Shown piece after piece: positions 1 to 64,000 of a DNA stretch of 64,000 nt (its first letter is position 1; the number at the start of each line of letters is the position of its first letter). Position numbers and translations under genes: made by a program. The notes beneath the pieces are model-generated. The model was not told where the DNA came from, did no database searches, and saw nothing but the letters and a program-made list of their open reading frames with translations. This DNA comes from Micavibrio aeruginosavorus EPB (GTDB taxonomy: Bacteria > Pseudomonadota > Alphaproteobacteria > Micavibrionales > Micavibrionaceae). Location of the stretch: NCBI RefSeq assembly GCF_000348745.1, contig NC_020812.1, forward strand, positions 1,063,444 through 1,127,443, given 5' to 3'.

Positions 1-1
1 C

Positions 2-316
2 GGTGTGCAGGCGGGCATGACGCCATTGATGAATATGTATCAGTGGACGGCGAAAGATCTTGATGATCGCTCCCTGACCGCGCGCGCACCGCTCAGCTAT
101 ATCGCCGCCGCATCGGGCGCGGTTTTGCCGCCGGTGCTGGATGGTGTTGTTGGGCTGGCTGTGTCGACGCTGGGCGCACCGGGCACGGTGGTCGGGCATT
201 GGACGGGTGTTGCGACGGGCAAAACCGTTGCATCCGTATCCGGCGCGAAGACACAGGCCGAAAAAGCGGTGGCCGACCGGTTCAAGGCCAATATGAACCA
301 GTTTCCTAATCTCTAA
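2..316 (+). CDS. hypothetical protein, 5' end outside window
   Basis: This reading frame is open from the left edge of the window, so the true start is probably upstream; a GTG at 5 is only the first possible start here. The visible C-terminal part (about 103 residues) has a Gly/Ala/Val-rich middle section that could be a membrane hairpin or a channel-like segment (ISYIAAASGAV through VVGLAVSTLGAP), followed by a basic helical tail. I do not recognise a family. It ends 21 bases before tgt on the same strand and could be co-transcribed with it. Confidence 0.5.
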   Translation, partial: GVQAGMTPLMNMYQWTAKDLDDRSLTARAPLSYIAAASGAVLPPVLDGVVGLAVSTLGAPGTVVGHWTGVATGKTVASVSGAKTQAEKAVADRFKANMNQFPNL

Positions 317-337
317 TCCGAAAGAAACGCGTACCCT

Positions 338-1522
338 ATGCTGACTTATCCGAATTTCGCTTTTGATGTTTTGCATCGTGATCAAAACGGTACGCGGGCG
401 CGTATCGGGCGTCTGGTGACGCCACATGGTACGATCGAAACGCCGAACTACATTTTCTGCGGCACCAAGGGCGCAATTAAAAACCTGTCCCCGATGCAGA
501 TGCGCGAGGCGGGTGCGGATATTATTCTGGGCAACACCTATCACCTGATGATCCAGCCGGGCGCGGATTTGATTGAACGGATGGGCGGCTTGCATGAATT
601 TAACCGTTGGGATGGTCCGATGATGACCGACTCCGGCGGGTTCCAGATTTTCTCCATGGGGCATGGCGGCGTTGCCGATGAAATCAAGGGGCGCAGCAAT
701 AACAAGGGCCGCGGCAAATCCCTGCTGGAAATCTCGGAAGAGGGCGCGCGTTTCAAATCTTACTGGGATGGCAGCATTCTGAACCTGACGCCGGAGGAAT
801 CCATTTCCATCCAGCGTAAAGTGGGTGCGGATTTGATTTATCAATTCGACGAATGCACCGCGTACCACGTTGAACGGTCCTACACCGAAGAATCCATGTA
901 CCGGTCCCATCGTTGGGGGGAACGATCCATCGCCGAATTCGAACGCGGCCATGACGGGCGGCAAGCCTTGTACGGTATTGTCCAAGGTGGCGTGTACAAA
1001 GATTTGCGTGATATCAGTTGCGAATGGACGGCGGAAAAACCGTTCTTTGGCACCGCTATTGGCGGGTGCCTGGGTGGATCAACCGAAGAATTTTACGAGA
1101 TCACCGGATGGTGTGTTGAAAAAATCCATCCGGACCGTCCGGTCCACCTGCTGGGCATTGGCGCAATCCGCGATATCTTTACCTGCGTTCGTCTGGGTAT
1201 TGATACGTTCGATTGCGTGTCCCCGACCCGGATCGCCCGCCATGGCTGGGCATTGACCAAAGGGGGCTCGGGCCGCATGAACCTGCGTAATGCCCAGTAC
1301 CGTGAGGACAAGGAACCTCTGGACGCCTCGCTCGGTATTCCGGCCAGCGCACATTTCTCGCGCGCCTATATCCATCACTTGCTGAAGGCGGGTGAATTGC
1401 TGGCCAGCCAGTTGATCGCCCAGCATAACGTGGCGGTGATGACCCGTTTGATGCGCGAAATCCGCGCCGCCATCAAAAACGGCACGCTGGATTCGCTGGA
1501 ACGTGAATGGATTGAAGATTAA
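338..1522 (+). CDS. tgt: tRNA-guanine transglycosylase, zinc-ligand-less variant
   Basis: Tgt exchanges guanine 34 of tRNAs with GUN anticodons for a 7-deazaguanine base (preQ1 in most bacteria, queuine in eukaryotes). The 394 residues contain DSGGFQ (Asp98, base recognition), YGIVQGGVYKDLR, and GIDTFDCVSPTR with the predicted nucleophile Asp289. Two departures from the usual bacterial enzyme are visible. The CxCxxC zinc triad expected just before SRAYIHHL is replaced by Leu332, Ile334 and Ser337, although the fourth ligand His363 remains. The segment that is GGLAVG in Zymomonas Tgt reads GGCLGG here, so glycine stands where Val233 is, as in the eukaryotic queuine enzyme. There is also a roughly 12-residue insertion after FQIFSM. 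It is certainly of the Tgt fold; the exact substrate is uncertain. Confidence 0.9.
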   Translation: MLTYPNFAFDVLHRDQNGTRARIGRLVTPHGTIETPNYIFCGTKGAIKNLSPMQMREAGADIILGNTYHLMIQPGADLIERMGGLHEFNRWDGPMMTDSGGFQIFSMGHGGVADEIKGRSNNKGRGKSLLEISEEGARFKSYWDGSILNLTPEESISIQRKVGADLIYQFDECTAYHVERSYTEESMYRSHRWGERSIAEFERGHDGRQALYGIVQGGVYKDLRDISCEWTAEKPFFGTAIGGCLGGSTEEFYEITGWCVEKIHPDRPVHLLGIGAIRDIFTCVRLGIDTFDCVSPTRIARHGWALTKGGSGRMNLRNAQYREDKEPLDASLGIPASAHFSRAYIHHLLKAGELLASQLIAQHNVAVMTRLMREIRAAIKNGTLDSLEREWIED

Positions 1523-1530
1523 ATTTTCCC

Positions 1531-1598
1531 GTCATCCCGGCGAAGGCCGGGATCTTCCAGCCATAATCGACGAAGACCCCGGCTTTCGCCGGGGTGAC
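1531..1598. repeat. dispersed palindromic element, copy 1
   Basis: A 68-bp element begins GTCATCCCGG and ends CCGGGGTGAC. It contains two short GC hairpins, CCCGGCgaagGCCGGG and CCCCGGctttCGCCGGGG, joined by a spacer with CTTCCAGCCATAATCG. It lies directly after tgt and before the convergent gene ending at 1622, so it may also act as a bidirectional transcription barrier. Near-identical copies lie at 7507 (inverted) and 23041. Confidence 0.85.
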
Positions 1599-1621
1599 GT
1601 TATGGGGTTATATTTTCAAGA

Positions 1622-2542
1622 TTATGCCGGGCCGCCAGCCTTTAATGTAGGGTGGGCTTGCACCGCTGCACGGGGCTGATGCGTAAACAGCGCATTCAAA
1701 TCGTCAAGAATGTCGCGGGTCAGGTCCAGATGTTCGTTGCTGTATCCTGAATCCATTGTGCCCGTTCGTTTGACAGAATGGATTTTATCCTTGAAATTCT
1801 CGCCGTTCGCCAGCCGGGCAAATTGTTCAATATTGTTGCAGGCGTTAGCGTGCTTCTTCTCCAGGTCGTCCTGAACAATCGTAATGATGTGTTTTAAATC
1901 GTTCAGGGGCAGGTGGCGTTGAGAATCCAGCGTGTAACTGCCCAACCGCTCCATCAACCCGTCGTCCAGTTTGACAATGTCTTTATTGCTCAAATCGTCA
2001 TACAGGCTTTGGATGCTGGAAAACAAAGACGGTGGCAAAATGGCGTATCCGAATGGATTTTCCAGTTTTTCCGCCACCGCAGGGATGGTTGAAATGATCC
2101 GGTCAATCCGGTTGGTCACAATTTTGTAGGCTTCTAATTTTTCCTTGGCGGCGGCCAACGGCGATTGGCCGTTGCATTGCCATTCCATCATGTCACGCAC
2201 ATTCGTGCGGCGCATTTTTTCGGTGACATCGGCCAGGTCGGCGGCCGCGATATCGTATTCCTTGCGGTAATCATTTTGCACGGATTCGACCGTGGCCAAC
2301 ATGCGCGTCAATGATTGCGGCGTGCAAGGGTTGTGCAGGTCACGCCAGAAGCTGTCGGCAACCTTGTTTTTCTTGTCGAATGACATGGTGTTACCGGGGA
2401 CGAAGCGTTTATGGCTCAACGCATCCCAATAAAAAGCGGTCAGATCCTCTTTCAATGAGGCAGGAATCTCGACGCTATAGACTTGCGGCACTTTCCGTGC
2501 ACGGGCGGCCAGATCGAATACATTGCGCGGTGTCTCGGTCAT
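1622..2542 (-). CDS. hypothetical protein with PRNVFD N-terminal motif
   Basis: A 306-residue soluble, mostly helical protein that I do not recognise. It starts M-TETPRNVFDLAARA, and its upstream neighbour starts M-DQKPRNVFDIAVAA, so the two share an N-terminal motif and probably a related first domain (both continue with a helical region containing a Phe/Tyr-rich stretch and an Asp-Leu-His or Asp-Phe-Asn motif). The start overlaps the stop of the neighbour by four bases (ATGA), which indicates translational coupling in a two-gene operon. An AGGAG lies 11 bases upstream of the ATG. The gene converges on tgt across repeat copy 1. No signal peptide or membrane segment is seen. Confidence 0.75.
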   Translation of the reverse strand: MTETPRNVFDLAARARKVPQVYSVEIPASLKEDLTAFYWDALSHKRFVPGNTMSFDKKNKVADSFWRDLHNPCTPQSLTRMLATVESVQNDYRKEYDIAAADLADVTEKMRRTNVRDMMEWQCNGQSPLAAAKEKLEAYKIVTNRIDRIISTIPAVAEKLENPFGYAILPPSLFSSIQSLYDDLSNKDIVKLDDGLMERLGSYTLDSQRHLPLNDLKHIITIVQDDLEKKHANACNNIEQFARLANGENFKDKIHSVKRTGTMDSGYSNEHLDLTRDILDDLNALFTHQPRAAVQAHPTLKAGGPA

Positions 2543-2961
2543 CGTGGGTCTACTCCTGTTTCGGTTTTTTTATTGGGATGCACAAATGGGCGTACATCCC
2601 CTTTTGGTTTTTGTTGGATTAGCCGGGACAAATCGTCCTGGATGCAGTCAATCAGGTTTATGGCTTCGTCATTGTTGCAGGCCACGTAATATCCGCGCGC
2701 TTTGCCAACAATGTTATGCAGATCGCTGAACAAAACCGGCGCGTTGAAATCGTAAACATAGTTGGACAGGCGCGCGCGTTGCTCCACATCAAACCCATCG
2801 GATTCAAATGCATCGCGGTTGAGAACATGGTCGGCCAGAATAAATTCATAGAGATGTTTCAAACCCTGCCGCACTTCATCGGGCAGGGGGGTGGCGGCCT
2901 GGGCTGGTTTTTTCCCGGCGGCTACAGCAATATCAAAGACGTTACGCGGTTTTTGATCCAT
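2539..2961 (-). CDS. hypothetical protein with PRNVFD N-terminal motif (paralog)
   Basis: A 140-residue soluble protein, first gene of a two-gene minus-strand operon. It shares the PRNVFD(I/L)A N-terminus with the downstream 306-residue protein, then diverges into an acidic helical domain (LKHLYEFILADH, NNDEAINLIDCIQDDLSRLI). The C-terminus is polar and probably disordered. No clear Shine-Dalgarno precedes the ATG. The upstream gap to the divergent gene at 3171 is 209 bases and should hold both promoters. Family unknown. Confidence 0.7.
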   Translation of the reverse strand: MDQKPRNVFDIAVAAGKKPAQAATPLPDEVRQGLKHLYEFILADHVLNRDAFESDGFDVEQRARLSNYVYDFNAPVLFSDLHNIVGKARGYYVACNNDEAINLIDCIQDDLSRLIQQKPKGDVRPFVHPNKKTETGVDPR

Positions 2962-3170
2962 GGCGTTATAGAACCATAATTTTTACGCAGTTCGCAATAA
3001 TCTTTTTCATAATATTGTGCTGTCATGCACAGGAACCGCGAAAATCCGCCATTTTAGGGAATAATCCTGATTTTGCCGGGCGTTAACCAATCAGGGGTAA
3101 AATCCCGGTATAGTGAAGAAACGGGGTTTAGCCCGTTCTTTTTAAACGCACTTTTCGGATTTATCCACGC

Positions 3171-4099
3171 ATGACGGCACCAACCGACACATCGCAGGAC
3201 CATGTTTCTGAATCCCACATGCTGGCCCCCATTCTGGACCAGTATGCGGAATGGTTTGGCCGTGTTCTGCGTCATGCGTTTTACGTGCAGGCTGTCGGCC
3301 CTTTGAATGGCCCGCCGCCAGCCAGTTTTGGTGAATGGGTGGCCCAGGCCGATCCCGATATGGCCGAGGCCATGAACCGTCTGCACACCGATATGGAGAC
3401 CGCCGCCCAGGCCGTGTTGATGGGCGCGCCGTCACCCGACATGGCGGCGTTTGATGCGTTTGTGCAATTGTATGAGGAATTCGTCCTGCGCATTCATCGT
3501 CTGGAACGCGATAGTTTGTTGCAGGATAGTGGCGTCGATCTGCTGACCGGTTTGCGGTCGCGCAAGATGATGATGCCCGATCTGGACCGCGAAATGGAAC
3601 GCCGTGCGCGGCGGGGGCAACCGTTCTGCCTGGCGTTGGTCCGTATTGACCATTTCGATGTCATGCAGAAATCATTGGACAAAGCGGCGCTGGATCACGT
3701 TTTGCAACGCGTATCCGCCATGATCAAAAAAACCATCCGGTCGTTTGATGATGCGTATCGTCTGGATAACGGCGAATTTATGATGAGCCTGAAACAGGCG
3801 GACAGCGCCGGTGGGGCCGCGGGCATCAACCGTCTGCGCCGTTTCATGGAGGAAGAAGATCTGCGCGTACCCATGAAGGGGCGCAATGTCAGTGTTACCT
3901 TGTCCTGCTGTGTCGGTGAACCGCAGCCCGGTGATGATCTGGATGCGTTGATGGATCACATGCGTGACGATCTGGAACGATTTGGGACGGAACGGAATAC
4001 CGCTGTCGAATATGTCGATATCAGCCCGCTGGAACGCTTTGTCCACGCTATGGATGAACCCACCATGGATAAACCCAAGGGTGATGGTGGGGCGCATTG

Positions 4100-4100
<1 letters not shown>
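3171..4100 (+). CDS. degenerate GGDEF-domain protein
   Basis: A 309-residue cytoplasmic protein. Residues 1-115 form a helical region of unknown type. Residues 122-290 carry a GGDEF fold, seen from DLLTGLRSRKMM (the usual DxLTGLxNR motif), LALVRIDHFDVM and YRLDNGEF. The signature GG(D/E)EF is replaced by D199-N-G-E-F203, so the glycines that hold GTP in active diguanylate cyclases are missing; Glu202 and Phe203 remain. By family knowledge such domains are usually inactive and bind GTP or act as signalling partners. The stop overlaps the start of the following histidine kinase by one base, so the two are probably translated together and may work in one signalling pathway. Confidence 0.8.
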
Positions 4101-5653
<1,553 letters not shown>

Positions 5654-5726
5654 ACCTGTTGCGCCGCAGCGGTTGGGGGCCTAAACTGCCCCTCAACCAC
5701 AGGATTGAAGCAGGAGGGATTGAGGG

Positions 5727-6173
5727 ATGAGCCATCACGAACATCATAAAGGCTCCCGTTCTCTGGAAGAGCGCTGCGCCGCCGCCGGGTTGAAAATGAC
5801 CGGGCAACGCAAGGTTATTCTGAAAGTGCTGGACGATGCCGAAGATCACCCGTCGGTCGAGGTCGTATATGACCGCGCCCGTGCCATCGACCCGTCGATC
5901 AGCATGGCCACCGTGTATCGCACGCTGAACCTGCTGGACGAGCTGGAGCTGGTCACGCGCCACGATTTCAACGAAAAATTCTCCCGCTACGAAGTCAACA
6001 TGGACCACCACCACCACTTGATCGACGTTGAAAGCGGCGAGGTGATTGAGTTCCAGAACGACGAAATCGAAGCCATGAAGCGCGATATCGCCGAAAAACT
6101 GGGCTATGAACTGGTTGAATGCCGTTTGGAGCTGTATGGCCGGAAAATCAAAAAAACCGGGTCCATGAATTAA
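5727..6173 (+). CDS. fur: Fur family transcriptional regulator
   Basis: A 148-residue ferric-uptake-type repressor. The winged helix is seen from GLKMTGQRKVILKVL to SMATVYRTLNLLDELELV, and the metal site from MDHHHHLIDVESGEVIEF. The CxxC pair that follows the histidines in enterobacterial Fur is absent (the sequence reads LIDVESGEVIEF), as is common in alphaproteobacterial Fur/Mur proteins. It therefore may sense iron or manganese by the His/Glu site alone. The start is supported by a strong AGGAGG about 7 bases upstream. The next gene begins 2 bases after its stop. Confidence 0.88.
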   Translation: MSHHEHHKGSRSLEERCAAAGLKMTGQRKVILKVLDDAEDHPSVEVVYDRARAIDPSISMATVYRTLNLLDELELVTRHDFNEKFSRYEVNMDHHHHLIDVESGEVIEFQNDEIEAMKRDIAEKLGYELVECRLELYGRKIKKTGSMN

Positions 6174-6175
6174 GC

Positions 6176-6514
6176 ATGGCCGACGATCGCCTGCCCACCT
6201 GGCTCTATCTCGAAGGCCATTTGAAAACGCTGGACCAGCAGGCGGTCTATTACTACATCCACCAGCGCGGGGCCCCGGCCTCGGGCCTGATCCTCTTGAA
6301 AATCAACCCTTTGGATGGCACGGCCCTGTTGCTGACCCAGCAACGGGATCTGGACGGGGTCATGGGCTGGATGCGCCTGATGAAGGGCGAGGCCGTGCCG
6401 GATGCCGAGGCCGACGCGTATATCCGCCGGGCCATGGACCGTGACCCCGACCTCTGGGTCATTGAAATTGAGGACAAAAACAAGAAAAATCCCTTTGAAG
6501 GAAAGGTCTTTTGA
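6176..6514 (+). CDS. DUF1491 family protein
   Basis: A 112-residue soluble protein of the alphaproteobacterial DUF1491 family, recognised from LPTWLYLEGHLKTLDQQ, YYYIHQRGAPASGLILLK and the C-terminal DRDPDLWVIEIED. No function is established for the family. The ATG at 6176 is only 2 bases past the fur stop, so it should be co-transcribed with fur; a longer in-frame start inside fur is possible but would not match the family N-terminus. Confidence 0.8.
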   Translation: MADDRLPTWLYLEGHLKTLDQQAVYYYIHQRGAPASGLILLKINPLDGTALLLTQQRDLDGVMGWMRLMKGEAVPDAEADAYIRRAMDRDPDLWVIEIEDKNKKNPFEGKVF

Positions 6515-6570
6515 GGGTATTGTGCCGTCCGCCGCAATGCACAATAACTTGATTAAGAGGTCCCGTTTCC

Positions 6571-7110
6571 ATGTTCCTGTCCAAAATCTCCGTTGGTCCG
6601 AATGCCCCGGAAGAAATCCATGTCGTTATCGAAAACCCGCTGGGCGGCGTCCCGGTGAAATACGAACTGGATAAGGAAAGCGGCATGATGTTCGTGGACC
6701 GCTTCCTGCACACAGCCATGTACTATCCCGGCAACTATGGTTTCATTCCGCACACGCTGTCCGGCGATGGCGACCCGGTTGACGTGATGGTGATTGGCCG
6801 CACGCCGGTCATGCCGGGCGCGGTGATGGTATGCCGCCCGGTTGGCGTGATGCTGATGGAAGACAATAACGGTCAGGATGAAAAAATCATCGCCGTGCCG
6901 GTGCCGAAACTGCACCCGTACCACGACAATATCGAAGACCTGACCGACATTCGCCCGATCCTGCGTGAACAGATCGAACATTTCTTTGCCCACTACAAAG
7001 ATCTGGAGCCGGGCAAATGGGTGAAAACCAATGGGTGGGGCGATGCCGAAATGGCGAAGAAAATGATCGTCGAGGGCATCGAGCGCGCGAAGAAAGACAA
7101 GGCCGCTTAA
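6571..7110 (+). CDS. ppa: inorganic pyrophosphatase (family I)
   Basis: Hydrolyses pyrophosphate to phosphate in the cytoplasm, pulling biosynthetic reactions forward. The 179 residues carry the family I signature with metal-binding aspartates, DGDPVDVMVIG, plus YYPGNYGFIPHTL upstream and HFFAHYKDLEPGKWVK near the C-terminus. The length is normal for bacterial Ppa. Its stop abuts the stop of the convergent DUF1304 gene with no gap. Confidence 0.96.
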   Translation: MFLSKISVGPNAPEEIHVVIENPLGGVPVKYELDKESGMMFVDRFLHTAMYYPGNYGFIPHTLSGDGDPVDVMVIGRTPVMPGAVMVCRPVGVMLMEDNNGQDEKIIAVPVPKLHPYHDNIEDLTDIRPILREQIEHFFAHYKDLEPGKWVKTNGWGDAEMAKKMIVEGIERAKKDKAA

Positions 7111-7476
7111 TTAAACGAACAACAGGGCTGCCAGCGTTACAAGCGCGGGCAGTCCCTGAATAAAGAAGATCCGTCGGTTCACCGAATACCCGCCATACGC
7201 CCCGGCCACAGCCACACAGGTCAGGAAGAACAGGGCGATTTGGTGCCCGGTTTCCGGGACGGGATGGGCCACCGCCCAGATCAATCCCGCCGCCAGAAAC
7301 GCATTATACAGCCCCTGATTGGCGGCCAGCGTTGCGGTTTTGGCCGCAAAATCCTCATCCATCCGAAATGTTTTCCGCCCCAGTGGCTTGGTCCACAGGA
7401 CCATCTCCAGCACGCAGAAATAAACGTGCAGGGCGGCGATGATCAGGATGAGGATGGTGGTCAGAAGGCTTATCAT
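7111..7476 (-). CDS. DUF1304 family membrane protein
   Basis: A 121-residue integral membrane protein with four predicted helices. The first carries HVYFCVLEMVLW, typical of DUF1304. The function of the family is unknown. It is transcribed toward ppa and its stop codon directly adjoins the ppa stop, leaving no room for a separate terminator. Confidence 0.8.
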   Translation of the reverse strand: MISLLTTILILIIAALHVYFCVLEMVLWTKPLGRKTFRMDEDFAAKTATLAANQGLYNAFLAAGLIWAVAHPVPETGHQIALFFLTCVAVAGAYGGYSVNRRIFFIQGLPALVTLAALLFV

Positions 7477-7506
7477 TCGTGAATTTTAGCATGCCAACCA
7501 TAAGCC

Positions 7507-7574
7507 GTCACCCCGGCGCATGCCGGGGTCTTCGTCCATAATGGCTGGAAGATCCCGGCTTTTGCCGGGATGAC
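7507..7574. repeat. dispersed palindromic element, copy 2 (inverted)
   Basis: A 68-bp element, GTCACCCCGG to CCGGGATGAC, inverted relative to copy 1. Read on the minus strand its spacer, CTTCCAGCCATTATGGAC, nearly matches copy 1. It lies in the gap between the divergent DUF1304 gene and prfC. Confidence 0.85.
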
Positions 7575-7636
7575 GGTGGGGGAAAAGAAGGCTGAAATCC
7601 TTGGCTTTTTTCCATTCCAATGCTAAAAACCCCGCC

Positions 7637-9214
7637 ATGACCAGCTTGAAACAGGAAATTGACCAACGCCGCACTTTCGCGATCATCGCGCACCCGGACG
7701 CCGGTAAAACGACGTTGACGGAAAAATTGCTGTTGTTCGGGGGTGCCATTCAGATGGCCGGGATGGTCAAGGCCAAGGGCGACCGCCGCCGCGCACGATC
7801 CGACTGGATGAAAGTGGAACAGGAACGCGGTATTTCCGTCGCGTCATCCGTGATGACGTTCGACTACGCCGGAAATACGTTCAACCTGCTGGATACGCCG
7901 GGCCACGAAGATTTCTCCGAAGATACATACCGCACGCTGTCCGCGGTGGATTCCGCCATTATGGTTTTGGACGCGGCCAAGGGCATTGAATCGCAGACAT
8001 TGAAATTGTTCGAAGTCTGCCGCATGCGCGACATTCCCATCATCACCTTCATCAACAAGCTGGACCGTGATGGACAGGACCCGTTCGACCTGTTGGATGA
8101 AGTTGAAAGCCGCCTGGCGCTGGATGTTGTTCCGGCCAGCTGGCCGATCGGCATGGGTCGTGATTTCAAAGGGTGTTACGACTTGTTTAATGACACGCTG
8201 GTGCTGTTTGATCGCAGCAAGGGCGAAGAATTGCTGGCCAGCATTGAATGCTCCGGCCTCGATGATCCGAAGCTGGACCAGATGTTGCCCGCCGAGCAAC
8301 TGGCGAAATTGCGCGAAGATGTTGAAATGATCCGTGGTGTGTACCCGGAATTCAACCATCAATCCTATCTGGAAGGGCACATGACGCCGGTGTTCTTCGG
8401 ATCCGCCGTCAATAACTTCGGTGTGCGCGAATTGTTGCAGGGGATCGGTAAATACGCGCCCAGCCCGCGCCCGACCAAAACATTGCAACGGGAAATCAAG
8501 CCGGATGAGAACAAGGTCACGGCCTTCGTCTTTAAAATTCAGGCCAACATGGACCCGAAACACCGTGACCGCATCGCCTTTGCGCGGATCTGTTCCGGCA
8601 AGTTTAAAAAGGGCATGAAGCTGACCCATGTGCGCCACGGCAAGCAATTGGTCATTCATAACCCGTTGATGTTCTTTGCTCAGGATCGCGAAACGGTGGA
8701 AGAAGCCTTCGCTGGCGACATTATCGGCATTCCGAACCATGGCAATATGCGCATTGGCGATGCCTTGACCGAGGGTGAAACGTTGACCTTTACCGGTATT
8801 CCCAGCTTTGCGCCGGAATTGTTGCAACGGGCCCGGGCCGATGATCCGCTGAAGGCGAAACATTTGTCCGCCGCACTGGAACAATTGGCGGAGGAGGGCG
8901 TCGCCCGTATCTTCAAACCCGCCATCGATCCGAACTGGATCGTGGGGGTTGTCGGTGCGTTGCAGTTTGATGTTCTGATGGACCGCATCCGCAGCGAATA
9001 TAACATTCCGGTGAAGTTCGAGCAGGTCGAGGTCTATGCCGCCCGTTGGGTTAGCTGTGACGATCCGGCCGAGATGAAGAAATTCGTTGATACGATGGGC
9101 AGCGCCGTGGCCAACGACCATGACGGCGACCCGGTCTTCCTGGCCCGCAATTCATGGCATTTGAATGATACGAAGGACAAGTTTCCGAAGATCGAATTCA
9201 AAGCGACGAAGTAA
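7637..9214 (+). CDS. prfC: peptide chain release factor 3
   Basis: RF3 is a translational GTPase that removes RF1/RF2 from the ribosome after termination. The start at 7637 gives MTSLKQEIDQRRTFAIIAH, matching the family; an in-frame start at 7601 adds 12 residues without homology. G1 is AHPDAGKTT, G2 includes RGISVASSVM, G3 is DTPGHEDFSEDTYRTL and G4 is NKLDRDGQDP. The length of 525 residues is normal. It stands alone as a transcription unit and is followed by a strong terminator. Confidence 0.95.
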   Translation: MTSLKQEIDQRRTFAIIAHPDAGKTTLTEKLLLFGGAIQMAGMVKAKGDRRRARSDWMKVEQERGISVASSVMTFDYAGNTFNLLDTPGHEDFSEDTYRTLSAVDSAIMVLDAAKGIESQTLKLFEVCRMRDIPIITFINKLDRDGQDPFDLLDEVESRLALDVVPASWPIGMGRDFKGCYDLFNDTLVLFDRSKGEELLASIECSGLDDPKLDQMLPAEQLAKLREDVEMIRGVYPEFNHQSYLEGHMTPVFFGSAVNNFGVRELLQGIGKYAPSPRPTKTLQREIKPDENKVTAFVFKIQANMDPKHRDRIAFARICSGKFKKGMKLTHVRHGKQLVIHNPLMFFAQDRETVEEAFAGDIIGIPNHGNMRIGDALTEGETLTFTGIPSFAPELLQRARADDPLKAKHLSAALEQLAEEGVARIFKPAIDPNWIVGVVGALQFDVLMDRIRSEYNIPVKFEQVEVYAARWVSCDDPAEMKKFVDTMGSAVANDHDGDPVFLARNSWHLNDTKDKFPKIEFKATK

Positions 9215-9220
9215 CAATAT

Positions 9221-9248
9221 AAAAAACCCCGCCGAAGCGGGGTTTTTT
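9221..9248. terminator. rho-independent terminator after prfC
   Basis: The stem ACCCCGCcgaaGCGGGGT is flanked by A6 on the left and T6 on the right, so it can work in both directions and serves prfC and the convergent gene ending at 9254. Confidence 0.9.
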
Positions 9249-9253
9249 ATTGC

Positions 9254-10021
9254 TTATGCCGGGTTCAGCCCAAAACGCAACGCCTTGTAAACCTTGGCGA
9301 TGGTTGGGTGGTTGTTCATGAATTCAATCTTGCGGTCCTGATTGCCATACGCAAACCCGTAATATTCGTGTTTGATAATGTCGTTCAGGTTATGGCGTGT
9401 TGCATTCGGGGCTGCGTGTGGCAACAGGTGGATTTCGCGTTCCACCGGGCTTACGCCACTGATCAATCCGCAATCCATGAAGATGGAAAACCCTTGTGCC
9501 GATGTGCACGCGGACAGGGCCGTGCGGATCTGGCTTTGCAATGCCCACATTTCCATTTCATCCCGTTCGTGCAGGCATCCGGTAAACCCGGCCTGGCCGA
9601 CGGTGGTGATCACCATGTGGTTCGGGACAATCGCGTCTTTGGATGCCTCGCGGTAGCATCGTGCATTCTGGCCAAAGGTGAACAGCAATTCACGTTTTTT
9701 GTTTTCGGGCATAAAGCCTTTCAACGGGCCGTACATGTCGCCCTTAACGGCGCTCAGGAACGTTGTGCCGGGCATGCGTTTATTCATGTCGATGATATTG
9801 ATGCGCACGTTCGGTTCGGTCTGCCCGGCGGCGGCGCCATCAACGGCGGAGATCAGGATGCGCGAGGAATCGCCTTCGAAATACATATCGTCGCGAATGC
9901 GCATGGCACGGGCCCACAAATCGGCTTCAGCTTGGGGTGAAACCTGATCCAGCCGCGTGATATTCGGGGTCGCAATGGTCACAAAAGAATGACCGTTGAA
10001 ATTTTTGTTCAGTGTGCCCAT
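9254..10021 (-). CDS. hypothetical protein
   Basis: A 255-residue soluble protein that I do not recognise. It is rich in Met, His and Asn and contains several cysteines (ARCYREASK, GFTGCLHERDEMEMW, SACTSAQGF, FMDCGLIS). The C-terminus is amphipathic. No signal peptide or membrane helix is seen. It is a single-gene unit reading toward the prfC terminator. An AGGA lies about 9 bases before the ATG. Confidence 0.65.
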   Translation of the reverse strand: MGTLNKNFNGHSFVTIATPNITRLDQVSPQAEADLWARAMRIRDDMYFEGDSSRILISAVDGAAAGQTEPNVRINIIDMNKRMPGTTFLSAVKGDMYGPLKGFMPENKKRELLFTFGQNARCYREASKDAIVPNHMVITTVGQAGFTGCLHERDEMEMWALQSQIRTALSACTSAQGFSIFMDCGLISGVSPVEREIHLLPHAAPNATRHNLNDIIKHEYYGFAYGNQDRKIEFMNNHPTIAKVYKALRFGLNPA

Positions 10022-10092
10022 GCCCGTCGTCCTGTTCTTGGTGATTTGAATTGCGGGGTGGTTATAGCGTGGAGAGGGTGCTCAGGTCAAAA

Positions 10093-10120
10093 TTGACATT
10101 GTTGCAACGCAACATGCTTT
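10093..10120 (+). promoter_or_regulatory. candidate promoter with palindromic operator
   Basis: A perfect -35 hexamer TTGACA at 10093 is followed by the palindrome TGTTGCaacGCAACA (10100-10114), which would sit between the -35 and -10 elements. A GC-poor CTTTAC about 18 bases downstream of the -35 is the best -10. The arrangement suggests repression of the gene starting at 10178 by an unknown regulator. Confidence 0.45.
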
Positions 10121-10177
10121 ACACCCCTGCGGGTCCGGTTATAGTCCGGGACAAGTTTGAACAGGGCCGAGGGGACA

Positions 10178-11167
10178 ATGGGACCAGACATTCAAATTAT
10201 TCGTGATGCAGATACGCCGTTTGGTCTGTTTTACCGCGACCCGTCACGGGCGCAGGCATTGGTCGATATGTGCCGGAAGTTTTACGGCGGCACCATGCTG
10301 GATGCGGGTGGCTATATGGCGCGCCGATGGTGGGAACGCAATCGCCATGAACCGTATGGCGATGAAGTGGCCAGTGTTGCCCGGCTTCTGGGGGATGATG
10401 CCGTTTATGCTTTGAACCTGTCCTATGAATGGGGTTGCACCACCGCCTTTAATAAAACCGCATCATCCAAAACGCAGGGCGTCACGATGTTCCGCGCCAT
10501 GGATTGGGCGTTGGACGGTTTGGGGGACAAATTGGTTCTGGCCCGTATGGTTGGGGGCGCGGGTTTATATTGGGCCATGACATACCCCGGTTATATCGGT
10601 GTTTTGCAAGGCATGGCCCCCAAACGTTTTTCCATGGCCATCAATCAGGCACCGGCCCCGGACCGTGGGTTGGGGCGTGTTTTCAATCTGGCGGCGGATA
10701 AAATCGCAACATATCGCAGCCGGACTTTGCCGCCCTCATTTCTGCTGCGCCGTGTTTTTGAACAATGCGCGACGTTTAACGAAGCCGTGACCATGCTGTG
10801 TAGAACGCCAATCTCCACGCCGGCCATCTTCTCAATTGTCGGCGTTGATGCGCGTGATCATTGCATTATTGAACGCAGCCGGACGCGCGCCGTTCCAAAT
10901 TACAACACAATGTGTGTTGGCAATGAATGGCTGTTCCCCGGATGGAAGGGCGTCGCCAACCAAACGGACAGCAAAGCCCGCGTGGCGCAAATGTCATCGG
11001 GGCTTGGCACGTATAAAGGGCATTTTGATTGGCTGAATGCGCCTGTCTTATGTGATCGCACCCGTTTGGCGTTCGAGGCCAATGCCAAAACCGGGCAATT
11101 GGTGGTGCAGGGGTTTGAAGGCGGCCGGGCTGTGACCCGACCGCGATATATTCACTGCATGCTGTAA
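10178..11167 (+). CDS. Ntn-hydrolase-like protein (acid ceramidase / choloylglycine hydrolase type)
   Basis: A 329-residue protein whose centre resembles Ntn hydrolases with an N-terminal cysteine nucleophile. The segment SYEWGCTTAFNKTAS holds the candidate nucleophile Cys87, and FRAMDWAL carries the RxxD pair (Arg106, Asp109) seen in N-acylethanolamine amidase, acid ceramidase and bile-salt hydrolase relatives. These enzymes self-cleave just before the cysteine and then hydrolyse amide bonds. The 86 residues before Cys87 would be the propeptide or alpha subunit. Substrate cannot be told. The ATG at 10178 follows GAGGGG at a good distance; a TTG at 10157 is possible. No clear signal peptide. 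Confidence 0.6.
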   Translation: MGPDIQIIRDADTPFGLFYRDPSRAQALVDMCRKFYGGTMLDAGGYMARRWWERNRHEPYGDEVASVARLLGDDAVYALNLSYEWGCTTAFNKTASSKTQGVTMFRAMDWALDGLGDKLVLARMVGGAGLYWAMTYPGYIGVLQGMAPKRFSMAINQAPAPDRGLGRVFNLAADKIATYRSRTLPPSFLLRRVFEQCATFNEAVTMLCRTPISTPAIFSIVGVDARDHCIIERSRTRAVPNYNTMCVGNEWLFPGWKGVANQTDSKARVAQMSSGLGTYKGHFDWLNAPVLCDRTRLAFEANAKTGQLVVQGFEGGRAVTRPRYIHCML

Positions 11168-11172
11168 TAACG

Positions 11173-11202
11173 AAAAAGGGCCGGAAAAACCGGCCCTGTT
11201 CT
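11173..11202. terminator. bidirectional rho-independent terminator
   Basis: Stem AGGGCCGG/CCGGCCCT with an A5 loop, preceded by A5 and followed by a T-rich tract. It lies between the convergent gene ends at 11167 and 11223. Confidence 0.85.
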
Positions 11203-11222
11203 TATTTGTTCTTCATCAAGCC

Positions 11223-11393
11223 TTAGTGGCGCGCCGGAAACCCGAAACGATTGCGCGGGCTGGTATCCGGTGTCGGGCTTTCCGTCGTGGCGCGCGGCGG
11301 GGCGTACCCACGGGCGGCCAGCTCCAGAACTTGCAGTTCTTTCAGGCGTTGACGGTCGGCTTTGCTGAGATCGTTAAATTCGTTGGTTGGCAT
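11223..11393 (-). CDS. small hypothetical protein (56 aa)
   Basis: A short minus-strand frame encodes 56 residues: a helical N-terminal half (MPTNEFNDLSKADRQRLKEL, then QVLELAARGY) and a Pro/Thr-rich, probably disordered tail ending in RNRFGFPARH. A good Shine-Dalgarno (AAGGGA) stands about 9 bases before the ATG, codon choice is GC-rich at third positions like the neighbours, and a terminator follows the stop. These three points support a real gene. Function unknown. Confidence 0.6.
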   Translation of the reverse strand: MPTNEFNDLSKADRQRLKELQVLELAARGYAPPRATTESPTPDTSPRNRFGFPARH

Positions 11394-11564
11394 GGCTTTG
11401 GTTCCCTTGTGAAATCGTCGTTCTTTGTGAAACGGAATTCTTATTGTTTATTCTCTATTAATGACGCTGAAATGGTTAAAACGGGCTTAAGGCGGGGCCA
11501 TTTCGCGTCAAAATTATGACGCCGGATCAAAATCTTATGCCGCGCCGCAAAATAATCCTATATA

Positions 11565-11590
11565 ATTAGTACTATAATAGTCCTGTATTG
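11565..11590 (+). promoter_or_regulatory. candidate promoter/SufR operator of the suf operon
   Basis: An AT-rich stretch about 80-105 bases before sufR contains the perfect palindrome ACTATaATAGT (11571-11581), inside a larger GTACTAtaaTAGTCC. The TATAAT in it could be a -10 element. Rrf2-type regulators such as IscR bind imperfect palindromes with ACTA/TAGT-like half sites, so autoregulation by the SufR protein encoded downstream is likely. This is inference from position and pattern. Confidence 0.5.
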
Positions 11591-11668
11591 AGGGAAAAAC
11601 CTTGAAAAACGGGTTAAAGACTGGCATTGAATGCGGACCTTATCAGTCCGATTTGGGGTTTTTGGGAA

Positions 11669-12121
11669 ATGATCCGTCTGTCGCGCTTTACCGATTATGC
11701 CGTTTTGATGCTGGCCGAACTGGCCCGCGATGAAGCCGCGCGCGCGTCCGCCGCCGATCTGGCCACACGCACCAATCTGGCTGAACCGACGGTGGCGAAG
11801 ATTTTGAAAATTCTGAACCGCGCCGGGTTGGTCGTGTCCACACGCGGGGCCACGGGCGGGTATATGATTGCCCGGCCCGCGCACGCCATGACCGTGGCCG
11901 ATATTATCACCGCGGTGGAAGGGCCCGTGGCCATTACCGCCTGCGCCGATGGGCATGATGATGATTGTTCATTGTCCGGTATATGCGCAATGAATGGCCG
12001 TTGGGGCGAGGTCAATGCCGCCGTGCGTGGCGCATTGGAATCCGTCACATTGGCCGACATGATGAATAAGAAAAGTGCCGTGCGCGCAGGTGTGCCTGCG
12101 CAACAGCAGGTTATGGAGTAA
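11669..12121 (+). CDS. sufR: Rrf2-family SUF operon regulator
   Basis: A 150-residue Rrf2/IscR-type winged-helix regulator that probably binds a [2Fe-2S] cluster and controls the downstream operon. The N-terminus MIRLSRFTDYAVLMLAELAR is characteristic, and the helix-turn-helix is AADLATRTNLAEPTVAKIL. Three conserved cysteines (92, 100, 106) correspond to the IscR cluster ligands. The ATG at 11669 matches the family start; an in-frame start at 11627 would add 14 unrelated residues. It lies 6 bases upstream of sufB in the same operon. The name sufR is used here for the alphaproteobacterial Rrf2 regulator, not for the cyanobacterial DeoR-type protein. Confidence 0.9.
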   Translation: MIRLSRFTDYAVLMLAELARDEAARASAADLATRTNLAEPTVAKILKILNRAGLVVSTRGATGGYMIARPAHAMTVADIITAVEGPVAITACADGHDDDCSLSGICAMNGRWGEVNAAVRGALESVTLADMMNKKSAVRAGVPAQQQVME

Positions 12122-12127
12122 GAGACA

Positions 12128-13585
12128 ATGTCATCCATCACGCAAGACACCATCGATACCGTCAAATCCCTGAGCCACCAATACGAAGCCGGGTTCGTGA
12201 CGGATATTGAATCGGAGAAGGCGCCAAAGGGCCTGAGCGAAGACACCGTGCGCTTTATCAGCGCGAAGAAGGGCGAGCCGGAATGGCTGTTGGAATGGCG
12301 TTTAAAGGCGTTCCGCCACTGGCAAAAAATGCCGGAGCCGAAATGGGCGAAGGTTGATTTCCCAGAATTTGATTATCAGGATGCGTATTACTATTCCGCC
12401 CCGAAAACGGCGGATGATCGCCCGAAATCGCTGGACGAAGTTGATCCAAAATTGTTGGAAACCTATGCGAAGCTGGGTATCCCGCTGCGTGAACAGGAAA
12501 TGCTGGCGGGCGTGGCTGTGGATGCCGTGTTTGACTCCGTGTCTGTGGCCACCACATTCCGTGGCAAGTTGAAGGAAGTCGGCGTTATTTTCTGCTCCAT
12601 CTCCGAAGCGGTGAAGGAATATCCCGAACTGGTGCAAAAATATATGGGGTCGGTGGTGCCGATTTCCGACAACAAACACGCCTGTTTGAATTCCGCCGTG
12701 TTTACGGATGGATCGTTCGTTTACATTCCGCCCGGTGTGCGGTGTCCGATGGAACTGTCCACCTATTTCCGCATCAACGAAATGAACACGGGGCAATTTG
12801 AACGCACGTTGATTATTGCGGATAAGGGCGCGTATGTGAGCTATCTTGAGGGCTGCACCGCCCCGATGCGCGACACCAACCAATTGCACGCCGCCGTGGT
12901 CGAATTGATCGCGCACGAAGATGCCGAAATCAAATATTCCACGGTCCAAAACTGGTACCCGGGCGATGAGGAAGGAAAGGGCGGTATCTATAACTTCGTC
13001 ACCAAACGTGGCCTGTGCGAAGGGGCCAATTCCAAAATTTCATGGACGCAAGTGGAAACGGGTTCCGCCATCACTTGGAAATACCCGTCCTGCGTGCTGA
13101 AGGGCGATAACAGCCAAGGCGAATTCTACTCCGTCGCCATCACCAACAATTACCAGCAAGCCGACACCGGCACGAAAATGATCCATATCGGCCGCAACAC
13201 GAAAAGCCGGATCATTGCGAAAACGATTTCGGCAGGTAAATCCGATTCCACCTATCGCGGCTTGGTCAAAGTGATGCCAAAAGCCGAAGGCGCCCGCAAC
13301 TTCACCCAATGCGACAGCCTTCTGATCGGCGACCAATGCGGCGCGCACACCGTTCCGTATGTCGAAAGCCGTAACCCCAAAGCCCATTTGGAACACGAAG
13401 CCACAACCAGCAAGATTTCCGAAGACCAATTGTTTTACTGCCAACAACGCGGATTGAGCGAGGAAGAAGCCGTGGCGTTAATCGTCAACGGATTCTGCCG
13501 CGAAGTATTGCAGAATTTGCCGATGGAATTTGCTGTTGAGGCGCAAAAGCTGGTAGCGATTTCGCTGGAGGGGAGTGTCGGGTAA
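12128..13585 (+). CDS. sufB: Fe-S cluster assembly scaffold SufB
   Basis: SufB is the scaffold subunit of the SufBC2D complex on which iron-sulfur clusters are built from SufS-derived sulfide. The 485 residues match the family throughout, for example [60 protein letters not shown] and the C-terminal [17 protein letters not shown]. Its stop overlaps the start of an unrelated small gene by one base instead of leading to sufC. Confidence 0.97.
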
Positions 13586-13995
13586 TGAAAAGAAAAATCA
13601 CTTTTCTAAACGTTTGGGATGCAGTGTCGGTTGCGTCGTTCTTTCTTTTTGTGAGCGCAACGTTCCTTTATTTCTATTTATCTAAGGTGGATTATTGTGG
13701 TTCTTACGGGTTAAGCGGGTTCTTTTCCCTTAATTGCCACAATGTATTTTTGTCATTTGTTCTTTCGACGTTCAGTGCATTTGGAATAATCCATGCTGTT
13801 GCTTTTGGGCTTATGGTGAATATTCTTTTGGCTGTAGTTTGTATCTTTCTCTATATGAGTTATTTATTTTTGGCTTTTAGGGGGCTCGGTATTCTCTTTC
13901 TGTCTATTATTAAGCTTGTTTCACGAATTTTGTTTAGAAATAGACATGCGAAATACAATTGGAATGAAACGGTGAATGAAAATGTTACAAATTAA
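13585..13995 (+). CDS. AT-rich small membrane protein inserted in the suf operon
   Basis: A 136-residue protein with three or four hydrophobic helices ([72 protein letters not shown]) and a polar, positively charged C-terminus. It is not a known SUF component. The DNA is visibly AT-rich with many TTT, ATT and TTA codons, unlike sufB and sufC on either side, which points to recent acquisition. Its ATG overlaps the sufB stop by one base and its stop lies 14 bases inside sufC, so it is tightly fitted into the operon. Role unknown. Confidence 0.7.
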
Positions 13996-14731
13996 AAACC
14001 TCCACGCCAATATCGATGGCAAAGAAATTCTGAAAGGCCTGTCGCTGGACATTCCGGCGGGGGAGGTTCATGCCATTATGGGGCCGAACGGGGCGGGGAA
14101 ATCGACCCTGTCTTACATTCTGGCCGGGCGAGAGGAGTATGAAGTCACCGAAGGTGAAATCATTTTCAATGGCGTAAACATGCTGGACCTGGCCCCGGAA
14201 GAACGCGCCGCCGCTGGTCTGTTTCTGGCGTTTCAATACCCGGTCGAAATTCCGGGTGTGCAGATGACCAATTTCATGAAAACCGCCCTGAACGCCATCC
14301 GCAAGCAACGCGGCGAGGCGGAATTGGACGCGCTGGATTTCCTGAAATTACTGAAAGCCAAGCAAAAAGATCTGGGGATCAGCGATGACATGCTGAAACG
14401 CCCGGTGAATGTCGGTTTTTCGGGTGGCGAGAAAAAACGGAACGAAGTGTTGCAAATGGCGATGCTGAACCCGTCCTTCGCCGTTTTGGATGAAACGGAT
14501 TCCGGTTTGGATATTGATGCCCTGCGCATCGTGGCCGATGGCGTAAACCGCCTGCGCGCGCCGGAACGGTCATTCCTGGTGATTACGCACTATCAACGCC
14601 TGCTGGATTATATCGTGCCCGACCATGTGCATGTTCTGGCCAACGGAAAAATCGTAAAATCCGGCGGCCCGGACCTGGCCAAGGAACTGGAAGCCAAAGG
14701 CTACGCCGATTTTATGGGAGAGGCGGCATAA
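13982..14731 (+). CDS. sufC: Fe-S cluster assembly ATPase SufC
   Basis: SufC is the ABC-type ATPase of the cytoplasmic SufBCD complex. In 249 residues it shows Walker [10 protein letters not shown] (34-42), the signature region [18 protein letters not shown], Walker [13 protein letters not shown] and the H-loop [11 protein letters not shown]. The start at 13982 (MLQIKNLHA) matches E. coli SufC; a second ATG two codons upstream is possible. The start overlaps the preceding AT-rich gene by 14 bases, and sufD begins 1 base after the stop. Confidence 0.97.
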
Positions 14732-14732
14732 C

Positions 14733-15977
14733 ATGACCGCGCAAACCGCAACCATCACGACCCTTGAACCGCGCACGCCGTACCAGCCGGAAACGGCGAA
14801 CGGGGTGCTGGCCGCGTATGATGGTTTTTCCGATACGCTGTTGCATGAACCGGACTGGCTGGCTGCATGCCGTGATAAATCGCGTGAGGTTGTGGCCCGT
14901 CGTGGGTTGCCGACCGCGAAGCTGGAAGGGTGGAAATACACCAACATCCTGCCGCTCGTGAAAACGATCAACCAATCCGGAACGGTAAAAATCACCCATA
15001 AAGAAGGCCATGGCATTGCGGTGCATTCACTGGCCGGGATGCTGGGCGAGGAGTGGGTGCAAAAAGCCATTACCGCGCCATTGTCCGATAAAGAATACAA
15101 CACCGAAAACACGTTGTGGCATTTGGGCAATCTGTTCATGCGCGATGGGTTGGTGATTGATGTGCCGGCGAACACCGAAGCCAAAACACCGCTGGATTTA
15201 ACCATGGTGGCCGATGGTGGATTGGCCAATGCGCGGTTGATTATCCGTTTGGGCGCGAATGCGCGTTTGACGGTGATTGAACACCATAACGGCGCGGGTT
15301 CATATTGGAAAAATATCCAGACGCAAATCATTCTGGCCGATGGCGCGCATTTAACCCATGTGCGGTATCAGGAAGACAGTGAACAATCCATCCACACCCA
15401 ATTGACCCATACGGTTTTGGGCAAGGATTCCGGGTATGAAGGCATTGTTTTTTCAACCGGTTCCCGCCTGTTCCGCAATCAATTGCACGGCGTGATGAAC
15501 GGGGCCGGGGCGGTGTGTTCGCTCAGCGCCGTTAATTTGCTGACCGGGCAACAACATGGTGACACCACCATTCTGGTCGATCACATGGCCCCGAATGGCA
15601 ATTCGAACCAGAATATCCGCACCGTTCTGGACGGCACGGCCCATGGCGTGTTCCAGGGCAAGGTGCATGTGCACCAACCGGCGCAAAAAACCGACGGGTA
15701 CCAATTGTCCAAATCCCTGATCCTGAACGAAGGGGCGGAGATGGACACGAAACCGGAATTGGAAATTTACGCCGACGATGTGAAATGCTCGCACGGCGCG
15801 ACCACCGGGCAATTGGACGAAGGGCCGCTGTTCTATATGCGTGCCCGCGGCATCCCGGAGGCGCAGGCCCGCGCTTTGTTGATCGAATCGTTCGTGGATG
15901 AAGCCTTCGACCGTGTGGCCGATGAAACCATTCAATCCGTGTTGAAAGACAAGGTGAAAGCATGGCTGGCGTCGTAA
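14733..15977 (+). CDS. sufD: Fe-S cluster assembly protein SufD
   Basis: SufD is the SufB paralog that completes the SufBC2D scaffold and helps bring iron. The 414 residues show the N-terminal helical part with LPTAKLEGWKYTNILPL and the beta-helix core with DTTILVDHMAPNGNSNQNIR, VHVHQPAQKTDGYQLSKSL and CSHGATTGQLDEGPLFYMR. The 3' end overlaps sufS by 16 bases. Confidence 0.95.
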   Translation: MTAQTATITTLEPRTPYQPETANGVLAAYDGFSDTLLHEPDWLAACRDKSREVVARRGLPTAKLEGWKYTNILPLVKTINQSGTVKITHKEGHGIAVHSLAGMLGEEWVQKAITAPLSDKEYNTENTLWHLGNLFMRDGLVIDVPANTEAKTPLDLTMVADGGLANARLIIRLGANARLTVIEHHNGAGSYWKNIQTQIILADGAHLTHVRYQEDSEQSIHTQLTHTVLGKDSGYEGIVFSTGSRLFRNQLHGVMNGAGAVCSLSAVNLLTGQQHGDTTILVDHMAPNGNSNQNIRTVLDGTAHGVFQGKVHVHQPAQKTDGYQLSKSLILNEGAEMDTKPELEIYADDVKCSHGATTGQLDEGPLFYMRARGIPEAQARALLIESFVDEAFDRVADETIQSVLKDKVKAWLAS

Positions 15978-17215
15978 AAATGCCATCGCAGAATGATTTT
16001 GCACGGTACCGGGATGATTTCCCGGTGCTGGCCCGACCCATGAACGGCCAAAAATTGGCCTACATGGACACGGCGTCCAGCGCGCAGAAACCGCGCGTTG
16101 TTATTGATGCCCTGCGCGAAGCGCTGGACCGCGATTACGCCAATATTCACCGCGGCCTGTACGCCCTGTCGCAAACGACGACGCAGAAATTTGAAGCCAC
16201 GCGTCGCAAGGTCGCCGACTTCATCGGCGCATCATCCGAAAACGAAATCGTCTTCACCCGCAACACGACCGAAGCCATCAATCTGGTTGCGCAAAGCTGG
16301 GGCCGGACCAATTTGAAGGCAGGGGATGAAATCATCATCTCCGGCATGGAACACCACGCCAATATCGTACCGTGGCAATTGTTGCGCGATCAAATCGGCA
16401 TTGTGCTGAAAATCATTCCGGTCCTGCCCAACGGTACGTTGGATATGGATGCGTTTGACGGGTTGTTGTCCGACCGCACGCGGTTTGTGTCGATTGTGCA
16501 TGTGTCGAACGCGCTTGGCACCATCAACCCGGTTGAAACCATCATTCGCAAGGCCAAGGCCTATAACGCCGATATTCTGGTTCTGGTCGATGGGTCGCAA
16601 TCGGTCACGCATATGCCGGTCAATGTTTTGGGCCTGGGCTGTGATTTCTTCGCCTTTACGGGGCACAAATTGTATGGCCCGACCGGGGTGGGGGTGCTGT
16701 ATGGCCGATCCGCCCTGTTGAACGCCATGCCGCCCTATCAAGGGGGCGGGGATATGATCGAAACGGTCAGTTTCGCCCACACCACCTATAAATCCGCTCC
16801 GGCTCGGTTTGAGGCCGGAACCCCCGCCATTGCCGAGGTGATCGCCCTGGGCACCGCCATTGATTACGTGGCCGCCATCGGCATGGATAATATTGCGGCG
16901 CACGAGGGTATGCTTCTGACTAGGTTAGTGGAACAACTGGAAACGGTGCCGGGCCTGACTTTTTATGGGACCGGGCCAGACAAAGCCGGGATTGTCAGCT
17001 TTACTGCCGATTGGGGCCATCCCTCTGATATCGCTATGATTTTGGATCAATGCGGGGTGGCTGTGCGCACCGGGCACCATTGCTGTATGCCCCTGATGCA
17101 GGGCTTCGGGGTTGAGGGCACGGTCCGGGCCTCGTTAGGGTTATATTCAAACGTAGATGACATAATCTCTCTGATGAATGGGGTGACGAAGGCACACAAA
17201 CTTCTCGGAGCGTAG
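15962..17215 (+). CDS. sufS: cysteine desulfurase SufS
   Basis: A PLP enzyme that takes sulfur from cysteine as a persulfide for cluster assembly. The 417 residues carry the PLP lysine in TGHKLYGP (Lys236), HANIVPW, VDGSQSVTHM (the usual VDGAQ motif) and the catalytic loop RTGHHCCMPLM with Cys374; a second cysteine, 375, stands where many SufS proteins have alanine. The start overlaps sufD by 16 bases; a second ATG at 15980 is also possible. No sufE or sufU is seen in the operon, so the sulfur acceptor may be encoded elsewhere. Confidence 0.95.
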   Translation: MAGVVKMPSQNDFARYRDDFPVLARPMNGQKLAYMDTASSAQKPRVVIDALREALDRDYANIHRGLYALSQTTTQKFEATRRKVADFIGASSENEIVFTRNTTEAINLVAQSWGRTNLKAGDEIIISGMEHHANIVPWQLLRDQIGIVLKIIPVLPNGTLDMDAFDGLLSDRTRFVSIVHVSNALGTINPVETIIRKAKAYNADILVLVDGSQSVTHMPVNVLGLGCDFFAFTGHKLYGPTGVGVLYGRSALLNAMPPYQGGGDMIETVSFAHTTYKSAPARFEAGTPAIAEVIALGTAIDYVAAIGMDNIAAHEGMLLTRLVEQLETVPGLTFYGTGPDKAGIVSFTADWGHPSDIAMILDQCGVAVRTGHHCCMPLMQGFGVEGTVRASLGLYSNVDDIISLMNGVTKAHKLLGA

Positions 17216-17218
17216 AGT

Positions 17219-17674
17219 ATGGGGATACTGAAATTTTCGGCGGCTGTCGGCGGGGCAGTCGGTACTTTCTTAGCTGTTTCAACGTTTTCCAGTCCGGTGA
17301 AAAGCACAGAAAGGTTCGTCAATAACTGCATATCGGGGTATGAAAAAGAAGGCGAAAGCAACCCGTTGCTGGACGGGGTGGATAAAGCCGGTTTTTGTGG
17401 GTGTCTGGCGGAAAAGAAAATTGATGATAATTTCACCTATGACACTATGAAACCGTGCATGGACGCCCATATGAAGGAACCAGTGGTCCGGTTTTGTGAG
17501 GACGATCTGTCCAAACACATGGAAGGCTACGTGAATTGTGAATGTATTTACGACCACACGGCCCAATGGGTGTTCAAGAGCGCGGCAGCGGCCAGCCACA
17601 AGGGGCCGCAACTGAGTAAAGCGGACGAAACGCAAGCGTCCATCACCATGATACAAGAATGTGAATTCAGATGA
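17219..17674 (+). CDS. cysteine-rich exported protein within the suf operon
   Basis: A 151-residue protein that I do not recognise. The N-terminus (MGILKFSAAVGGAVGTFLAV) looks like a signal peptide or membrane anchor. The rest holds eight cysteines in spaced pairs (NNCISGY, GFCGCLAEKK, MKPCMDAH, RFCEDDL, VNCECIYD, IQECEFR), a pattern suiting disulfide bonds in the periplasm or possibly metal binding. It lies 3 bases after sufS and its stop overlaps the start of sufT by four bases. It is not a standard SUF component, and its link to the pathway is unproven. Confidence 0.65.
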   Translation: MGILKFSAAVGGAVGTFLAVSTFSSPVKSTERFVNNCISGYEKEGESNPLLDGVDKAGFCGCLAEKKIDDNFTYDTMKPCMDAHMKEPVVRFCEDDLSKHMEGYVNCECIYDHTAQWVFKSAAAASHKGPQLSKADETQASITMIQECEFR

Positions 17675-18096
17675 GTTTGACGAAGCCAGTAGCCGATGAA
17701 AGCATGTTGCGAAACGCCCTGGGCGATAATGGGTTTGACGAGTTGGCCGAGCCGCCAAACGTCGAAGCAACGCGCGACCATCCGCTGTGGCCGCAAATCG
17801 TCAAAAACCTGCGCGCGGTCTATGACCCCGAAATCCCGGTGAATATTTACGAACTCGGCCTGATCTACAAAGTCGATATCCGCGACGGGCTGGACGGCAA
17901 GGCCGACGTGTTCGTGGAAATGTCCCTGACATCACCGGGGTGCCCGGTGGCTCAGGAAATGCCCGGCATGGTCCAGGGCGCGATCTTCCCGGTTGATGGC
18001 ATCGGCAATGTCGATGTTGAAATCGTCTGGGACCCGACCTGGGACCCGTCTTTCATGGCGGAAACGGCGAAACTGCAACTGAATATGTTTACGTGA
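17671..18096 (+). CDS. sufT: SUF system MIP18/PaaD-like protein SufT
   Basis: A 141-residue DUF59/MIP18-family protein that helps mature Fe-S proteins and commonly ends SUF operons. It is recognised by VYDPEIPVNIYELGLIYKVD and MSLTSPGCPVAQEMP, the latter with the conserved reactive cysteine. About 45 residues precede the core domain. The start overlaps the cysteine-rich gene by four bases and the stop overlaps the A-type carrier gene by one base. Confidence 0.92.
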   Translation: MSLTKPVADESMLRNALGDNGFDELAEPPNVEATRDHPLWPQIVKNLRAVYDPEIPVNIYELGLIYKVDIRDGLDGKADVFVEMSLTSPGCPVAQEMPGMVQGAIFPVDGIGNVDVEIVWDPTWDPSFMAETAKLQLNMFT

Positions 18097-18464
18097 TGAA
18101 TAAGACCATGGCGAACGATCCGATTATCCTGACCGATGGGGCCGTAACGGCGATCAAATCCAAAACCGCGTTGAAAGACGGCGCGGTGGGTCTGCGCCTG
18201 ACCATCAAATCCACGGGCTGTTCCGGGAACAGTTACAAAATGGAACACGTGATGGAACAATCCGCCGCCGATGACCGCTTTGAACGCGACGGCGCAGTGT
18301 TGTTCATTCCAAAAATCCATTCATGGATGCTGTTCGGCATGACGATTGATTACGAAGATGGCGACATGCAATCCGGCTTCACCTTCAACAACCCGAACGA
18401 AACCGGCCGCTGTGGCTGCGGCGAATCCTTCACCATCGACCCGGGCAAACGCGCGCCGGGGTAA
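18096..18464 (+). CDS. sufA: A-type Fe-S carrier protein (HesB/IscA family)
   Basis: Carries and delivers newly assembled iron-sulfur clusters. The 122 residues have the three conserved cysteines: Cys42 in KSTGCSGNSYKM and Cys106 and Cys108 in RCGCGESF. The ATG at 18096 overlaps the sufT stop (TGATG); a GTG three bases earlier is in frame. It is the last gene of the suf operon, followed by a long perfect inverted repeat. Confidence 0.93.
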   Translation: MNKTMANDPIILTDGAVTAIKSKTALKDGAVGLRLTIKSTGCSGNSYKMEHVMEQSAADDRFERDGAVLFIPKIHSWMLFGMTIDYEDGDMQSGFTFNNPNETGRCGCGESFTIDPGKRAPG

Positions 18465-18479
18465 GGGGCTGTCTCAATT

Positions 18480-18549
18480 GTCATCCCGAACGAAAGTGAG
18501 GGATCTCCTCTTGAAAAAGGTGAGATCCCTCACTTTCGTTCGGGATAAC
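18480..18549. repeat. long perfect inverted repeat (palindromic element, copy 4, divergent)
   Basis: Two arms of 25 bp, 18483-18507 and 18522-18546, are exact reverse complements separated by 14 bases. The outer ends GTCATCCCG and CGGGATAAC match the other dispersed elements in the window, but the arms contain AACGAAAGTGAGGGATCTC instead of the short GC hairpins. It lies just after sufA and may terminate or stabilise the operon transcript. Confidence 0.85.
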
Positions 18550-18586
18550 AAACAGAGAAGGTGCGGGGAAGGCAGAATGCGTGCCC

Positions 18587-18985
18587 TTATCCCGTAATAA
18601 CGTATTGTTCTTCTGAATCCCGGTATTTGTTGTAATCGGCGGGTTTGGCAGGGGGGTGCGCGGCTGCAAATCCCATATTGTTTGGCGTGTTTCCGCCTGC
18701 CCCAAGATGTATTTTCGCAATTCCCGCCTTGTGCGCGGCCTTGGCAAAGGTCGCGCATAGTTTTTTCCATTGCTTCACATCCATCTGGCTGGGCAGATAT
18801 TCCAGGGAATCGAGGACCAGCTCGCCTTTCTTTCCACGCCACGCCCAGCTTTGGGCAACGATCTGATCGGTTTTGTTGTTGGTGACAACGTAAAACGCGG
18901 CCTTGGGCGAGAGGAAACCGTGTTGCGCGCATTCACGGCCCTCACCGCTCCGCCAATATGCTGGCAACAGGCGGTAAAGGCCCCC
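18587..18985 (-). pseudogene. out-of-frame C-terminal domain of the ankyrin gene
   Basis: The frame ending at 18587 encodes a domain-like sequence from LYRLLPAYWRSGEGREC through QIVAQSWAWRGKKGELVLD to the acidic C-terminus, clearly more protein-like than the tail read by the ankyrin frame over the same DNA. The two frames would join at a G run (CCCCC on the plus strand, 18981-18985): one extra G there gives a continuous protein. The domain resembles acetyltransferase-like C-terminal modules, but this is a weak impression. The break could be a mutation, phase variation or a sequencing error. Confidence 0.6.
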
Positions 18986-21381
18986 AACGCCAATCCGCGT
19001 ATATCCCCATCAGGCAGGCGGTGGAACGTAAACCCATCTTTGCCGAAGGCTGCGCCATCGATCGTAATATCCGGTATGGCATCGGCGGGTTTTTTGTTGT
19101 CGTTGGCGGCGTATGTCTTTTGATATTTTTTGATGGTTTTTAACGCCGCATCAAAATCTTCATCATCCCATGCGCAATCCAGAGCGATGAGGGATAATTC
19201 CGGGTTTTTGTGCGCATTTTTATACGCATAATCGGCGATAATTTCTTTCGTATTTTTCAGGGACCAGAACCGCCCCGATCGATCCTGTGCCGGACGGGGC
19301 AGGCGGTGGGAAAATTTTACAAATTTCGCCATCTCCGGCCCGCATTGCAAAACCGCATCGCCCCATGATTTTAAATCCAGACTTTGGCCATCTCCGATCG
19401 CCTTTGGCGAAGGAATTGAAATCATCTGGATGACATTGTGCAAAGGTTGATTGCCATGTGCGCCCCATTTTTCCAGATATTGCAGGATGCGTGATTCCGT
19501 ACCAAACAAGGCGGCGGCGTTATACGCATAGGGGTAAGCCATATTTTCGGGATAACCCTCTTGCACCAGGATTGCGGCAACGGTATCCAATACGGATCGT
19601 TTTATCAGGGTTGGATCTTTTGCGGTGATGGATGTGGGAATGGTCGCGTATCCATGAATATTGCCCCACCGCATTACGCCCTGAATCTGTTCCTGTGTCT
19701 CTTGTAGCAAGCATTCGGTGCGGGCCCCGTGCGCGATCAATAATTTTATAATATCCGCATTTCTTTTTCGAACGGCAAGGCGTAAGGGGGATTCGTTATT
19801 GGTATGAAAATCGGCCCCGTTTTCGATCAGGATTCGGGTCACATCGGCTGTGGCAGAAACGCGCAGGGCTTCCTCATTTTCTGCATGGACATTGGCACCG
19901 TGTTTAATCAACAATTCCACAATATCCGCCCGGCCCTTCACGGACGCGAACCGCAAAGCCGCATCGCTGTTCGCCCGAACATCGGCCCCATGTTTGATGA
20001 GGAGTTTGATAACATCGATATGGCCATGTTCAACGGCCACCCGCAGGGCCTCGTCATTTTTGGCGTGGATATTGGCTTTGTGTTTTATCAGCAGTTTAAC
20101 AATGGCGGTATGGCCATTTCCCGCAGCAGCGCGCAGTGCCCAATCATCGTTGGTGTGGGGGATGACTCCGTGTTTGATAAGTAAGCGGACGATGTTTGTG
20201 TGGCCGTTACTTGCGGCCCACTCTAGGCCGCTTCTTGTCGTCCATTCCCGCGTCAGTTCGCAATCATTGTTAGCAGTATGGCCTATGTGTTTGGTGAGAT
20301 GGCTTTTTTGTTTGATGATGAGCCGAACAATATTGATATGGCCACTTGCCGCGGCCGTTGACAGGATTGCATCACTGATGTTGGCGTTGTGTTTTATCAG
20401 TAGTTTGAAAATATCGATGCGGCCATTTATCGCAGCCGCCCGCAGGGCCATATCATGGTTGGCGTGGATGTCGGTATTATGCTTGAGGAGCAATCGGACA
20501 ATTCTGATGTTGCCATTTTCCGCAGCGGTCAACAGGACTTCATCACTGATGTTGGCGTTGTGTTTTATCAACAGCTTGACAATGGCGATGTGGCCATTTT
20601 TTATCGCCAGCCGCAAGGCCCAACTGTCTTTTGTGTTGATATCGGCCCCGCGTTTGACAAGCAAACGGGCAATTTTGATATGACCGTTTGCTGCAGCCTC
20701 TCGCAGGGCCCAACTATCGTTAGCAGTGATATCGGCCCCATGTTTGATAAGCAGTCGGAGAATATCGATCTGGCCATTTTCGGCCGCATGGCGCAGTGCC
20801 GCGCCATTGTTAGCGTGTATGTTAACTCCGCGTTCAATCAGCAGTCGGACGATGTCAATGCGGCTCTTCGCCGCCGCGCATCGCAGGGCGGATTCATTGA
20901 TACTGTCGATCGCGGCGTCATGCGCGATCAACAATCGAACGATATCAATATGCCCGTTTGATGCGGCATGGATCAGAGCGGTTCCGTAACAAACCCGATC
21001 ATCGGCGGTGAAATCAATGCTGCCTTTTTGAATGATGGATTGAACGCGGTCCATATCGCCGTTTTGGGCGGCGTCAATAAATTTCTGTTCGATCGGCAAG
21101 GGGAAGGATTTGACAATGTCTTCGTATGTTTTTTGTTTCTGGTTTTTCGGTGGCGCGCCAAGCGATTCATACAGGTCACGCACATGATCCACCCCCTGAT
21201 CCGCGTGGGTGCGGAGCGTTTCAATCGACGCGTCCATTTCATTCCGCGCCAGCCGTTGCGCTAGCGGGGGCAGGGCTTTGGCCAGGGCGTCAAGATCGTT
21301 CCGGTCCGGCGCGTTCGTGCGCAGGGCCGCGATCACGGCCAGCGCATTTGTGATCTCGATCGGGGTTTGCTTTTCGTCCAT
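18775..21381 (-). CDS. ankyrin-repeat protein, probably frameshifted near the 3' end
   Basis: The frame gives 868 residues from the ATG at 21381 (MDEKQTPIEIT); a TTG at 21441 would add 20 residues but overlaps promoter-like DNA. Residues about 105-590 contain some 15 ankyrin repeats of about 30-33 residues with the core (N/S)GHIDIVRLLIKHGADI. The repeats are very alike, which suggests expansion by duplication. The region after them (about 600-800) is not recognised. The last 70 residues (from about 800) are Arg/Pro/Ser-rich and look like wrong-frame translation; the real C-terminus is in the other frame down to 18587. Ankyrin proteins mediate protein contacts and are often effectors; here no secretion signal is seen. 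Confidence 0.8.
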   Translation of the reverse strand: MDEKQTPIEITNALAVIAALRTNAPDRNDLDALAKALPPLAQRLARNEMDASIETLRTHADQGVDHVRDLYESLGAPPKNQKQKTYEDIVKSFPLPIEQKFIDAAQNGDMDRVQSIIQKGSIDFTADDRVCYGTALIHAASNGHIDIVRLLIAHDAAIDSINESALRCAAAKSRIDIVRLLIERGVNIHANNGAALRHAAENGQIDILRLLIKHGADITANDSWALREAAANGHIKIARLLVKRGADINTKDSWALRLAIKNGHIAIVKLLIKHNANISDEVLLTAAENGNIRIVRLLLKHNTDIHANHDMALRAAAINGRIDIFKLLIKHNANISDAILSTAAASGHINIVRLIIKQKSHLTKHIGHTANNDCELTREWTTRSGLEWAASNGHTNIVRLLIKHGVIPHTNDDWALRAAAGNGHTAIVKLLIKHKANIHAKNDEALRVAVEHGHIDVIKLLIKHGADVRANSDAALRFASVKGRADIVELLIKHGANVHAENEEALRVSATADVTRILIENGADFHTNNESPLRLAVRKRNADIIKLLIAHGARTECLLQETQEQIQGVMRWGNIHGYATIPTSITAKDPTLIKRSVLDTVAAILVQEGYPENMAYPYAYNAAALFGTESRILQYLEKWGAHGNQPLHNVIQMISIPSPKAIGDGQSLDLKSWGDAVLQCGPEMAKFVKFSHRLPRPAQDRSGRFWSLKNTKEIIADYAYKNAHKNPELSLIALDCAWDDEDFDAALKTIKKYQKTYAANDNKKPADAIPDITIDGAAFGKDGFTFHRLPDGDIRGLALGAFTACCQHIGGAVRAVNARNTVSSRPRPRFTLSPTTKPIRSLPKAGRGVERKASWSSIPWNICPARWM

Positions 21382-21470
21382 GCTCCGCGCCTTTGACAAT
21401 CCCAAGCGAGAACTATTGTCATAATATTTAAGTGTGGTCAAACTTTTTGAATGGCGGGAGGGGGGACAAC

Positions 21471-21496
21471 AAAAAAGCCCCCGTTGGGGGCTTCTT
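21471..21496 (-). terminator. rho-independent terminator
   Basis: The stem GCCCCC/GGGGGC, read on the minus strand, ends in T6. It follows the stop of the 55-residue gene at 21523 and separates that operon from the ankyrin gene. Confidence 0.88.
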
Positions 21497-21522
21497 GTTA
21501 TTCGATCTGTATGGGCAACGTC

Positions 21523-21690
21523 TTAGTTGTTGTCCAGGTTCAAGCCCACGAAAGCCATCGGCATGAAGCCGTCGCAAGAGGCGGAAATTTGCGGAACCAA
21601 ACGTTTCGTCGCGGCGCGAACTTCGTCGCTTTTCTTAACAGCGGCTTGAACGTTCAGGAAGGCCTGCAGTGCATTCAGATCGTTTTTCAT
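21523..21690 (-). CDS. small hypothetical protein (55 aa)
   Basis: A 55-residue protein, last gene of a three-gene minus-strand operon. It starts MKNDLNALQAFLNVQAAVKK and ends in PMAFVGLNLDNN. The N-terminal half is an amphipathic helix and there is one cysteine in SASCDGF. A strong GAGGGG lies about 8 bases before the ATG, and a terminator follows, so it is very likely expressed. It begins 14 bases after the stop of the preceding gene. Function unknown. Confidence 0.72.
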   Translation of the reverse strand: MKNDLNALQAFLNVQAAVKKSDEVRAATKRLVPQISASCDGFMPMAFVGLNLDNN

Positions 21691-21704
21691 GTTGTAGTCC
21701 CCTC

Positions 21705-22292
21705 TTATTTTTGTTTTTCGAGGTTATCGAAATACACATCTGTCAGGTGGTCGCCCGGTCCGTTGGATATGTATGCCTCGTATATATCACCGTGCCCGAA
21801 GGATTTGAGGGAGTCAATAAATTCCGACCCATTGCCCACAGCTTCAAGCTCTTGGGCAATTTTACACATTGTGACGATTATGTCAAGCATTTTGGCGTGA
21901 TATTGGGCTTCGAAGGCGACGGGGTCCATATCCGCCGTCGGGGTGCCGTGGCCGGTCATCTGCTGCTGCGCCTGGCGCAGGGCGCCGCCCAGTTCCAGCA
22001 CATGGGCCGGGCTTATCGTATTGATATCGCTTGATATTCCAAGATATACGGCGCGGTTTTCGGGGCTGAAGGCCTGGCCCGATTTGTGGCGTAACACCTT
22101 GATTTGAATGTTGTTTTGATAGGCCCAGCGCACCAGTTTCAACCCGGCGGCCGACCGTTCCAGCGTGGTTTCGGCGGCATGACGCAATTTATCGGCCTGG
22201 GGGTGGCTGTAATCAATTTCTGTGGATTGGGCCTGTCCGGTGCCAAAGGCCCCCTGCAACTTGCCAAACGGGGAATCAGATGTCGAAGCCAT
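21705..22292 (-). CDS. hypothetical protein (195 aa)
   Basis: A soluble 195-residue protein, middle gene of a three-gene operon. After a polar N-terminus it has a helical region (TLERSAAGLKLVRWAYQ) leading into NIQIKVLRHKSGQAFSPENR and VYLGISSDINTISPAHVLEL, which resembles the layout of inactive or atypical metallopeptidase-like domains, but no HExxH is present. The GHG and acidic C-terminal segments are not recognised. It starts 27 bases after the upstream gene. Confidence 0.68.
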   Translation of the reverse strand: MASTSDSPFGKLQGAFGTGQAQSTEIDYSHPQADKLRHAAETTLERSAAGLKLVRWAYQNNIQIKVLRHKSGQAFSPENRAVYLGISSDINTISPAHVLELGGALRQAQQQMTGHGTPTADMDPVAFEAQYHAKMLDIIVTMCKIAQELEAVGNGSEFIDSLKSFGHGDIYEAYISNGPGDHLTDVYFDNLEKQK

Positions 22293-22319
22293 GATCGTGT
22301 ATCCCTCTCAATAACGTTT

Positions 22320-22934
22320 CTAACGCGCCATGTCGCCGGCGCTGTACCCGGATGTGCTGATGGATGAAGACATCAGCATCTGGGTGTCCAGAACATTGAC
22401 GCGGCCGCGTTTATCGACGGTGATAACGGCCCGCACCAGTGTGCCCAGATAGACCATCGACGTTTTAATTGTGAAGTCGCCCGCGATATTGGCGTTGATT
22501 TCGGGCGGCTGGTGGTGGACGGCAATGGCGGCCACCTGATCGCCGGACAAGGCGTCCAGCGCGGGGTGATCCTGCATGCGGTCGATCACGAAAATATCGC
22601 CGTCCGGGCCGGAAACATGTTCGAAGAAGAAGGTGAGGTAATCCATCACATTCGATGTATCGAGGAACAAATGCCCCGCATCATTCGCCGCATAAATCGG
22701 CATGACCGATCCGTCGAGATAGAAATAGGTCTTTCCATCGCCCAGATAGTCAAACGAGAAGGACGGCAGGGACGCATAGTTGGTCAGGCGATAGAGCAAC
22801 AGATTGCGGTAGAAAGACAGCTTGTGGCATTTGGCTTCGCTGGTCGTCGGCGCAAACAACCCGGAATCGCCAGCGGTTTTCACGCTGTCGATCATGGCGA
22901 TGGTGCGGTCGCGGTCCAGACGGTGCCATTGCAT
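22320..22934 (-). CDS. hypothetical protein (204 aa)
   Basis: A 204-residue soluble protein, first gene of the three-gene operon. It contains aromatic-rich segments FYRNLLLYRLTNYASLPSF and FSFDYLGDGKTYFYLDGS, then PIYAANDAGHLFLDTSNV and FFFEHVSGPDGDIFVID, and a C-terminal beta-rich region ending in SISTSGYSAGD. The sequence looks like a compact conserved domain, but I cannot name it. Confidence 0.7.
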   Translation of the reverse strand: MQWHRLDRDRTIAMIDSVKTAGDSGLFAPTTSEAKCHKLSFYRNLLLYRLTNYASLPSFSFDYLGDGKTYFYLDGSVMPIYAANDAGHLFLDTSNVMDYLTFFFEHVSGPDGDIFVIDRMQDHPALDALSGDQVAAIAVHHQPPEINANIAGDFTIKTSMVYLGTLVRAVITVDKRGRVNVLDTQMLMSSSISTSGYSAGDMAR

Positions 22935-23040
22935 GCTTTAAATTCCCTGTTGGGCGGTGGGTTGTGCCCCGCCCATAAAAATGCGCCACAACTATACCGT
23001 CAAATGGGGCTGGGCCATACCAAAAAATCTATTCTTCGTG

Positions 23041-23109
23041 CGCCATCCCGGCGAAAGCCGGGATCTTTTTCCATTCTGTCTGGAAGACCCCGGCTTTCGC
23101 CGGGGTGAC
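23041..23109. repeat. dispersed palindromic element, copy 3
   Basis: About 69 bp with the same double-hairpin plan as copy 1: CCCGGCgaaaGCCGGG, a spacer with TTCCATTCTGTCTGGAAG, then CCCCGGctttCGCCGGGGTGAC. It ends 8 bases before the dusA stop codon region, between two minus-strand units. Confidence 0.85.
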
Positions 23110-23117
23110 GCTGGCCG

Positions 23118-24122
23118 TTACGCCGCAATCCATTCCGGCCCGACCGCTTGATCCACGGCGGCGAGGGCGGTTTCGATAATGGCTCCGGTCGTACCCGGCA
23201 AATGGGCCTCGGTGGACAGGATGCGGCGCCAGACCCGGCCACCGCGCTGGCCTTGGTACAGACCCAGCATATGGCGGGTGATGGATTTCACCGGGGTGCC
23301 GGTGGCGCGGCGGTCCTCGATATACGGGATCATGGCCCGGGCGATGTCGGCCCGGCTGGCTGTGGTCGTATGGCCGTACAAAGCCTGTTCAATCTCGGTC
23401 AGCATCCAGGGGTTCTGGTACGCTTCGCGCCCGATCATCACCCCGTCAAAAGTATCCAGATGGGTTTGGGTTTCGGTCAGGGTTTTGATCCCGCCATTCA
23501 CGATCACCCGCATATCCGGAAACGCGGTTTTAATCCCGGCGGCAATGTCATAGCGCAGCGGGGGGATTTCCCGGTTTTCTTTCGGGCTGAGGCCTTTTAG
23601 CCAGGCTTTACGGGCGTGGATGATGACCTTACGGCATCCGGCCTCGTGAATGGATTGGACGAAGGTGTGCAGAAATTCTTCGTCCACGCACTCATCGACA
23701 CCAATGCGGCATTTCACTGTTATTTCAGTATTTTGCGCGGTGTTGATCATGTGGGATACGCAGTCACCAACGCGCCCCGGATCCTTCATCAGGCAGGCCC
23801 CGAATGCACCGTTCTGCACCCGGTCGCTGGGGCACCCACAATTCAGGTTGATTTCATCATACCCGTAATCGGCGCCAATCGCGGCGCACTGGCCCAGATG
23901 GGCGGGGTCCGATCCGCCCAGTTGCAGGGCGACGGGGTGTTCGGCGGGGCTGAAAGCCAGGTAACGGTCCCGGTCGCCAAAGATAATGGCCCCGGTCGTG
24001 ACCATTTCCGTGTACAGGCGCACATGCGGCGCGATCAAGCGCAAAAACACCCGGCAATGCCGGTCAGTCCAATCCAGCATCGGGGCGACAGAGATTTCAG
24101 GTGTTTGTTTCACGTGATACAT
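23118..24122 (-). CDS. dusA: tRNA-dihydrouridine synthase A
   Basis: DusA reduces uridine 20/20a in the D-loop of tRNA with FMN and NADPH. In 334 residues the FMN barrel starts with ISVAPMLDWTDRHCR; the catalytic loop is NCGCPSDRVQNGAFGACLM, and VKCRIGVDE and IIHARKAWLKGLSPKENREIP are characteristic of the DusA subgroup. The length is normal. No good Shine-Dalgarno precedes the ATG at 24122. It is divergent from the SH3-domain gene. Confidence 0.95.
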   Translation of the reverse strand: MYHVKQTPEISVAPMLDWTDRHCRVFLRLIAPHVRLYTEMVTTGAIIFGDRDRYLAFSPAEHPVALQLGGSDPAHLGQCAAIGADYGYDEINLNCGCPSDRVQNGAFGACLMKDPGRVGDCVSHMINTAQNTEITVKCRIGVDECVDEEFLHTFVQSIHEAGCRKVIIHARKAWLKGLSPKENREIPPLRYDIAAGIKTAFPDMRVIVNGGIKTLTETQTHLDTFDGVMIGREAYQNPWMLTEIEQALYGHTTTASRADIARAMIPYIEDRRATGTPVKSITRHMLGLYQGQRGGRVWRRILSTEAHLPGTTGAIIETALAAVDQAVGPEWIAA

Positions 24123-24222
24123 GAGCGGGAGAGGTACAGAAAACTGCCGTTTATGTCAATCTTTGCGCTGTTTGCAAAAACTATTGATCTGCATCGCCGA
24201 GCGTGTATTTTCCTTATCCATC

Positions 24223-24744
24223 ATGATGATCTGTTTGCGTATTCTCATTCTTTCTCTGGGGCTGGCCGTGTTTGCGGGCGGGGCCGGGGTGTCGTTTGCC
24301 AAGGATGAGGAGCCGCGCTTTAACGCCACGGGCTTGGCGTTGCCGCGTTTCGTGTCTCTGGCTGCGGAAGAGGCGCATGTGCGCGCTGGGCCGGCGACGC
24401 GGTATCCGATAAAGTGGATTTACAAGAAACGCGGATTGCCGGTTGAAATTGTTCAAGAATTTGATGTCTGGCGTAAAATTCGCGACCGGGATGGTGATGA
24501 GGGGTGGCTGCACAAATCTCTGCTGTCCAGCCGCCGCAATGTTATTATTTTGGGTGAAGAATCGGTCGCAATCCGTTCACAAGACAGTGAAAATTCCCGC
24601 ACCATCGCGCGGCTCCAGCCCGGCGTAATTGCAACGGCCAGCGAATGCAAAAAAGCATGGTGTAAAGTCACCGCTGGCGGCTACGAAGGGTGGGCCGAAA
24701 GAAAATCACTTTGGGGTATTTACGCCACCGAAGAGTTCGACTAA
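24223..24744 (+). CDS. exported SH3-domain protein
   Basis: A 173-residue protein with an N-terminal signal peptide or anchor (CLRILILSLGLAVFAGGAGV ending around SFA). Two bacterial SH3-like modules follow: ARAGP-type start EEAHVRAGPATRYPIKWIY with WRKIRDRDGDEGWLHKSLL, and a second from VAIRSQDSENSRTIARLQ to WCKVTAGGYEGWAERKSLWG. Such modules bind cell-wall peptides in the periplasm; alphaproteobacteria carry many proteins of this type with unknown partners. The ATG at 24223 is chosen because the signal peptide begins there; the frame is open upstream to 24121. Confidence 0.75.
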   Translation: MMICLRILILSLGLAVFAGGAGVSFAKDEEPRFNATGLALPRFVSLAAEEAHVRAGPATRYPIKWIYKKRGLPVEIVQEFDVWRKIRDRDGDEGWLHKSLLSSRRNVIILGEESVAIRSQDSENSRTIARLQPGVIATASECKKAWCKVTAGGYEGWAERKSLWGIYATEEFD

Positions 24745-24754
24745 CCTTCCTTAT

Positions 24755-24889
24755 GTGGGGTTATCCACACCCTATCCACAGACTGATCCACAAAGTTTTT
24801 CACAGGGTTGCGGCGGTTCATCCGATTCGTCGTACGCTCTGATTCCCTCTCGATTCTCTCGCTCTGAAGTACCCAATGACCTTTGATTC
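24755..24889 (+). promoter_or_regulatory. cluster of four DnaA-box-like motifs and four GANTC sites
   Basis: In the gap after the SH3 gene four nonamers stand in direct orientation: TTATCCACA (24761), CTATCCACA (24772), TGATCCACA (24784) and TTTTTCACA (24796). The first and last fit TTWTNCACA exactly; the other two differ by one base. Their starts are 11-12 bases apart, about one helical turn. Four GATTC sites (GANTC, the CcrM methylation sequence) follow at 24824, 24841, 24852 and 24885. This suits a DnaA- and methylation-controlled promoter or part of an origin. I see no adjacent AT-rich unwinding element. Confidence 0.6.
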
Positions 24890-25868
24890 TGCATCCATTC
24901 TGACGGACAAGGCGGCTTTTACGGGCCAGTTTGTCCATGCGCTGGTGTCCAAATGCCGTGACCATAATGGCCGGGGCGTTGATGGCATGCGCCTGATTCA
25001 GATGATGGCCGGGGCGATTGTTGAATTTACCCTGTTGTTCGATGAATCCGACCGTGGGGTGGAGGCGATGTACGACCATCTGGCCACCATGCTCGGCTGT
25101 GAGCCGCAGGAAGGTCCGGTTTCCGATCTGGCCCTGCCGCCGGCCTATATCATTGATTTCCGGGCCGAGCAGGGGCGTGAGCTGACCCGCCGTATGTTCG
25201 AGGACTGGCTGCATTGCGCCTATGAGTTCCAGGACGTCCTGTTGTTCGTCTGCCAGCAGATGTTCATGGCAATGGAGGAAGAGGGGCAACACCGTCGCGA
25301 TCTGTTCCGCCTGTTGATCGAGTGCACCAACCGTTGCCTGGGGTATGAAATTGCGGCGCAGGAGCTCTGCGACATCGTGATTGAGCAGAAGATTGGGCTG
25401 GAGGGCTGGAGCCTGCCGGAGAGCATTTCCGGTCTGTCCGCCGTATCGGGCCGGGCTTTGGCCTTGTCTTTGAACGCCTATCAGCAAACCGCCTTCCGGG
25501 GGGCGGACCTGCCCGAACATTTGGACCGATTAACCTGTGTGATGACACAGGAAGCCGTTCGTCTGGGCCTGCCTGCGGGCAGTGACTGGCGTTTCGGGCT
25601 GGCGGCCAATGACCGCCCGCTGGATGCGCCGTATGAATTGATTGCGTCATTGGAGCCGTTGGCCCGGGATTTCTTCCGGGTGATCCGGATGCATAATCTG
25701 ATGGATCAGGCGGTGGCCAGTGCCAAGGCCACAGGCCGCATGCTGGCCGTGGCCGCGGGTGGGGATCGTCCAGAGGTCGAGCCTGTGATTGCCAAGCCAT
25801 TGGCCATGGCGGCCATGACCGAAACATACAAGACGGTGTGCACCCAGTACGCGATTATGTCGATGTAA
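24876..25868 (+). CDS. hypothetical protein downstream of DnaA-box cluster
   Basis: A 330-residue soluble, mainly helical protein that I do not recognise. It is rich in Met, Cys and acidic residues (YEFQDVLLFVCQQMFMAMEE, IECTNRCLGYEIAAQELCD, LDRLTCVMTQEAVRLGLP). No signal peptide, membrane helix or nucleotide-binding motif is visible. It starts within 72 bases of the last DnaA-box-like motif, and one GANTC site lies inside its first codons, so its expression could depend on the cell cycle. A Shine-Dalgarno is weak (GAAGTACCCA before ATG). Confidence 0.65.
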   Translation: MTFDSASILTDKAAFTGQFVHALVSKCRDHNGRGVDGMRLIQMMAGAIVEFTLLFDESDRGVEAMYDHLATMLGCEPQEGPVSDLALPPAYIIDFRAEQGRELTRRMFEDWLHCAYEFQDVLLFVCQQMFMAMEEEGQHRRDLFRLLIECTNRCLGYEIAAQELCDIVIEQKIGLEGWSLPESISGLSAVSGRALALSLNAYQQTAFRGADLPEHLDRLTCVMTQEAVRLGLPAGSDWRFGLAANDRPLDAPYELIASLEPLARDFFRVIRMHNLMDQAVASAKATGRMLAVAAGGDRPEVEPVIAKPLAMAAMTETYKTVCTQYAIMSM

Positions 25869-25883
25869 GTGAGGGGCGAATCG

Positions 25884-26291
25884 TTAGCGGTTCAGCCGTT
25901 TGCGCATTTCCATGCGTTGGCACATGGCGCTCATATCCTGACCGTTGGCCAGTTTTCCGCCATTCGCGCAGATTTCTTCAACACGGTTTTTCAAATGCTC
26001 CTGACCCGCCTTGCGTTCGCTGGCGGTCGGGGCTTTGCCTGGCGCCGGGGCATCGCCGGTGCCGTTTTTGTGGTCCTGGACCTGTAATTGGCGTTCACAG
26101 GCTTTTTCCGCGCTGGCGATCAGGCCAGGGGACGGATTGGCGACGCGGTTCAATGTCTGTTTAACGCAGCTTTCCATGCGGTCGCTCTGGGACGGGGCGG
26201 CTTCGGCCTCTGGGGCGTTCAGGCCAAAGGTCGCGGCGCTGGCCAGCAGGAAGGCGGCTGTGGTGTTTTTCATTGAGGATATAAATTCCAT
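25884..26291 (-). CDS. hypothetical exported protein
   Basis: A 135-residue protein with a signal peptide (MKNTTAAFLLASAATFG preceding a cut near EAEAA). The mature part is polar and helical, with four cysteines (MESCVKQ, EKACERQ, EEICANG, SAMCQRM) that could pair in the periplasm. The start at 26291 is supported by AGGAGG 6 bases upstream, which puts six residues before the usual signal-peptide methionine. It converges on the hypothetical gene ending at 25868. Family unknown. Confidence 0.7.
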   Translation of the reverse strand: MEFISSMKNTTAAFLLASAATFGLNAPEAEAAPSQSDRMESCVKQTLNRVANPSPGLIASAEKACERQLQVQDHKNGTGDAPAPGKAPTASERKAGQEHLKNRVEEICANGGKLANGQDMSAMCQRMEMRKRLNR

Positions 26292-26412
26292 GGTGGCCTC
26301 CTGTGGCGATGATCTGGGGGGGGTTTACCCAGACTTATAAGTTATGTCAAATTGTGGGTTGTGGCTGGATTCCGTCTAGACGGGGGGGCTGATCCATCGT
26401 AAAAAAGGGCCC

Positions 26413-26961
26413 ATGACTCAAACAGCAGAAAAACAACCAATGTCTAATGTACAAAAATCAAGCTACAGCTACGACGACCTGATCGCTTGTGGCAAGGGTG
26501 AACTTTTCGGTCCTGGCAATGCGAAACTGCCGGCCCCGCCGATGTTGATGTTCGACCGTATTACCGAAGTGTCCATCGATGGTGGCGCGCATGGTAAGGG
26601 GATCATCAAGGCCGAGCTGGATGTGAATCCGGATCTGTGGTTCTTCCAATGTCACTTCCTGGGCGATCCGGTGATGCCGGGCTGCCTTGGTCTGGATGCC
26701 ATGTGGCAATTGCTGGGCTTCTATCTGGGTTGGACCGGCGCGCCGGGTTCTGGCCGGGCGCTGGGCCTGGGCGAATTGAAATTCACGGGTCAGGTTCTGC
26801 CGGAAGCCAAACTGGTGTCCTATGAAATCAACCTGAAACGTGTGATCAACCGCAAGCTGGTTCTGGGGATTGGTGATGGTACCGTATCCGTGGACGGCAA
26901 GGTGATCTATGAAGCGACCGATTTGAAAGTCGGTTTGTTCGATAACCCCAAATCTTTGTAA
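26413..26961 (+). CDS. fabA: 3-hydroxydecanoyl-ACP dehydratase/isomerase
   Basis: FabA dehydrates 3-hydroxydecanoyl-ACP and isomerises the product to the cis-3 form, starting unsaturated fatty acid synthesis. The 182 residues carry the hot-dog fold with active-site His81 in [14 protein letters not shown] and Asp95 in [10 protein letters not shown], spaced as in E. coli. The first nine residues (TQTAEKQP) may be extra; an ATG at 26440 is in frame. It is first in the fabA-fabB-fabI operon, 5 bases before fabB. Confidence 0.96.
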
Positions 26962-26966
26962 AAAAC

Positions 26967-28211
26967 ATGAGCAAAACAATTACGCAACGCCGCGTGGTCG
27001 TGACCGGCCTGGGCGTCATTTCCTGCATCGGTAATTCCACAACGGAAGTTCTGGAATCCTTGAAGGCTGGTAAATCCGGTATTACGTTTTCGCAAGATTA
27101 CGCCGATCGTGGTTTCCGCAGCCAGGTGTGGGGCAAGCCCGAGGTCGATTTTGAAGCATTGATCGACCGCAAGCTGCGCCGCTTTATGGGCGATGCCGCG
27201 GGCTATGTGCATTTGTCGATGGAACAGGCGATTGCCGATTCCGGTCTGACCAAGGAGATGATCAGCAACCCGCGCACCGGCATTATCGTCGGGTCGGGCG
27301 GGGCGTCTGGCCGGAACCAGGTTGAATCGGCCGATATCGCGCGCAATTCCGCACCGAAACGTGTGGGGCCGTATATGGTGACGCGTTGCATGGGGTCCAC
27401 CACATCGGCGACCGCTGCGACCAATTTTGAAATCAAGGGCGTGAACTACTCCATTTCGTCCGCGTGCTCGACCTCTGCGCATTGCATCGGTAATGCGGCC
27501 GAGATGATTCAGTGGGGCAAGCAGGACATTATGTTCGCCGGTGGTGCCGAGGAACTGGATTGGACCATGTCTGTCCTGTTCGATGCCATGGGTGCGATGT
27601 CGTCCAAATATAACGACCGTGCCGCAACCGCGTCCCGCGCCTATGACAAAAACCGCGATGGTTTTGTGATTGCCGGCGGTGGTGCGGTTCTGGTTCTGGA
27701 AGAACTGGAGCATGCCAAGGCCCGCGGTGCGAAGATTTACTGCGAATTGACGGGCTATGGCGCCACGTCCGACGGTGCCGACATGGTCGCGCCGAGCGGT
27801 GAAGGCGCATTGCGTTGCATGAAGCTGGCATTGGAAACGGTCGATGGGCCTATTACCTATATCAACAGCCACGGAACCAGCACGCCGGTTGGTGACATCA
27901 CCGAATTGAACGCGATCCGCGAAGTTTTCGGTGCGCGTGGTGAGAAGGTTCCGGCGATCAGCTCGACCAAATCGATGACGGGCCATTCGCTGGGTGGAAC
28001 CGGAGCGCAGGAAGCGTTGTATTCCATTTTGATGATGAACAATAATTTCATCTGTCCTTCGATCAACATCGAAGAGTTGGATGAGGGTGCAGCGGATGTT
28101 GATATCGTCCGCGAATGCCGTGAAAACGTACAGCATGAAACTGTCCTGTCTAACAGCTTCGGCTTTGGCGGTACGAACTGCACGCTGGCTTTCTCGCGTT
28201 TGAAAGACTAG
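26967..28211 (+). CDS. fabB: 3-oxoacyl-ACP synthase I
   Basis: A condensing enzyme that extends acyl chains with malonyl-ACP and is needed for the unsaturated branch. The 414 residues show the Cys-His-His active site: Cys167 in [12 protein letters not shown], His302 in [11 protein letters not shown] and His340 in [15 protein letters not shown]. Pairing with fabA identifies it as FabB rather than FabF. Confidence 0.96.
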
Positions 28212-28226
28212 GGGCAGGGTAGCGTT

Positions 28227-29069
28227 ATGACACTGGAAAAAGGTTCTAAATCCAACATTATGGCCGGAAAACGCGGTCTGATCATGGGCGTGGCCAATGA
28301 TCACTCGATCGCGTGGGGCATTGCCAAAACCCTGTATGAACACGGGGCCGATCTGGCTTTTACCTATCAGGGCGATTCACTGAAGAAACGGGTAGAGCCT
28401 TTGGCGAAATCTGTCGGGTCCGATATTTTGCTGGGCTGTGATGTAACGCAGGAAAGTGAAATTGATGCCGTCTGTGCCGGTTTGGGCAAAGTCTGGGACG
28501 GTCTGGATTTTGTCGTGCATGCCGTGGCCTATTCGAACAAGGAAGAATTGAAGGGGCGTTATCTGGATACGTCCTTGGAAAACTTCCTGAACACGATGCA
28601 CATCTCCTGCTACTCCTTCACCTCGGTTATGCGCCGTGCGGCGCCGATGATGCGGAAAGGTGGTTCGGCCATTACGCTGTCCTATTACGGGGCGGAAAAA
28701 GTGATGCCGAATTACAACGTGATGGGCGTGGCCAAGGCCGCGTTGGAAGCATCCGTACGCTATCTGGCCGCCGATCTGGGCCCGGAAGGCATCCGCGTGA
28801 ATGCTGTGTCGGCTGGCCCGATGCGCACATTGGCTGGTTCCGCCATCGGCTCCGCCCGCACCACGTTCAAGTACAACAACATGACCGCGCCGTTGCGCCG
28901 TGGCGTTGAGTTGGAAGAGCTGGGCGGCACGGGCCTGTACCTGCTGTCCGATCTGGGCGGTGCGGTAACGGGTGAAGTCCACTACGTTGATTGTGGTTTC
29001 AATGCTTTGGGCATGCCGCAAAACCTGAACGAAGTTCTGGCCGTGATGGGCGGGAACGCGAAAGAGTAA
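28227..29069 (+). CDS. fabI: enoyl-ACP reductase (NADH)
   Basis: FabI reduces trans-2-enoyl-ACP in the last step of each elongation cycle and is the target of triclosan in other bacteria. The 280-residue SDR protein has the cofactor loop GLIMGVANDHSIAWGIA and the catalytic Tyr163 and Lys170 in PNYNVMGVAKAALE, with the FabI spacing of seven. AGPMRTLAGSAIG follows as expected. It ends the fab operon before a terminator shared with mscL. Confidence 0.96.
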   Translation: MTLEKGSKSNIMAGKRGLIMGVANDHSIAWGIAKTLYEHGADLAFTYQGDSLKKRVEPLAKSVGSDILLGCDVTQESEIDAVCAGLGKVWDGLDFVVHAVAYSNKEELKGRYLDTSLENFLNTMHISCYSFTSVMRRAAPMMRKGGSAITLSYYGAEKVMPNYNVMGVAKAALEASVRYLAADLGPEGIRVNAVSAGPMRTLAGSAIGSARTTFKYNNMTAPLRRGVELEELGGTGLYLLSDLGGAVTGEVHYVDCGFNALGMPQNLNEVLAVMGGNAKE

Positions 29070-29094
29070 GGTTTAAAAGAATCAATGATCAAAG

Positions 29095-29124
29095 AAAAAG
29101 CCCGCCGATTGGCGGGCTTTTTTA
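29095..29124. terminator. bidirectional terminator between fabI and mscL
   Basis: The stem AAAGCCCGCC/GGCGGGCTTT with loop GATT is flanked by A-rich DNA on the left and T-rich DNA on the right. It serves both convergent genes. Confidence 0.92.
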
Positions 29125-29526
29125 TTATTTGTTTTTCAGCAGGTCGCGAATTTCTTCCAGTAACACTTCCTGTTTCGGCGGCGGCGGAGCATCGGCGGCA
29201 CCGGCTTCCTGTTTGCGCTTCAGTGTGTTCATCACCTTAATGATCATAAACATGGCCCAGGCCACGATAACAAAGTTTACAACGGACTGAATGAACAGGC
29301 CGTAGTTCAGCGTTACGGCGGCGGCATTGTCAGTGGCTTCGATCATGGTCCAGCTCAGTTTGCTGAAATCAACCTTGCCCAGAATAACGCCGATCGGCGG
29401 CATAATAACGTCCTTCACCAGGGAATTGGTGATGGACCCAAATGCGGTCCCGATAACGATACCGACGGCCAGGTCGATGACGTTGCCGCGCATGGCGAAT
29501 TCGCGGAATTCATTAATGATTTTCAT
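29125..29526 (-). CDS. mscL: large-conductance mechanosensitive channel
   Basis: A homopentameric inner-membrane channel that opens under membrane tension to release solutes during osmotic downshock. The 133 residues show FREFAMRGNVIDLAVGIVIG (N-terminal helix and TM1, the gating region), then PPIGVILG, TM2 in SVVNFVIVAWAMFMIIK and a C-terminal helical bundle LLEEIRDLLKN. Single gene; it ends against the shared terminator. Confidence 0.96.
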   Translation of the reverse strand: MKIINEFREFAMRGNVIDLAVGIVIGTAFGSITNSLVKDVIMPPIGVILGKVDFSKLSWTMIEATDNAAAVTLNYGLFIQSVVNFVIVAWAMFMIIKVMNTLKRKQEAGAADAPPPPKQEVLLEEIRDLLKNK

Positions 29527-29590
29527 GGGTTATGCTCCTTGTAAATGATCTTGTTCAATCTGTAGCTGTCGAATCATGCAGGTTCAAGAT

Positions 29591-30340
29591 TTAGTGAACG
29601 TGAAACATGGCTTCGCGAATAACGTCCGGCACATCGGTAAACACGGTATCCACGCCCCAACCGCGCAACTTGCGGGCTTCTTGTGCATCGTTGACGGTGT
29701 AGACCATCACGGCTTTTTCCATGTCGATGATTTCTTCGACCATTTCGCGCGTGGCCAATTGCTGGCTGATGTTCACGGACACAACATCCAGATAATCGGC
29801 AATGTCAGCCCAGTTGGGTGGGAGGTCATCATGCCAGAGGAGGAGGCCGCGATACCAATCCGGTGCCATTTCCTGCGCCGTTTCCAAACTGACCAGTTGG
29901 AAGCTGGAAATCAGCAAACGGGAATGATCGTCCCAGATGCGGGAGAGAACATCCAGCGCCACTTCCGCTGTTTCCTTCTCGCGCCCCGGCGTCGGTTTGA
30001 TTTCGAGGTTCAGGCCGAGATTCTTTTGGATGATTACATCCAGCGCATCTTCCAGCGACGGGATTTTTGCCCCGGCAAAGCTTTCACCGAACCAGCTTCC
30101 GGCCTCAAGCTGCTGCAAATCGGCCCATGTGGCGTCGGCAACATTCCCAAAACCATTGGTGGTGCGGTCCAATTGATCGTCATGGAAAATGACCGGAACA
30201 TTGTCCTTGGTCAGCATGACATCCAGCTCAACCCATTCCACGCCCATTTCGGCCGCGGTCAGGATGGATTCAATCGTATTTTCCGGCGCATATCCGCACG
30301 CGCCACGGTGACCGATGATCTTCGGGATTTTCAACGCCAT
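29591..30340 (-). CDS. ugpQ: glycerophosphodiester phosphodiesterase
   Basis: Hydrolyses glycerophosphodiesters from phospholipid turnover to glycerol 3-phosphate and an alcohol. The 249-residue TIM barrel has IIGHRGACGYAPENT (catalytic His and Arg), WVELDVMLTKDNVPVIFHDD (metal-binding Glu/Asp and second catalytic His) and NLEIKPTPGRE. No signal peptide, so it is the cytoplasmic UgpQ-like form. The assignment of the exact symbol is by similarity only. Confidence 0.9.
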   Translation of the reverse strand: MALKIPKIIGHRGACGYAPENTIESILTAAEMGVEWVELDVMLTKDNVPVIFHDDQLDRTTNGFGNVADATWADLQQLEAGSWFGESFAGAKIPSLEDALDVIIQKNLGLNLEIKPTPGREKETAEVALDVLSRIWDDHSRLLISSFQLVSLETAQEMAPDWYRGLLLWHDDLPPNWADIADYLDVVSVNISQQLATREMVEEIIDMEKAVMVYTVNDAQEARKLRGWGVDTVFTDVPDVIREAMFHVH

Positions 30341-30370
30341 GATGTGTCCTGTGTATCAGAAGGGATAAAG

Positions 30371-30408
30371 AAAATTGGATGACCGGGGTAAACCAATCAT
30401 CCAATTTT
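30371..30408 (-). terminator. terminator-like hairpin after pnp
   Basis: Perfect 12-bp arms AAAATTGGATGA and TCATCCAATTTT are separated by 14 bases. It follows the pnp stop on the minus strand and ends in T4. Confidence 0.7.
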
Positions 30409-30429
30409 CAATCATTTATTGGTCAACAC

Positions 30430-32577
30430 TTAACCAGCTTCGCGTTCGCCGCGCGGTTTGCGCTCTTCGATTGCGATTTGTTCGCCGGTTTGTTGGTCAA
30501 CGCGTTTCATGGACAATTTGATTTTGCCGCGATCGTCGAAACCGATCAGCAGAACCTTAACCATGTCGCCTTCTTTCACCACGTCGGTGGTGGCGGCAAC
30601 GCGTTGGGTGGCCAGTTCGGAAATGTGAACCAAACCATCTTTGCCCGGCATGAAGTTGACGAAGGCACCGAAATCGGTGGTCTTCACAACTTTGCCGTCA
30701 TAGATCGCGCCAACTTCCGGGTCATCGGTGATGCCGCGGATAATGCGTACGGCTTCTTCGATGGCTTTCGCGTCGGACGCGGCCACTTTAATCGTGCCAT
30801 CGTCTTCGATGTCGATTTTCGTGCCGGTTTTTTCAACGATTTCACGGATGACTTTACCGCCCGTGCCGATGACTTCGCGAATTTTCTCTTTCGGTACGGT
30901 CAACGTTACGATTTGCGGTGCGTATTCGGACATTTCGGTCCGTGCGCTGGTCAATGCCTTGGCCATTTCGCCCAGGATGTGCAGGCGGCCTTCGCGGGCC
31001 TGTTTCACGGCGATGGTCATGATTTCCTCGGTGATCGAGGTGATCTTGATGTCCATCTGCAGGGCGGTGACGCCCTTTTCCGTACCGGCCACTTTGAAGT
31101 CCATGTCGCCCAGGTGATCTTCATCACCCAGAATGTCGGACAGAACAGCGAAGTCAGAGCCTTCTTTAATCAGGCCCATGGCAATACCCGCGATCGGGCG
31201 TGCCAGCGGAACACCCGCATCCATCATCGCCAGGGACGAACCGCAAACGGACGCCATGGAGGATGAACCGTTGGATTCGGTAATTTCCGACACGTTACGA
31301 ACGGTGTACGGGAATTCCTCAGCCTTCGGCAGCAGCGGGTTGATTGCGCGCCATGCCAGTTTACCGTGACCGATTTCGCGGCGGCCCGGGCTGCTCATGC
31401 GGCCGGCTTCACCAACGGAATAGGGCGGGAAGTTGTAGTGCAGCATGAAACGTTGTTTGTATTCGCCTTCCAGCGCGTCCATGATCTGCTCGTCCTGACC
31501 GGTGCCCAGCGTGGTGACGACCAGTGCCTGGGTTTCGCCGCGGGTGAACAGTGCGGAACCGTGTGCGCGCGGCAGAACACCAACTTCGGCCACGATCGGA
31601 CGAATGGTTTTCGTGTCACGGCCATCGATACGCATGCCTTCTTTCAGGATGCGGCCACGGACCACGTCGGCTTCCAACGTTTTGAACGCGGCGGCGACGG
31701 TTTCCTTGGACAGGTTTTTCTCTTCGGAAACAAATTCCTCAACGGCTTGTTTCTTCAGTTCGCCAACCAGTTCATAACGGGTTTGCTTGATCGGCTCCAG
31801 ATAGGCCTTGGACAGCGGAGCTTCGAATTTTGCCTTCATGGCTTTGGTCATTTCGACCACTTCCGGGCGGGCAACGGGCACATCCCAAGGCTCTTTCGCG
31901 CACATTTCGGCCAGGCCGATAATGTTTTTAATGACGGTCTGGAAGCTGTTCCAGCCGAACATAACCGCGCCGAGCATGACTTCTTCGGACAGTTCCTGGG
32001 CTTCGGATTCAACCATCAGAACGCCTTCGGCGGTACCGGCCACAACCAGATCCAGAACAGAGTTCGTGCGTTCGGACAAGGTCGGGTTCAGAACGTATTG
32101 GCCGTTAACGTAGCCAACGCGTGCGGCGCCAATCGGGCCCATGAACGGGATACCGGAAATGGTCAGAGCAGCGGAAACGCCGATCATTGCGACGATATCC
32201 GGATCGTTTTCCATGTCGTGTGCAACCACGGTGGCGATAACCTGAACTTCGTTCAGGAAGCCTTCCGGGAACAGCGGGCGCACCGGACGGTCGATCAGGC
32301 GGCTAACCAGCACTTCCTTCTCGCTCGGGCGGCCTTCGCGTTTGAAGAAGCCACCCGGGATTTTACCGGCGGCGTATGCTTTTTCCTGATAGTGAACGGA
32401 CAGGGGGAAGAAATCCTGGCCTTCGCGCAAGCTGCGTGCGCCAACAACGGTGCACAGAACGGTCGTGCCGCCCATGGTGGCCATCACGGCACCGTCAGCT
32501 TGACGGGCGATTTTGCCGGTTTCGAGAACGACTTTTTTGCCGCCCAGTTCGAATTCTTTACGGTAGATATTAAACAT
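30430..32577 (-). CDS. pnp: polynucleotide phosphorylase
   Basis: A 3'-5' exoribonuclease of the RNA degradosome that uses phosphate to degrade RNA. The 715 residues contain two RNase PH domains (first from [16 protein letters not shown]; second with GRRDTK-like [10 protein letters not shown] and [19 protein letters not shown]), then a KH domain ([17 protein letters not shown]) and an S1 domain ([28 protein letters not shown]). Length and order are normal. The gene usually follows rpsO directly; here the two are about 5 kb apart. Confidence 0.97.
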
Positions 32578-32821
32578 TCAACGTTCCTTTTGTTTAGACT
32601 TCGTGCGCCATACCAGCCCTTGCTGATACGGCGTGTTTGCAGAAAGACGCAATTTTTGCGCGGGGGAGGGGTTCGGTGGACAATAAAAAACAGGGGGTCC
32701 GACGGGGTGGGATAACCTGTGCTTTACAGTCGACCGCACGCCGCCTCCGGACCTTGCGCCAACTGAGCCTTTTAATGCCATGGGGGGCGTGGGAAGTCAA
32801 AGAAAAACAAGGGTTTTTGGC

Positions 32822-32856
32822 CCAAAACCCCCGCCATTTACACCTTTTGGCGGGGG
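32822..32856 (-). terminator. terminator after the metallopeptidase-like gene
   Basis: On the minus strand the stem CCCCCGCCA/TGGCGGGGG is followed by TTTTGGG. It lies 10 bases after the stop at 32866. The rest of the gap 32578-32821 should hold the pnp promoter and leader; I see no further gene in it. Confidence 0.75.
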
Positions 32857-32865
32857 ATATGGCAA

Positions 32866-34245
32866 TTATGGGCGCGGTTGGGGCGCGGCGGCGGTATTTT
32901 TGCCCCGGATCAGCGAATCCAGCATCCCCTGACCGAGCATAAGACCACCAATATACAACTTGCGTTCCAGATCCGGGCGCGGCTTGTCATCAGTGTGCAG
33001 GGCATGACGCCACGTTTCGAGTTGGTTCATCACACCTTGCAACGGAACCTGTCCATGTTTTGCGGCTTCGGCGATTGATCGGGCAAAGGCGTTATGAATG
33101 GCCTGTTTTTCTGTTTTTGATGTCTTGTTCAAAATATCGTCAATCGACGGCGGAACATTGTCCGGGCGTGCGATAACGCGCTCCCGGGTTTCAACCGTGA
33201 CGCGGGCTTTGGCCTGTTCGGTGCGGGCCTTGTATTGATTGACGAAGGCGGAGGATCCTTTGCCCGTGCCCAAATAGGCAACCATTGCGTTGATCTCATC
33301 AGGCTTCAAGGCATGCTTGCGGGTAATGTCCGCGGCAATGCGGCCAATGTCGTTGAGGGTGTAGGATTTCAGCGTCTTGGACCCGACGGAACGAATATGG
33401 GCCATCGCGGCGTCATGCCCCGGCGTCGTGTAATAAATGGCCGCCGTGTAAAATTCCGCATCGGATTCACGGCGATAAATCGACATCATTTCCGGTGCTT
33501 TCCACCGTGAACTGACGGCGCGGATGTCTGCTGTCTGTTGCATGATGGCTTGGTCGCCCTGTGCGGCCATGGTCAATGTGGCGGCAACGTCGGCAAACAT
33601 TTCGGATTGATGGATGGCCAGCGCGCGTTCAAACGCGGCGTCTTTGTGGATTTTCTTGCGCTCAATAACAAATTCCGGATCCAGGCAGTGCCACACTTCA
33701 TGCCAGACGCTGCGCTTCATCATCGCGTATGGGCCGGGATTAATGGTGGGTTTCAGGCGGTATTTACCGGCCTCACCAATCCATTTTTCGACCAGGCTCT
33801 GCGACGACAAATCTGCATTCTCTGCAATCACGGCGCATTTTTTGTGGTCGTCCAGATGGAAGGCCTGCGGGTTCAGGCTGGTTGGGCCGTAACTTGATCC
33901 CATGCCCAGACGGATCGACGAAAATTTCTTATGTGGCAGACCCGGCACAATGCTCTGCATGTAATAAAACAGGCGTCGTTCATAAGGGATCGGTTCGCTG
34001 CGGGTTTGAAGTCTGACGTAGTCGTTGTTGATAATCAAAACCTGGGGCAGGCGGGATTGCGTTTTTGCGTAGGCGTTGGCCTGATCCTGAATGTCATCCA
34101 AAATGGTGGTCAGGGTTGTTGTGCCGGATGGGCGCGTATCGGCATCGGCCGCTTCCGGGCCAAATCCGGCGGCCGCCATGAAAACAATCGACATGCTGCC
34201 CAAGGTTCGGCGCAGGCTTTTCAAAGCCTTGGATGATGGCTGCAT
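32866..34245 (-). CDS. exported HExxH protein, putative zinc metallopeptidase
   Basis: A 459-residue protein with an N-terminal signal sequence (about residues 10-35, LGSMSIVFMAAAGFGPEAADA). The centre contains the zinc motif WHEVWHCLD (His182, Glu183, His186), followed 29 residues later by SEMFADVAATLTMA, where Glu215 could be the third ligand as in gluzincins. The C-terminal half is helical and of unknown fold. The motif, spacing and export signal together suggest a periplasmic or secreted protease, but I recognise no specific family. It is a single-gene unit with its own terminator. Confidence 0.65.
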   Translation of the reverse strand: MQPSSKALKSLRRTLGSMSIVFMAAAGFGPEAADADTRPSGTTTLTTILDDIQDQANAYAKTQSRLPQVLIINNDYVRLQTRSEPIPYERRLFYYMQSIVPGLPHKKFSSIRLGMGSSYGPTSLNPQAFHLDDHKKCAVIAENADLSSQSLVEKWIGEAGKYRLKPTINPGPYAMMKRSVWHEVWHCLDPEFVIERKKIHKDAAFERALAIHQSEMFADVAATLTMAAQGDQAIMQQTADIRAVSSRWKAPEMMSIYRRESDAEFYTAAIYYTTPGHDAAMAHIRSVGSKTLKSYTLNDIGRIAADITRKHALKPDEINAMVAYLGTGKGSSAFVNQYKARTEQAKARVTVETRERVIARPDNVPPSIDDILNKTSKTEKQAIHNAFARSIAEAAKHGQVPLQGVMNQLETWRHALHTDDKPRPDLERKLYIGGLMLGQGMLDSLIRGKNTAAAPQPRP

Positions 34246-34371
34246 TGTACGCTCCCTGTATTCTTTTTATGATTTGGACCAAAAGTGTTATATAAAAATG
34301 GCCACCATGTCATGGTTTTATGACATCTCTTTGATTTTCCTGATTTTTCTCGCCAGATAAGGGGATAACAC

Positions 34372-35007
34372 ATGAACACGCTCGTCTTGCTCCGCCACGG
34401 TCAAAGCCAATGGAACTTGGAAAATCGTTTTACCGGATTTCATGATATCGACCTGAGTGATCTGGGCCGGGAAGAGGCGCGTCAGGCGGGCCTGCGTCTG
34501 AAATCCGCCGGGATCAAATTTGATCAGGTGTTCACCAGTACGCTGCAACGCGCTTATCACACGGCGGAAATTGCGCTGGAGAATGCGGGGCAGGCCGATT
34601 TGTTAAACACCATGATCCGTCACGACGATCTGCGCGAACGCGATTACGGCGATCTGACCGGATTGAACAAGGATGAAACCCGCGCCAAATTCGGCGATGA
34701 ACAGGTGCATATCTGGCGTCGGTCTTATGACGTGAACCCGCCGGGTGGGGAGTCGTTGCAGGACGTCGTCGAAAACCGCGTGCGCCCTTATTATACGGCA
34801 AACATTAAGCCGTTGGTCGATGGCGGGAAAAACGTCCTGATTGCCGCCCACGGCAATTCATTGCGCGGTATCCTGATCGTTCTGGGCGCCGAAACGCCGG
34901 ACACCATCAACGCCGCCGAAATGGAAACGGGCGTGCCGTTGGTATTTGAACTGGAGAACGGCAAAATCCTGCGTCGTTATGCGTTGAAAGACGCGTTGGC
35001 CGCTTAA
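34372..35007 (+). CDS. gpmA: 2,3-bisphosphoglycerate-dependent phosphoglycerate mutase
   Basis: Interconverts 3- and 2-phosphoglycerate in glycolysis and gluconeogenesis. The 211 residues carry LLRHGQSQWN with the phosphohistidine, FTGFHDIDLSDLGREEA, and LIAAHGNSLRG with the second histidine. It is slightly shorter than E. coli GpmA, like many alphaproteobacterial forms. Its stop overlaps the stop of the convergent acyl-CoA dehydrogenase gene by four bases. Confidence 0.94.
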   Translation: MNTLVLLRHGQSQWNLENRFTGFHDIDLSDLGREEARQAGLRLKSAGIKFDQVFTSTLQRAYHTAEIALENAGQADLLNTMIRHDDLRERDYGDLTGLNKDETRAKFGDEQVHIWRRSYDVNPPGGESLQDVVENRVRPYYTANIKPLVDGGKNVLIAAHGNSLRGILIVLGAETPDTINAAEMETGVPLVFELENGKILRRYALKDALAA

Positions 35008-36758
35008 TTCGGCGCTGGCCCGTTTGGTCCGGTTTTCTTGACCGGTGTTGGGGCGGGCGAAACAACGCCGCGCACAAGGCGGTTGAAATCATCGGCCAGC
35101 GTGTCAACATTGTAACCCGCTTGCTTAACCTGGCTGAACATCGTTTCGGCCAGTTTTTGCAGGGCCAGCGTTTTCGTGCTGTCGTTGTGATGTTTCATTT
35201 CCCACGCGGCATCGCGCGCCATCAAGGCATAGGTCAGAATATCGGCGGCCGCATCCAGAATGTCATCCGCGACAAATTCTGCCGTTTGCGGATTTTTGAC
35301 CAGATCGCCCATCATGCCCGCAATCTCGGCGCTTTTGCGTTTCAGCAAGGCCCGTTCGGTTTTCATCTCTGACGGCAGGGCTTTGGCAAGGGCGTTCAGG
35401 TTTTTGATGAAGCTTTCCGCGCCCTTTTCCGGGCCCAGGATTACGCGGGTCAATTCCAGTGCCTGAATTTGGCGCGGGCCTTCCCACACTTGCAAAACCA
35501 ACGCATCACGCATCAGCCGTTCGGTCGGCCAATCGGCGGTATACCCATTGCCACCGACCATTTGTACGGCGGTGTTGGCGGATTTTACGGCCAGATCGGC
35601 GGTGCGGTATTTGGCAATGGCCGTGACCATACGCATCCAGCTATGCGCGGTGGGGTCGTTGCCCTGTGATACATCAAAACTGTGTGCCGCTTCGAAGGCG
35701 AGGGCGCAGGCCGCCATCCAATCCACGCTCATCCCGATCATGTGTTTCTGGTTCATCGGGCGGTCGGACAGGGCTTTGCCGAATGTTTCGCGGTTATCCA
35801 TCCAGCATCGCACCTCCAGCAAGGCGCGATGCGCGACACCAGCGGCGGACATGGCGTTGTGGACGCGGCTGTAACCAAGGGCCTCCATCATCACGCGCAA
35901 GCCATGCGGCGGCGGGACCAGTTCGACGGCATACGTATCGTCCAGCAACAATTCCGCCGTGGCCAGTGCCCGCGTGCCGAGTTTTTCCTTCAGTTTGGTC
36001 ACGTGATAGGAATTGGGCTTGGTCCAGTCCTTGTCAACATGGCTGGGCACCAGATACAGGCCTAGCCCCTTGGCCCCCGTTGTGCCCTCGGCGCGGGCCG
36101 TGGCCACGGCGAGGCCGGAGGAGGCGTTGGACGCAAACCATTTCTGCCCATTCAGGCGGTATGACCCGTCAAAATGCTTGCGCGCGGTTGTTGTGGTGTT
36201 GGCCACGTCGCTGCCGCTGTGTTTTTCCGTGGCCCATGTGCCGCCGGTTTTGGCCAGCCCATCCATCCGCGTGGATTCATGCAGGAAGCGTTTTTTTACA
36301 TCGTCACTGCCGTATTTGTTCACCACATACGCAACGGCTCCGGTCATGGTGACGGGGCAGTGGGTGGAAATATCCGTTTGCGACAGCAGGTAGCCCATGA
36401 CGAAGGACAGGCTGTGCGGTTCCGGATTTTTGTCCTGAAAGGCGAGGCCGATCACGCCGCGGCGGTAAATTTCGATCTGTGCGTCTTCATAGGCCGGGTT
36501 GAACACGACGCGGCCCGTGCGTTCGCCGGGTTTTCCGGCGGGGATGATGTCATGCGCCAGCTTCGGCGGGGCGTGGCGGTCGCTATATTCCGCTTGCACA
36601 TCCAGTTCGTTGCCAACCCATGCGCCCAGATCGGTCAGGCGGCCATTCTGGCGTTTCAGCATTTGCGGGTTCGTACGTTCCAGGAAATATTTTACGTTCT
36701 GATCCAGCGCATAAAAATTCAAACCCCGCACAACCGGGGGCATGGTGTTGGATGCCAT
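35004..36758 (-). CDS. acyl-CoA dehydrogenase family protein
   Basis: A 584-residue flavoenzyme expected to oxidise acyl-CoA at the alpha-beta bond using FAD. The N-terminal helices end at GYLLSQTDISTHCPVTMTG; the beta domain shows GGTWATEKHSGSDVANTTT and YRLNGQKWFASNA; the C-terminal domain has VQMVGGNGYTADWPTERLMRD and the catalytic Glu in LQVWEGPRQIQ. The size and N-terminal extension fit the AidB/FadE-like group. The ATG at 36758 follows GAGAGG; a GTG three codons upstream is possible. Confidence 0.88.
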   Translation of the reverse strand: MASNTMPPVVRGLNFYALDQNVKYFLERTNPQMLKRQNGRLTDLGAWVGNELDVQAEYSDRHAPPKLAHDIIPAGKPGERTGRVVFNPAYEDAQIEIYRRGVIGLAFQDKNPEPHSLSFVMGYLLSQTDISTHCPVTMTGAVAYVVNKYGSDDVKKRFLHESTRMDGLAKTGGTWATEKHSGSDVANTTTTARKHFDGSYRLNGQKWFASNASSGLAVATARAEGTTGAKGLGLYLVPSHVDKDWTKPNSYHVTKLKEKLGTRALATAELLLDDTYAVELVPPPHGLRVMMEALGYSRVHNAMSAAGVAHRALLEVRCWMDNRETFGKALSDRPMNQKHMIGMSVDWMAACALAFEAAHSFDVSQGNDPTAHSWMRMVTAIAKYRTADLAVKSANTAVQMVGGNGYTADWPTERLMRDALVLQVWEGPRQIQALELTRVILGPEKGAESFIKNLNALAKALPSEMKTERALLKRKSAEIAGMMGDLVKNPQTAEFVADDILDAAADILTYALMARDAAWEMKHHNDSTKTLALQKLAETMFSQVKQAGYNVDTLADDFNRLVRGVVSPAPTPVKKTGPNGPAPN

Positions 36759-36860
36759 GACGACCACCTCTCTGCCTATCCATTATAGCCCCTTTCCGGG
36801 GTCTTATTGATCAAATATGGCGTTATTCTTCATGGATAGGCAGGGGAATGCAACCCGGTT

Positions 36861-37628
36861 TTAAACGGGCCGCAGGATCATTTCCTTGGTCGATTTTTGC
36901 CAGCCGCTGATGACATAGCCTTGATCCAGCATGGATTTCTGGGTTTCGATGTCGTGGATGGGGCAGGTTTTGCATCCCGGGGCAACCGCATTAAAGGCCT
37001 GGGTCAGCCGTTTTTTCTGAATATTCGGGATGGTTTCGTGGACGTTGTACACAACGGTGCCATCGGAGGGGTCCAGCCCAATGCTGGAGATTTCCATGCC
37101 ATGGTCCAGAAAGGTGGCCCAGCTGGCGATATTTTTAACATCCACTTCGGCCAGCGCGTGGCCCTTGTCGGCTTTGATGCCGTAATTCAGCCAGGCTTTG
37201 ACCATGCCATGCATCAGGCCGTTGTTCCGATAGCTGGGCAAGACCGTGACACCCTGTATCAGGGTGATGCTGTCCGGTGCGCCAACGGGGGCCATGTCAA
37301 CCATGCCGGTCTTTGGGTGTTCAATGGAGGGGTTCAAAACAATCGATTCACCAACCAATTTGCCATTGTGCAGAACGCCCAAAACCGTGTTGCCATGGTT
37401 CCGGTTGAAATGGTCAACGAAGAATGATGCCGGTTTGGGCAACATGAAAGCCTTTTCTTCCGCGCTCAGCATTTCAATGGCTTTGGTATGCAGGGCGATG
37501 ATGTCCGACAGGTGCGTTTTATCCAGTTGGATAACGCTGTACGGGCTGCCATTCCGCATGCTGCCTTCGTGTAGGATTGCGCAATCGTTGAACGGGGTTT
37601 TGATTTTTTTAAATGCTGGTACCGACAT
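36861..37628 (-). CDS. GNAT-family N-acetyltransferase-like protein
   Basis: A 255-residue protein with a GNAT fold: TVLGVLHNGKLVGESIVLN (strands 2-4) and the acetyl-CoA motif GVTVLPSYRNNGLMHGMVKAWLNYG (written as two parts, GVTVLPSYRNNG and LMHGMVKAW), followed by VDVKNIASWATFLDHGMEI. The C-terminal part has a CKTCPIHD motif. Substrate unknown. The start at 37628 is supported by GAGGAAA about 9 bases upstream; the frame is open 14 codons further. Confidence 0.72.
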   Translation of the reverse strand: MSVPAFKKIKTPFNDCAILHEGSMRNGSPYSVIQLDKTHLSDIIALHTKAIEMLSAEEKAFMLPKPASFFVDHFNRNHGNTVLGVLHNGKLVGESIVLNPSIEHPKTGMVDMAPVGAPDSITLIQGVTVLPSYRNNGLMHGMVKAWLNYGIKADKGHALAEVDVKNIASWATFLDHGMEISSIGLDPSDGTVVYNVHETIPNIQKKRLTQAFNAVAPGCKTCPIHDIETQKSMLDQGYVISGWQKSTKEMILRPV

Positions 37629-37710
37629 TGTTTTGTTTCCTCTGTGTGCGATCGAAAGATAAGTGCGCATCCGCCTGGCCCATCTGGATCAGGAAGCGGA
37701 GAGGAAAGGG

Positions 37711-37839
37711 ATGTCAGGAAGTTTGATTAGGCCTGCACCGCACGATCCGCAACGCCCTGAGCCAACAGGGGGCGGTTTGTACGTCGTGCGCGTCGGATCG
37801 CGCTATGCGGTGCGGTTGCGTTTTGCATGGGGTGATTAA
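37711..37839 (+). CDS. possible small ORF (42 aa), doubtful
   Basis: Between the acetyltransferase gene and rpsO, a plus-strand frame of 42 codons starts at ATG after GGAGAGGAAAGGG, a strong Shine-Dalgarno. The product (MSGSLIRPAPHDPQRPEP, then GGGLYVVRVGSRYAVRLRF) has no recognised features. A 33-codon minus-strand frame overlaps it. I include it only for the ribosome binding site; the region could equally be untranslated. Confidence 0.25.
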   Translation: MSGSLIRPAPHDPQRPEPTGGGLYVVRVGSRYAVRLRFAWGD

Positions 37840-37865
37840 ACATCAAACCGGGCGGGTTTGGGAAG

Positions 37866-37910
37866 AAAAAAATAAAACGGCCCGAAATCAATGATCTCGG
37901 GCCGTTTAAA
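37866..37910 (-). terminator. rho-independent terminator after rpsO
   Basis: Stem AAACGGCCCGA/TCGGGCCGTTT, ending on the minus strand in a long T-rich tract. It lies 20 bases after the rpsO stop and ends the rimP-to-rpsO transcription unit. Confidence 0.9.
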
Positions 37911-37929
37911 TTCAGCAATTCCGTTGGAA

Positions 37930-38208
37930 TTAGCGGCGGATACCCAGTTTTTCGATCAGGGACTGGTAACGGCCTTGGTCCTTTGCCTTGACGTAGTCCA
38001 GCAGTTTACGGCGCTTGGCAACCAGAGCCAGCAAGCCACGGCGGCTGGACATGTCTTTTTTGTGGGACTGCATGTGCTCGGACAGATAGTTGATACGGTC
38101 TGTCATCACGGCAATTTGCACTTCCGGTGATCCTGTGTCGCCTTGTTTCGTTTGGTTCTTGGCGATGACGTCCTTTTTACGGGCGGCGGTGTTCATGTTA
38201 TTCGACAT
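37930..38208 (-). CDS. rpsO: 30S ribosomal protein S15
   Basis: A primary 16S rRNA-binding protein of the small subunit platform. The 92 residues contain [21 protein letters not shown] and [20 protein letters not shown], both diagnostic. GGAG stands 6 bases before the ATG. It is the last gene of the rimP-nusA-ylxR-infB-rbfA-truB-rpsO cluster, 19 bases after truB. Confidence 0.97.
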
Positions 38209-38227
38209 CGTTTTCTCCGATCATTTT

Positions 38228-39169
38228 TTAAAGGTTCAGTACGCGAAGCGGCTGAATATCGATGCCGTCGATGTTCACAAGCGCAACAGGTGTGCCATTG
38301 AACAGCGCCAGCGCCGTCACGGGGTTGGATTTATCGGGAACCACGCCGGCCCGGTGGAGTCGATCCACATCAGGGCGGGAGATGAACGATAAAACCTGGC
38401 CGTTCTTCAACCGTGCTGCTTCCCTTTCGTTCAGATCCAGAGCCGGGATGTCGTCTAGCACCGTCTGAACAGGAAGAAGCATGTCTTCAAGGGGCGGAAT
38501 TTGGCCGGAATCGGCCGAGAAATCAAGTGAAATCGCATTGTTTACGGTAAAAGGCCCGACCCGGTCCCGGCGCAGGGCCGAAATGTAGCCCACAGACCCC
38601 AGTTCCAGCGCCAAATCCCGACCGAGGGAGCGGATATAGGTCCCCTTGCCACAGACACAGCGGAAATCGGCTTCATCCCCACGGATGGCCAATAATTCAA
38701 GGGAATCGATGCGCACGGCCCGGGGGGCCAGATCGACGTCTTCGCCGGCGCGGGCCAGATCATAGGCCCGCTGCCCGTCGATTTTCAGGGCGGAAAAACG
38801 GGGCGGCAACTGGTCAATCGTGCCAATAAAGCGGGGCAGGATGGCCCGGATGGCGTCTTCGGTTGGGCGGACATTGGATGTGGCGATGACCTCACCCTCG
38901 GCATCGTCGGTGGAACGTTGTTCCCCGAACCGGACCGTAAAGCTGTAGGTTTTTGTGTGATCCATGCAAAAGGCGATGGTTTTGGTGGCTTCGCCCAGGG
39001 CGATCGGCAAGATGCCGCTGGCCAGTGGGTCGAGTGTGCCGCCATGGCCGATTTTCTGGGCGTTCAGCAACCAGCGCAATTTCCCAACCACCTGCGTCGA
39101 TGTGACGCCCAGCGGTTTATCAACCGCAATCCAGCCGTGGATGGGAATGCCTTTTTTGCGACGGGCCAT
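38228..39169 (-). CDS. truB: tRNA pseudouridine(55) synthase
   Basis: Makes pseudouridine 55 in the T-loop of tRNAs. The 313 residues have GWIAVDKPLGVTST, the catalytic Asp47 in GHGGTLDPLASGILP and YSFTVRFGEQRSTDDAEG. A PUA-like C-terminal region follows. It begins 5 bases after rbfA. Confidence 0.96.
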   Translation of the reverse strand: MARRKKGIPIHGWIAVDKPLGVTSTQVVGKLRWLLNAQKIGHGGTLDPLASGILPIALGEATKTIAFCMDHTKTYSFTVRFGEQRSTDDAEGEVIATSNVRPTEDAIRAILPRFIGTIDQLPPRFSALKIDGQRAYDLARAGEDVDLAPRAVRIDSLELLAIRGDEADFRCVCGKGTYIRSLGRDLALELGSVGYISALRRDRVGPFTVNNAISLDFSADSGQIPPLEDMLLPVQTVLDDIPALDLNEREAARLKNGQVLSFISRPDVDRLHRAGVVPDKSNPVTALALFNGTPVALVNIDGIDIQPLRVLNL

Positions 39170-39174
39170 GGGCG

Positions 39175-39624
39175 TTATTGGTCGTCGTCGGATTCTTCAT
39201 CCGCGTCTGCGCCGTCGTTCTCACCCGGGGCTTGGTACCCGTAACGATCCGTTTCCGGCAAGGCCCCGATCAATGTTTCAATGCGCAAGGCTTGATCAAA
39301 GGTTTTGTCCATGATGAAGCGGACCTTGGGCGTAAATTTCAGGTCCAGCTTACGCCCGATATCGCGCTGAAAAACAGCGGCGGAATCGTTCAGGGCGGGC
39401 AACATTTCATCCATGTTGCCACCACCCAAGGCCAGAACATAGGCCGTTGCGTGTTTCAGATCCGGGCTGACGCGCACTTCGGTCACGGTGACAATAGCGG
39501 ATGCGTCGAACAGCAGGGGGTCGTCAAAACGCCCCTGCCGCAACGTTTCCGAAATCACGTGGCGCAGTTGTTCGCCAACACGCAACATGCGTTGCGATGG
39601 TTCCGATGCTTTGTGCTTCCGCAT
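39175..39624 (-). CDS. rbfA: ribosome-binding factor A
   Basis: Assists late maturation of the 30S subunit and cold adaptation. The 149 residues show SQRMLRVGEQLRHVISETL, VTVTEVRVSPDLKHATAYV and KFTPKVRFIMDKTFDQALRI of the KH-like fold, with an acidic C-terminal tail. The start at 39624 (MRKHKASEPSQR) is chosen because upstream codons overlap infB. It lies 5 bases after the infB stop. Confidence 0.94.
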   Translation of the reverse strand: MRKHKASEPSQRMLRVGEQLRHVISETLRQGRFDDPLLFDASAIVTVTEVRVSPDLKHATAYVLALGGGNMDEMLPALNDSAAVFQRDIGRKLDLKFTPKVRFIMDKTFDQALRIETLIGALPETDRYGYQAPGENDGADADEESDDDQ

Positions 39625-39629
39625 GCCGA

Positions 39630-42305
39630 TTAACCCACCGTCCGGGCTTCGGATACGATATCGAAGCATTCGATAACGTCACCGTCTTTGATGTCGTCAT
39701 AGTTTTCGAACGCCATACCGCATTCCATGCCCTCTTTGACTTCTTTGACTTCGTCTTTGAAGCGTTTGAGGGTTTTGAGCGTGCCTTCGTGAATAACCAC
39801 ATCGTCGCGGAGCAGGCGGACCTTGGAACCGCGTTTGACCACGCCGTTTGTAATCATACAGCCAGCAACCTTGCCCACCTTGGTGATGTTGAACACTTGG
39901 CGGATCGAAGCCTGGCCCAGATATTCTTCGCGCAGGTTCGGTGCCAACATGCCCGACAGGATCGCCTTCGCATCATCAATGATGTTGTAAATGATGCTGT
40001 AGTAACGGATGTTCACGCCGTCGCGTTCGGCCAGTGTACGGGCCTGGGTGTTGGCGCGGACGTTAAAGCCGATAATCATGGCGTTGGATGCCTTCGCCAG
40101 AATGATATCGGATTCGGTAATCCCGCCCACACCGGAGTGCAGAACGCGGACCATAACATCCGGGTTGTCTTCGGAAATTTTCTGCAACGAACCGGCGATG
40201 GCTTCGACCGAACCATGCACGTCGGCTTTGATAACGACGGGCAGGGTGGTTTTTTCGCCTTCTTTCGCGGCGGCAATCATCTGCTCCAACGAATTGGTGC
40301 GGCGGGCGATGGACGCGGCGGCCTGTTCGCGTTTCTTGCGCGCACGATAGGCGGCAATTTCACGGGCACGGGCGTCATCTTCGACCACGTTGATTTTATC
40401 ACCGGCTTCCGGTGCGCCTTGCAGACCCAGAACCTCAACCGGCTGACCCGGCAGGGCTTGTTTGACCGCGTTCCCACGATCATCCAACAGGGCACGAACA
40501 CGACCCGATTCCGCACCGGCGACGAAAATGTCACCAACGCGCAATGTGCCGTTTTCAACCAGAACCGTGGCCACGTTACCGCGCCCTTGTTCCAGTTTCG
40601 CTTCGACCACCGTACCATTGGCGCGACGGTTCGGGTTGGCGCGCAGGTTCAGCATTTCAGCCTGCAGCAAGATGGTTTCTTCCAGCTTGTCCAGGTTGAT
40701 CCGTTTTTTCGCGGACAATTCAACGGCCATGGTTTCGCCGCCCATTTCTTCCAGAACGATTTCGTGCTGGAGCAAGTCCTGGCGCACTTTGTTCGGGTTG
40801 GCATCGGGCAGGTCGATTTTGTTGATGGCAACGATGATCGGCACGCCAGCAGCTTTGGCGTGGTTAATCGCCTCAATCGTTTGCGGCATGATGGAATCGT
40901 TTGCGGCAACAACCAGAACGACGATGTCGGTTACGTTCGCACCGCGGGCACGCATTTCGGTAAAGGCGGCGTGACCCGGTGTATCCAGGAACGTGATTTT
41001 ATGACCAGACGGCATCGTAACCTGGTACGCGCCAATGTGCTGGGTAATGCCACCGGCTTCGCCCGCGACCACATCCGTGGCACGCAACGCGTCGAGCAGG
41101 GAGGTTTTACCATGGTCAACGTGACCCATGATGGTGACAACCGGCGGACGCGGCAACAGATCGCCTTCGGCATCCGTATCGCCCTCAATCCCGATTTCAA
41201 CGTCGCCTTCGGTTACGCGTTTGATGGTGTGACCAAATTCGGTCACGATCAATTCGGCGGTGTCGGCATCAATCGTTTGCGTAATGGTGGCCATCACGCC
41301 CAGTTTCATCAGGGCTTTCACGACGTCAGAGCTGCGCTCCGTCATACGGTTGGCCAGTTCCTGAACCGTAATAAATTCCGGCAGAACCACTTCGCGCAGA
41401 ACTTTTTGCTGCGGCTCGGCGGTCATGGAACGGTGGGCTTTGGCGCGGGCGCGGCGCGTTGCGGCCAAGGACCGGCCACGCTGTTCCATCACGTCTTCGC
41501 TCAATGCTTTCTGAACGGTCAGGCGGCCCGGGTTCCAGTTGCGGTCCTGTTCGCCACGGCGGGACGGCGGGGCCTTCACGCTCGCCTTTTTCATGCGCTC
41601 GCGATAGCTTTCTTCTTCTTGCTCGTCCTCGCTGAAGCTCGGGCGGCCAGCGGCCCCCGGACGGGCGGATTCGCGCATAATGTCCTGCGCGGCAACGTTA
41701 CCCGGCCCGCGGGCGTGTTCTGTGGTTGAGGCATGACGGCGTTCATCCGCGCGCTTCTTCTGCTGCTCTTCTTCTTCGATGCGTTGCAGTTCTTCCAGTT
41801 CGCGCTGGCGGGCCTGTTCGGCCGTTTCCGGCTGGGTAACAATCGCAGGCGCGGTCGGGGAGCGGTATTCAACCGTTGTGCCGATGATGCTGCGGTCGTC
41901 TTCGTCTTCGCTGGTGTCGGCGCGGCGCTTGGATTCTTCTTCCGCGGCCTGCAGGGCGCGGATACGGGCTTCGCGCTCCTCGCTGGTCAATTGACGCAGG
42001 GCGGCCATCGTGCCGGCTGTGTGATCCTCGGCCTCAACATTGGCTTCGGTCGTCGGGCGGCTCATCGGCGCGGTGCTGGACCCGCTGCGTTTGCGGCGGA
42101 CTTCAACGGCAACGGATTTCCCGCCGCGTGTCGGTTGGGCTGCGCGCGGGGCTGCTGCTGCGCCACTGGCGGCGCCGCCCTTCAGGCTTAATGTTCCTTT
42201 GGAGCCAAGGCTGAGGGTGGATTTCTTTTCCGTGCCCTTGTCTGTGCCTGTGCCTTTTTCTTTACTATCCGTCATTCCTGTGCCTGTGCTTTCATCATCA
42301 GTCAT
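39630..42305 (-). CDS. infB: translation initiation factor IF-2
   Basis: The GTPase that brings initiator tRNA to the 30S subunit. The 891 residues include a long charged N-terminal region (about 1-300, Ser/Thr/Glu/Arg-rich, low complexity), an IF2N-like segment ([20 protein letters not shown]), the G domain with [17 protein letters not shown] and [10 protein letters not shown], then domains II-IV. The start overlaps the ylxR stop by 8 bases. Confidence 0.97.
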
Positions 42306-43011
42306 TATTAAATTTATTCAGTCGATCAACCGCGTTTAAGAACGGCTGACAAAGGGGGCCTCTCCGGATCACGGCATGCCACACATTCTGGGCGCCGCTG
42401 TGGGTGGAAAGATCTGCGCTGGAAAACTGGTCGATCACGGGCAGAGACCGGGCCAAATTGGCCAGTTTCCGGCGGGTGACCGCGCTTTCTTCGGCGGCGG
42501 TTACATATACACCACCTTTACGCGATCGCAAAATTTGCTCGCACTTATCGGCCCCGGTGATCAGGTCGCCCGCTTTACGCGCCATGGACAGCATGTCCAG
42601 CGCCTTGCGGGTCAGGGCTTTGGTGATGATTTCATCAATATTTTCAGGGATTTTGATGCTGTCGTGGGCGGCGGCGGTGAAGGAACCGCGGCTGATGGCC
42701 TGCGCCAGTATGCTGTGCCCCAGCGTGATCCAGAACCCGGTGCCGGGCAGTTTGGCGTCCAAATCCACATACAGCATGGAATCGGGGCCGATCACCAGAC
42801 GTATCATCTGGTCCCGGGGCAGGGTTTCACCGCTCACCAGACAGGTTTCGGTTTTGATTTTCTTTGCAGGGATTTCCGCAGACGGTTCTGCAGGGGCTGT
42901 TGGCTGAGCGGCGTCTTGACCTTCGGACGTGACAATGCCCGACGACAGCAGATTTTCATCTGCCATCGGCGGGATCATGTCATCGGTGCGATTGTCCTTT
43001 GTAAAGGTCAA
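42298..43011 (-). CDS. ylxR: YlxR/DUF448 RNA-binding protein with L7Ae-like domain
   Basis: A 237-residue protein. An acidic N-terminal tail (1-50) precedes the DUF448 domain (about 51-115, [20 protein letters not shown] and [16 protein letters not shown]) and an L7Ae-like domain (about 128-205, [24 protein letters not shown]). The family is found between nusA and infB and binds RNA or RNase P; alphaproteobacterial forms usually have this fusion. It lies 26 bases downstream of nusA. Confidence 0.9.
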
Positions 43012-43037
43012 TACTGTTCCTCTCTACCAGCATGGAC

Positions 43038-44552
43038 TTAACCATTGCTGGCGGCCTTTTCTTCTGTTGCGTCTTCTTCCGTGAACCAGTGTTCACGGGC
43101 TTTCATGATCAGGGCGTTGGCGTCACGGATATTGATGACCTCTTCACCCAGAATTTCGACCAGCTCGTCACCAGCCAGATCGGCCAGATCGTCAAGGTTT
43201 TTCACGCCTTGTTCGGCCAGTTTCAAGATGTGTTCGGCTTTCAGACCGTCGAAGGTCATCAGGTCGTCTTGAATGCCCAGTTCGCGGCGTTTGGTTTCCA
43301 GTTCAACGCGCAGTTTTTCCAACCATGCATTGGCACGGGCCTGCAATTCGCCGGCAACGTCTTCGTCGAAGCCTTCGATTGTGGCCAGTTCCGGAATCGG
43401 CGTTTCGCTGATTTCTTCGATGTTGATGAATCCTTCGGCGACCAGCAGGTGCGCGATGACATCGTCAACGTCCAGAGCTTCCATGAACAGGCTGGAGCGT
43501 TTTTTGAATTCTTCGGCACGGCGTGCGGATTCTTCGGCTTCGGTCAGGATGTCGATATCCCAGCCGGTCAGCTGTGATGCCAGACGAACGTTCTGGCCAC
43601 GGCGACCAATCGCCAGGGACAGTTGTTCTTCCGGAACAACAACGTCCAGACGGTGTTTTTCTTCGTCCAGAACAACCTTGGCCACTTCGGCCGGGGCCAG
43701 CGCGTTCACAACGAATGTTGCGAAGTCTTCGGACCACGGCACAATGTCGATTTTTTCGCCTTGCAGTTCGCCAACAACGGCCTGAACACGGCTACCGCGC
43801 ATACCAACGCACGCACCGACCGGATCAATACCGTTATCACGGGACCATACAGCGATTTTTGCGCGGGAACCCGGGTCACGGGCAACGGCTTTAATCTCGA
43901 TCACGCCGTCATAAATTTCCGGCACTTCCTGCGTGAACAGTTTGGCCATGAATTCCGGACGGGCGCGGGATACGAAAATCTGCGGACCACGCACTTCCTG
44001 GCGCACGTCGTAGATGTAGGCACGAACGCGATCACCAACTTTCAGGTTTTCACGCGGCAGGGATTCGTCCCGGCGCAGCAGGGCCTCGGCACGGCCCAGA
44101 TCGATTGTGGTGTTGCCGTATTCGGAGCGTTTTACGATCCCGTTGATCATTTCGCCAACGCGGTCTTTGAATTCGGTAAATTGACGCTCACGCTCGGCGT
44201 CGCGCACTTTTTGCACGATAACTTGTTTCGCGGTCTGGGCGGCAATGCGGCCGAAATCCAGCGGCGGCAGGCTGTCGATCAGGAATTCGCCAACCTGTGC
44301 GTCCGGCTTGATGCGTTGTGCTTCTTTCAGCGTCAGTTGCTTGGCTTCGTCTTCGATGGTTTCAACCACTTCGCGATAGCGCTTCAGCTCGATCTGACCG
44401 GAACGGCGGTCGATGATCGCGCGGATATCGTGGTCATAACCGTATTTGGAACGGCCAGCCTTTTGAATGGCTTCTTCCATCGCGACCAGAACGATATCAC
44501 GGTCGATGTTTTTCTCGCGGGCAACGGCATCTGCAACTTGCAACAGTTCCAT
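43038..44552 (-). CDS. nusA: transcription termination/antitermination factor NusA
   Basis: Binds RNA polymerase and nascent RNA to control pausing and antitermination. In 504 residues it has the N-terminal polymerase-binding domain (1-125), S1 domain ([20 protein letters not shown]), KH1 ([20 protein letters not shown]) and KH2 ([20 protein letters not shown]), and two C-terminal acidic repeats with helix-hairpin-helix features ([37 protein letters not shown]). It is 60 bases downstream of rimP. Confidence 0.96.
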
Positions 44553-44612
44553 AGTTTTCCTCTTTTTGGCTTTGCCTGTTTAAACCAATTAACCTGTTTA
44601 GTGTGTATTCAA

Positions 44613-45125
44613 TTAAACTGCTTTTTTGATGCGTTTCTGCATCGCTTCGATCAATTCGTCGTTCATGACCAATTTCGCTTTCGCAATGCCGCTTAAGGGC
44701 AGGGCGATACGGCCTTGGTCTTCGGTTTCGACGATGACGGCGCCATCTTCGATCCCTTGTGTGACGCCACGGAAACGTTTCTGCCCGTCAATCGGCATAT
44801 CCATTTCGATCTTGGTGTCCAGTCCGCAGAAATCGACGAAATCTTTTTCGCGGGTCAGCAGGCGGTCAATGCCCGGCGAGCTGACTTCCAGACGGTAGGC
44901 GGCGCTGATCGGGTCTTCAACTTCCAACAGCGCGTTCAGGGCGCGGCTGATGGCGGAGCAATCATCGACGCCGATCGTGCGCGTGGCCGGATCTTCGACC
45001 ATGATCTGCAAGATCTGCATTCCGTCTTCACTCAGCATGCGCACGGCGACCAGTTCGAAGCCCTTCTCGGCGACGACCGGTTCGATCAGTGCGGTAATTT
45101 TTTGTTCCTGCGGCGTTTGGCGCAT
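44613..45125 (-). CDS. rimP: ribosome maturation factor RimP
   Basis: Needed for 30S subunit assembly. The 170 residues show IEPVVAEKGFELVAVRM, the ILQIMVED segment, DDCSAISRALNALLEVEDPI and YRLEVSSPGIDRLLTREKDF, typical of RimP. It is the first gene of the nusA-infB cluster. Upstream (45154-45172) lies an A6G/CT6 hairpin that could be the terminator of the preceding gene or a leader structure. Confidence 0.95.
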   Translation of the reverse strand: MRQTPQEQKITALIEPVVAEKGFELVAVRMLSEDGMQILQIMVEDPATRTIGVDDCSAISRALNALLEVEDPISAAYRLEVSSPGIDRLLTREKDFVDFCGLDTKIEMDMPIDGQKRFRGVTQGIEDGAVIVETEDQGRIALPLSGIAKAKLVMNDELIEAMQKRIKKAV

Positions 45126-45253
45126 CGTTCGTCCTTAGTTGATTCCGGGCAACAAAAAAGGCGGGCTTTTTTGGGCCCACCCCTCTACTAACCTGGGATT
45201 TTGCAAGGGTTATAGGTCTGATTCCCCTGTTTGGCAAGATCTTTTTCAGGGTT

Positions 45254-45613
45254 TTAGCGTTGCGGGGCCTTTGTTCCCCATCGCACCAGCTTGAGATCCA
45301 CGTGCAGGGCCCCATGGGTCAGCATGTCGATGACCAGCAATCCCTGGGCCGCGGTATCGAAAACAATCGAGATATTGTTGTTGTCCGCGGGCAGGGCGCG
45401 CGCCTTTAAAACAGTAAATTCGTCTTGTTCCAGAAGGTGATAGGGCAGGCAGGCCAGCCCAATATTGTGTTTTGGAACAGGTTTTCGCCCCTGCCGGCGC
45501 AGGCGGCTGGGGAATTGGATTTGGGCCTGTGGTTGCCCGGTTTTCAGGAAAAACCCGTACTCCGGGTAGTCAAAGACCTGTTCAGGCCGTGAATCAAAAG
45601 GGGGCGACGCCAT
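45254..45613 (-). CDS. hypothetical protein
   Basis: A 119-residue soluble protein that I do not recognise. It is beta-rich with alternating hydrophobic residues (QIQFPSRLRRQGRKPVPK, FTVLKARALPADNNNISIVF, GLLVIDMLTHGALHVDLKLV). It lies between trmB and rimP in the same direction but with gaps of about 100 bases on each side, so it may be a separate unit. Confidence 0.6.
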   Translation of the reverse strand: MASPPFDSRPEQVFDYPEYGFFLKTGQPQAQIQFPSRLRRQGRKPVPKHNIGLACLPYHLLEQDEFTVLKARALPADNNNISIVFDTAAQGLLVIDMLTHGALHVDLKLVRWGTKAPQR

Positions 45614-45714
45614 GGCATTTGCTCGGTTACGCAGTGTACTTTACGTAATTCTAATATAACCGAGGTGAGAAATGCAATAAAAATGCCTTTATATCCAAAG
45701 GGATATGGCGTGGC

Positions 45715-46458
45715 TCAGGTCCGTTTGTACAGCAGATAGGTCTGTACCCGTCCGGCAGCGCGACCCTTTTCTTCGTATCGTGTGGGGATCCAGCCCTCGG
45801 GCATGGTGTGCAGATCTGCCGGGTGGCCGGTCCAGGCAAAGGCCGGGTGGGCTTCGGCCTGATCGCGCATCCATTCTGCCAGATCATCAACATCCGTGGC
45901 CATGATCAACATGCCGCCGGGTTTCAGAACGCGGGCAAACCGGTCGAGGTTTTCGGGGCTGATGATGCGGCGCTTGTAATGGCGTTTCTTCGGCCACGGG
46001 TCGGGGTTCAGGACGTAGATTCCGTCCAGTGTTTGATCGGCCAGTGCGTTCACAACCAAAATGGCATCATCCATCCAGACGCGGACGTTGGATGTGTCGT
46101 CGTCCTGAATGTCTTTCAGAAACGCGGACATGCCGTTGATAAAGGGTTCTGCGCCGATAAAGGCGGTGTCGGGGTGCTGGCGGTGTAGGGCGGCGACATG
46201 TTCGCCATTGCCAAAGCCGATTTCAAACCACATGCCGCCGTTAAAAGCGCGGACGAACAAATCGACATCGCGCAATGATGCGGGGGTCAGGGCTTCGGGC
46301 TGGATTTGCAATTGCGGCAACAGGCTGTCCAGAACGCTGGCGCGCTCGGGCTTTAACGGACGGCCCTGACGGCGGCCGTAAAGCCGCCGTTTATCACGGT
46401 CAACATCCGTATGCGGAATGGTCAGGTTTATGTCGTTACGCTGTTTGTCTGTGCTCAT
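45715..46458 (-). CDS. trmB: tRNA (guanine-N7-)-methyltransferase
   Basis: Methylates G46 of the tRNA variable loop using SAM. In 247 residues the SAM-binding motif is [11 protein letters not shown], followed by [11 protein letters not shown], and the tRNA-binding and catalytic segment is [16 protein letters not shown]. The C-terminus T(R)[10 protein letters not shown] is typical. Its start overlaps the metK stop by four bases, so the methyl-donor synthase and a methyltransferase are co-translated. Confidence 0.95.
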
Positions 46459-47672
46459 GCGCCCAGTTTTTGGCGCAAAGCATCGACAAGGTCAATCTTT
46501 TCCCAACTGAACCCGCCATCGGCTTCCGGATCGCGGCCAAAATGGCCATAGGCGGCGGTGCGGGCATAGATCGGACGGTTCAGGTGCAGGTGTTCCCGGA
46601 TGCCGCGCGGGCTCAGGTTCATCAATTCCTGCAGGGCGGCGGAGATACGGGCTTCATCCGCCAATCCGGTGCCATGGGTGTCAACGTAAACGGACAGAGG
46701 CTTGGACACGCCGATGGCGTAGGACAGCTGGATCGTGCATTTGTCGGCCAGTCCGGCGGCCACAACGTTTTTCGCCAGATAACGCGCGGCGTAGGCGGCG
46801 GAACGATCAACCTTCGTCGGGTCTTTGCCAGAGAAGGCACCACCACCATGCGGGGCAGATCCGCCATAGGTGTCCACGATGATCTTGCGGCCCGTCAGGC
46901 CAGAATCCCCAACCGGGCCACCAATCACAAAACGGCCCGTCGGGTTGACGTAGAATTCGTTGTCCGGGCACATCCAGCCTTCGGGCAGGACGTTCATGAC
47001 ATGTGGGCGGACCATCTCGCGCACATCGGCCTGCGACAGTTTTTCGCTGTGTTGGGTCGAAACGACGATGGATGTGGCGCGCACCGGCTTGCCATCGCGG
47101 TATTCCAGCGTGACCTGTGATTTCGCATCCGGGCCCAGTTCGGCCAGCGTTCCGGAATGGCGCGCTTCGGCCAGTGATTTCAGAATATTGTGAGAATAAT
47201 GCAATGCGGCGGGCATCAGTACAGGTGTTTCCGTGCAGGCATAACCAAACATAATGCCCTGGTCGCCTGCGCCTTCGTCTTTGTTGCCGGCGGCATCAAC
47301 ACCAACGGCAATGTCGGCGGACTGGCTGTGAACGCGCACATCGACGTTGACTGTACGCCAGTCGAACCCTTGCTGCTCATACCCAATATCGCGGATTTTG
47401 TGTTTGGCAATATCGCGCAGAACATCATGGGTGATATCAGACGGGCCGCGCGTTTCACCAACAATGATAACGCTGTCGGTTGTGACAACGGTTTCAATCG
47501 CTGTGCGGGCATACGGATCGGATGTCAAATAACGATCCACGATAGCATCGGAAATCTGATCACAGATTTTGTCCGGGTGACCTTCGGATACGGATTCGCT
47601 GGTGAACAGGAAATCTTTCAGCCGTGCAGTACCGTGCGGATGAGTGTTTTCGTTCTGGGCTGGTTTGAACAT
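46455..47672 (-). CDS. metK: S-adenosylmethionine synthase
   Basis: Makes SAM from methionine and ATP. The 405 residues contain [18 protein letters not shown], the loop [13 protein letters not shown] and [22 protein letters not shown] (positions 275-296). The leader (about 150 bases) has a promoter-like pair TTGTAA/TATTCT on the minus strand and a small GCGGG/CCCGC hairpin at about 47706-47731; I see no conserved SAM riboswitch core. AGGA precedes the ATG. Confidence 0.97.
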
Positions 47673-47766
47673 GATGATTTTCCTGATTGAAGAATAGAGA
47701 TATAAAATGCGGGAAATAGAATACCCGCCATTGTGGCAATTACAAGACAGTTGCTGCGGTTGTATG

Positions 47767-47797
47767 AAAAAAGCCGGGGAACACTCCCCGGCTTTTT
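47767..47797. terminator. terminator after the XRE regulator gene
   Basis: Stem AAGCCGGGGA/TCCCCGGCTT with loop ACAC, flanked by A-rich DNA on the left and T5 on the right, 30 bases past the stop of the gene at 47827. Confidence 0.92.
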
Positions 47798-47826
47798 AAA
47801 AAAAGAATACTCAGAATATCAGAGGA

Positions 47827-48330
47827 TTAAACCTCCTGATAAAACTCAACCATATTACGCAGGGCCTTCATGATGTTACGGCGGGCGTTTTCATCATCCA
47901 GCGTGTAGTACAGGCGAACAAGTTCCAGCGTTTCTTTACGGCTCAGGATATCACGATCATCTTCGAACCCCAGCTGTTCGCTTTCAGCCAAGCCAGACGC
48001 CAGTGTTTTGGCGCGGCCTTTATCGCTGAAGCCTTCAAAGAAGTAGCTGACCGGAACATCCAGCACGTGGCAAGCTTGCCACAAGCGGCTGGCGCTGATC
48101 CGGTTGGTTCCGCGTTCGTATTTTTGAACCTGCTGGAAGGTCAGTCCCAGAGCATCGGCCAGTTTTTCCTGGCTGAACCCCAGAATGCCTCGGCGTTGGC
48201 GCAAGCGGGCACCAACATGGACATCGACGGGATCGGGGTTATCCGATCCGCCACCACGTCCGCGACGGGGCGTAGGAAGTTTTTTGACCACCTTATCCGC
48301 GCTTTTCTTTTCAGTTGTTATCTTTGCCAT
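47827..48330 (-). CDS. XRE-family transcriptional regulator
   Basis: A 167-residue DNA-binding protein. A basic N-terminal tail (1-35) precedes a Cro/C1-type helix-turn-helix (about 38-92: VGARLRQRRGILGFSQEKLA, LGLTFQQVQKYERGTNRIS). The C-terminal part (ETLELVRLYYTLDDENARRN) is typical of alphaproteobacterial regulators that sit near metK and lnt. Its target genes are unknown; an inverted repeat upstream could be its own operator. Single-gene unit with terminator. Confidence 0.88.
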   Translation of the reverse strand: MAKITTEKKSADKVVKKLPTPRRGRGGGSDNPDPVDVHVGARLRQRRGILGFSQEKLADALGLTFQQVQKYERGTNRISASRLWQACHVLDVPVSYFFEGFSDKGRAKTLASGLAESEQLGFEDDRDILSRKETLELVRLYYTLDDENARRNIMKALRNMVEFYQEV

Positions 48331-48388
48331 ATGTTTTACCTGCTTTATTTCCGTCCCGAAGCCATGATGAGATGGTTTCGTGGATTAA

Positions 48389-48415
48389 GGAGTATCCGAT
48401 AATATGAAATACTCC
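48389..48415. promoter_or_regulatory. inverted repeat upstream of the XRE gene
   Basis: Arms GGAGTAT (48389-48395) and ATACTCC (48409-48415) are exact reverse complements with centres 20 bases apart, two helical turns. The AT-rich centre contains a TATTAT on the minus strand that could be a -10 element. Position, 59-85 bases before the ATG, suits autoregulation; this is inference. Confidence 0.4.
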
Positions 48416-48517
48416 ACAAGGATTGGCACAAAAGCACGCGGGATGCAAAGGCGCAACTAACCGGAAGTATTGGAAAGCGCTATTCTCTACCCCTTGGCGT
48501 ACTTGTGCAAATAACGC

Positions 48518-50095
48518 TTATAAACGGCGTCTTATTGCGCAGCACAAGATTATCAAAACCAATAAAATGACCACGGGCGCGTTCCGCCAGACGACATAAA
48601 AAGGGGCGTTCGGTGTGTCGGCGGGGAGAATCACGTCAACACTGCCCGGTTTATCGTAAGGGATTCGGGTCAGAATTCGACCATAGGGGTCAATGATGGC
48701 AGAGATACCATTATTGGCTGAGCGCACGACCGGTAGCCCTTCTTCGATTGCGCGGAACATCGTTTGGGCCAGATGCTGATACGGCCCGGGACTGTTGCCG
48801 TACCAGCCATCATTGGTGACGTTGACGATCCATGCGGGGCGTTCCTCGTCATCAGTGACCGCACCGGGGAAAATGATTTCGTAACAGACCAGCGGGCTGA
48901 AGGGGGGCACGACAGATTTGAGGCCTGGTAGTGTCAGCGTCTGTGGTCCCGGTCCCGGCGTGAAGCCTGAAAATTGGACGAATGGCGTGATCGGCAAGAT
49001 CGATTGCAGTGGGATATATTCGCCAAACGGGACCAGATGCGCTTTGTCAAAGCGGGCCAGTGGCTGTAAATCGCGGTCAAACGCGACCAGTGAATTGCCG
49101 TAGGAGGGTGTTTCATTCCCTTCGCGAATTAAAATTCCGCTCAATAACAGCGGGTCGCGGCCCATCAATTGCAGGGATGATGTAATCGCCATACGTACAT
49201 CAGGAATGGACAGAAGGCGTGTGCTGATCGCCGTTTCTGGCCATACGGCGATCACGGGTCGGTCCGTAACGGGAGGGTTGGCGGTCAGCCCATCAATGAG
49301 TTTTTGTAAATTCAGCGATGTTTTTTCCGGGTCCCATTTATCCGCTTGCGGGATGTTGGGTTGGATCAGGCGGATGGCAGGTGCGTTGTCCGCAAATTGC
49401 GTTGGATGCGTGTGCAAGCGTGCCGCACCCCAGCCGTACAAGGCCATCATGCTGATAACGATGGCAATCAGTATCGCCGCTGTGGTTGTTTTTTTAAATC
49501 TTGCAATGACCAAAAACCCAGGCAATGCCGCCCAGATCAATGTGATCAGGCTTAAGCCATACGGCCCCACCAGCGCGGCCGTTTGCGCCATTGGCAATGT
49601 TCCGGCCCAGGCATAGGCGTACAGATTCCATGGGAATCCGGTCAGGATATGACCGCGCGCATATTCACCTGCAATAATAATCGCGCAGAAAAATACAAAC
49701 CCATCCCACTTTTTCAAATTGGCAAAGCGCCAGACGATCCATGATGAGGCGGCGGTGAAAAAAGCCAATGCAATAGGCAGCCCCGCAATCGCCAGCGGCC
49801 ACACCCATTTAAATGGGTTACCGGGGACCAGCAAGGCATTGCTGATCCAGAACAAACCAAACAGGAAAAACCCAAACCCGAAGGCCCAGCCGATAAGAGT
49901 TGCGTCGCGCCATGTCCGCGCACCGGTCAATGTCATGTAGAAAAGTGACAGGCATGGAAATAAAAGGACCCACCATGACGTTGGTGCCATGGTCAATGCC
50001 ATCAATGATCCGGCCAGCCACGCCAACCCCGCCCGGGCAAAAACGGGCAGGGCGATGATGCGATCCGCAAGGGTGTGCAGGTGTGACAAAATCAT
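48518..50095 (-). CDS. lnt: apolipoprotein N-acyltransferase
   Basis: Adds the third acyl chain to lipoproteins in the inner membrane. The 525 residues have about six N-terminal membrane helices (1-210), then a periplasmic nitrilase-like domain with the catalytic triad: Glu in VIAVWPETAIST, Lys in RFDKAHLVPFGEYIP and Cys in SPLVCYEIIFPG. A final membrane helix (VVILLVLIILCCAI) ends the protein. It follows corC in the ybeZ-ybeY-corC-lnt order common in proteobacteria. Confidence 0.95.
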   Translation of the reverse strand: MILSHLHTLADRIIALPVFARAGLAWLAGSLMALTMAPTSWWVLLFPCLSLFYMTLTGARTWRDATLIGWAFGFGFFLFGLFWISNALLVPGNPFKWVWPLAIAGLPIALAFFTAASSWIVWRFANLKKWDGFVFFCAIIIAGEYARGHILTGFPWNLYAYAWAGTLPMAQTAALVGPYGLSLITLIWAALPGFLVIARFKKTTTAAILIAIVISMMALYGWGAARLHTHPTQFADNAPAIRLIQPNIPQADKWDPEKTSLNLQKLIDGLTANPPVTDRPVIAVWPETAISTRLLSIPDVRMAITSSLQLMGRDPLLLSGILIREGNETPSYGNSLVAFDRDLQPLARFDKAHLVPFGEYIPLQSILPITPFVQFSGFTPGPGPQTLTLPGLKSVVPPFSPLVCYEIIFPGAVTDDEERPAWIVNVTNDGWYGNSPGPYQHLAQTMFRAIEEGLPVVRSANNGISAIIDPYGRILTRIPYDKPGSVDVILPADTPNAPFYVVWRNAPVVILLVLIILCCAIRRRL

Positions 50096-50115
50096 GCGGG
50101 GACGATAATGGACTT

Positions 50116-50140
50116 GTCATTCCCGCGAAAGCGGGAATCC
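50116..50140. repeat. short palindromic element (half unit), copy 5
   Basis: The sequence GTCATTCCCGCGAAAGCGGGAATCC forms one hairpin, TTCCCGCgaaaGCGGGAA, and keeps the GTCA end. It is like one half of the longer elements. It lies between corC and lnt. Confidence 0.7.
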
Positions 50141-50192
50141 ATGCAATCGGCGATTATTCCCCGTTGGAATAGCAAGGCAAAGAGGCGCGAGT

Positions 50193-51161
50193 CTATTGTG
50201 TGGGTGTCTTAGGCTTGACGTTCTTCACGCGCAGGCGTTTCACCCGGCGGGCATCGGCATCCAGGATTTCAAAAATCATCCCGGATTCTTCGTGGACCAG
50301 GATTTCACCCCGGCTGGGCACGCGGCCTGCAATGGCAAAAACCAAACCGCCCAGCGTGTCGATGCTTTCGCGTTCCTCTTCGGTCATAAATTCACCGAAG
50401 CGGTCTTCGAATTCCTCAACGTCAAACCGGCCATCGGCGATGATGGACCCGTCCTGGTTTGTGATCAGTGTCGGGTCGGACCCCATGGTGTTATGTTCGT
50501 CTTCGACATCGCCCACAATGGCTTCGATAATGTCACCAATGGTGACAAGGCCATCAATACCACCAAATTCATCAACCACCAGCGCCATATGGCGGCGTGT
50601 TTGTTTCATTTCCAGCAACAGGTCCAAAACATGCATGGATGGCGACACAATCGGAACGTCGCGGACCAGATTTTCCAGCACGATCGGTTCCTTGCGCAGC
50701 GTGGTGCTGAGAATGTCCTTGATGTGAACGGTGCCAATAACATCGTCCAATGATTCACGGAAGACAGGGAAACGGCTGAATTGCTTTTCCGACAACAAGG
50801 CAAACAATTCGGATTCCGAAATGCTGATGTCGATGGCCACAATGTCAACGCGGGGGATCATCACATCAACGGCGCGCATATCGCGCAAGTCAAGCACGTT
50901 GGAGATCAGTGTGCGTTCGTGGTTTGCAACGGAGAGCGTGGAGTCATCTTGCGTATTCGCAACATACTCGGCCAAATCGTCACGCAAATGCGTGGAACCC
51001 TTGGATGATCCCAACAGGGACCGGATCTGGGTCAGGATGGATTTTTTCGGATCGCCAGACGGTTCATGACGGGAAGGGTGCGATCCGTAACCGGATGATC
51101 CTGTCCCGCCGGGTCTACTTCCGGATGGGTCGTTATCGTCGTTTTGGGTCATTTCAAACAT
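50193..51161 (-). CDS. corC: CBS/CorC-domain protein (hemolysin C/TlyC family)
   Basis: A 322-residue cytoplasmic protein of the CorC/TlyC group. After a polar, Gly/Ser-rich N-terminus (1-60), two CBS domains (about 98-225: MIPRVDIVAIDISISESELF, VLDLLLEMKQTRRHMALVVD) and a CorC/HlyC domain (about 240-315, IIADGRFDVEEFEDRFGEF) follow. The family is linked to magnesium export or membrane maintenance. It is 59 bases after ybeY. Confidence 0.92.
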   Translation of the reverse strand: MFEMTQNDDNDPSGSRPGGTGSSGYGSHPSRHEPSGDPKKSILTQIRSLLGSSKGSTHLRDDLAEYVANTQDDSTLSVANHERTLISNVLDLRDMRAVDVMIPRVDIVAIDISISESELFALLSEKQFSRFPVFRESLDDVIGTVHIKDILSTTLRKEPIVLENLVRDVPIVSPSMHVLDLLLEMKQTRRHMALVVDEFGGIDGLVTIGDIIEAIVGDVEDEHNTMGSDPTLITNQDGSIIADGRFDVEEFEDRFGEFMTEEERESIDTLGGLVFAIAGRVPSRGEILVHEESGMIFEILDADARRVKRLRVKNVKPKTPTQ

Positions 51162-51220
51162 GGCCTTAATATATTATGCCACACTGCAACATGCTAGTCC
51201 CCATGCGTGCGGCGGTATGC

Positions 51221-51739
51221 TTAATCCCCATCGGGCAAGAGGTAGGGGTTTTTTATGCCTAACCCATTGAGAATATTAACTTCTAGGTCTTCCATTTCCT
51301 CCGCCTCATCGTCGTCGATATGGTCATAACCCAGCAAGTGCAGGGTGCCGTGGACAACCAAATGGGTGAAATGATCGGCAAAACTTTTGGTTTCATCGGT
51401 GGCTTCGCGGGCCACGGTTTCGAGGGCAATGACCAGGTCGCCCAGCGTGCAGGGAATGCCTGGCGTGGGGTATTCCCATCCGTCTTCTGTGTCCTGCATG
51501 GCGAAAGACAAAACATTGGTGGGCTTGTCCTTGCCCCGGTAATCGCGGTTCAGGATGCGCACGGATTCATCATCACTCAACGTAATGCTGATCTCAATCG
51601 ATGGAACGCTGTCCTTGATTTCGCCCGCAACGGGGCAGGTGGCGAACACGGCATGAATGGCGCGTTCAATCACGGATTCATAATCGGGCAGATCCGTATC
51701 CCAGCCGGGGTTTTCCGATGTAATTTGCAGGTCGATCAT
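51221..51739 (-). CDS. ybeY: endoribonuclease YbeY
   Basis: A zinc-dependent endoribonuclease in 16S rRNA 3' maturation and ribosome quality control. The 172 residues hold the metal motif HGTLHLLGYDH with His130, His134 and His140, preceded by RDYRGKDKPTNVLSF. It starts 9 bases after the ybeZ stop. Confidence 0.96.
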   Translation of the reverse strand: MIDLQITSENPGWDTDLPDYESVIERAIHAVFATCPVAGEIKDSVPSIEISITLSDDESVRILNRDYRGKDKPTNVLSFAMQDTEDGWEYPTPGIPCTLGDLVIALETVAREATDETKSFADHFTHLVVHGTLHLLGYDHIDDDEAEEMEDLEVNILNGLGIKNPYLLPDGD

Positions 51740-51748
51740 GATGGTCGT

Positions 51749-52813
51749 TTAACGTCCACCACCACGCCCGTCATGGCGGTCATAGGCCGTGACGATTTTT
51801 GCAACCAGATCACTGCGGACAACGTCCTTGGACCCGAAACGGATCAACCCCACTTCGGGCAGATCGTGCAGAATATCCATGGCCTGCAATAGGCCCGACG
51901 TTTCACCACTGGGCAAGTCAATCTGGGACGGGTCACCCGTAATAACCATGCGTGATCCTTCGCCCAGACGGGTCAGGAACATTTTCATCTGCATTGCCGT
52001 GGTGTTTTGCGCTTCGTCCAGAATGACAAAGGCGCGGTTCAATGTGCGCCCGCGCATAAAGGCCAGCGGTGCAATTTCAATGTCTTTGGACAGGATGCGT
52101 TTTTCCGCCTTTTCCGCGCCCATCGTGTCGTACAAAGCGTCATAAAGCGGGCGCAGATAGGGGTCGATCTTTTCCTTTAAATCGCCGGGCAGGAAGCCCA
52201 GACGCTCCCCGGCCTCAACCGCCGGGCGGGACAGGATAATCCGTTCCACTTTTTCCTGTTCAAACAACGACACGGCCTGTGCCACGGCCAGATAGGTTTT
52301 ACCCGTACCGGCGGGGCCGATGCCGAAAACGGCTTCGTGTTTTTGCATCGCTTCGATATAGGCGGCTTGAACCGGACCGCGTGGGGCGATGGTTTTTTTG
52401 CGTGTGACAATCTGGCCCTTGGTTTCGATCAGCTCTTTCAGATTGGTCGGGGTGCTGGATGTCATGTGTTTCCCATCTTTGTGGTGATCGGTTTTGCGGC
52501 GTTGGTGATGGTGCTGTGGGGTCGTGCGCTGTTCTTCCGCATGTTCGTCGGAAAAGCGCAGGGCGGCGCTGACCGTGTGAATATCCACGTCTTCGCCGCG
52601 TTTCAGCTTGCTCCACATTAAATTCAGGATTTCGCGGCCCAGCGCGATTTTTTCAATGTCACCGATCAGGGTGATTTCATTGCCACGGCCGATGATTTCT
52701 AAGCCCAACGCCTGTTCCAAAAACGAAAGATTTTCGTTCTGCCCGCCAAAAAGGGCCGGCAGCAGGCGGTTGTCATTGAAAACCAGGTGGTCGTGTTCGA
52801 TTTGCGTGGTTAT
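51749..52813 (-). CDS. ybeZ: PhoH-family ATPase YbeZ, possible ATA start
   Basis: A PhoH-like NTPase paired with YbeY in RNA metabolism. Walker A is GIGPAGTGKTYLAV, Walker B AFVILDEAQNTT, and GDPSQIDLP follows. The first conventional start in this frame is TTG at 52720, which gives 323 residues. The family N-terminal segment HDHLVFNDNRLLPALFGG and NENLSFLEQALGLEII is fully encoded upstream of it, with no in-frame ATG, GTG or TTG. The best site by Shine-Dalgarno (GGAGAG, 5 bases away) is an ATA at 52811-52813, giving 354 residues. The upstream promoter fits this. The exact start is uncertain. Confidence 0.88.
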   Translation of the reverse strand: MTTQIEHDHLVFNDNRLLPALFGGQNENLSFLEQALGLEIIGRGNEITLIGDIEKIALGREILNLMWSKLKRGEDVDIHTVSAALRFSDEHAEEQRTTPQHHHQRRKTDHHKDGKHMTSSTPTNLKELIETKGQIVTRKKTIAPRGPVQAAYIEAMQKHEAVFGIGPAGTGKTYLAVAQAVSLFEQEKVERIILSRPAVEAGERLGFLPGDLKEKIDPYLRPLYDALYDTMGAEKAEKRILSKDIEIAPLAFMRGRTLNRAFVILDEAQNTTAMQMKMFLTRLGEGSRMVITGDPSQIDLPSGETSGLLQAMDILHDLPEVGLIRFGSKDVVRSDLVAKIVTAYDRHDGRGGGR

Positions 52814-52838
52814 GGGCGCTCTCCGTACTCTGTCCCCA

Positions 52839-52866
52839 ATTATAGCACAAGTAATTGTAAGGATAA
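52839..52866 (-). promoter_or_regulatory. extended -10 promoter of ybeZ
   Basis: On the minus strand TGCTATAAT at 52839-52847 is an extended -10 element with a perfect TATAAT. A weak -35 (TTATCC) lies about 16 bases upstream. Transcription would begin about 20 bases before the proposed ATA start. Confidence 0.6.
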
Positions 52867-52885
52867 GGTAAATATGGGCGGCGCA

Positions 52886-52917
52886 GCAAAAAACCCCGGC
52901 TTTGGGCCGGGGTTTTT
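52886..52917. terminator. terminator after the second PhoH gene
   Basis: Stem AAAAACCCCGGC/CCGGGGTTTTT with a short loop, flanked by A and T tracts. It ends the transcript of the gene at 52939 and separates it from the ybeZ promoter. Confidence 0.9.
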
Positions 52918-52938
52918 GTATGGGGTTATGAGCCGTTA

Positions 52939-53868
52939 TTACGGTTTCGGGGCCGGGGCGGCTTCGCGGATCGCTTGGCCGGCTGTGTTGGCCTGTTCTT
53001 TATGACCTTCCAGTTCCGGGATCGGCAGATCGTCACCACGTTCCATCATTTTCAGGATCAGCGGGTGGCGTTTGCAATCGGTTTTCGGGATTTGCACCAG
53101 GCCAATTTCACGGTCGTACACCGGGTTGGAGAACCGTTCCATATAAGCGGTGAACGCGGTGCGTTTTTGATCCGTCCGGTCGTTCTGCGCATCATCACCC
53201 ATGTAGATGAAGGTGGACCCTTTACCAATACGGGTAAAGGATGTGCGCAATTGACGGGCCGATGCGTTCTGGCATTCATCCAGCAGATAGAACGTATATT
53301 TGTACGTGCGGCCACGGTTGAACGCGTGCGGCGCAATTTCCAGCACGCCCGCCTGCATCAAACGTTCACGCAGCGGCTTGCCGATCAGCTCGTCAATGGT
53401 TTCAACCATCGGACGCACGTGCGGCATCATTTTTTCATTCAGATCGCCGGGCAGGAAACCAATTTCTTCGTCGGCCGTAACGGCGGGGGTCGCCAGACAG
53501 ATACGGTCAATTTTGCCTTGGGCCAGGGCTTCCAGTGCCGAATAGGTACTGAACAATGTTTTCCCGGTCCCGGCCTTGCCATTCACGAAGAGGAAGTCTT
53601 TGTGCTGGGCTTCGTGCCGGATTTTCTTTTGGGCCTGTGTCGGCGTAATGTCTTCGCGACCGAGTTTGAAGGACCCACCATCAAAGCTTGGCAATGCGCG
53701 CTCAACAGCGGCCTGAGCCTCGGCGATGGTCATGGTGCGGTTGGCGTTGTCGTTGGATGCGCCACCAGCTTCGTTGAATTGGTCTTGTGTTTGCCCTTTA
53801 CCGCGGCCGTTCCCTTTGCCGGTGCTGCGTGTATCGCGTGAACCTTGTTGCGCTTGTCCCTGTACCAT
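52939..53868 (-). CDS. divergent second PhoH-like ATPase
   Basis: A 309-residue paralog of YbeZ directly upstream of it. A polar Gln/Gly/Asn-rich tail (1-45) precedes the NTPase domain: Walker A FVNGKAGTGKTLF, Walker B FYLLDECQNAS (Cys where YbeZ has Ala), and GDDAQNDRT in place of the usual GDPSQIDLP. RRHPLILKM-like residues (KRHPLILKMMERG) follow. The conserved N-terminal segment of YbeZ is missing. It probably acts on RNA or a nucleic-acid partner like its relatives, but the changed motifs suggest a different role. It has its own terminator. Confidence 0.82.
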   Translation of the reverse strand: MVQGQAQQGSRDTRSTGKGNGRGKGQTQDQFNEAGGASNDNANRTMTIAEAQAAVERALPSFDGGSFKLGREDITPTQAQKKIRHEAQHKDFLFVNGKAGTGKTLFSTYSALEALAQGKIDRICLATPAVTADEEIGFLPGDLNEKMMPHVRPMVETIDELIGKPLRERLMQAGVLEIAPHAFNRGRTYKYTFYLLDECQNASARQLRTSFTRIGKGSTFIYMGDDAQNDRTDQKRTAFTAYMERFSNPVYDREIGLVQIPKTDCKRHPLILKMMERGDDLPIPELEGHKEQANTAGQAIREAAPAPKP

Positions 53869-53959
53869 TCTTTTTCTCGCTTTCCTGCGGGTTTCCAGCC
53901 CGGTGTGATCCGGGTATGGGTACCGTTTTTATGTGAAGACAGTCAATAAATGCAAGAAA

Positions 53960-55303
53960 TTACTGGGCCAGTTCCCCGGTAATCGATGTTGCGGTTGCGT
54001 TATCGACCCGAACCTGGGCGATTTGGCCGAAATATTGGGCCGGGGCCATGACGTGCATAGGCTGGTTCCATGGGGTTCGGCCATAAAGCTGGCCGTCCTT
54101 GCGGCCGCGCCCGTCAAACAGGACGGGGATGGTCTGGCCGATCATGGCGGTGTTAAATTCGCGTTGTTGCTCCATCAACAGGGCCTGCAGGCGTTGCAGG
54201 CGCTCATCCATAATCGCGTCATGGACCAAGCCCTGCATATTCGCCGCCGGGGTGCCGGGGCGGGCGGAATATTTAAAGCTGTAGGCCGACATGAACCGGA
54301 CATCGCGGACCAGTTGCATGGTGGCTTCGAAATCGTCTTCGGTTTCGCCGGGGAACCCGACGATGAAATCGGAGGAGAAGGCGATATCAGGCCGCGCCGC
54401 GCGCAGTTTGGCAATGATGTCGCGGTAATGATCCGCCGTATGTTTGCGGTTCATGGTTTTCAAAATCGCATCCGAACCGCTTTGTACGGGCAGGTGCATA
54501 AATGGCATCAATTCCGGCACATCGCGGTGGGCGTCGATCAAATCCTGATCCACGTCGCGCGGGTGGGATGTCATGTAACGAATGCGCTCCACACCATCAA
54601 TTTCGCCCAGTGCTTGGATCAAGCGGCCCAGCGACCATGTCGACCCATCCATCGCTTCGCCGTGATAGGCATTCACATTCTGACCCAGCAGCGTGATGTC
54701 CTTGACCCCACGATCCCGCAGCGTTTTGGCTTCATCCAAAATCTTTTCCGCCGGACGTGAATATTCCGCACCCCGTGTATAAGGGACGACGCAGAAGGTG
54801 CAGAATTTATCGCATCCTTCCTGAATGGACACAAAGGCCGACGGGCCGTCTTGCGTCACATGATCAACGGGCAGGGAGTCAAATTTGGATTCAACCGGGA
54901 AATCGGTATTGACCACGCGTTCGCCCAGCGCCCGCACAACCATTTCCGGCAGTTCGTGGTAAGTCTGTGGCCCGAACACCAGATCGACATAGGGCGCGCG
55001 ATCCATGATCAATTCGCCCTCGGCCTGGGCTACGCACCCGGCGACGGCGACCAGTGTTTTCTTGCCGGACTTGGCGCGTTCGTCCTTGTGGTCGCGCATA
55101 CGGCCCAAATCGGAGAAGACCTTGTCCGTGGCTTTTTCACGAATGTGGCAGGTGTTCAAAATGACCATATCCGCATCATCCGGCGTGTCCACGGCGCGGT
55201 AGCCCAGCGGATGCAGGATGTCGGCCATCCGGTGGCTGTCATAGACGTTCATCTGACAGCCCCAGGTTTTGATAAACAGTTTTTTCGTCGCGTTTTCGGT
55301 CAT
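53960..55303 (-). CDS. miaB: tRNA-i6A37 methylthiotransferase
   Basis: A radical-SAM enzyme that adds a methylthio group to i6A37 in tRNAs reading U-starting codons. In 447 residues the UPF0004 domain has Cys16, Cys52 and Cys90 (auxiliary cluster), and the radical-SAM motif is CDKFCTFC with Cys164, Cys168 and Cys171. A TRAM domain ends the protein (IPVLFDGRGRKDGQLYGRT). Needs Fe-S clusters, as made by the SUF system in this window. Confidence 0.96.
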   Translation of the reverse strand: MTENATKKLFIKTWGCQMNVYDSHRMADILHPLGYRAVDTPDDADMVILNTCHIREKATDKVFSDLGRMRDHKDERAKSGKKTLVAVAGCVAQAEGELIMDRAPYVDLVFGPQTYHELPEMVVRALGERVVNTDFPVESKFDSLPVDHVTQDGPSAFVSIQEGCDKFCTFCVVPYTRGAEYSRPAEKILDEAKTLRDRGVKDITLLGQNVNAYHGEAMDGSTWSLGRLIQALGEIDGVERIRYMTSHPRDVDQDLIDAHRDVPELMPFMHLPVQSGSDAILKTMNRKHTADHYRDIIAKLRAARPDIAFSSDFIVGFPGETEDDFEATMQLVRDVRFMSAYSFKYSARPGTPAANMQGLVHDAIMDERLQRLQALLMEQQREFNTAMIGQTIPVLFDGRGRKDGQLYGRTPWNQPMHVMAPAQYFGQIAQVRVDNATATSITGELAQ

Positions 55304-55461
55304 GGCGGGGTTTTAACCATGAAAGCGGCGGGGAGGCAAGGTTTCGCAGATGTTTAAATTGACATAATGTCTATAATATTCAGGGGTTTCCTTTCATAAT
55401 CTCCTTGCCCATATCTATTGAATACCGCTAAAGACTCAGACCAGCGGTAACGGTTTAATGG

Positions 55462-55968
55462 ATGGTGGGACGCATGCGCGTTTTTGGTTTTGGTGTGATG
55501 GTGTTTGCGGCCCTGATGTTGGCTGCTCCTATGGCGCAGGCCGCAGGTAAAAATTGCTATACGCAGGCGGAAGCCGAGGCGGAGCAGGCCATTCGTATTC
55601 ATAGTGAATTGATGGTTATTGGCCTGAATTGTCAGCACATGACCCCGGCAGGCCAGAAAAACCTGTATCAAGCCTACCGCGAATTCACGGATAAAAACGT
55701 GGGCCTGTTTGCGGCGTATGAATCAACCCTGCTAGGCTATTTCCAGCGCACTGGTTCCCGTGATGCCGAGGCCGAGATCAACTCCCTGCGCACCGCCTTT
55801 GCGAACAAGATTTCGCTGGATGCCGCCAAAATGCGCCCGGATCTGTTCTGCAACCATTATATGCCACGCATTCAAAAGGCATCGGTGATGGGCCGGAACG
55901 ATATTCAGAAATGGGCGGCGACATTCTTCCCGTCCCATCCGGTATCCCATCCGATCTGCGGACAATAA
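55462..55968 (+). CDS. hypothetical exported protein
   Basis: A 168-residue protein with a clear signal peptide (RVFGFGVMVFAALMLAAPMA, cut near AQAA). The mature part is helical, with four cysteines (KNCYTQ, GLNCQHM, LFCNHY, PICGQ). It is a single-gene unit. Upstream, TATAAT at 55372-55377 overlaps a GACATaATGTC palindrome at 55361-55371, a possible controlled promoter. Family unknown to me. Confidence 0.7.
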   Translation: MVGRMRVFGFGVMVFAALMLAAPMAQAAGKNCYTQAEAEAEQAIRIHSELMVIGLNCQHMTPAGQKNLYQAYREFTDKNVGLFAAYESTLLGYFQRTGSRDAEAEINSLRTAFANKISLDAAKMRPDLFCNHYMPRIQKASVMGRNDIQKWAATFFPSHPVSHPICGQ

Positions 55969-56007
55969 GTTTCTTTCCCCCAGTCAATTAAATGGGTTGT
56001 GAATTAA

Positions 56008-56037
56008 ATGGCCGGGTGGCTTGTTCCCGGCCCTTTC
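56008..56037 (+). terminator. terminator-like hairpin
   Basis: Stem GGCCGGG/CCCGGCC with a 9-base loop, followed by a weak CTTTC tail, 40 bases after the exported-protein gene. Confidence 0.55.
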
Positions 56038-56101
56038 ACGCGCCTATCCTGTACGGATTAGGTTAAGTGATTCAATTCGATAAACAGGGAATTATAAGAA
56101 A

Positions 56102-57625
56102 ATGACGGCACACGCCCCCTCCGGGATCGACAAAATGATCGACTCCGCTTTCGTCGGATTGGCCGATTTCTTTGATAAAACACTGTTTTATGGGCTGAAA
56201 TTCGACCTTCCCGGCGCGGCGGGCGACATGGTGACGAAGGAAGCGCCGCTGATCCTGATCTGGTTGGTCATGGCGGGCCTGATTTTTACCCTGTATTTCC
56301 GTTTTGTGAATTTACGCCTGTTCAAACATAGCTTTGACGTTGTGGCCGGTAAGTTCGAGGAGCCGGGGGCCCCGGGTCAGACCACCAATTTTCAAGCCCT
56401 GATGGCGTCACTGGCCGGAACGGTCGGGTTGGGCAACATTGCCGGGGTGGCCGTGGCGGTATCCGTTGGCGGGCCGGGGGCTGTGTTCTGGATGGTGGTG
56501 ATGGGCTTCATCGGCATGTCCACGAAGTTTATCGAGGTCGCCGCCGGGGTGAAATATCGCCGTGTCTTTATCAACGAAGAAGGTCACACCGATATTTCCG
56601 GCGGGCCGATGTATTACCTGCAGGATATTTTCAGTGCGCGGGGTCTGCCCGCTATTGGTAAATTTCTGGCGATTGTATTTGCCATTTTCTGCATCGGTGG
56701 ATCGCTGGGCGGCGGCAACATGTTCCAGGCCAACCAGACCTTCATTCAATTCGTCAACGCCACGGGCGGGCCGGACGGAAGTTTTCTGGCCGGGCAGGGC
56801 TGGTTGTTTGGGCTGGGGTTGGCCATTCTGACCGGTATTGTCATTATTGGCGGAATCCGGTCCATCGCCAACGTGTCGGCCCGTTTGGTGCCGATGATGG
56901 CGGTGTTGTATGTCATTGCGGGATTGTTCGTCATTATCACGAATTACCAGCATATTCCGGCGGCCTTGTGGTCGATCATCCATGATGCCTTTACCCCGGA
57001 AGCGGGCCTGGGGGCTGTGGTTGGAGGCTTGCTGATCGGGGTGCAACGGGCATCGTTTTCGAACGAGGCAGGTCTGGGGTCGGCATCGATCATCCAAAGC
57101 ACGGCCCGCACCAACGAGCCCATTCGCCAAGGTCTGGCCGGAATGATGGGGCCGTTCCTGGATACGATTGTGATTTGCTCCGTGACCGCGTTGGTGATTA
57201 CCATTTCCGGCGTTTACGAGGGCGGACAGGGCATGCAGGGCATCACCCTGACGGCCAAGGCGTTTTCAACGGCCATCCCGTTTGCGGATCATTTCCTGGC
57301 CTTATGCGTCTTCCTGTTTGCGTTTTCGACGATGATCGGGTGGGGCTATCTGGGGGTGAAGGCATCGACCTTTATCTTTGGCGAACACATCCTGGTTGAA
57401 AATGCGTTCAAGCTGATCTTCTGCGGGTTCATTGTTGTGGGTTGCGCGTCCGACCTCAGCAACGTGATCCGGTTTACGGACTCGTTGATCCTGTCTATGG
57501 CCATTCCCAATATTATTGGCCTGTACATCATGGCACCGGAGATCAAGAAAGACCTGCAAGCCTATCTGGCGGCTGGCAAACATCGCCGTGTGAAGGGTGA
57601 GGGTGTGGCGCAGGCGGCGGAATAG
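56102..57625 (+). CDS. sodium:alanine symporter (AGCS family)
   Basis: An inner-membrane amino-acid:cation symporter of 507 residues with about ten helices. The family signature is in NFQALMASLAGTVGLGNIAG, followed by VGGPGAVFWMVVMGFIGMST and, further on, QRASFSNEAGLGSASI. The likely substrate is alanine or glycine with sodium. An uptake system of this kind would suit growth on peptides or amino acids, but that is inference. Single gene. Confidence 0.92.
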   Translation: MTAHAPSGIDKMIDSAFVGLADFFDKTLFYGLKFDLPGAAGDMVTKEAPLILIWLVMAGLIFTLYFRFVNLRLFKHSFDVVAGKFEEPGAPGQTTNFQALMASLAGTVGLGNIAGVAVAVSVGGPGAVFWMVVMGFIGMSTKFIEVAAGVKYRRVFINEEGHTDISGGPMYYLQDIFSARGLPAIGKFLAIVFAIFCIGGSLGGGNMFQANQTFIQFVNATGGPDGSFLAGQGWLFGLGLAILTGIVIIGGIRSIANVSARLVPMMAVLYVIAGLFVIITNYQHIPAALWSIIHDAFTPEAGLGAVVGGLLIGVQRASFSNEAGLGSASIIQSTARTNEPIRQGLAGMMGPFLDTIVICSVTALVITISGVYEGGQGMQGITLTAKAFSTAIPFADHFLALCVFLFAFSTMIGWGYLGVKASTFIFGEHILVENAFKLIFCGFIVVGCASDLSNVIRFTDSLILSMAIPNIIGLYIMAPEIKKDLQAYLAAGKHRRVKGEGVAQAAE

Positions 57626-57785
57626 CCCCTGTTTTCATATTCAATCCAAAATGCCGTGCATAAGTCGGGGGATGAAGGGGTAAAAGCCTTGAAGATCCGC
57701 CCCTTTCTGTGGCCCTATTACAGCATTCCAAAAATTGATTGCCAGCACTGCGTTCACACGCAGGGGAATGCCAAAGGGGTTTCGC

Positions 57786-60700
57786 ATGACTTTTTCGTCC
57801 AACGCACCGGAAGATCAAACCAAAACCAAAACCGCCGAAGATGGCGACAATGTTTTGAAAACACCGTCATTGGACGGTCTGCGCGCCCGTCGCCCTGGCG
57901 AATATAATATCCAATCCGGCCTGAAACGCCTGCGCATCACCGCGGCCCCGGACATTGACAATATCCCGGACGAGGATGACGCCGCCGCGACGGCCAGCCC
58001 CAGCCTGTCCGCGCCGTCCGTATCTACCCCGTCTTCTCTGTCCACATCTGGGTCCACATCCGGTCTCTCCGTGCGGGCCAGCCGCATGAATGATGCCGAA
58101 ACAACGGCCGTGACCGAAGAGGTTGATGAAGAGCCGGTTTTGATGCTCTCCCCTGTAAACGCACGCTCTTTTGGCAATGACAATCCCTTCAAAACACCGA
58201 TGGCTGTGCGTATTGCACAGGTTGCCGGTGTGTTTTTTAGCGTGTTCTGGGTCGTTTTGACGCTGGTCTACGCCGTGGCGCAGGGTATTTCCCTCAGCCC
58301 GGATGTTCTGGGCCTGTATCTGGCCGGGGCGCTGGCGCCGGTTGTCCTGTTGTGGACGTTGATCAGCATGGTTTCGCGCGGCAATGAAATTCGCCGTTAT
58401 TCCGAAGTTTTGCGCGGCGAATTGCAATCCATCATCTATCCGACGGAAGAGCGCGCGCGCAAAGTGTCGCACGACATCGAGATCCTGACGAAACAAGCAA
58501 CGGAACTGGCCGGAGCGTCGCGTGCGGTGGTGAAATCCATCAACCGTGCCCGTCATGGTCTGCGCACCGAAGTGCGTGATTTTGTTGGTATTTCCAAGAA
58601 AACCGAATTCCACATTGATCGTCTGGCCGAAACGCTGCACGAGCGCGCGGAAAAATTGCTGGTCCTGACGGACGAGATTGAACAACGTACCGACGGCATC
58701 AATACCAAGACGAAAGAGGGTGTATCCGCGTGGGACGAAGCCACGGTAAAAATCCTGGATCGTGCATCCGAAATCGAAGGCGCAATGGGTCGTGGCGCGG
58801 ACAAAATTCTGGCCGCCGCTGACCAAGCGAAAGACAAAACCAAGGACATCGAAACGCACCTGAACGGCAGTTATGACGGGCTGAACAAGGCCGTCGACCA
58901 AGTGGCCGAACGTTTGAAAGCATTGTCCGAACAATTCGATGGCCACACCAAGGGGTTGGCCACCGCCGCCGACCATGTGTCGGATGAAACACGCCGTCTG
59001 GCCGGAACGATTGAAAGCCAGATCCAGTCGCTGGAAGAAACCACCAGCCGCACGCTGGAATCCATGGCGAAATCCAGCCAGTCGATTGAAGACCATCGCA
59101 AGGAACTGGATCGCGGTGCGGAATCTGTCGCGGCCCAAGCCGAGAAGATTGCATCGACCCTGTCCGGTGGTATCGACCGTCTGGATCAGGCCGCGGACGA
59201 TCTGGTGTCCCGCACCAATACGCTGGAAACCCGTTTGGAAACCCAGGCCGAAAAACTGCACGAAACCGTACGCGGTATTTCCAATGGTGCCGACGCGATT
59301 GAGGAAGCCGGTGTATCGGCGGCCAACAAACTGTCCGAAGCCATGGGCACGGCGTTGTCCGGTGCGGAATCCATCAGCGCCGCGGTTCGCCGGTCTATTG
59401 AATCGCTGGAAAAATCAACCCAATCAGCGAAAGAGCAGGCGGAATCCCTGATTGAATCCGCCGAATCCAGCATCGCCAAACTGAACGAAGCCGGGGCCGG
59501 GAATGTTGACCATGTCCGCGACATCGTCAGCATGCTGGAGAAAAGCCGCGCCCAGATCGCCGAAGCCAGTGCGTTGGCCGATGAACAGGTGCGTAAATTG
59601 TCCGCCGCCGTCGAGGAACAGGCCGAAACCATCACGGTATCCGCCGCCAGCATGGTGGACCGCATTGAATCCGTCCGTACGTCTCTGTCCGAACCGTTGA
59701 AGGACATGACGCACGCCGTGGCCGAAGCCGATGCGAAGCACGAAGAAATTGAAAGCACACTGCGCCGCCGTGTGTCGGATTTGAACGAAGCCAGCGATAA
59801 GGCGAAGGACAGCGCGGAACATATCCGCACCATCCTGCGCGGTCAGGCCCAGGAAATTTCGACCTTGGCCGGTCAGATCGCAGGCAACGCCCGCACCATC
59901 AACGATCAGATGGCCCAGCAAAGCGACCAGCTGGGCGACAAGGTCCGCAAGGCACTGGATGATGTGGACGCGGTGCGCAAGGCACTGGAAACGCAAGCCT
60001 CCCGCCTGCACAGCCTGTCCGAAACGGCCGTATCCGACATTTCCGAACTGGAAGGTCAGGTGGCCGCCCGTTGCAAGGAAGTGGAAGAGGCGACATCGGC
60101 CGCATTCGGTACGTTGGAGCTGATGGATGCCAGCATGGGCGACCATGTCCGCACGCTGAAAGACCGCGCGGAAATTGCCTCCGCTGCTGTGGTCAGCGTT
60201 CGCGAAGCGCTGGAAAAAACCGCAACCGGGTTCGAACCGCTCTACACCAAAACGGTGGAGCAGGTGGGCGATATGCAGAAACGTTTCGAAGTTCTGCGCC
60301 AGACCTATGACGACAGCGCGACCAGCAACTTGGATAAGCTGAAACAAATCGGCATCGTGTTCGATGATCGTCTGCAATCTCTGCGCGGTGGTGCGGATCA
60401 GGCGGCGAAGATCCTGAAAATCTCCAGCGAAGATCTGCAGGAACGCGTGATGGATATTGAATCCGCCGCCCGTTCGGCCAGCGACAAGATGCGCGACATT
60501 CAAATGTCGCTGGGCGATCAATCGTCCGACATCCACCTGATCACCGATCAGGCGTTGCTGAAGATCGAAAGCATCCAGAAAGCCATTAACGAGCAATTCC
60601 ACGAATTGTCCGAAGCGGTGGGCCAGGCCCTGACCCGTATCGACACCGTGGGCGATGCGTTGGGCAAATCGGCGGAAACCGTCGATCTGGCCGCCGAACG

Positions 60701-61676
60701 CGCCGTGGCCCGTTATACGGAAGTGGGCGAAATGGCCCGCGCCGAAACGGAAGAACTGAACCAGGCATCGGCCAAATCGGTCAAACTGACCGAGGTTCTG
60801 GTGTCCCAGGTTCAGGCCGAAGCCGAGAAACTGCTGACATCGTCCCGCGATACGTTGGTCGAGCTGAAGAAAACCAGCGATGGTTTCGCACAGCGCAGCC
60901 GCGAAGTCGCCGAACAGATGAAGGCTTCCCTGCAGACATCGCAATCCTATGGTGCCGAACTGCGCCAGCAGGTTTCGATTGTGGCCGAAGCCTCCGCCGA
61001 AGCCGGGGACAAGGTCAGCCGCGTCGTGTCCGACCTGAACAGCCGTTTGGACGACATCCGCACCGCCACCACCGATACGATGGTGAAGGTCGAAAAAGTC
61101 CGCGATGGCCTGTCGGTCGAATCCGATCGTTTGATTACGGTTTCTTCTTCGGCCATCAAAGCCGCAGACGAAGCCGCAGATACGTTCAGCCGCCAATCCA
61201 ACGCCCTGTTCAAGGCGGTGCAGGATGCGGCCGATCATGCCGAGAAAATCCGCACGATGGATGCCCGCATCCAGCGCGAAGCCTTCTTGTCGGCGGCGAA
61301 ATTCATCGTGGAATCCCTGCATTCCCTGTCGGTGGATTTCACCCGCATGTTGGACGGCGAAGTGCCGGAAAAGACATGGAAAGCCTTCCAGAAGGGCGAT
61401 GTCGGGGCCTTTACCCGCCGTCTGTCCCAACTGGGCGACGAATTGCCGATGGACAAATTGCGCGAAAAATTCGCAAGCGACAGCGAATTCCGCACCTATG
61501 TCCAACGCTTCCTGCGCCAGTTCGAAGACATGTTTGAACAGGCCAGCGCGAACGATCATGGCGACCTGCTGTCCTCGACCTTCGCATCCAGCGATCTGGG
61601 ACGTCTGTATGTCGTTCTGTGCGGAGCGGCAGGCCGTGACGCCAAACTGACCCGCGAAGACCGCCGGGTTGCGTAA
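57786..61676 (+). CDS. giant membrane-anchored coiled-coil protein
   Basis: A 1296-residue protein. The first 130 residues are polar and Ser/Pro/Asp-rich. Two hydrophobic helices follow (about 143-167, VAGVFFSVFWVVLTLVYAVA, and 174-197, GLYLAGALAPVVLLWTLISM). From about 215 to 1150 the sequence is nearly continuous coiled coil with recurring Ala/Glu/Ser/Asp heptads. The last 130 residues form a compact domain (FIVESLHSLSVDFTRMLDGE, SEFRTYVQRFLRQFEDMF). This plan resembles alphaproteobacterial polarity or structural proteins such as TipN, but without a sequence match I can prove. ATG at 57786 follows AAAGGGG; an in-frame TTG lies at 57735. Confidence 0.85.
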   Translation: MTFSSNAPEDQTKTKTAEDGDNVLKTPSLDGLRARRPGEYNIQSGLKRLRITAAPDIDNIPDEDDAAATASPSLSAPSVSTPSSLSTSGSTSGLSVRASRMNDAETTAVTEEVDEEPVLMLSPVNARSFGNDNPFKTPMAVRIAQVAGVFFSVFWVVLTLVYAVAQGISLSPDVLGLYLAGALAPVVLLWTLISMVSRGNEIRRYSEVLRGELQSIIYPTEERARKVSHDIEILTKQATELAGASRAVVKSINRARHGLRTEVRDFVGISKKTEFHIDRLAETLHERAEKLLVLTDEIEQRTDGINTKTKEGVSAWDEATVKILDRASEIEGAMGRGADKILAAADQAKDKTKDIETHLNGSYDGLNKAVDQVAERLKALSEQFDGHTKGLATAADHVSDETRRLAGTIESQIQSLEETTSRTLESMAKSSQSIEDHRKELDRGAESVAAQAEKIASTLSGGIDRLDQAADDLVSRTNTLETRLETQAEKLHETVRGISNGADAIEEAGVSAANKLSEAMGTALSGAESISAAVRRSIESLEKSTQSAKEQAESLIESAESSIAKLNEAGAGNVDHVRDIVSMLEKSRAQIAEASALADEQVRKLSAAVEEQAETITVSAASMVDRIESVRTSLSEPLKDMTHAVAEADAKHEEIESTLRRRVSDLNEASDKAKDSAEHIRTILRGQAQEISTLAGQIAGNARTINDQMAQQSDQLGDKVRKALDDVDAVRKALETQASRLHSLSETAVSDISELEGQVAARCKEVEEATSAAFGTLELMDASMGDHVRTLKDRAEIASAAVVSVREALEKTATGFEPLYTKTVEQVGDMQKRFEVLRQTYDDSATSNLDKLKQIGIVFDDRLQSLRGGADQAAKILKISSEDLQERVMDIESAARSASDKMRDIQMSLGDQSSDIHLITDQALLKIESIQKAINEQFHELSEAVGQALTRIDTVGDALGKSAETVDLAAERAVARYTEVGEMARAETEELNQASAKSVKLTEVLVSQVQAEAEKLLTSSRDTLVELKKTSDGFAQRSREVAEQMKASLQTSQSYGAELRQQVSIVAEASAEAGDKVSRVVSDLNSRLDDIRTATTDTMVKVEKVRDGLSVESDRLITVSSSAIKAADEAADTFSRQSNALFKAVQDAADHAEKIRTMDARIQREAFLSAAKFIVESLHSLSVDFTRMLDGEVPEKTWKAFQKGDVGAFTRRLSQLGDELPMDKLREKFASDSEFRTYVQRFLRQFEDMFEQASANDHGDLLSSTFASSDLGRLYVVLCGAAGRDAKLTREDRRVA

Positions 61677-61705
61677 CGACGCAGGCGCACAATAAATAAA
61701 ACACC

Positions 61706-61810
61706 GTCACCCCGGAAATCCCGTCAGGGATTATCCGGGGTTTCTGCCATAATGGGTCACCATCACGGCACAAATCCCGGATAAAGGCGTGCGCCTTTAT
61801 TCGGGATGAC
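61706..61810. repeat. composite palindromic element, copy 6
   Basis: A 105-bp element from GTCACCCCGG to TCGGGATGAC with two hairpins larger than in other copies: CCCCGGAaatCCCGTCAGGGattaTCCGGGG and AATCCCGgataAAGGCGTGCGCCTTtattCGGGAT (split here by lower-case loops). The spacer TTTCTGCCATAATGG is like copy 1. It lies after the coiled-coil gene. Confidence 0.75.
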
Positions 61811-61836
61811 GAATAAGACAAATTTGGGATGATGTT

Positions 61837-62748
61837 ATGAGTTGGGTTTTCTTCGCCTTTTTGCCGCCCTTCCTCTGGACGATGAACAATGTCATCGACC
61901 AGATGCTGGCCCGGGATTTATTTCACCGATCGGCGTTTTCCTTCCTGATTATTTCCGGGGCTTTGACCCTGCCGACCGCTGCTGTGATGGCGGTGGCCCA
62001 TCCGCAGGTTTTTGACATCCCGTGGGAAACGGTTCTGCTGCTGTTTGTTGGGGGATTGTTTGGGTTCGCCGGGGCTTGGCCCTATGTCATGGCGATCCAG
62101 AATGATGATGCAGCCAGCGCCGTACCCATTCTGCAAACTGTTCCCGTCTTCGTTTATTTGATGGGATTTTTACTGCTGGGCGAAACGCTGAATGCGGTCA
62201 AACTGGCCGGGGGCGGGTTGGTTGTTGCGGGGGCGATGGTGTTTGCGTGGAATCCGGATACACGGAAATTACATGCACGGACCCTGGTCCTGATGCTGAT
62301 CAGCGCGTTGATCTGGGCGGCCTATGGTGTGTGGATCCGGTATTGGACCCAGGATTTGCACTGGATGGCGGTGATGTTCTGGGTTTATGTCGCATGGGTG
62401 GTGTTTGGGGCTGTTGGGTTGGCGATGGCGCGGGACATTCGCAATGATGCGCGGCTGATCCTGAAATCCGGGAAATTCCTGAAGGTTCTTCTGCCCCTGT
62501 TGATGTTGCAACAGGTGATGTTGTGTCTGGCCGATCTGGCCACGGCCAAGGCGATGTCGATTGCGCCCACGGCGGTGCAGGTGTCGTTATTTAATGGCCT
62601 GCAACCGGTCATTATCATGATTTTGTGTGGCATCTTCTATCGCTTCCGCCCGGATGTATTTGAACCCATCCGCATGGGACCACGGCTGTATTATCGTTTG
62701 GTCTGTGTGGCCGTTATGTTCGCGGGAATGGTTCTGCTGCTGACATAG
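61837..62748 (+). CDS. EamA-family (DMT) transporter
   Basis: A 303-residue inner-membrane protein with about ten helices in two EamA repeats (first ending at LLLGETLNAVKLAGGGLVV, second near MSIAPTAVQVSLFNGLQPVI). Such transporters export or import small metabolites; the substrate cannot be told. Its last 35 bases overlap the end of the convergent nagB-like gene. Confidence 0.85.
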   Translation: MSWVFFAFLPPFLWTMNNVIDQMLARDLFHRSAFSFLIISGALTLPTAAVMAVAHPQVFDIPWETVLLLFVGGLFGFAGAWPYVMAIQNDDAASAVPILQTVPVFVYLMGFLLLGETLNAVKLAGGGLVVAGAMVFAWNPDTRKLHARTLVLMLISALIWAAYGVWIRYWTQDLHWMAVMFWVYVAWVVFGAVGLAMARDIRNDARLILKSGKFLKVLLPLLMLQQVMLCLADLATAKAMSIAPTAVQVSLFNGLQPVIIMILCGIFYRFRPDVFEPIRMGPRLYYRLVCVAVMFAGMVLLLT

Positions 62749-63490
62749 CGGCCTGATCGGCGATAATCGTGACATTGCGTATCCGGCGTAATGCCGTGGC
62801 GGGCAGGGCGGGTGACACCGGGTCATGCAACATCCGCTGCAGAATATCCGCCTTATGCGACCCCTGGACCAGCAGGATTGTTTCCCGCGCCTGCATGATA
62901 TGGCCAAGGCCGAGCGTATAGGCCGTATGTGGCACGTGATCCAGCCCACCCCAATAGGCAGCATTGGCGGCCAGACTGTCCGCCGACAGGTGGATCAGGC
63001 GCGTATGTGCATCAAATGCGCTGCCCGGTTCGTTGAACCCGATATGGCCGTTGGTGCCCAATCCCAAAACCGCAATATCAATGCCGCCTTGGTCCAACAA
63101 CGCATCCATGCGGGCACATTCGGCAGATGGATCGGGCGCGGCGCTGTTAAAAATTGTGCGATGGGATGACGGGATGGAAAGGGGGGCCAGAATATCGCGG
63201 TCCAGCCAGTTGGAAAATAAACGGCGGTCATCCGGGGTCAGCCCCGCATAATCATCCAGCGCCACATAATGGACCCGGTCCCACAAATCGCGCCGATCGG
63301 CGTGATGGGCGATCAATTCACGGTACAGGCCCAGCGGGGTGGACCCGGTCGGCAAAACCACCCGGATCGGGCCGTTTTGGGCCGCGGTGCGGTCCGCCGC
63401 CCGATTCAGGGCGGCCATGAAAATATCAGCCGCCAGTATGTGAAAAGCGGAATTGTTGGGGGCGATTTTGATGGTCGGCGCGGTGTCCAT
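62714..63490 (-). CDS. nagB: glucosamine-6-phosphate deaminase / 6-phosphogluconolactonase family enzyme
   Basis: A 258-residue sugar-phosphate isomerase/lactonase-fold enzyme. VVLPTGSTPLGLYREL and YVALDDYAGL lead to the NagB signature GLGTNGHIGFNEPGSAFD, with the conserved active-site histidine. NagB converts glucosamine 6-phosphate to fructose 6-phosphate and ammonia, feeding amino sugars from cell-wall material into glycolysis. Its 3' end overlaps the EamA gene by 35 bases on the opposite strand. Confidence 0.85.
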   Translation of the reverse strand: MDTAPTIKIAPNNSAFHILAADIFMAALNRAADRTAAQNGPIRVVLPTGSTPLGLYRELIAHHADRRDLWDRVHYVALDDYAGLTPDDRRLFSNWLDRDILAPLSIPSSHRTIFNSAAPDPSAECARMDALLDQGGIDIAVLGLGTNGHIGFNEPGSAFDAHTRLIHLSADSLAANAAYWGGLDHVPHTAYTLGLGHIMQARETILLVQGSHKADILQRMLHDPVSPALPATALRRIRNVTIIADQAAMSAAEPFPRT

Positions 63491-63640
63491 GCCTCCTTTA
63501 TGGCATTTAACGCATTGATTTTCAATAAGGTTTTCGAATTTGCGTATTGTTCCCGACCCCGGTGCCGTGATAATCTTTTGGTAGGATTTATCGCCTATCC
63601 TTGATCCTAAGTTATTGACGCATAAGGGGCATCACACGTT

Positions 63641-64000
63641 ATGGGCAAGACCAAATTCTGCCAGGGCATTTCGGATATTTCAGACAGCTATATGGCGTTC
63701 ATCATCGACCAATGGGGCGTGCTGCATAATGGCGAGCGCGCCTATGACGGCGTGATTGATTGTTTGAAGGAACTCAAAGGCCGTAAAAAGCAGATCATCA
63801 TTCTGTCGAACTCTGGCCGCCGCGCCAGCGAAAACGCCGAGAAGTTGAAGGAGATGGGCATTGGCCCCAGCCTGTATGACCAGATCGTCACATCTGGCGA
63901 ACTGACATGGCAGGGATTGCATGACCAGAACGAGGGCGTGTTCGAAAATATCGGCACGAAATGTTTTCTGATCAGCCGGAATGATGATCGTTCCATCATT
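63641..64000 (+). CDS. HAD-superfamily class IIA hydrolase, 3' end outside window
   Basis: The frame starts MGKTKFCQGISDIS and is open to the right edge (120 codons seen). HAD motif I is IIDQWGVLHNG, with the nucleophile Asp23, and motif II is IIILSNSGRR; TSGELTWQGL follows. This pattern fits the alphaproteobacterial class IIA HAD subfamily of sugar-phosphatase type. The C-terminal cap and motifs III-IV lie beyond the window. Substrate unknown. Confidence 0.85.
   Translation, partial: MGKTKFCQGISDISDSYMAFIIDQWGVLHNGERAYDGVIDCLKELKGRKKQIIILSNSGRRASENAEKLKEMGIGPSLYDQIVTSGELTWQGLHDQNEGVFENIGTKCFLISRNDDRSII

Follow-up and report, generated by a model that had tools for sequence, protein, structure and literature searches.

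A short intergenic region of the Micavibrio aeruginosavorus EPB chromosome carries a row of DnaA-box-like nonamers followed by a group of GATTC sites, which raises the question of whether the locus serves replication, the titration of DnaA or the control of the gene behind it. We examined it within its window, the whole 64,000-nucleotide stretch that was analysed (bases 1,063,444 to 1,127,443 of the one contig, 2,458,610 bp long, with the site at 1,088,200), and compared it with related regions of Micavibrionales. The region is probably the promoter and leader of a gene for a 330-residue protein, and its layout appears to follow that of alphaproteobacterial cell-cycle promoters.

The box cluster and its chromosomal position

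Four DnaA-like nonamers lie on the plus strand between 24761 and 24804, at spacings of 11, 12 and 12 bp. Box 1, TTATCCACA (24761-24769), and box 4, TTTTTCACA (24796-24804), match TTWTNCACA exactly, and between them stand box 2, CTATCCACA (24772-24780), and box 3, TGATCCACA (24784-24792), the latter with the same letters as the Caulobacter G-box (PMC4285127). Four GANTC sites, all GATTC and without strand, follow within 66 bases (24824-24889). They occupy 24824-24828, where the context CGATTCG fits YGAKTCG, a motif cited in PMC7987155, and 24841-24845, 24852-24856 and 24885-24889, the last of which falls in the first codons of the 330-residue gene (ATG at 24876). All four boxes and all four GANTC sites were read directly, and the original prediction was right about both arrays and about the two exact matches. 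Its figure of one GANTC per 256 positions overstates the background about 2-fold, because GANTC is under-represented in the genome (1.95 per kb over 932,610 genome bases examined versus 3.93 per kb simulated).

By itself TTWTNCACA shows no enrichment in the window (3 copies versus 4.64 expected), and exact TTATCCACA has 25 copies in the genome, box 1 among them; the unusual feature is the clustering of boxes, not their frequency. When boxes were counted by strict consensus or with at most one mismatch, this was the only place in the 932,610 genome bases examined with at least three boxes in 60 bp. A search of the whole genome for TCCACA-N3-8-TCCACA gave 8 matches against 0 for the reversed control, and this site alone has two such matches that overlap into a triple. 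Four GANTC in 66 bp occur at 5 places in the 0.93 Mb examined, this site included, so that cluster is uncommon, not unique, and less exceptional than the box cluster. The short length of the motifs, the lack of window-wide TTWTNCACA enrichment and the 4 other four-GANTC clusters would all suit an ordinary promoter in which the box and GATTC matches arose by chance. We hold this explanation to be quite improbable, since 10 Mb of sequence simulated from the window dinucleotide content yielded 0 clusters of three or more boxes in 60 bp, and since the boxes recur in relatives when set against two control genes, as described below.

Phased, intergenic DnaA boxes are also what part of oriC, as originally proposed, or a secondary origin might look like. 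GC skew was surveyed coarsely in 41 sampled 20-kb stretches and then in finer plots of selected stretches. In the 41 stretches the skew changes sign near the record start and between 1.20 and 1.28 Mb, and in the finer plots the cumulative skew has its minimum near +390 and its maximum near 1,238,000, which places the origin near base 1 and the terminus at about 1.238 Mb. The site at 1.088 Mb is thus far from the skew minimum, about 88% of the distance from origin to terminus, and the oriC proposal is refuted; even though the 12 kb on either side of the skew minimum contain no box cluster, an origin at this site is exceedingly improbable. The 24 kb around base 1 contain one strict box (+63) and six one-mismatch boxes, and with no cluster there oriC may use weak or different sites.

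The predicted promoter and its elements across Micavibrionales

The boxes lie between an SH3-domain gene (24121-24744, plus strand; Pfam SH3_4 and SH3_3) and the 330-residue gene (24876-25868, plus strand). A predicted sigma70-type promoter at 24719-24747 on the plus strand overlaps the 3' end and stop codon of the SH3 gene; it matches the consensus with a -35 element TTTACG (24719-24724), a 17-bp spacer and a -10 element TAACCT (24742-24747), from which transcription would be expected to start near 24754. In a scan of named genomes (Micavibrio, other Alphaproteobacteria and Proteobacteria MAGs) 116 places were confirmed and 80 loci kept, and we compared 80 upstream regions, namely 79 of these loci plus the window, omitting one locus near a contig end (L192). 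The motif TTTACN-N17-TANNNN was present in 77 of the 80, versus 2.0 ± 0.9 of 80 in shuffles. It overlaps SH3 codons and stop in 63/77 regions, so its conservation may be partly coding; in the other 14 it stands at least 44 bases past the SH3 stop, and coding does not explain those. By consensus, a conserved sigma70-like core promoter is therefore predicted before the 330-residue gene.

In these 77 regions we counted boxes with at most one mismatch to the consensus from the -10 element to the gene start. At least one DnaA-like box was found in 47 regions and at least two in 18, with the highest number, four, in the window; the remaining 30 have no DnaA-like box in the span, which counts against the promoter reading. 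The boxes are strongly directional and regularly placed, 69 of 70 being on the plus strand and 19 of 22 successive spacings being 11 or 12 bp, and 31 of the 70 are exact TTATCCACA. Within 150 bp upstream of the gene, boxes occur in 50/80 regions for the 330-residue gene versus 1/71 for fabA and 4/79 for the SH3 gene. DnaA boxes, as defined by consensus, are thus present in the promoter region both in the window and in compared regions.

Because the boxes follow the predicted start and almost always face one way, they could instead act in the transcript, with the repeated UUAUCCACA and a 5' stem-loop affecting stability or translation. A possible stem-loop at the 5' end of the transcript (24755-24775, plus strand) agrees with this idea: by folding energy only, the 40-nt segment after the -10 element has a mean z of -1.61 over the 77 regions versus -0.22 for a control segment, although in this species the structure is weak (window z -1.2). 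This propensity for a stem-loop, with arms that differ in sequence among the compared regions, suggests a conserved 5' hairpin. Set against an RNA-level leader are the share of nonamers that equal the exact DnaA consensus (31/70) and an Rfam search of window positions 24600-25000 that gave nothing at E-values up to 1; we judge such a leader unlikely.

The GANTC sites were compared over the same 77 regions. In 24 of them a GANTC overlaps the -10 hexamer, typically as TAGAATC, in 44 a GANTC starts 6-40 bases from the -10 start, none has both positions and 9 have neither; taken from 35 bp upstream to 40 bp downstream of the -10 start, 68/77 regions carry one. In the window species the span from 35 bp before the -10 to 40 bp after it is free of GANTC, which counts against the promoter reading; counted from the -10 start, three sites begin at 82, 99 and 110 bases, and the fourth, at 143, is in the gene. 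GANTC density over 150 bp upstream is 10.1 per kb for the 330-residue gene, 3.0 for fabA and 2.65 for the SH3 gene, and 36 of 97 near-start GANTC sites fit YGAKTCG. Placed on a tree of 59 proteins, the two GANTC positions require 6 changes, 5 of them forced by well-supported branches, the tree being of a quick kind with SH-aLRT support only and with two long rows flagged (L196, L204). Boxes are carried by 5/24 regions with GANTC in the -10 versus 42/53 others. Mutual exclusion between the two designs was considered and is a hint only, for the starred branches offer 5 independent pairs and with so few a sign test cannot reach significance.

Related sites at cell-cycle genes and the 330-residue protein

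The genome has family matches over the cut-off for DnaA (PF00308), for GcrA (PF07750, a model that also matched one archaeal control genome) and for a RAMA methyltransferase of CcrM type (PF18755), and GANTC methylation has been observed in a Micavibrionaceae MAG (PMC9296519). We located gcrA and ccrM by family search and ORF listing and assigned ftsZ from its ORF translation, which a Tubulin-family match there supports. Within 100 bp of the 25 exact TTATCCACA sites there are 37 GANTC versus 10.2 expected, a total in which a box pair at 751 kb counts its 3 GANTC twice. The box upstream of ftsZ has the most (8), followed by those at ccrM and upstream of gcrA with 6 each; three places, the window site among them, have 3.

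The gcrA and ftsZ regions of the order show both kinds of site as well. Boxes were found in 22/29 gcrA regions, with about 7.4 GANTC per kb, and in 24/30 ftsZ regions, with 12.1 GANTC per kb, own genome included in each; from the gcrA set one partial match (L245) was dropped, and one member (L241) had just 36 bp upstream. In 20 of the 22 carriers the gcrA box is solely in the orientation opposite to the gene, which speaks further against an RNA-level leader. The gcrA boxes are exact TTATCCACA in 19 of the 22 carriers and mostly lie 95-180 bp upstream, the own site being at C1:2246316 (L127:1517). The own ftsZ upstream site at C1:1837634 (L125:1535) combines a DnaA box with the 8 GANTC.

This pairing also bears on a DnaA-titration or reactivating locus of the datA/DARS type, beside which the adjacent gene would be incidental. 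Such a locus would fit the densest box cluster in the 0.93 Mb examined, and four phased boxes could bind DnaA cooperatively. Opposed to it, the boxes are just four here, a single one stands behind the same promoter in 29 of the 47 box-bearing regions, and GANTC accompanies the boxes, as it does at gcrA and ftsZ. The titration site of the original prediction thus agrees with the cluster and leaves the conserved promoter element and the GANTC sites unexplained, and we regard it as improbable.

Boxes do not accompany cell-cycle genes generally here, a point against the promoter reading. In the own genome no box was found in 400 bp upstream of dnaA or in 350 bp upstream of the hdaA-like gene, and ccrM regions have boxes in 2/28, with 16.6 GANTC per kb; these 28 remained after two of 30 ccrM loci proved too short, and two of them were badly anchored (L261 and L272, the latter one of the two box carriers), so the ccrM rates are rough. 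The idea that boxes mark all cell-cycle genes was therefore rejected. In the window genome ccrM has a likely internal ATG with a box 26 nt before it, which the 2/28 count does not cover. The ccrM upstream region (L123 ~9200-9340) is GANTC-rich in the own genome and in the compared loci, a possible feedback.

Several further sites were observed elsewhere. A four-GANTC cluster at C1:384125 (L121:2125) precedes the dnaA ORF by about 660 bp, and a tandem DnaA-like pair at C1:2335580-2335597 (L129 ~1580) lies upstream of a ribonucleotide reductase-like gene, named by eye. At C1:751002-751024 (L007 ~1501) an inverted pair of exact TTATCCACA, 5 bp apart and with 3 GANTC nearby, sits behind an RNase H-like gene, also named by eye. 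In the window itself, an 888-residue ORF on the minus strand (18775-21441) appears by eye to encode a long protein of ankyrin repeats.

Relatives of the 330-residue protein occur in 34/38 genomes of the genus, family and order, and in 29/29 of those that are well assembled, own included; among 289 genomes sampled from the class there were 3, namely this genome and two more from its family. The neighbouring SH3 gene has a relative in 36/38. The 330-residue protein had no match in Pfam, NCBIfam or the PDB sequences; across 59 members Pfam gave one match (E 0.03, in 1/59), and PHROGs, tried with three members, gave one weak match (E 0.019). Its AlphaFold model is confident (mean pLDDT 88.4, pTM 0.88) and mostly helical, and Foldseek found no PDB structure at an E-value of 0.001 or lower. 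VIA-align placed TbtD (5wa4) first, with rmsd 4.3 over 138 aligned residues and a Z of 7.4, which is within the range that its guidance gives for models without a clear match. Judged by its sequence and its modelled fold, the protein has no convincing match to a recognised family.

We also considered whether the protein replaces HdaA. This is unlikely, because an HdaA-sized ORF with an Hda_lid match is present in 16/19 genomes, own included (the Hda_lid model also matched 3/14 controls, not Caulobacter), and because the AlphaFold model of the 330-residue protein is all-alpha. The sites that its gene has in common with gcrA and ftsZ suggest that the protein may take part in the division programme.

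A proposed regulation and its relation to known systems

The promoter, the boxes and the GANTC sites come from sequence comparison, and from them we infer the start site, DnaA binding, repression and timing. RNA polymerase would start near 24754, and replication-competent DnaA would occupy the phased array (about +8 to +51), blocking early transcription. GcrA with sigma70 would activate from methylated GANTC, and after DnaA is inactivated following initiation, expression would rise, together with gcrA and ftsZ in one programme. Given boxes at about +8 to +51, repression by DnaA is the simplest assumption; its sign follows from box position only, and it is the least certain step. Cell-cycle switching of the 330-residue gene is probable, and the comparison across the order favours the cell-cycle-type promoter that the original prediction had offered as one option.

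A broader idea, which we advance tentatively and which is rather more apt to fail than to hold, is that the 330-residue protein is a new Micavibrionales-specific division component. It would be wired to DnaA through the downstream phased array and to GcrA/CcrM through a GANTC that moved into or out of the -10 at least 5 times, so that the GANTC-in-(-10) and DnaA-box designs would be alternative timings of the same gene. How obligate predatory Alphaproteobacteria couple replication and division to attachment on prey has received little study, and a gene present in 29/29 well-assembled genomes with gcrA/ftsZ-type sites is a concrete candidate for the predator's programme. The shifting GANTC in otherwise matching promoters also offers a natural experiment on how far GcrA-type promoters tolerate rewiring. 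No description of this promoter was found in the accessible part of the literature on Micavibrio CcrM/DnaA or the Micavibrionales cell cycle, most subscription papers lying outside it.

Clusters of DnaA boxes outside the origin are known from datA and DARS. The locus resembles these in being such a cluster and differs in that a conserved promoter and GANTC adjoin the boxes. In Caulobacter, DnaA activates the gcrA, ftsZ, mipZ and hdaA promoters, with 1 box at gcrA, 1 at mipZ, 2 at ftsZ and up to 6 at hdaA (PMC3193534). Like them, the Micavibrionales region has boxes in its promoter, and the gcrA and ftsZ regions of the order carry them too. Unlike them, the boxes here are phased, 11-12 bp apart, share one strand and come after the predicted start, an arrangement that suggests repression, and the gene is uncharacterised and found only in this order. 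In the E. coli dnaA promoter, nearby DnaA boxes let DnaA act as a repressor (PMC8203912); boxes near a promoter are shared with that system, whereas the gene is a different one and the own dnaA lacks a box in its upstream 400 bp. GcrA acts through methylated GANTC, with mipZ, podJ and ctrA P1 of Caulobacter among its targets (PMC3667746). The presence of GANTC at the core promoter of most compared regions (68/77) follows the same pattern, while in the window species the GANTC sites begin 82-143 bases after the -10 start.
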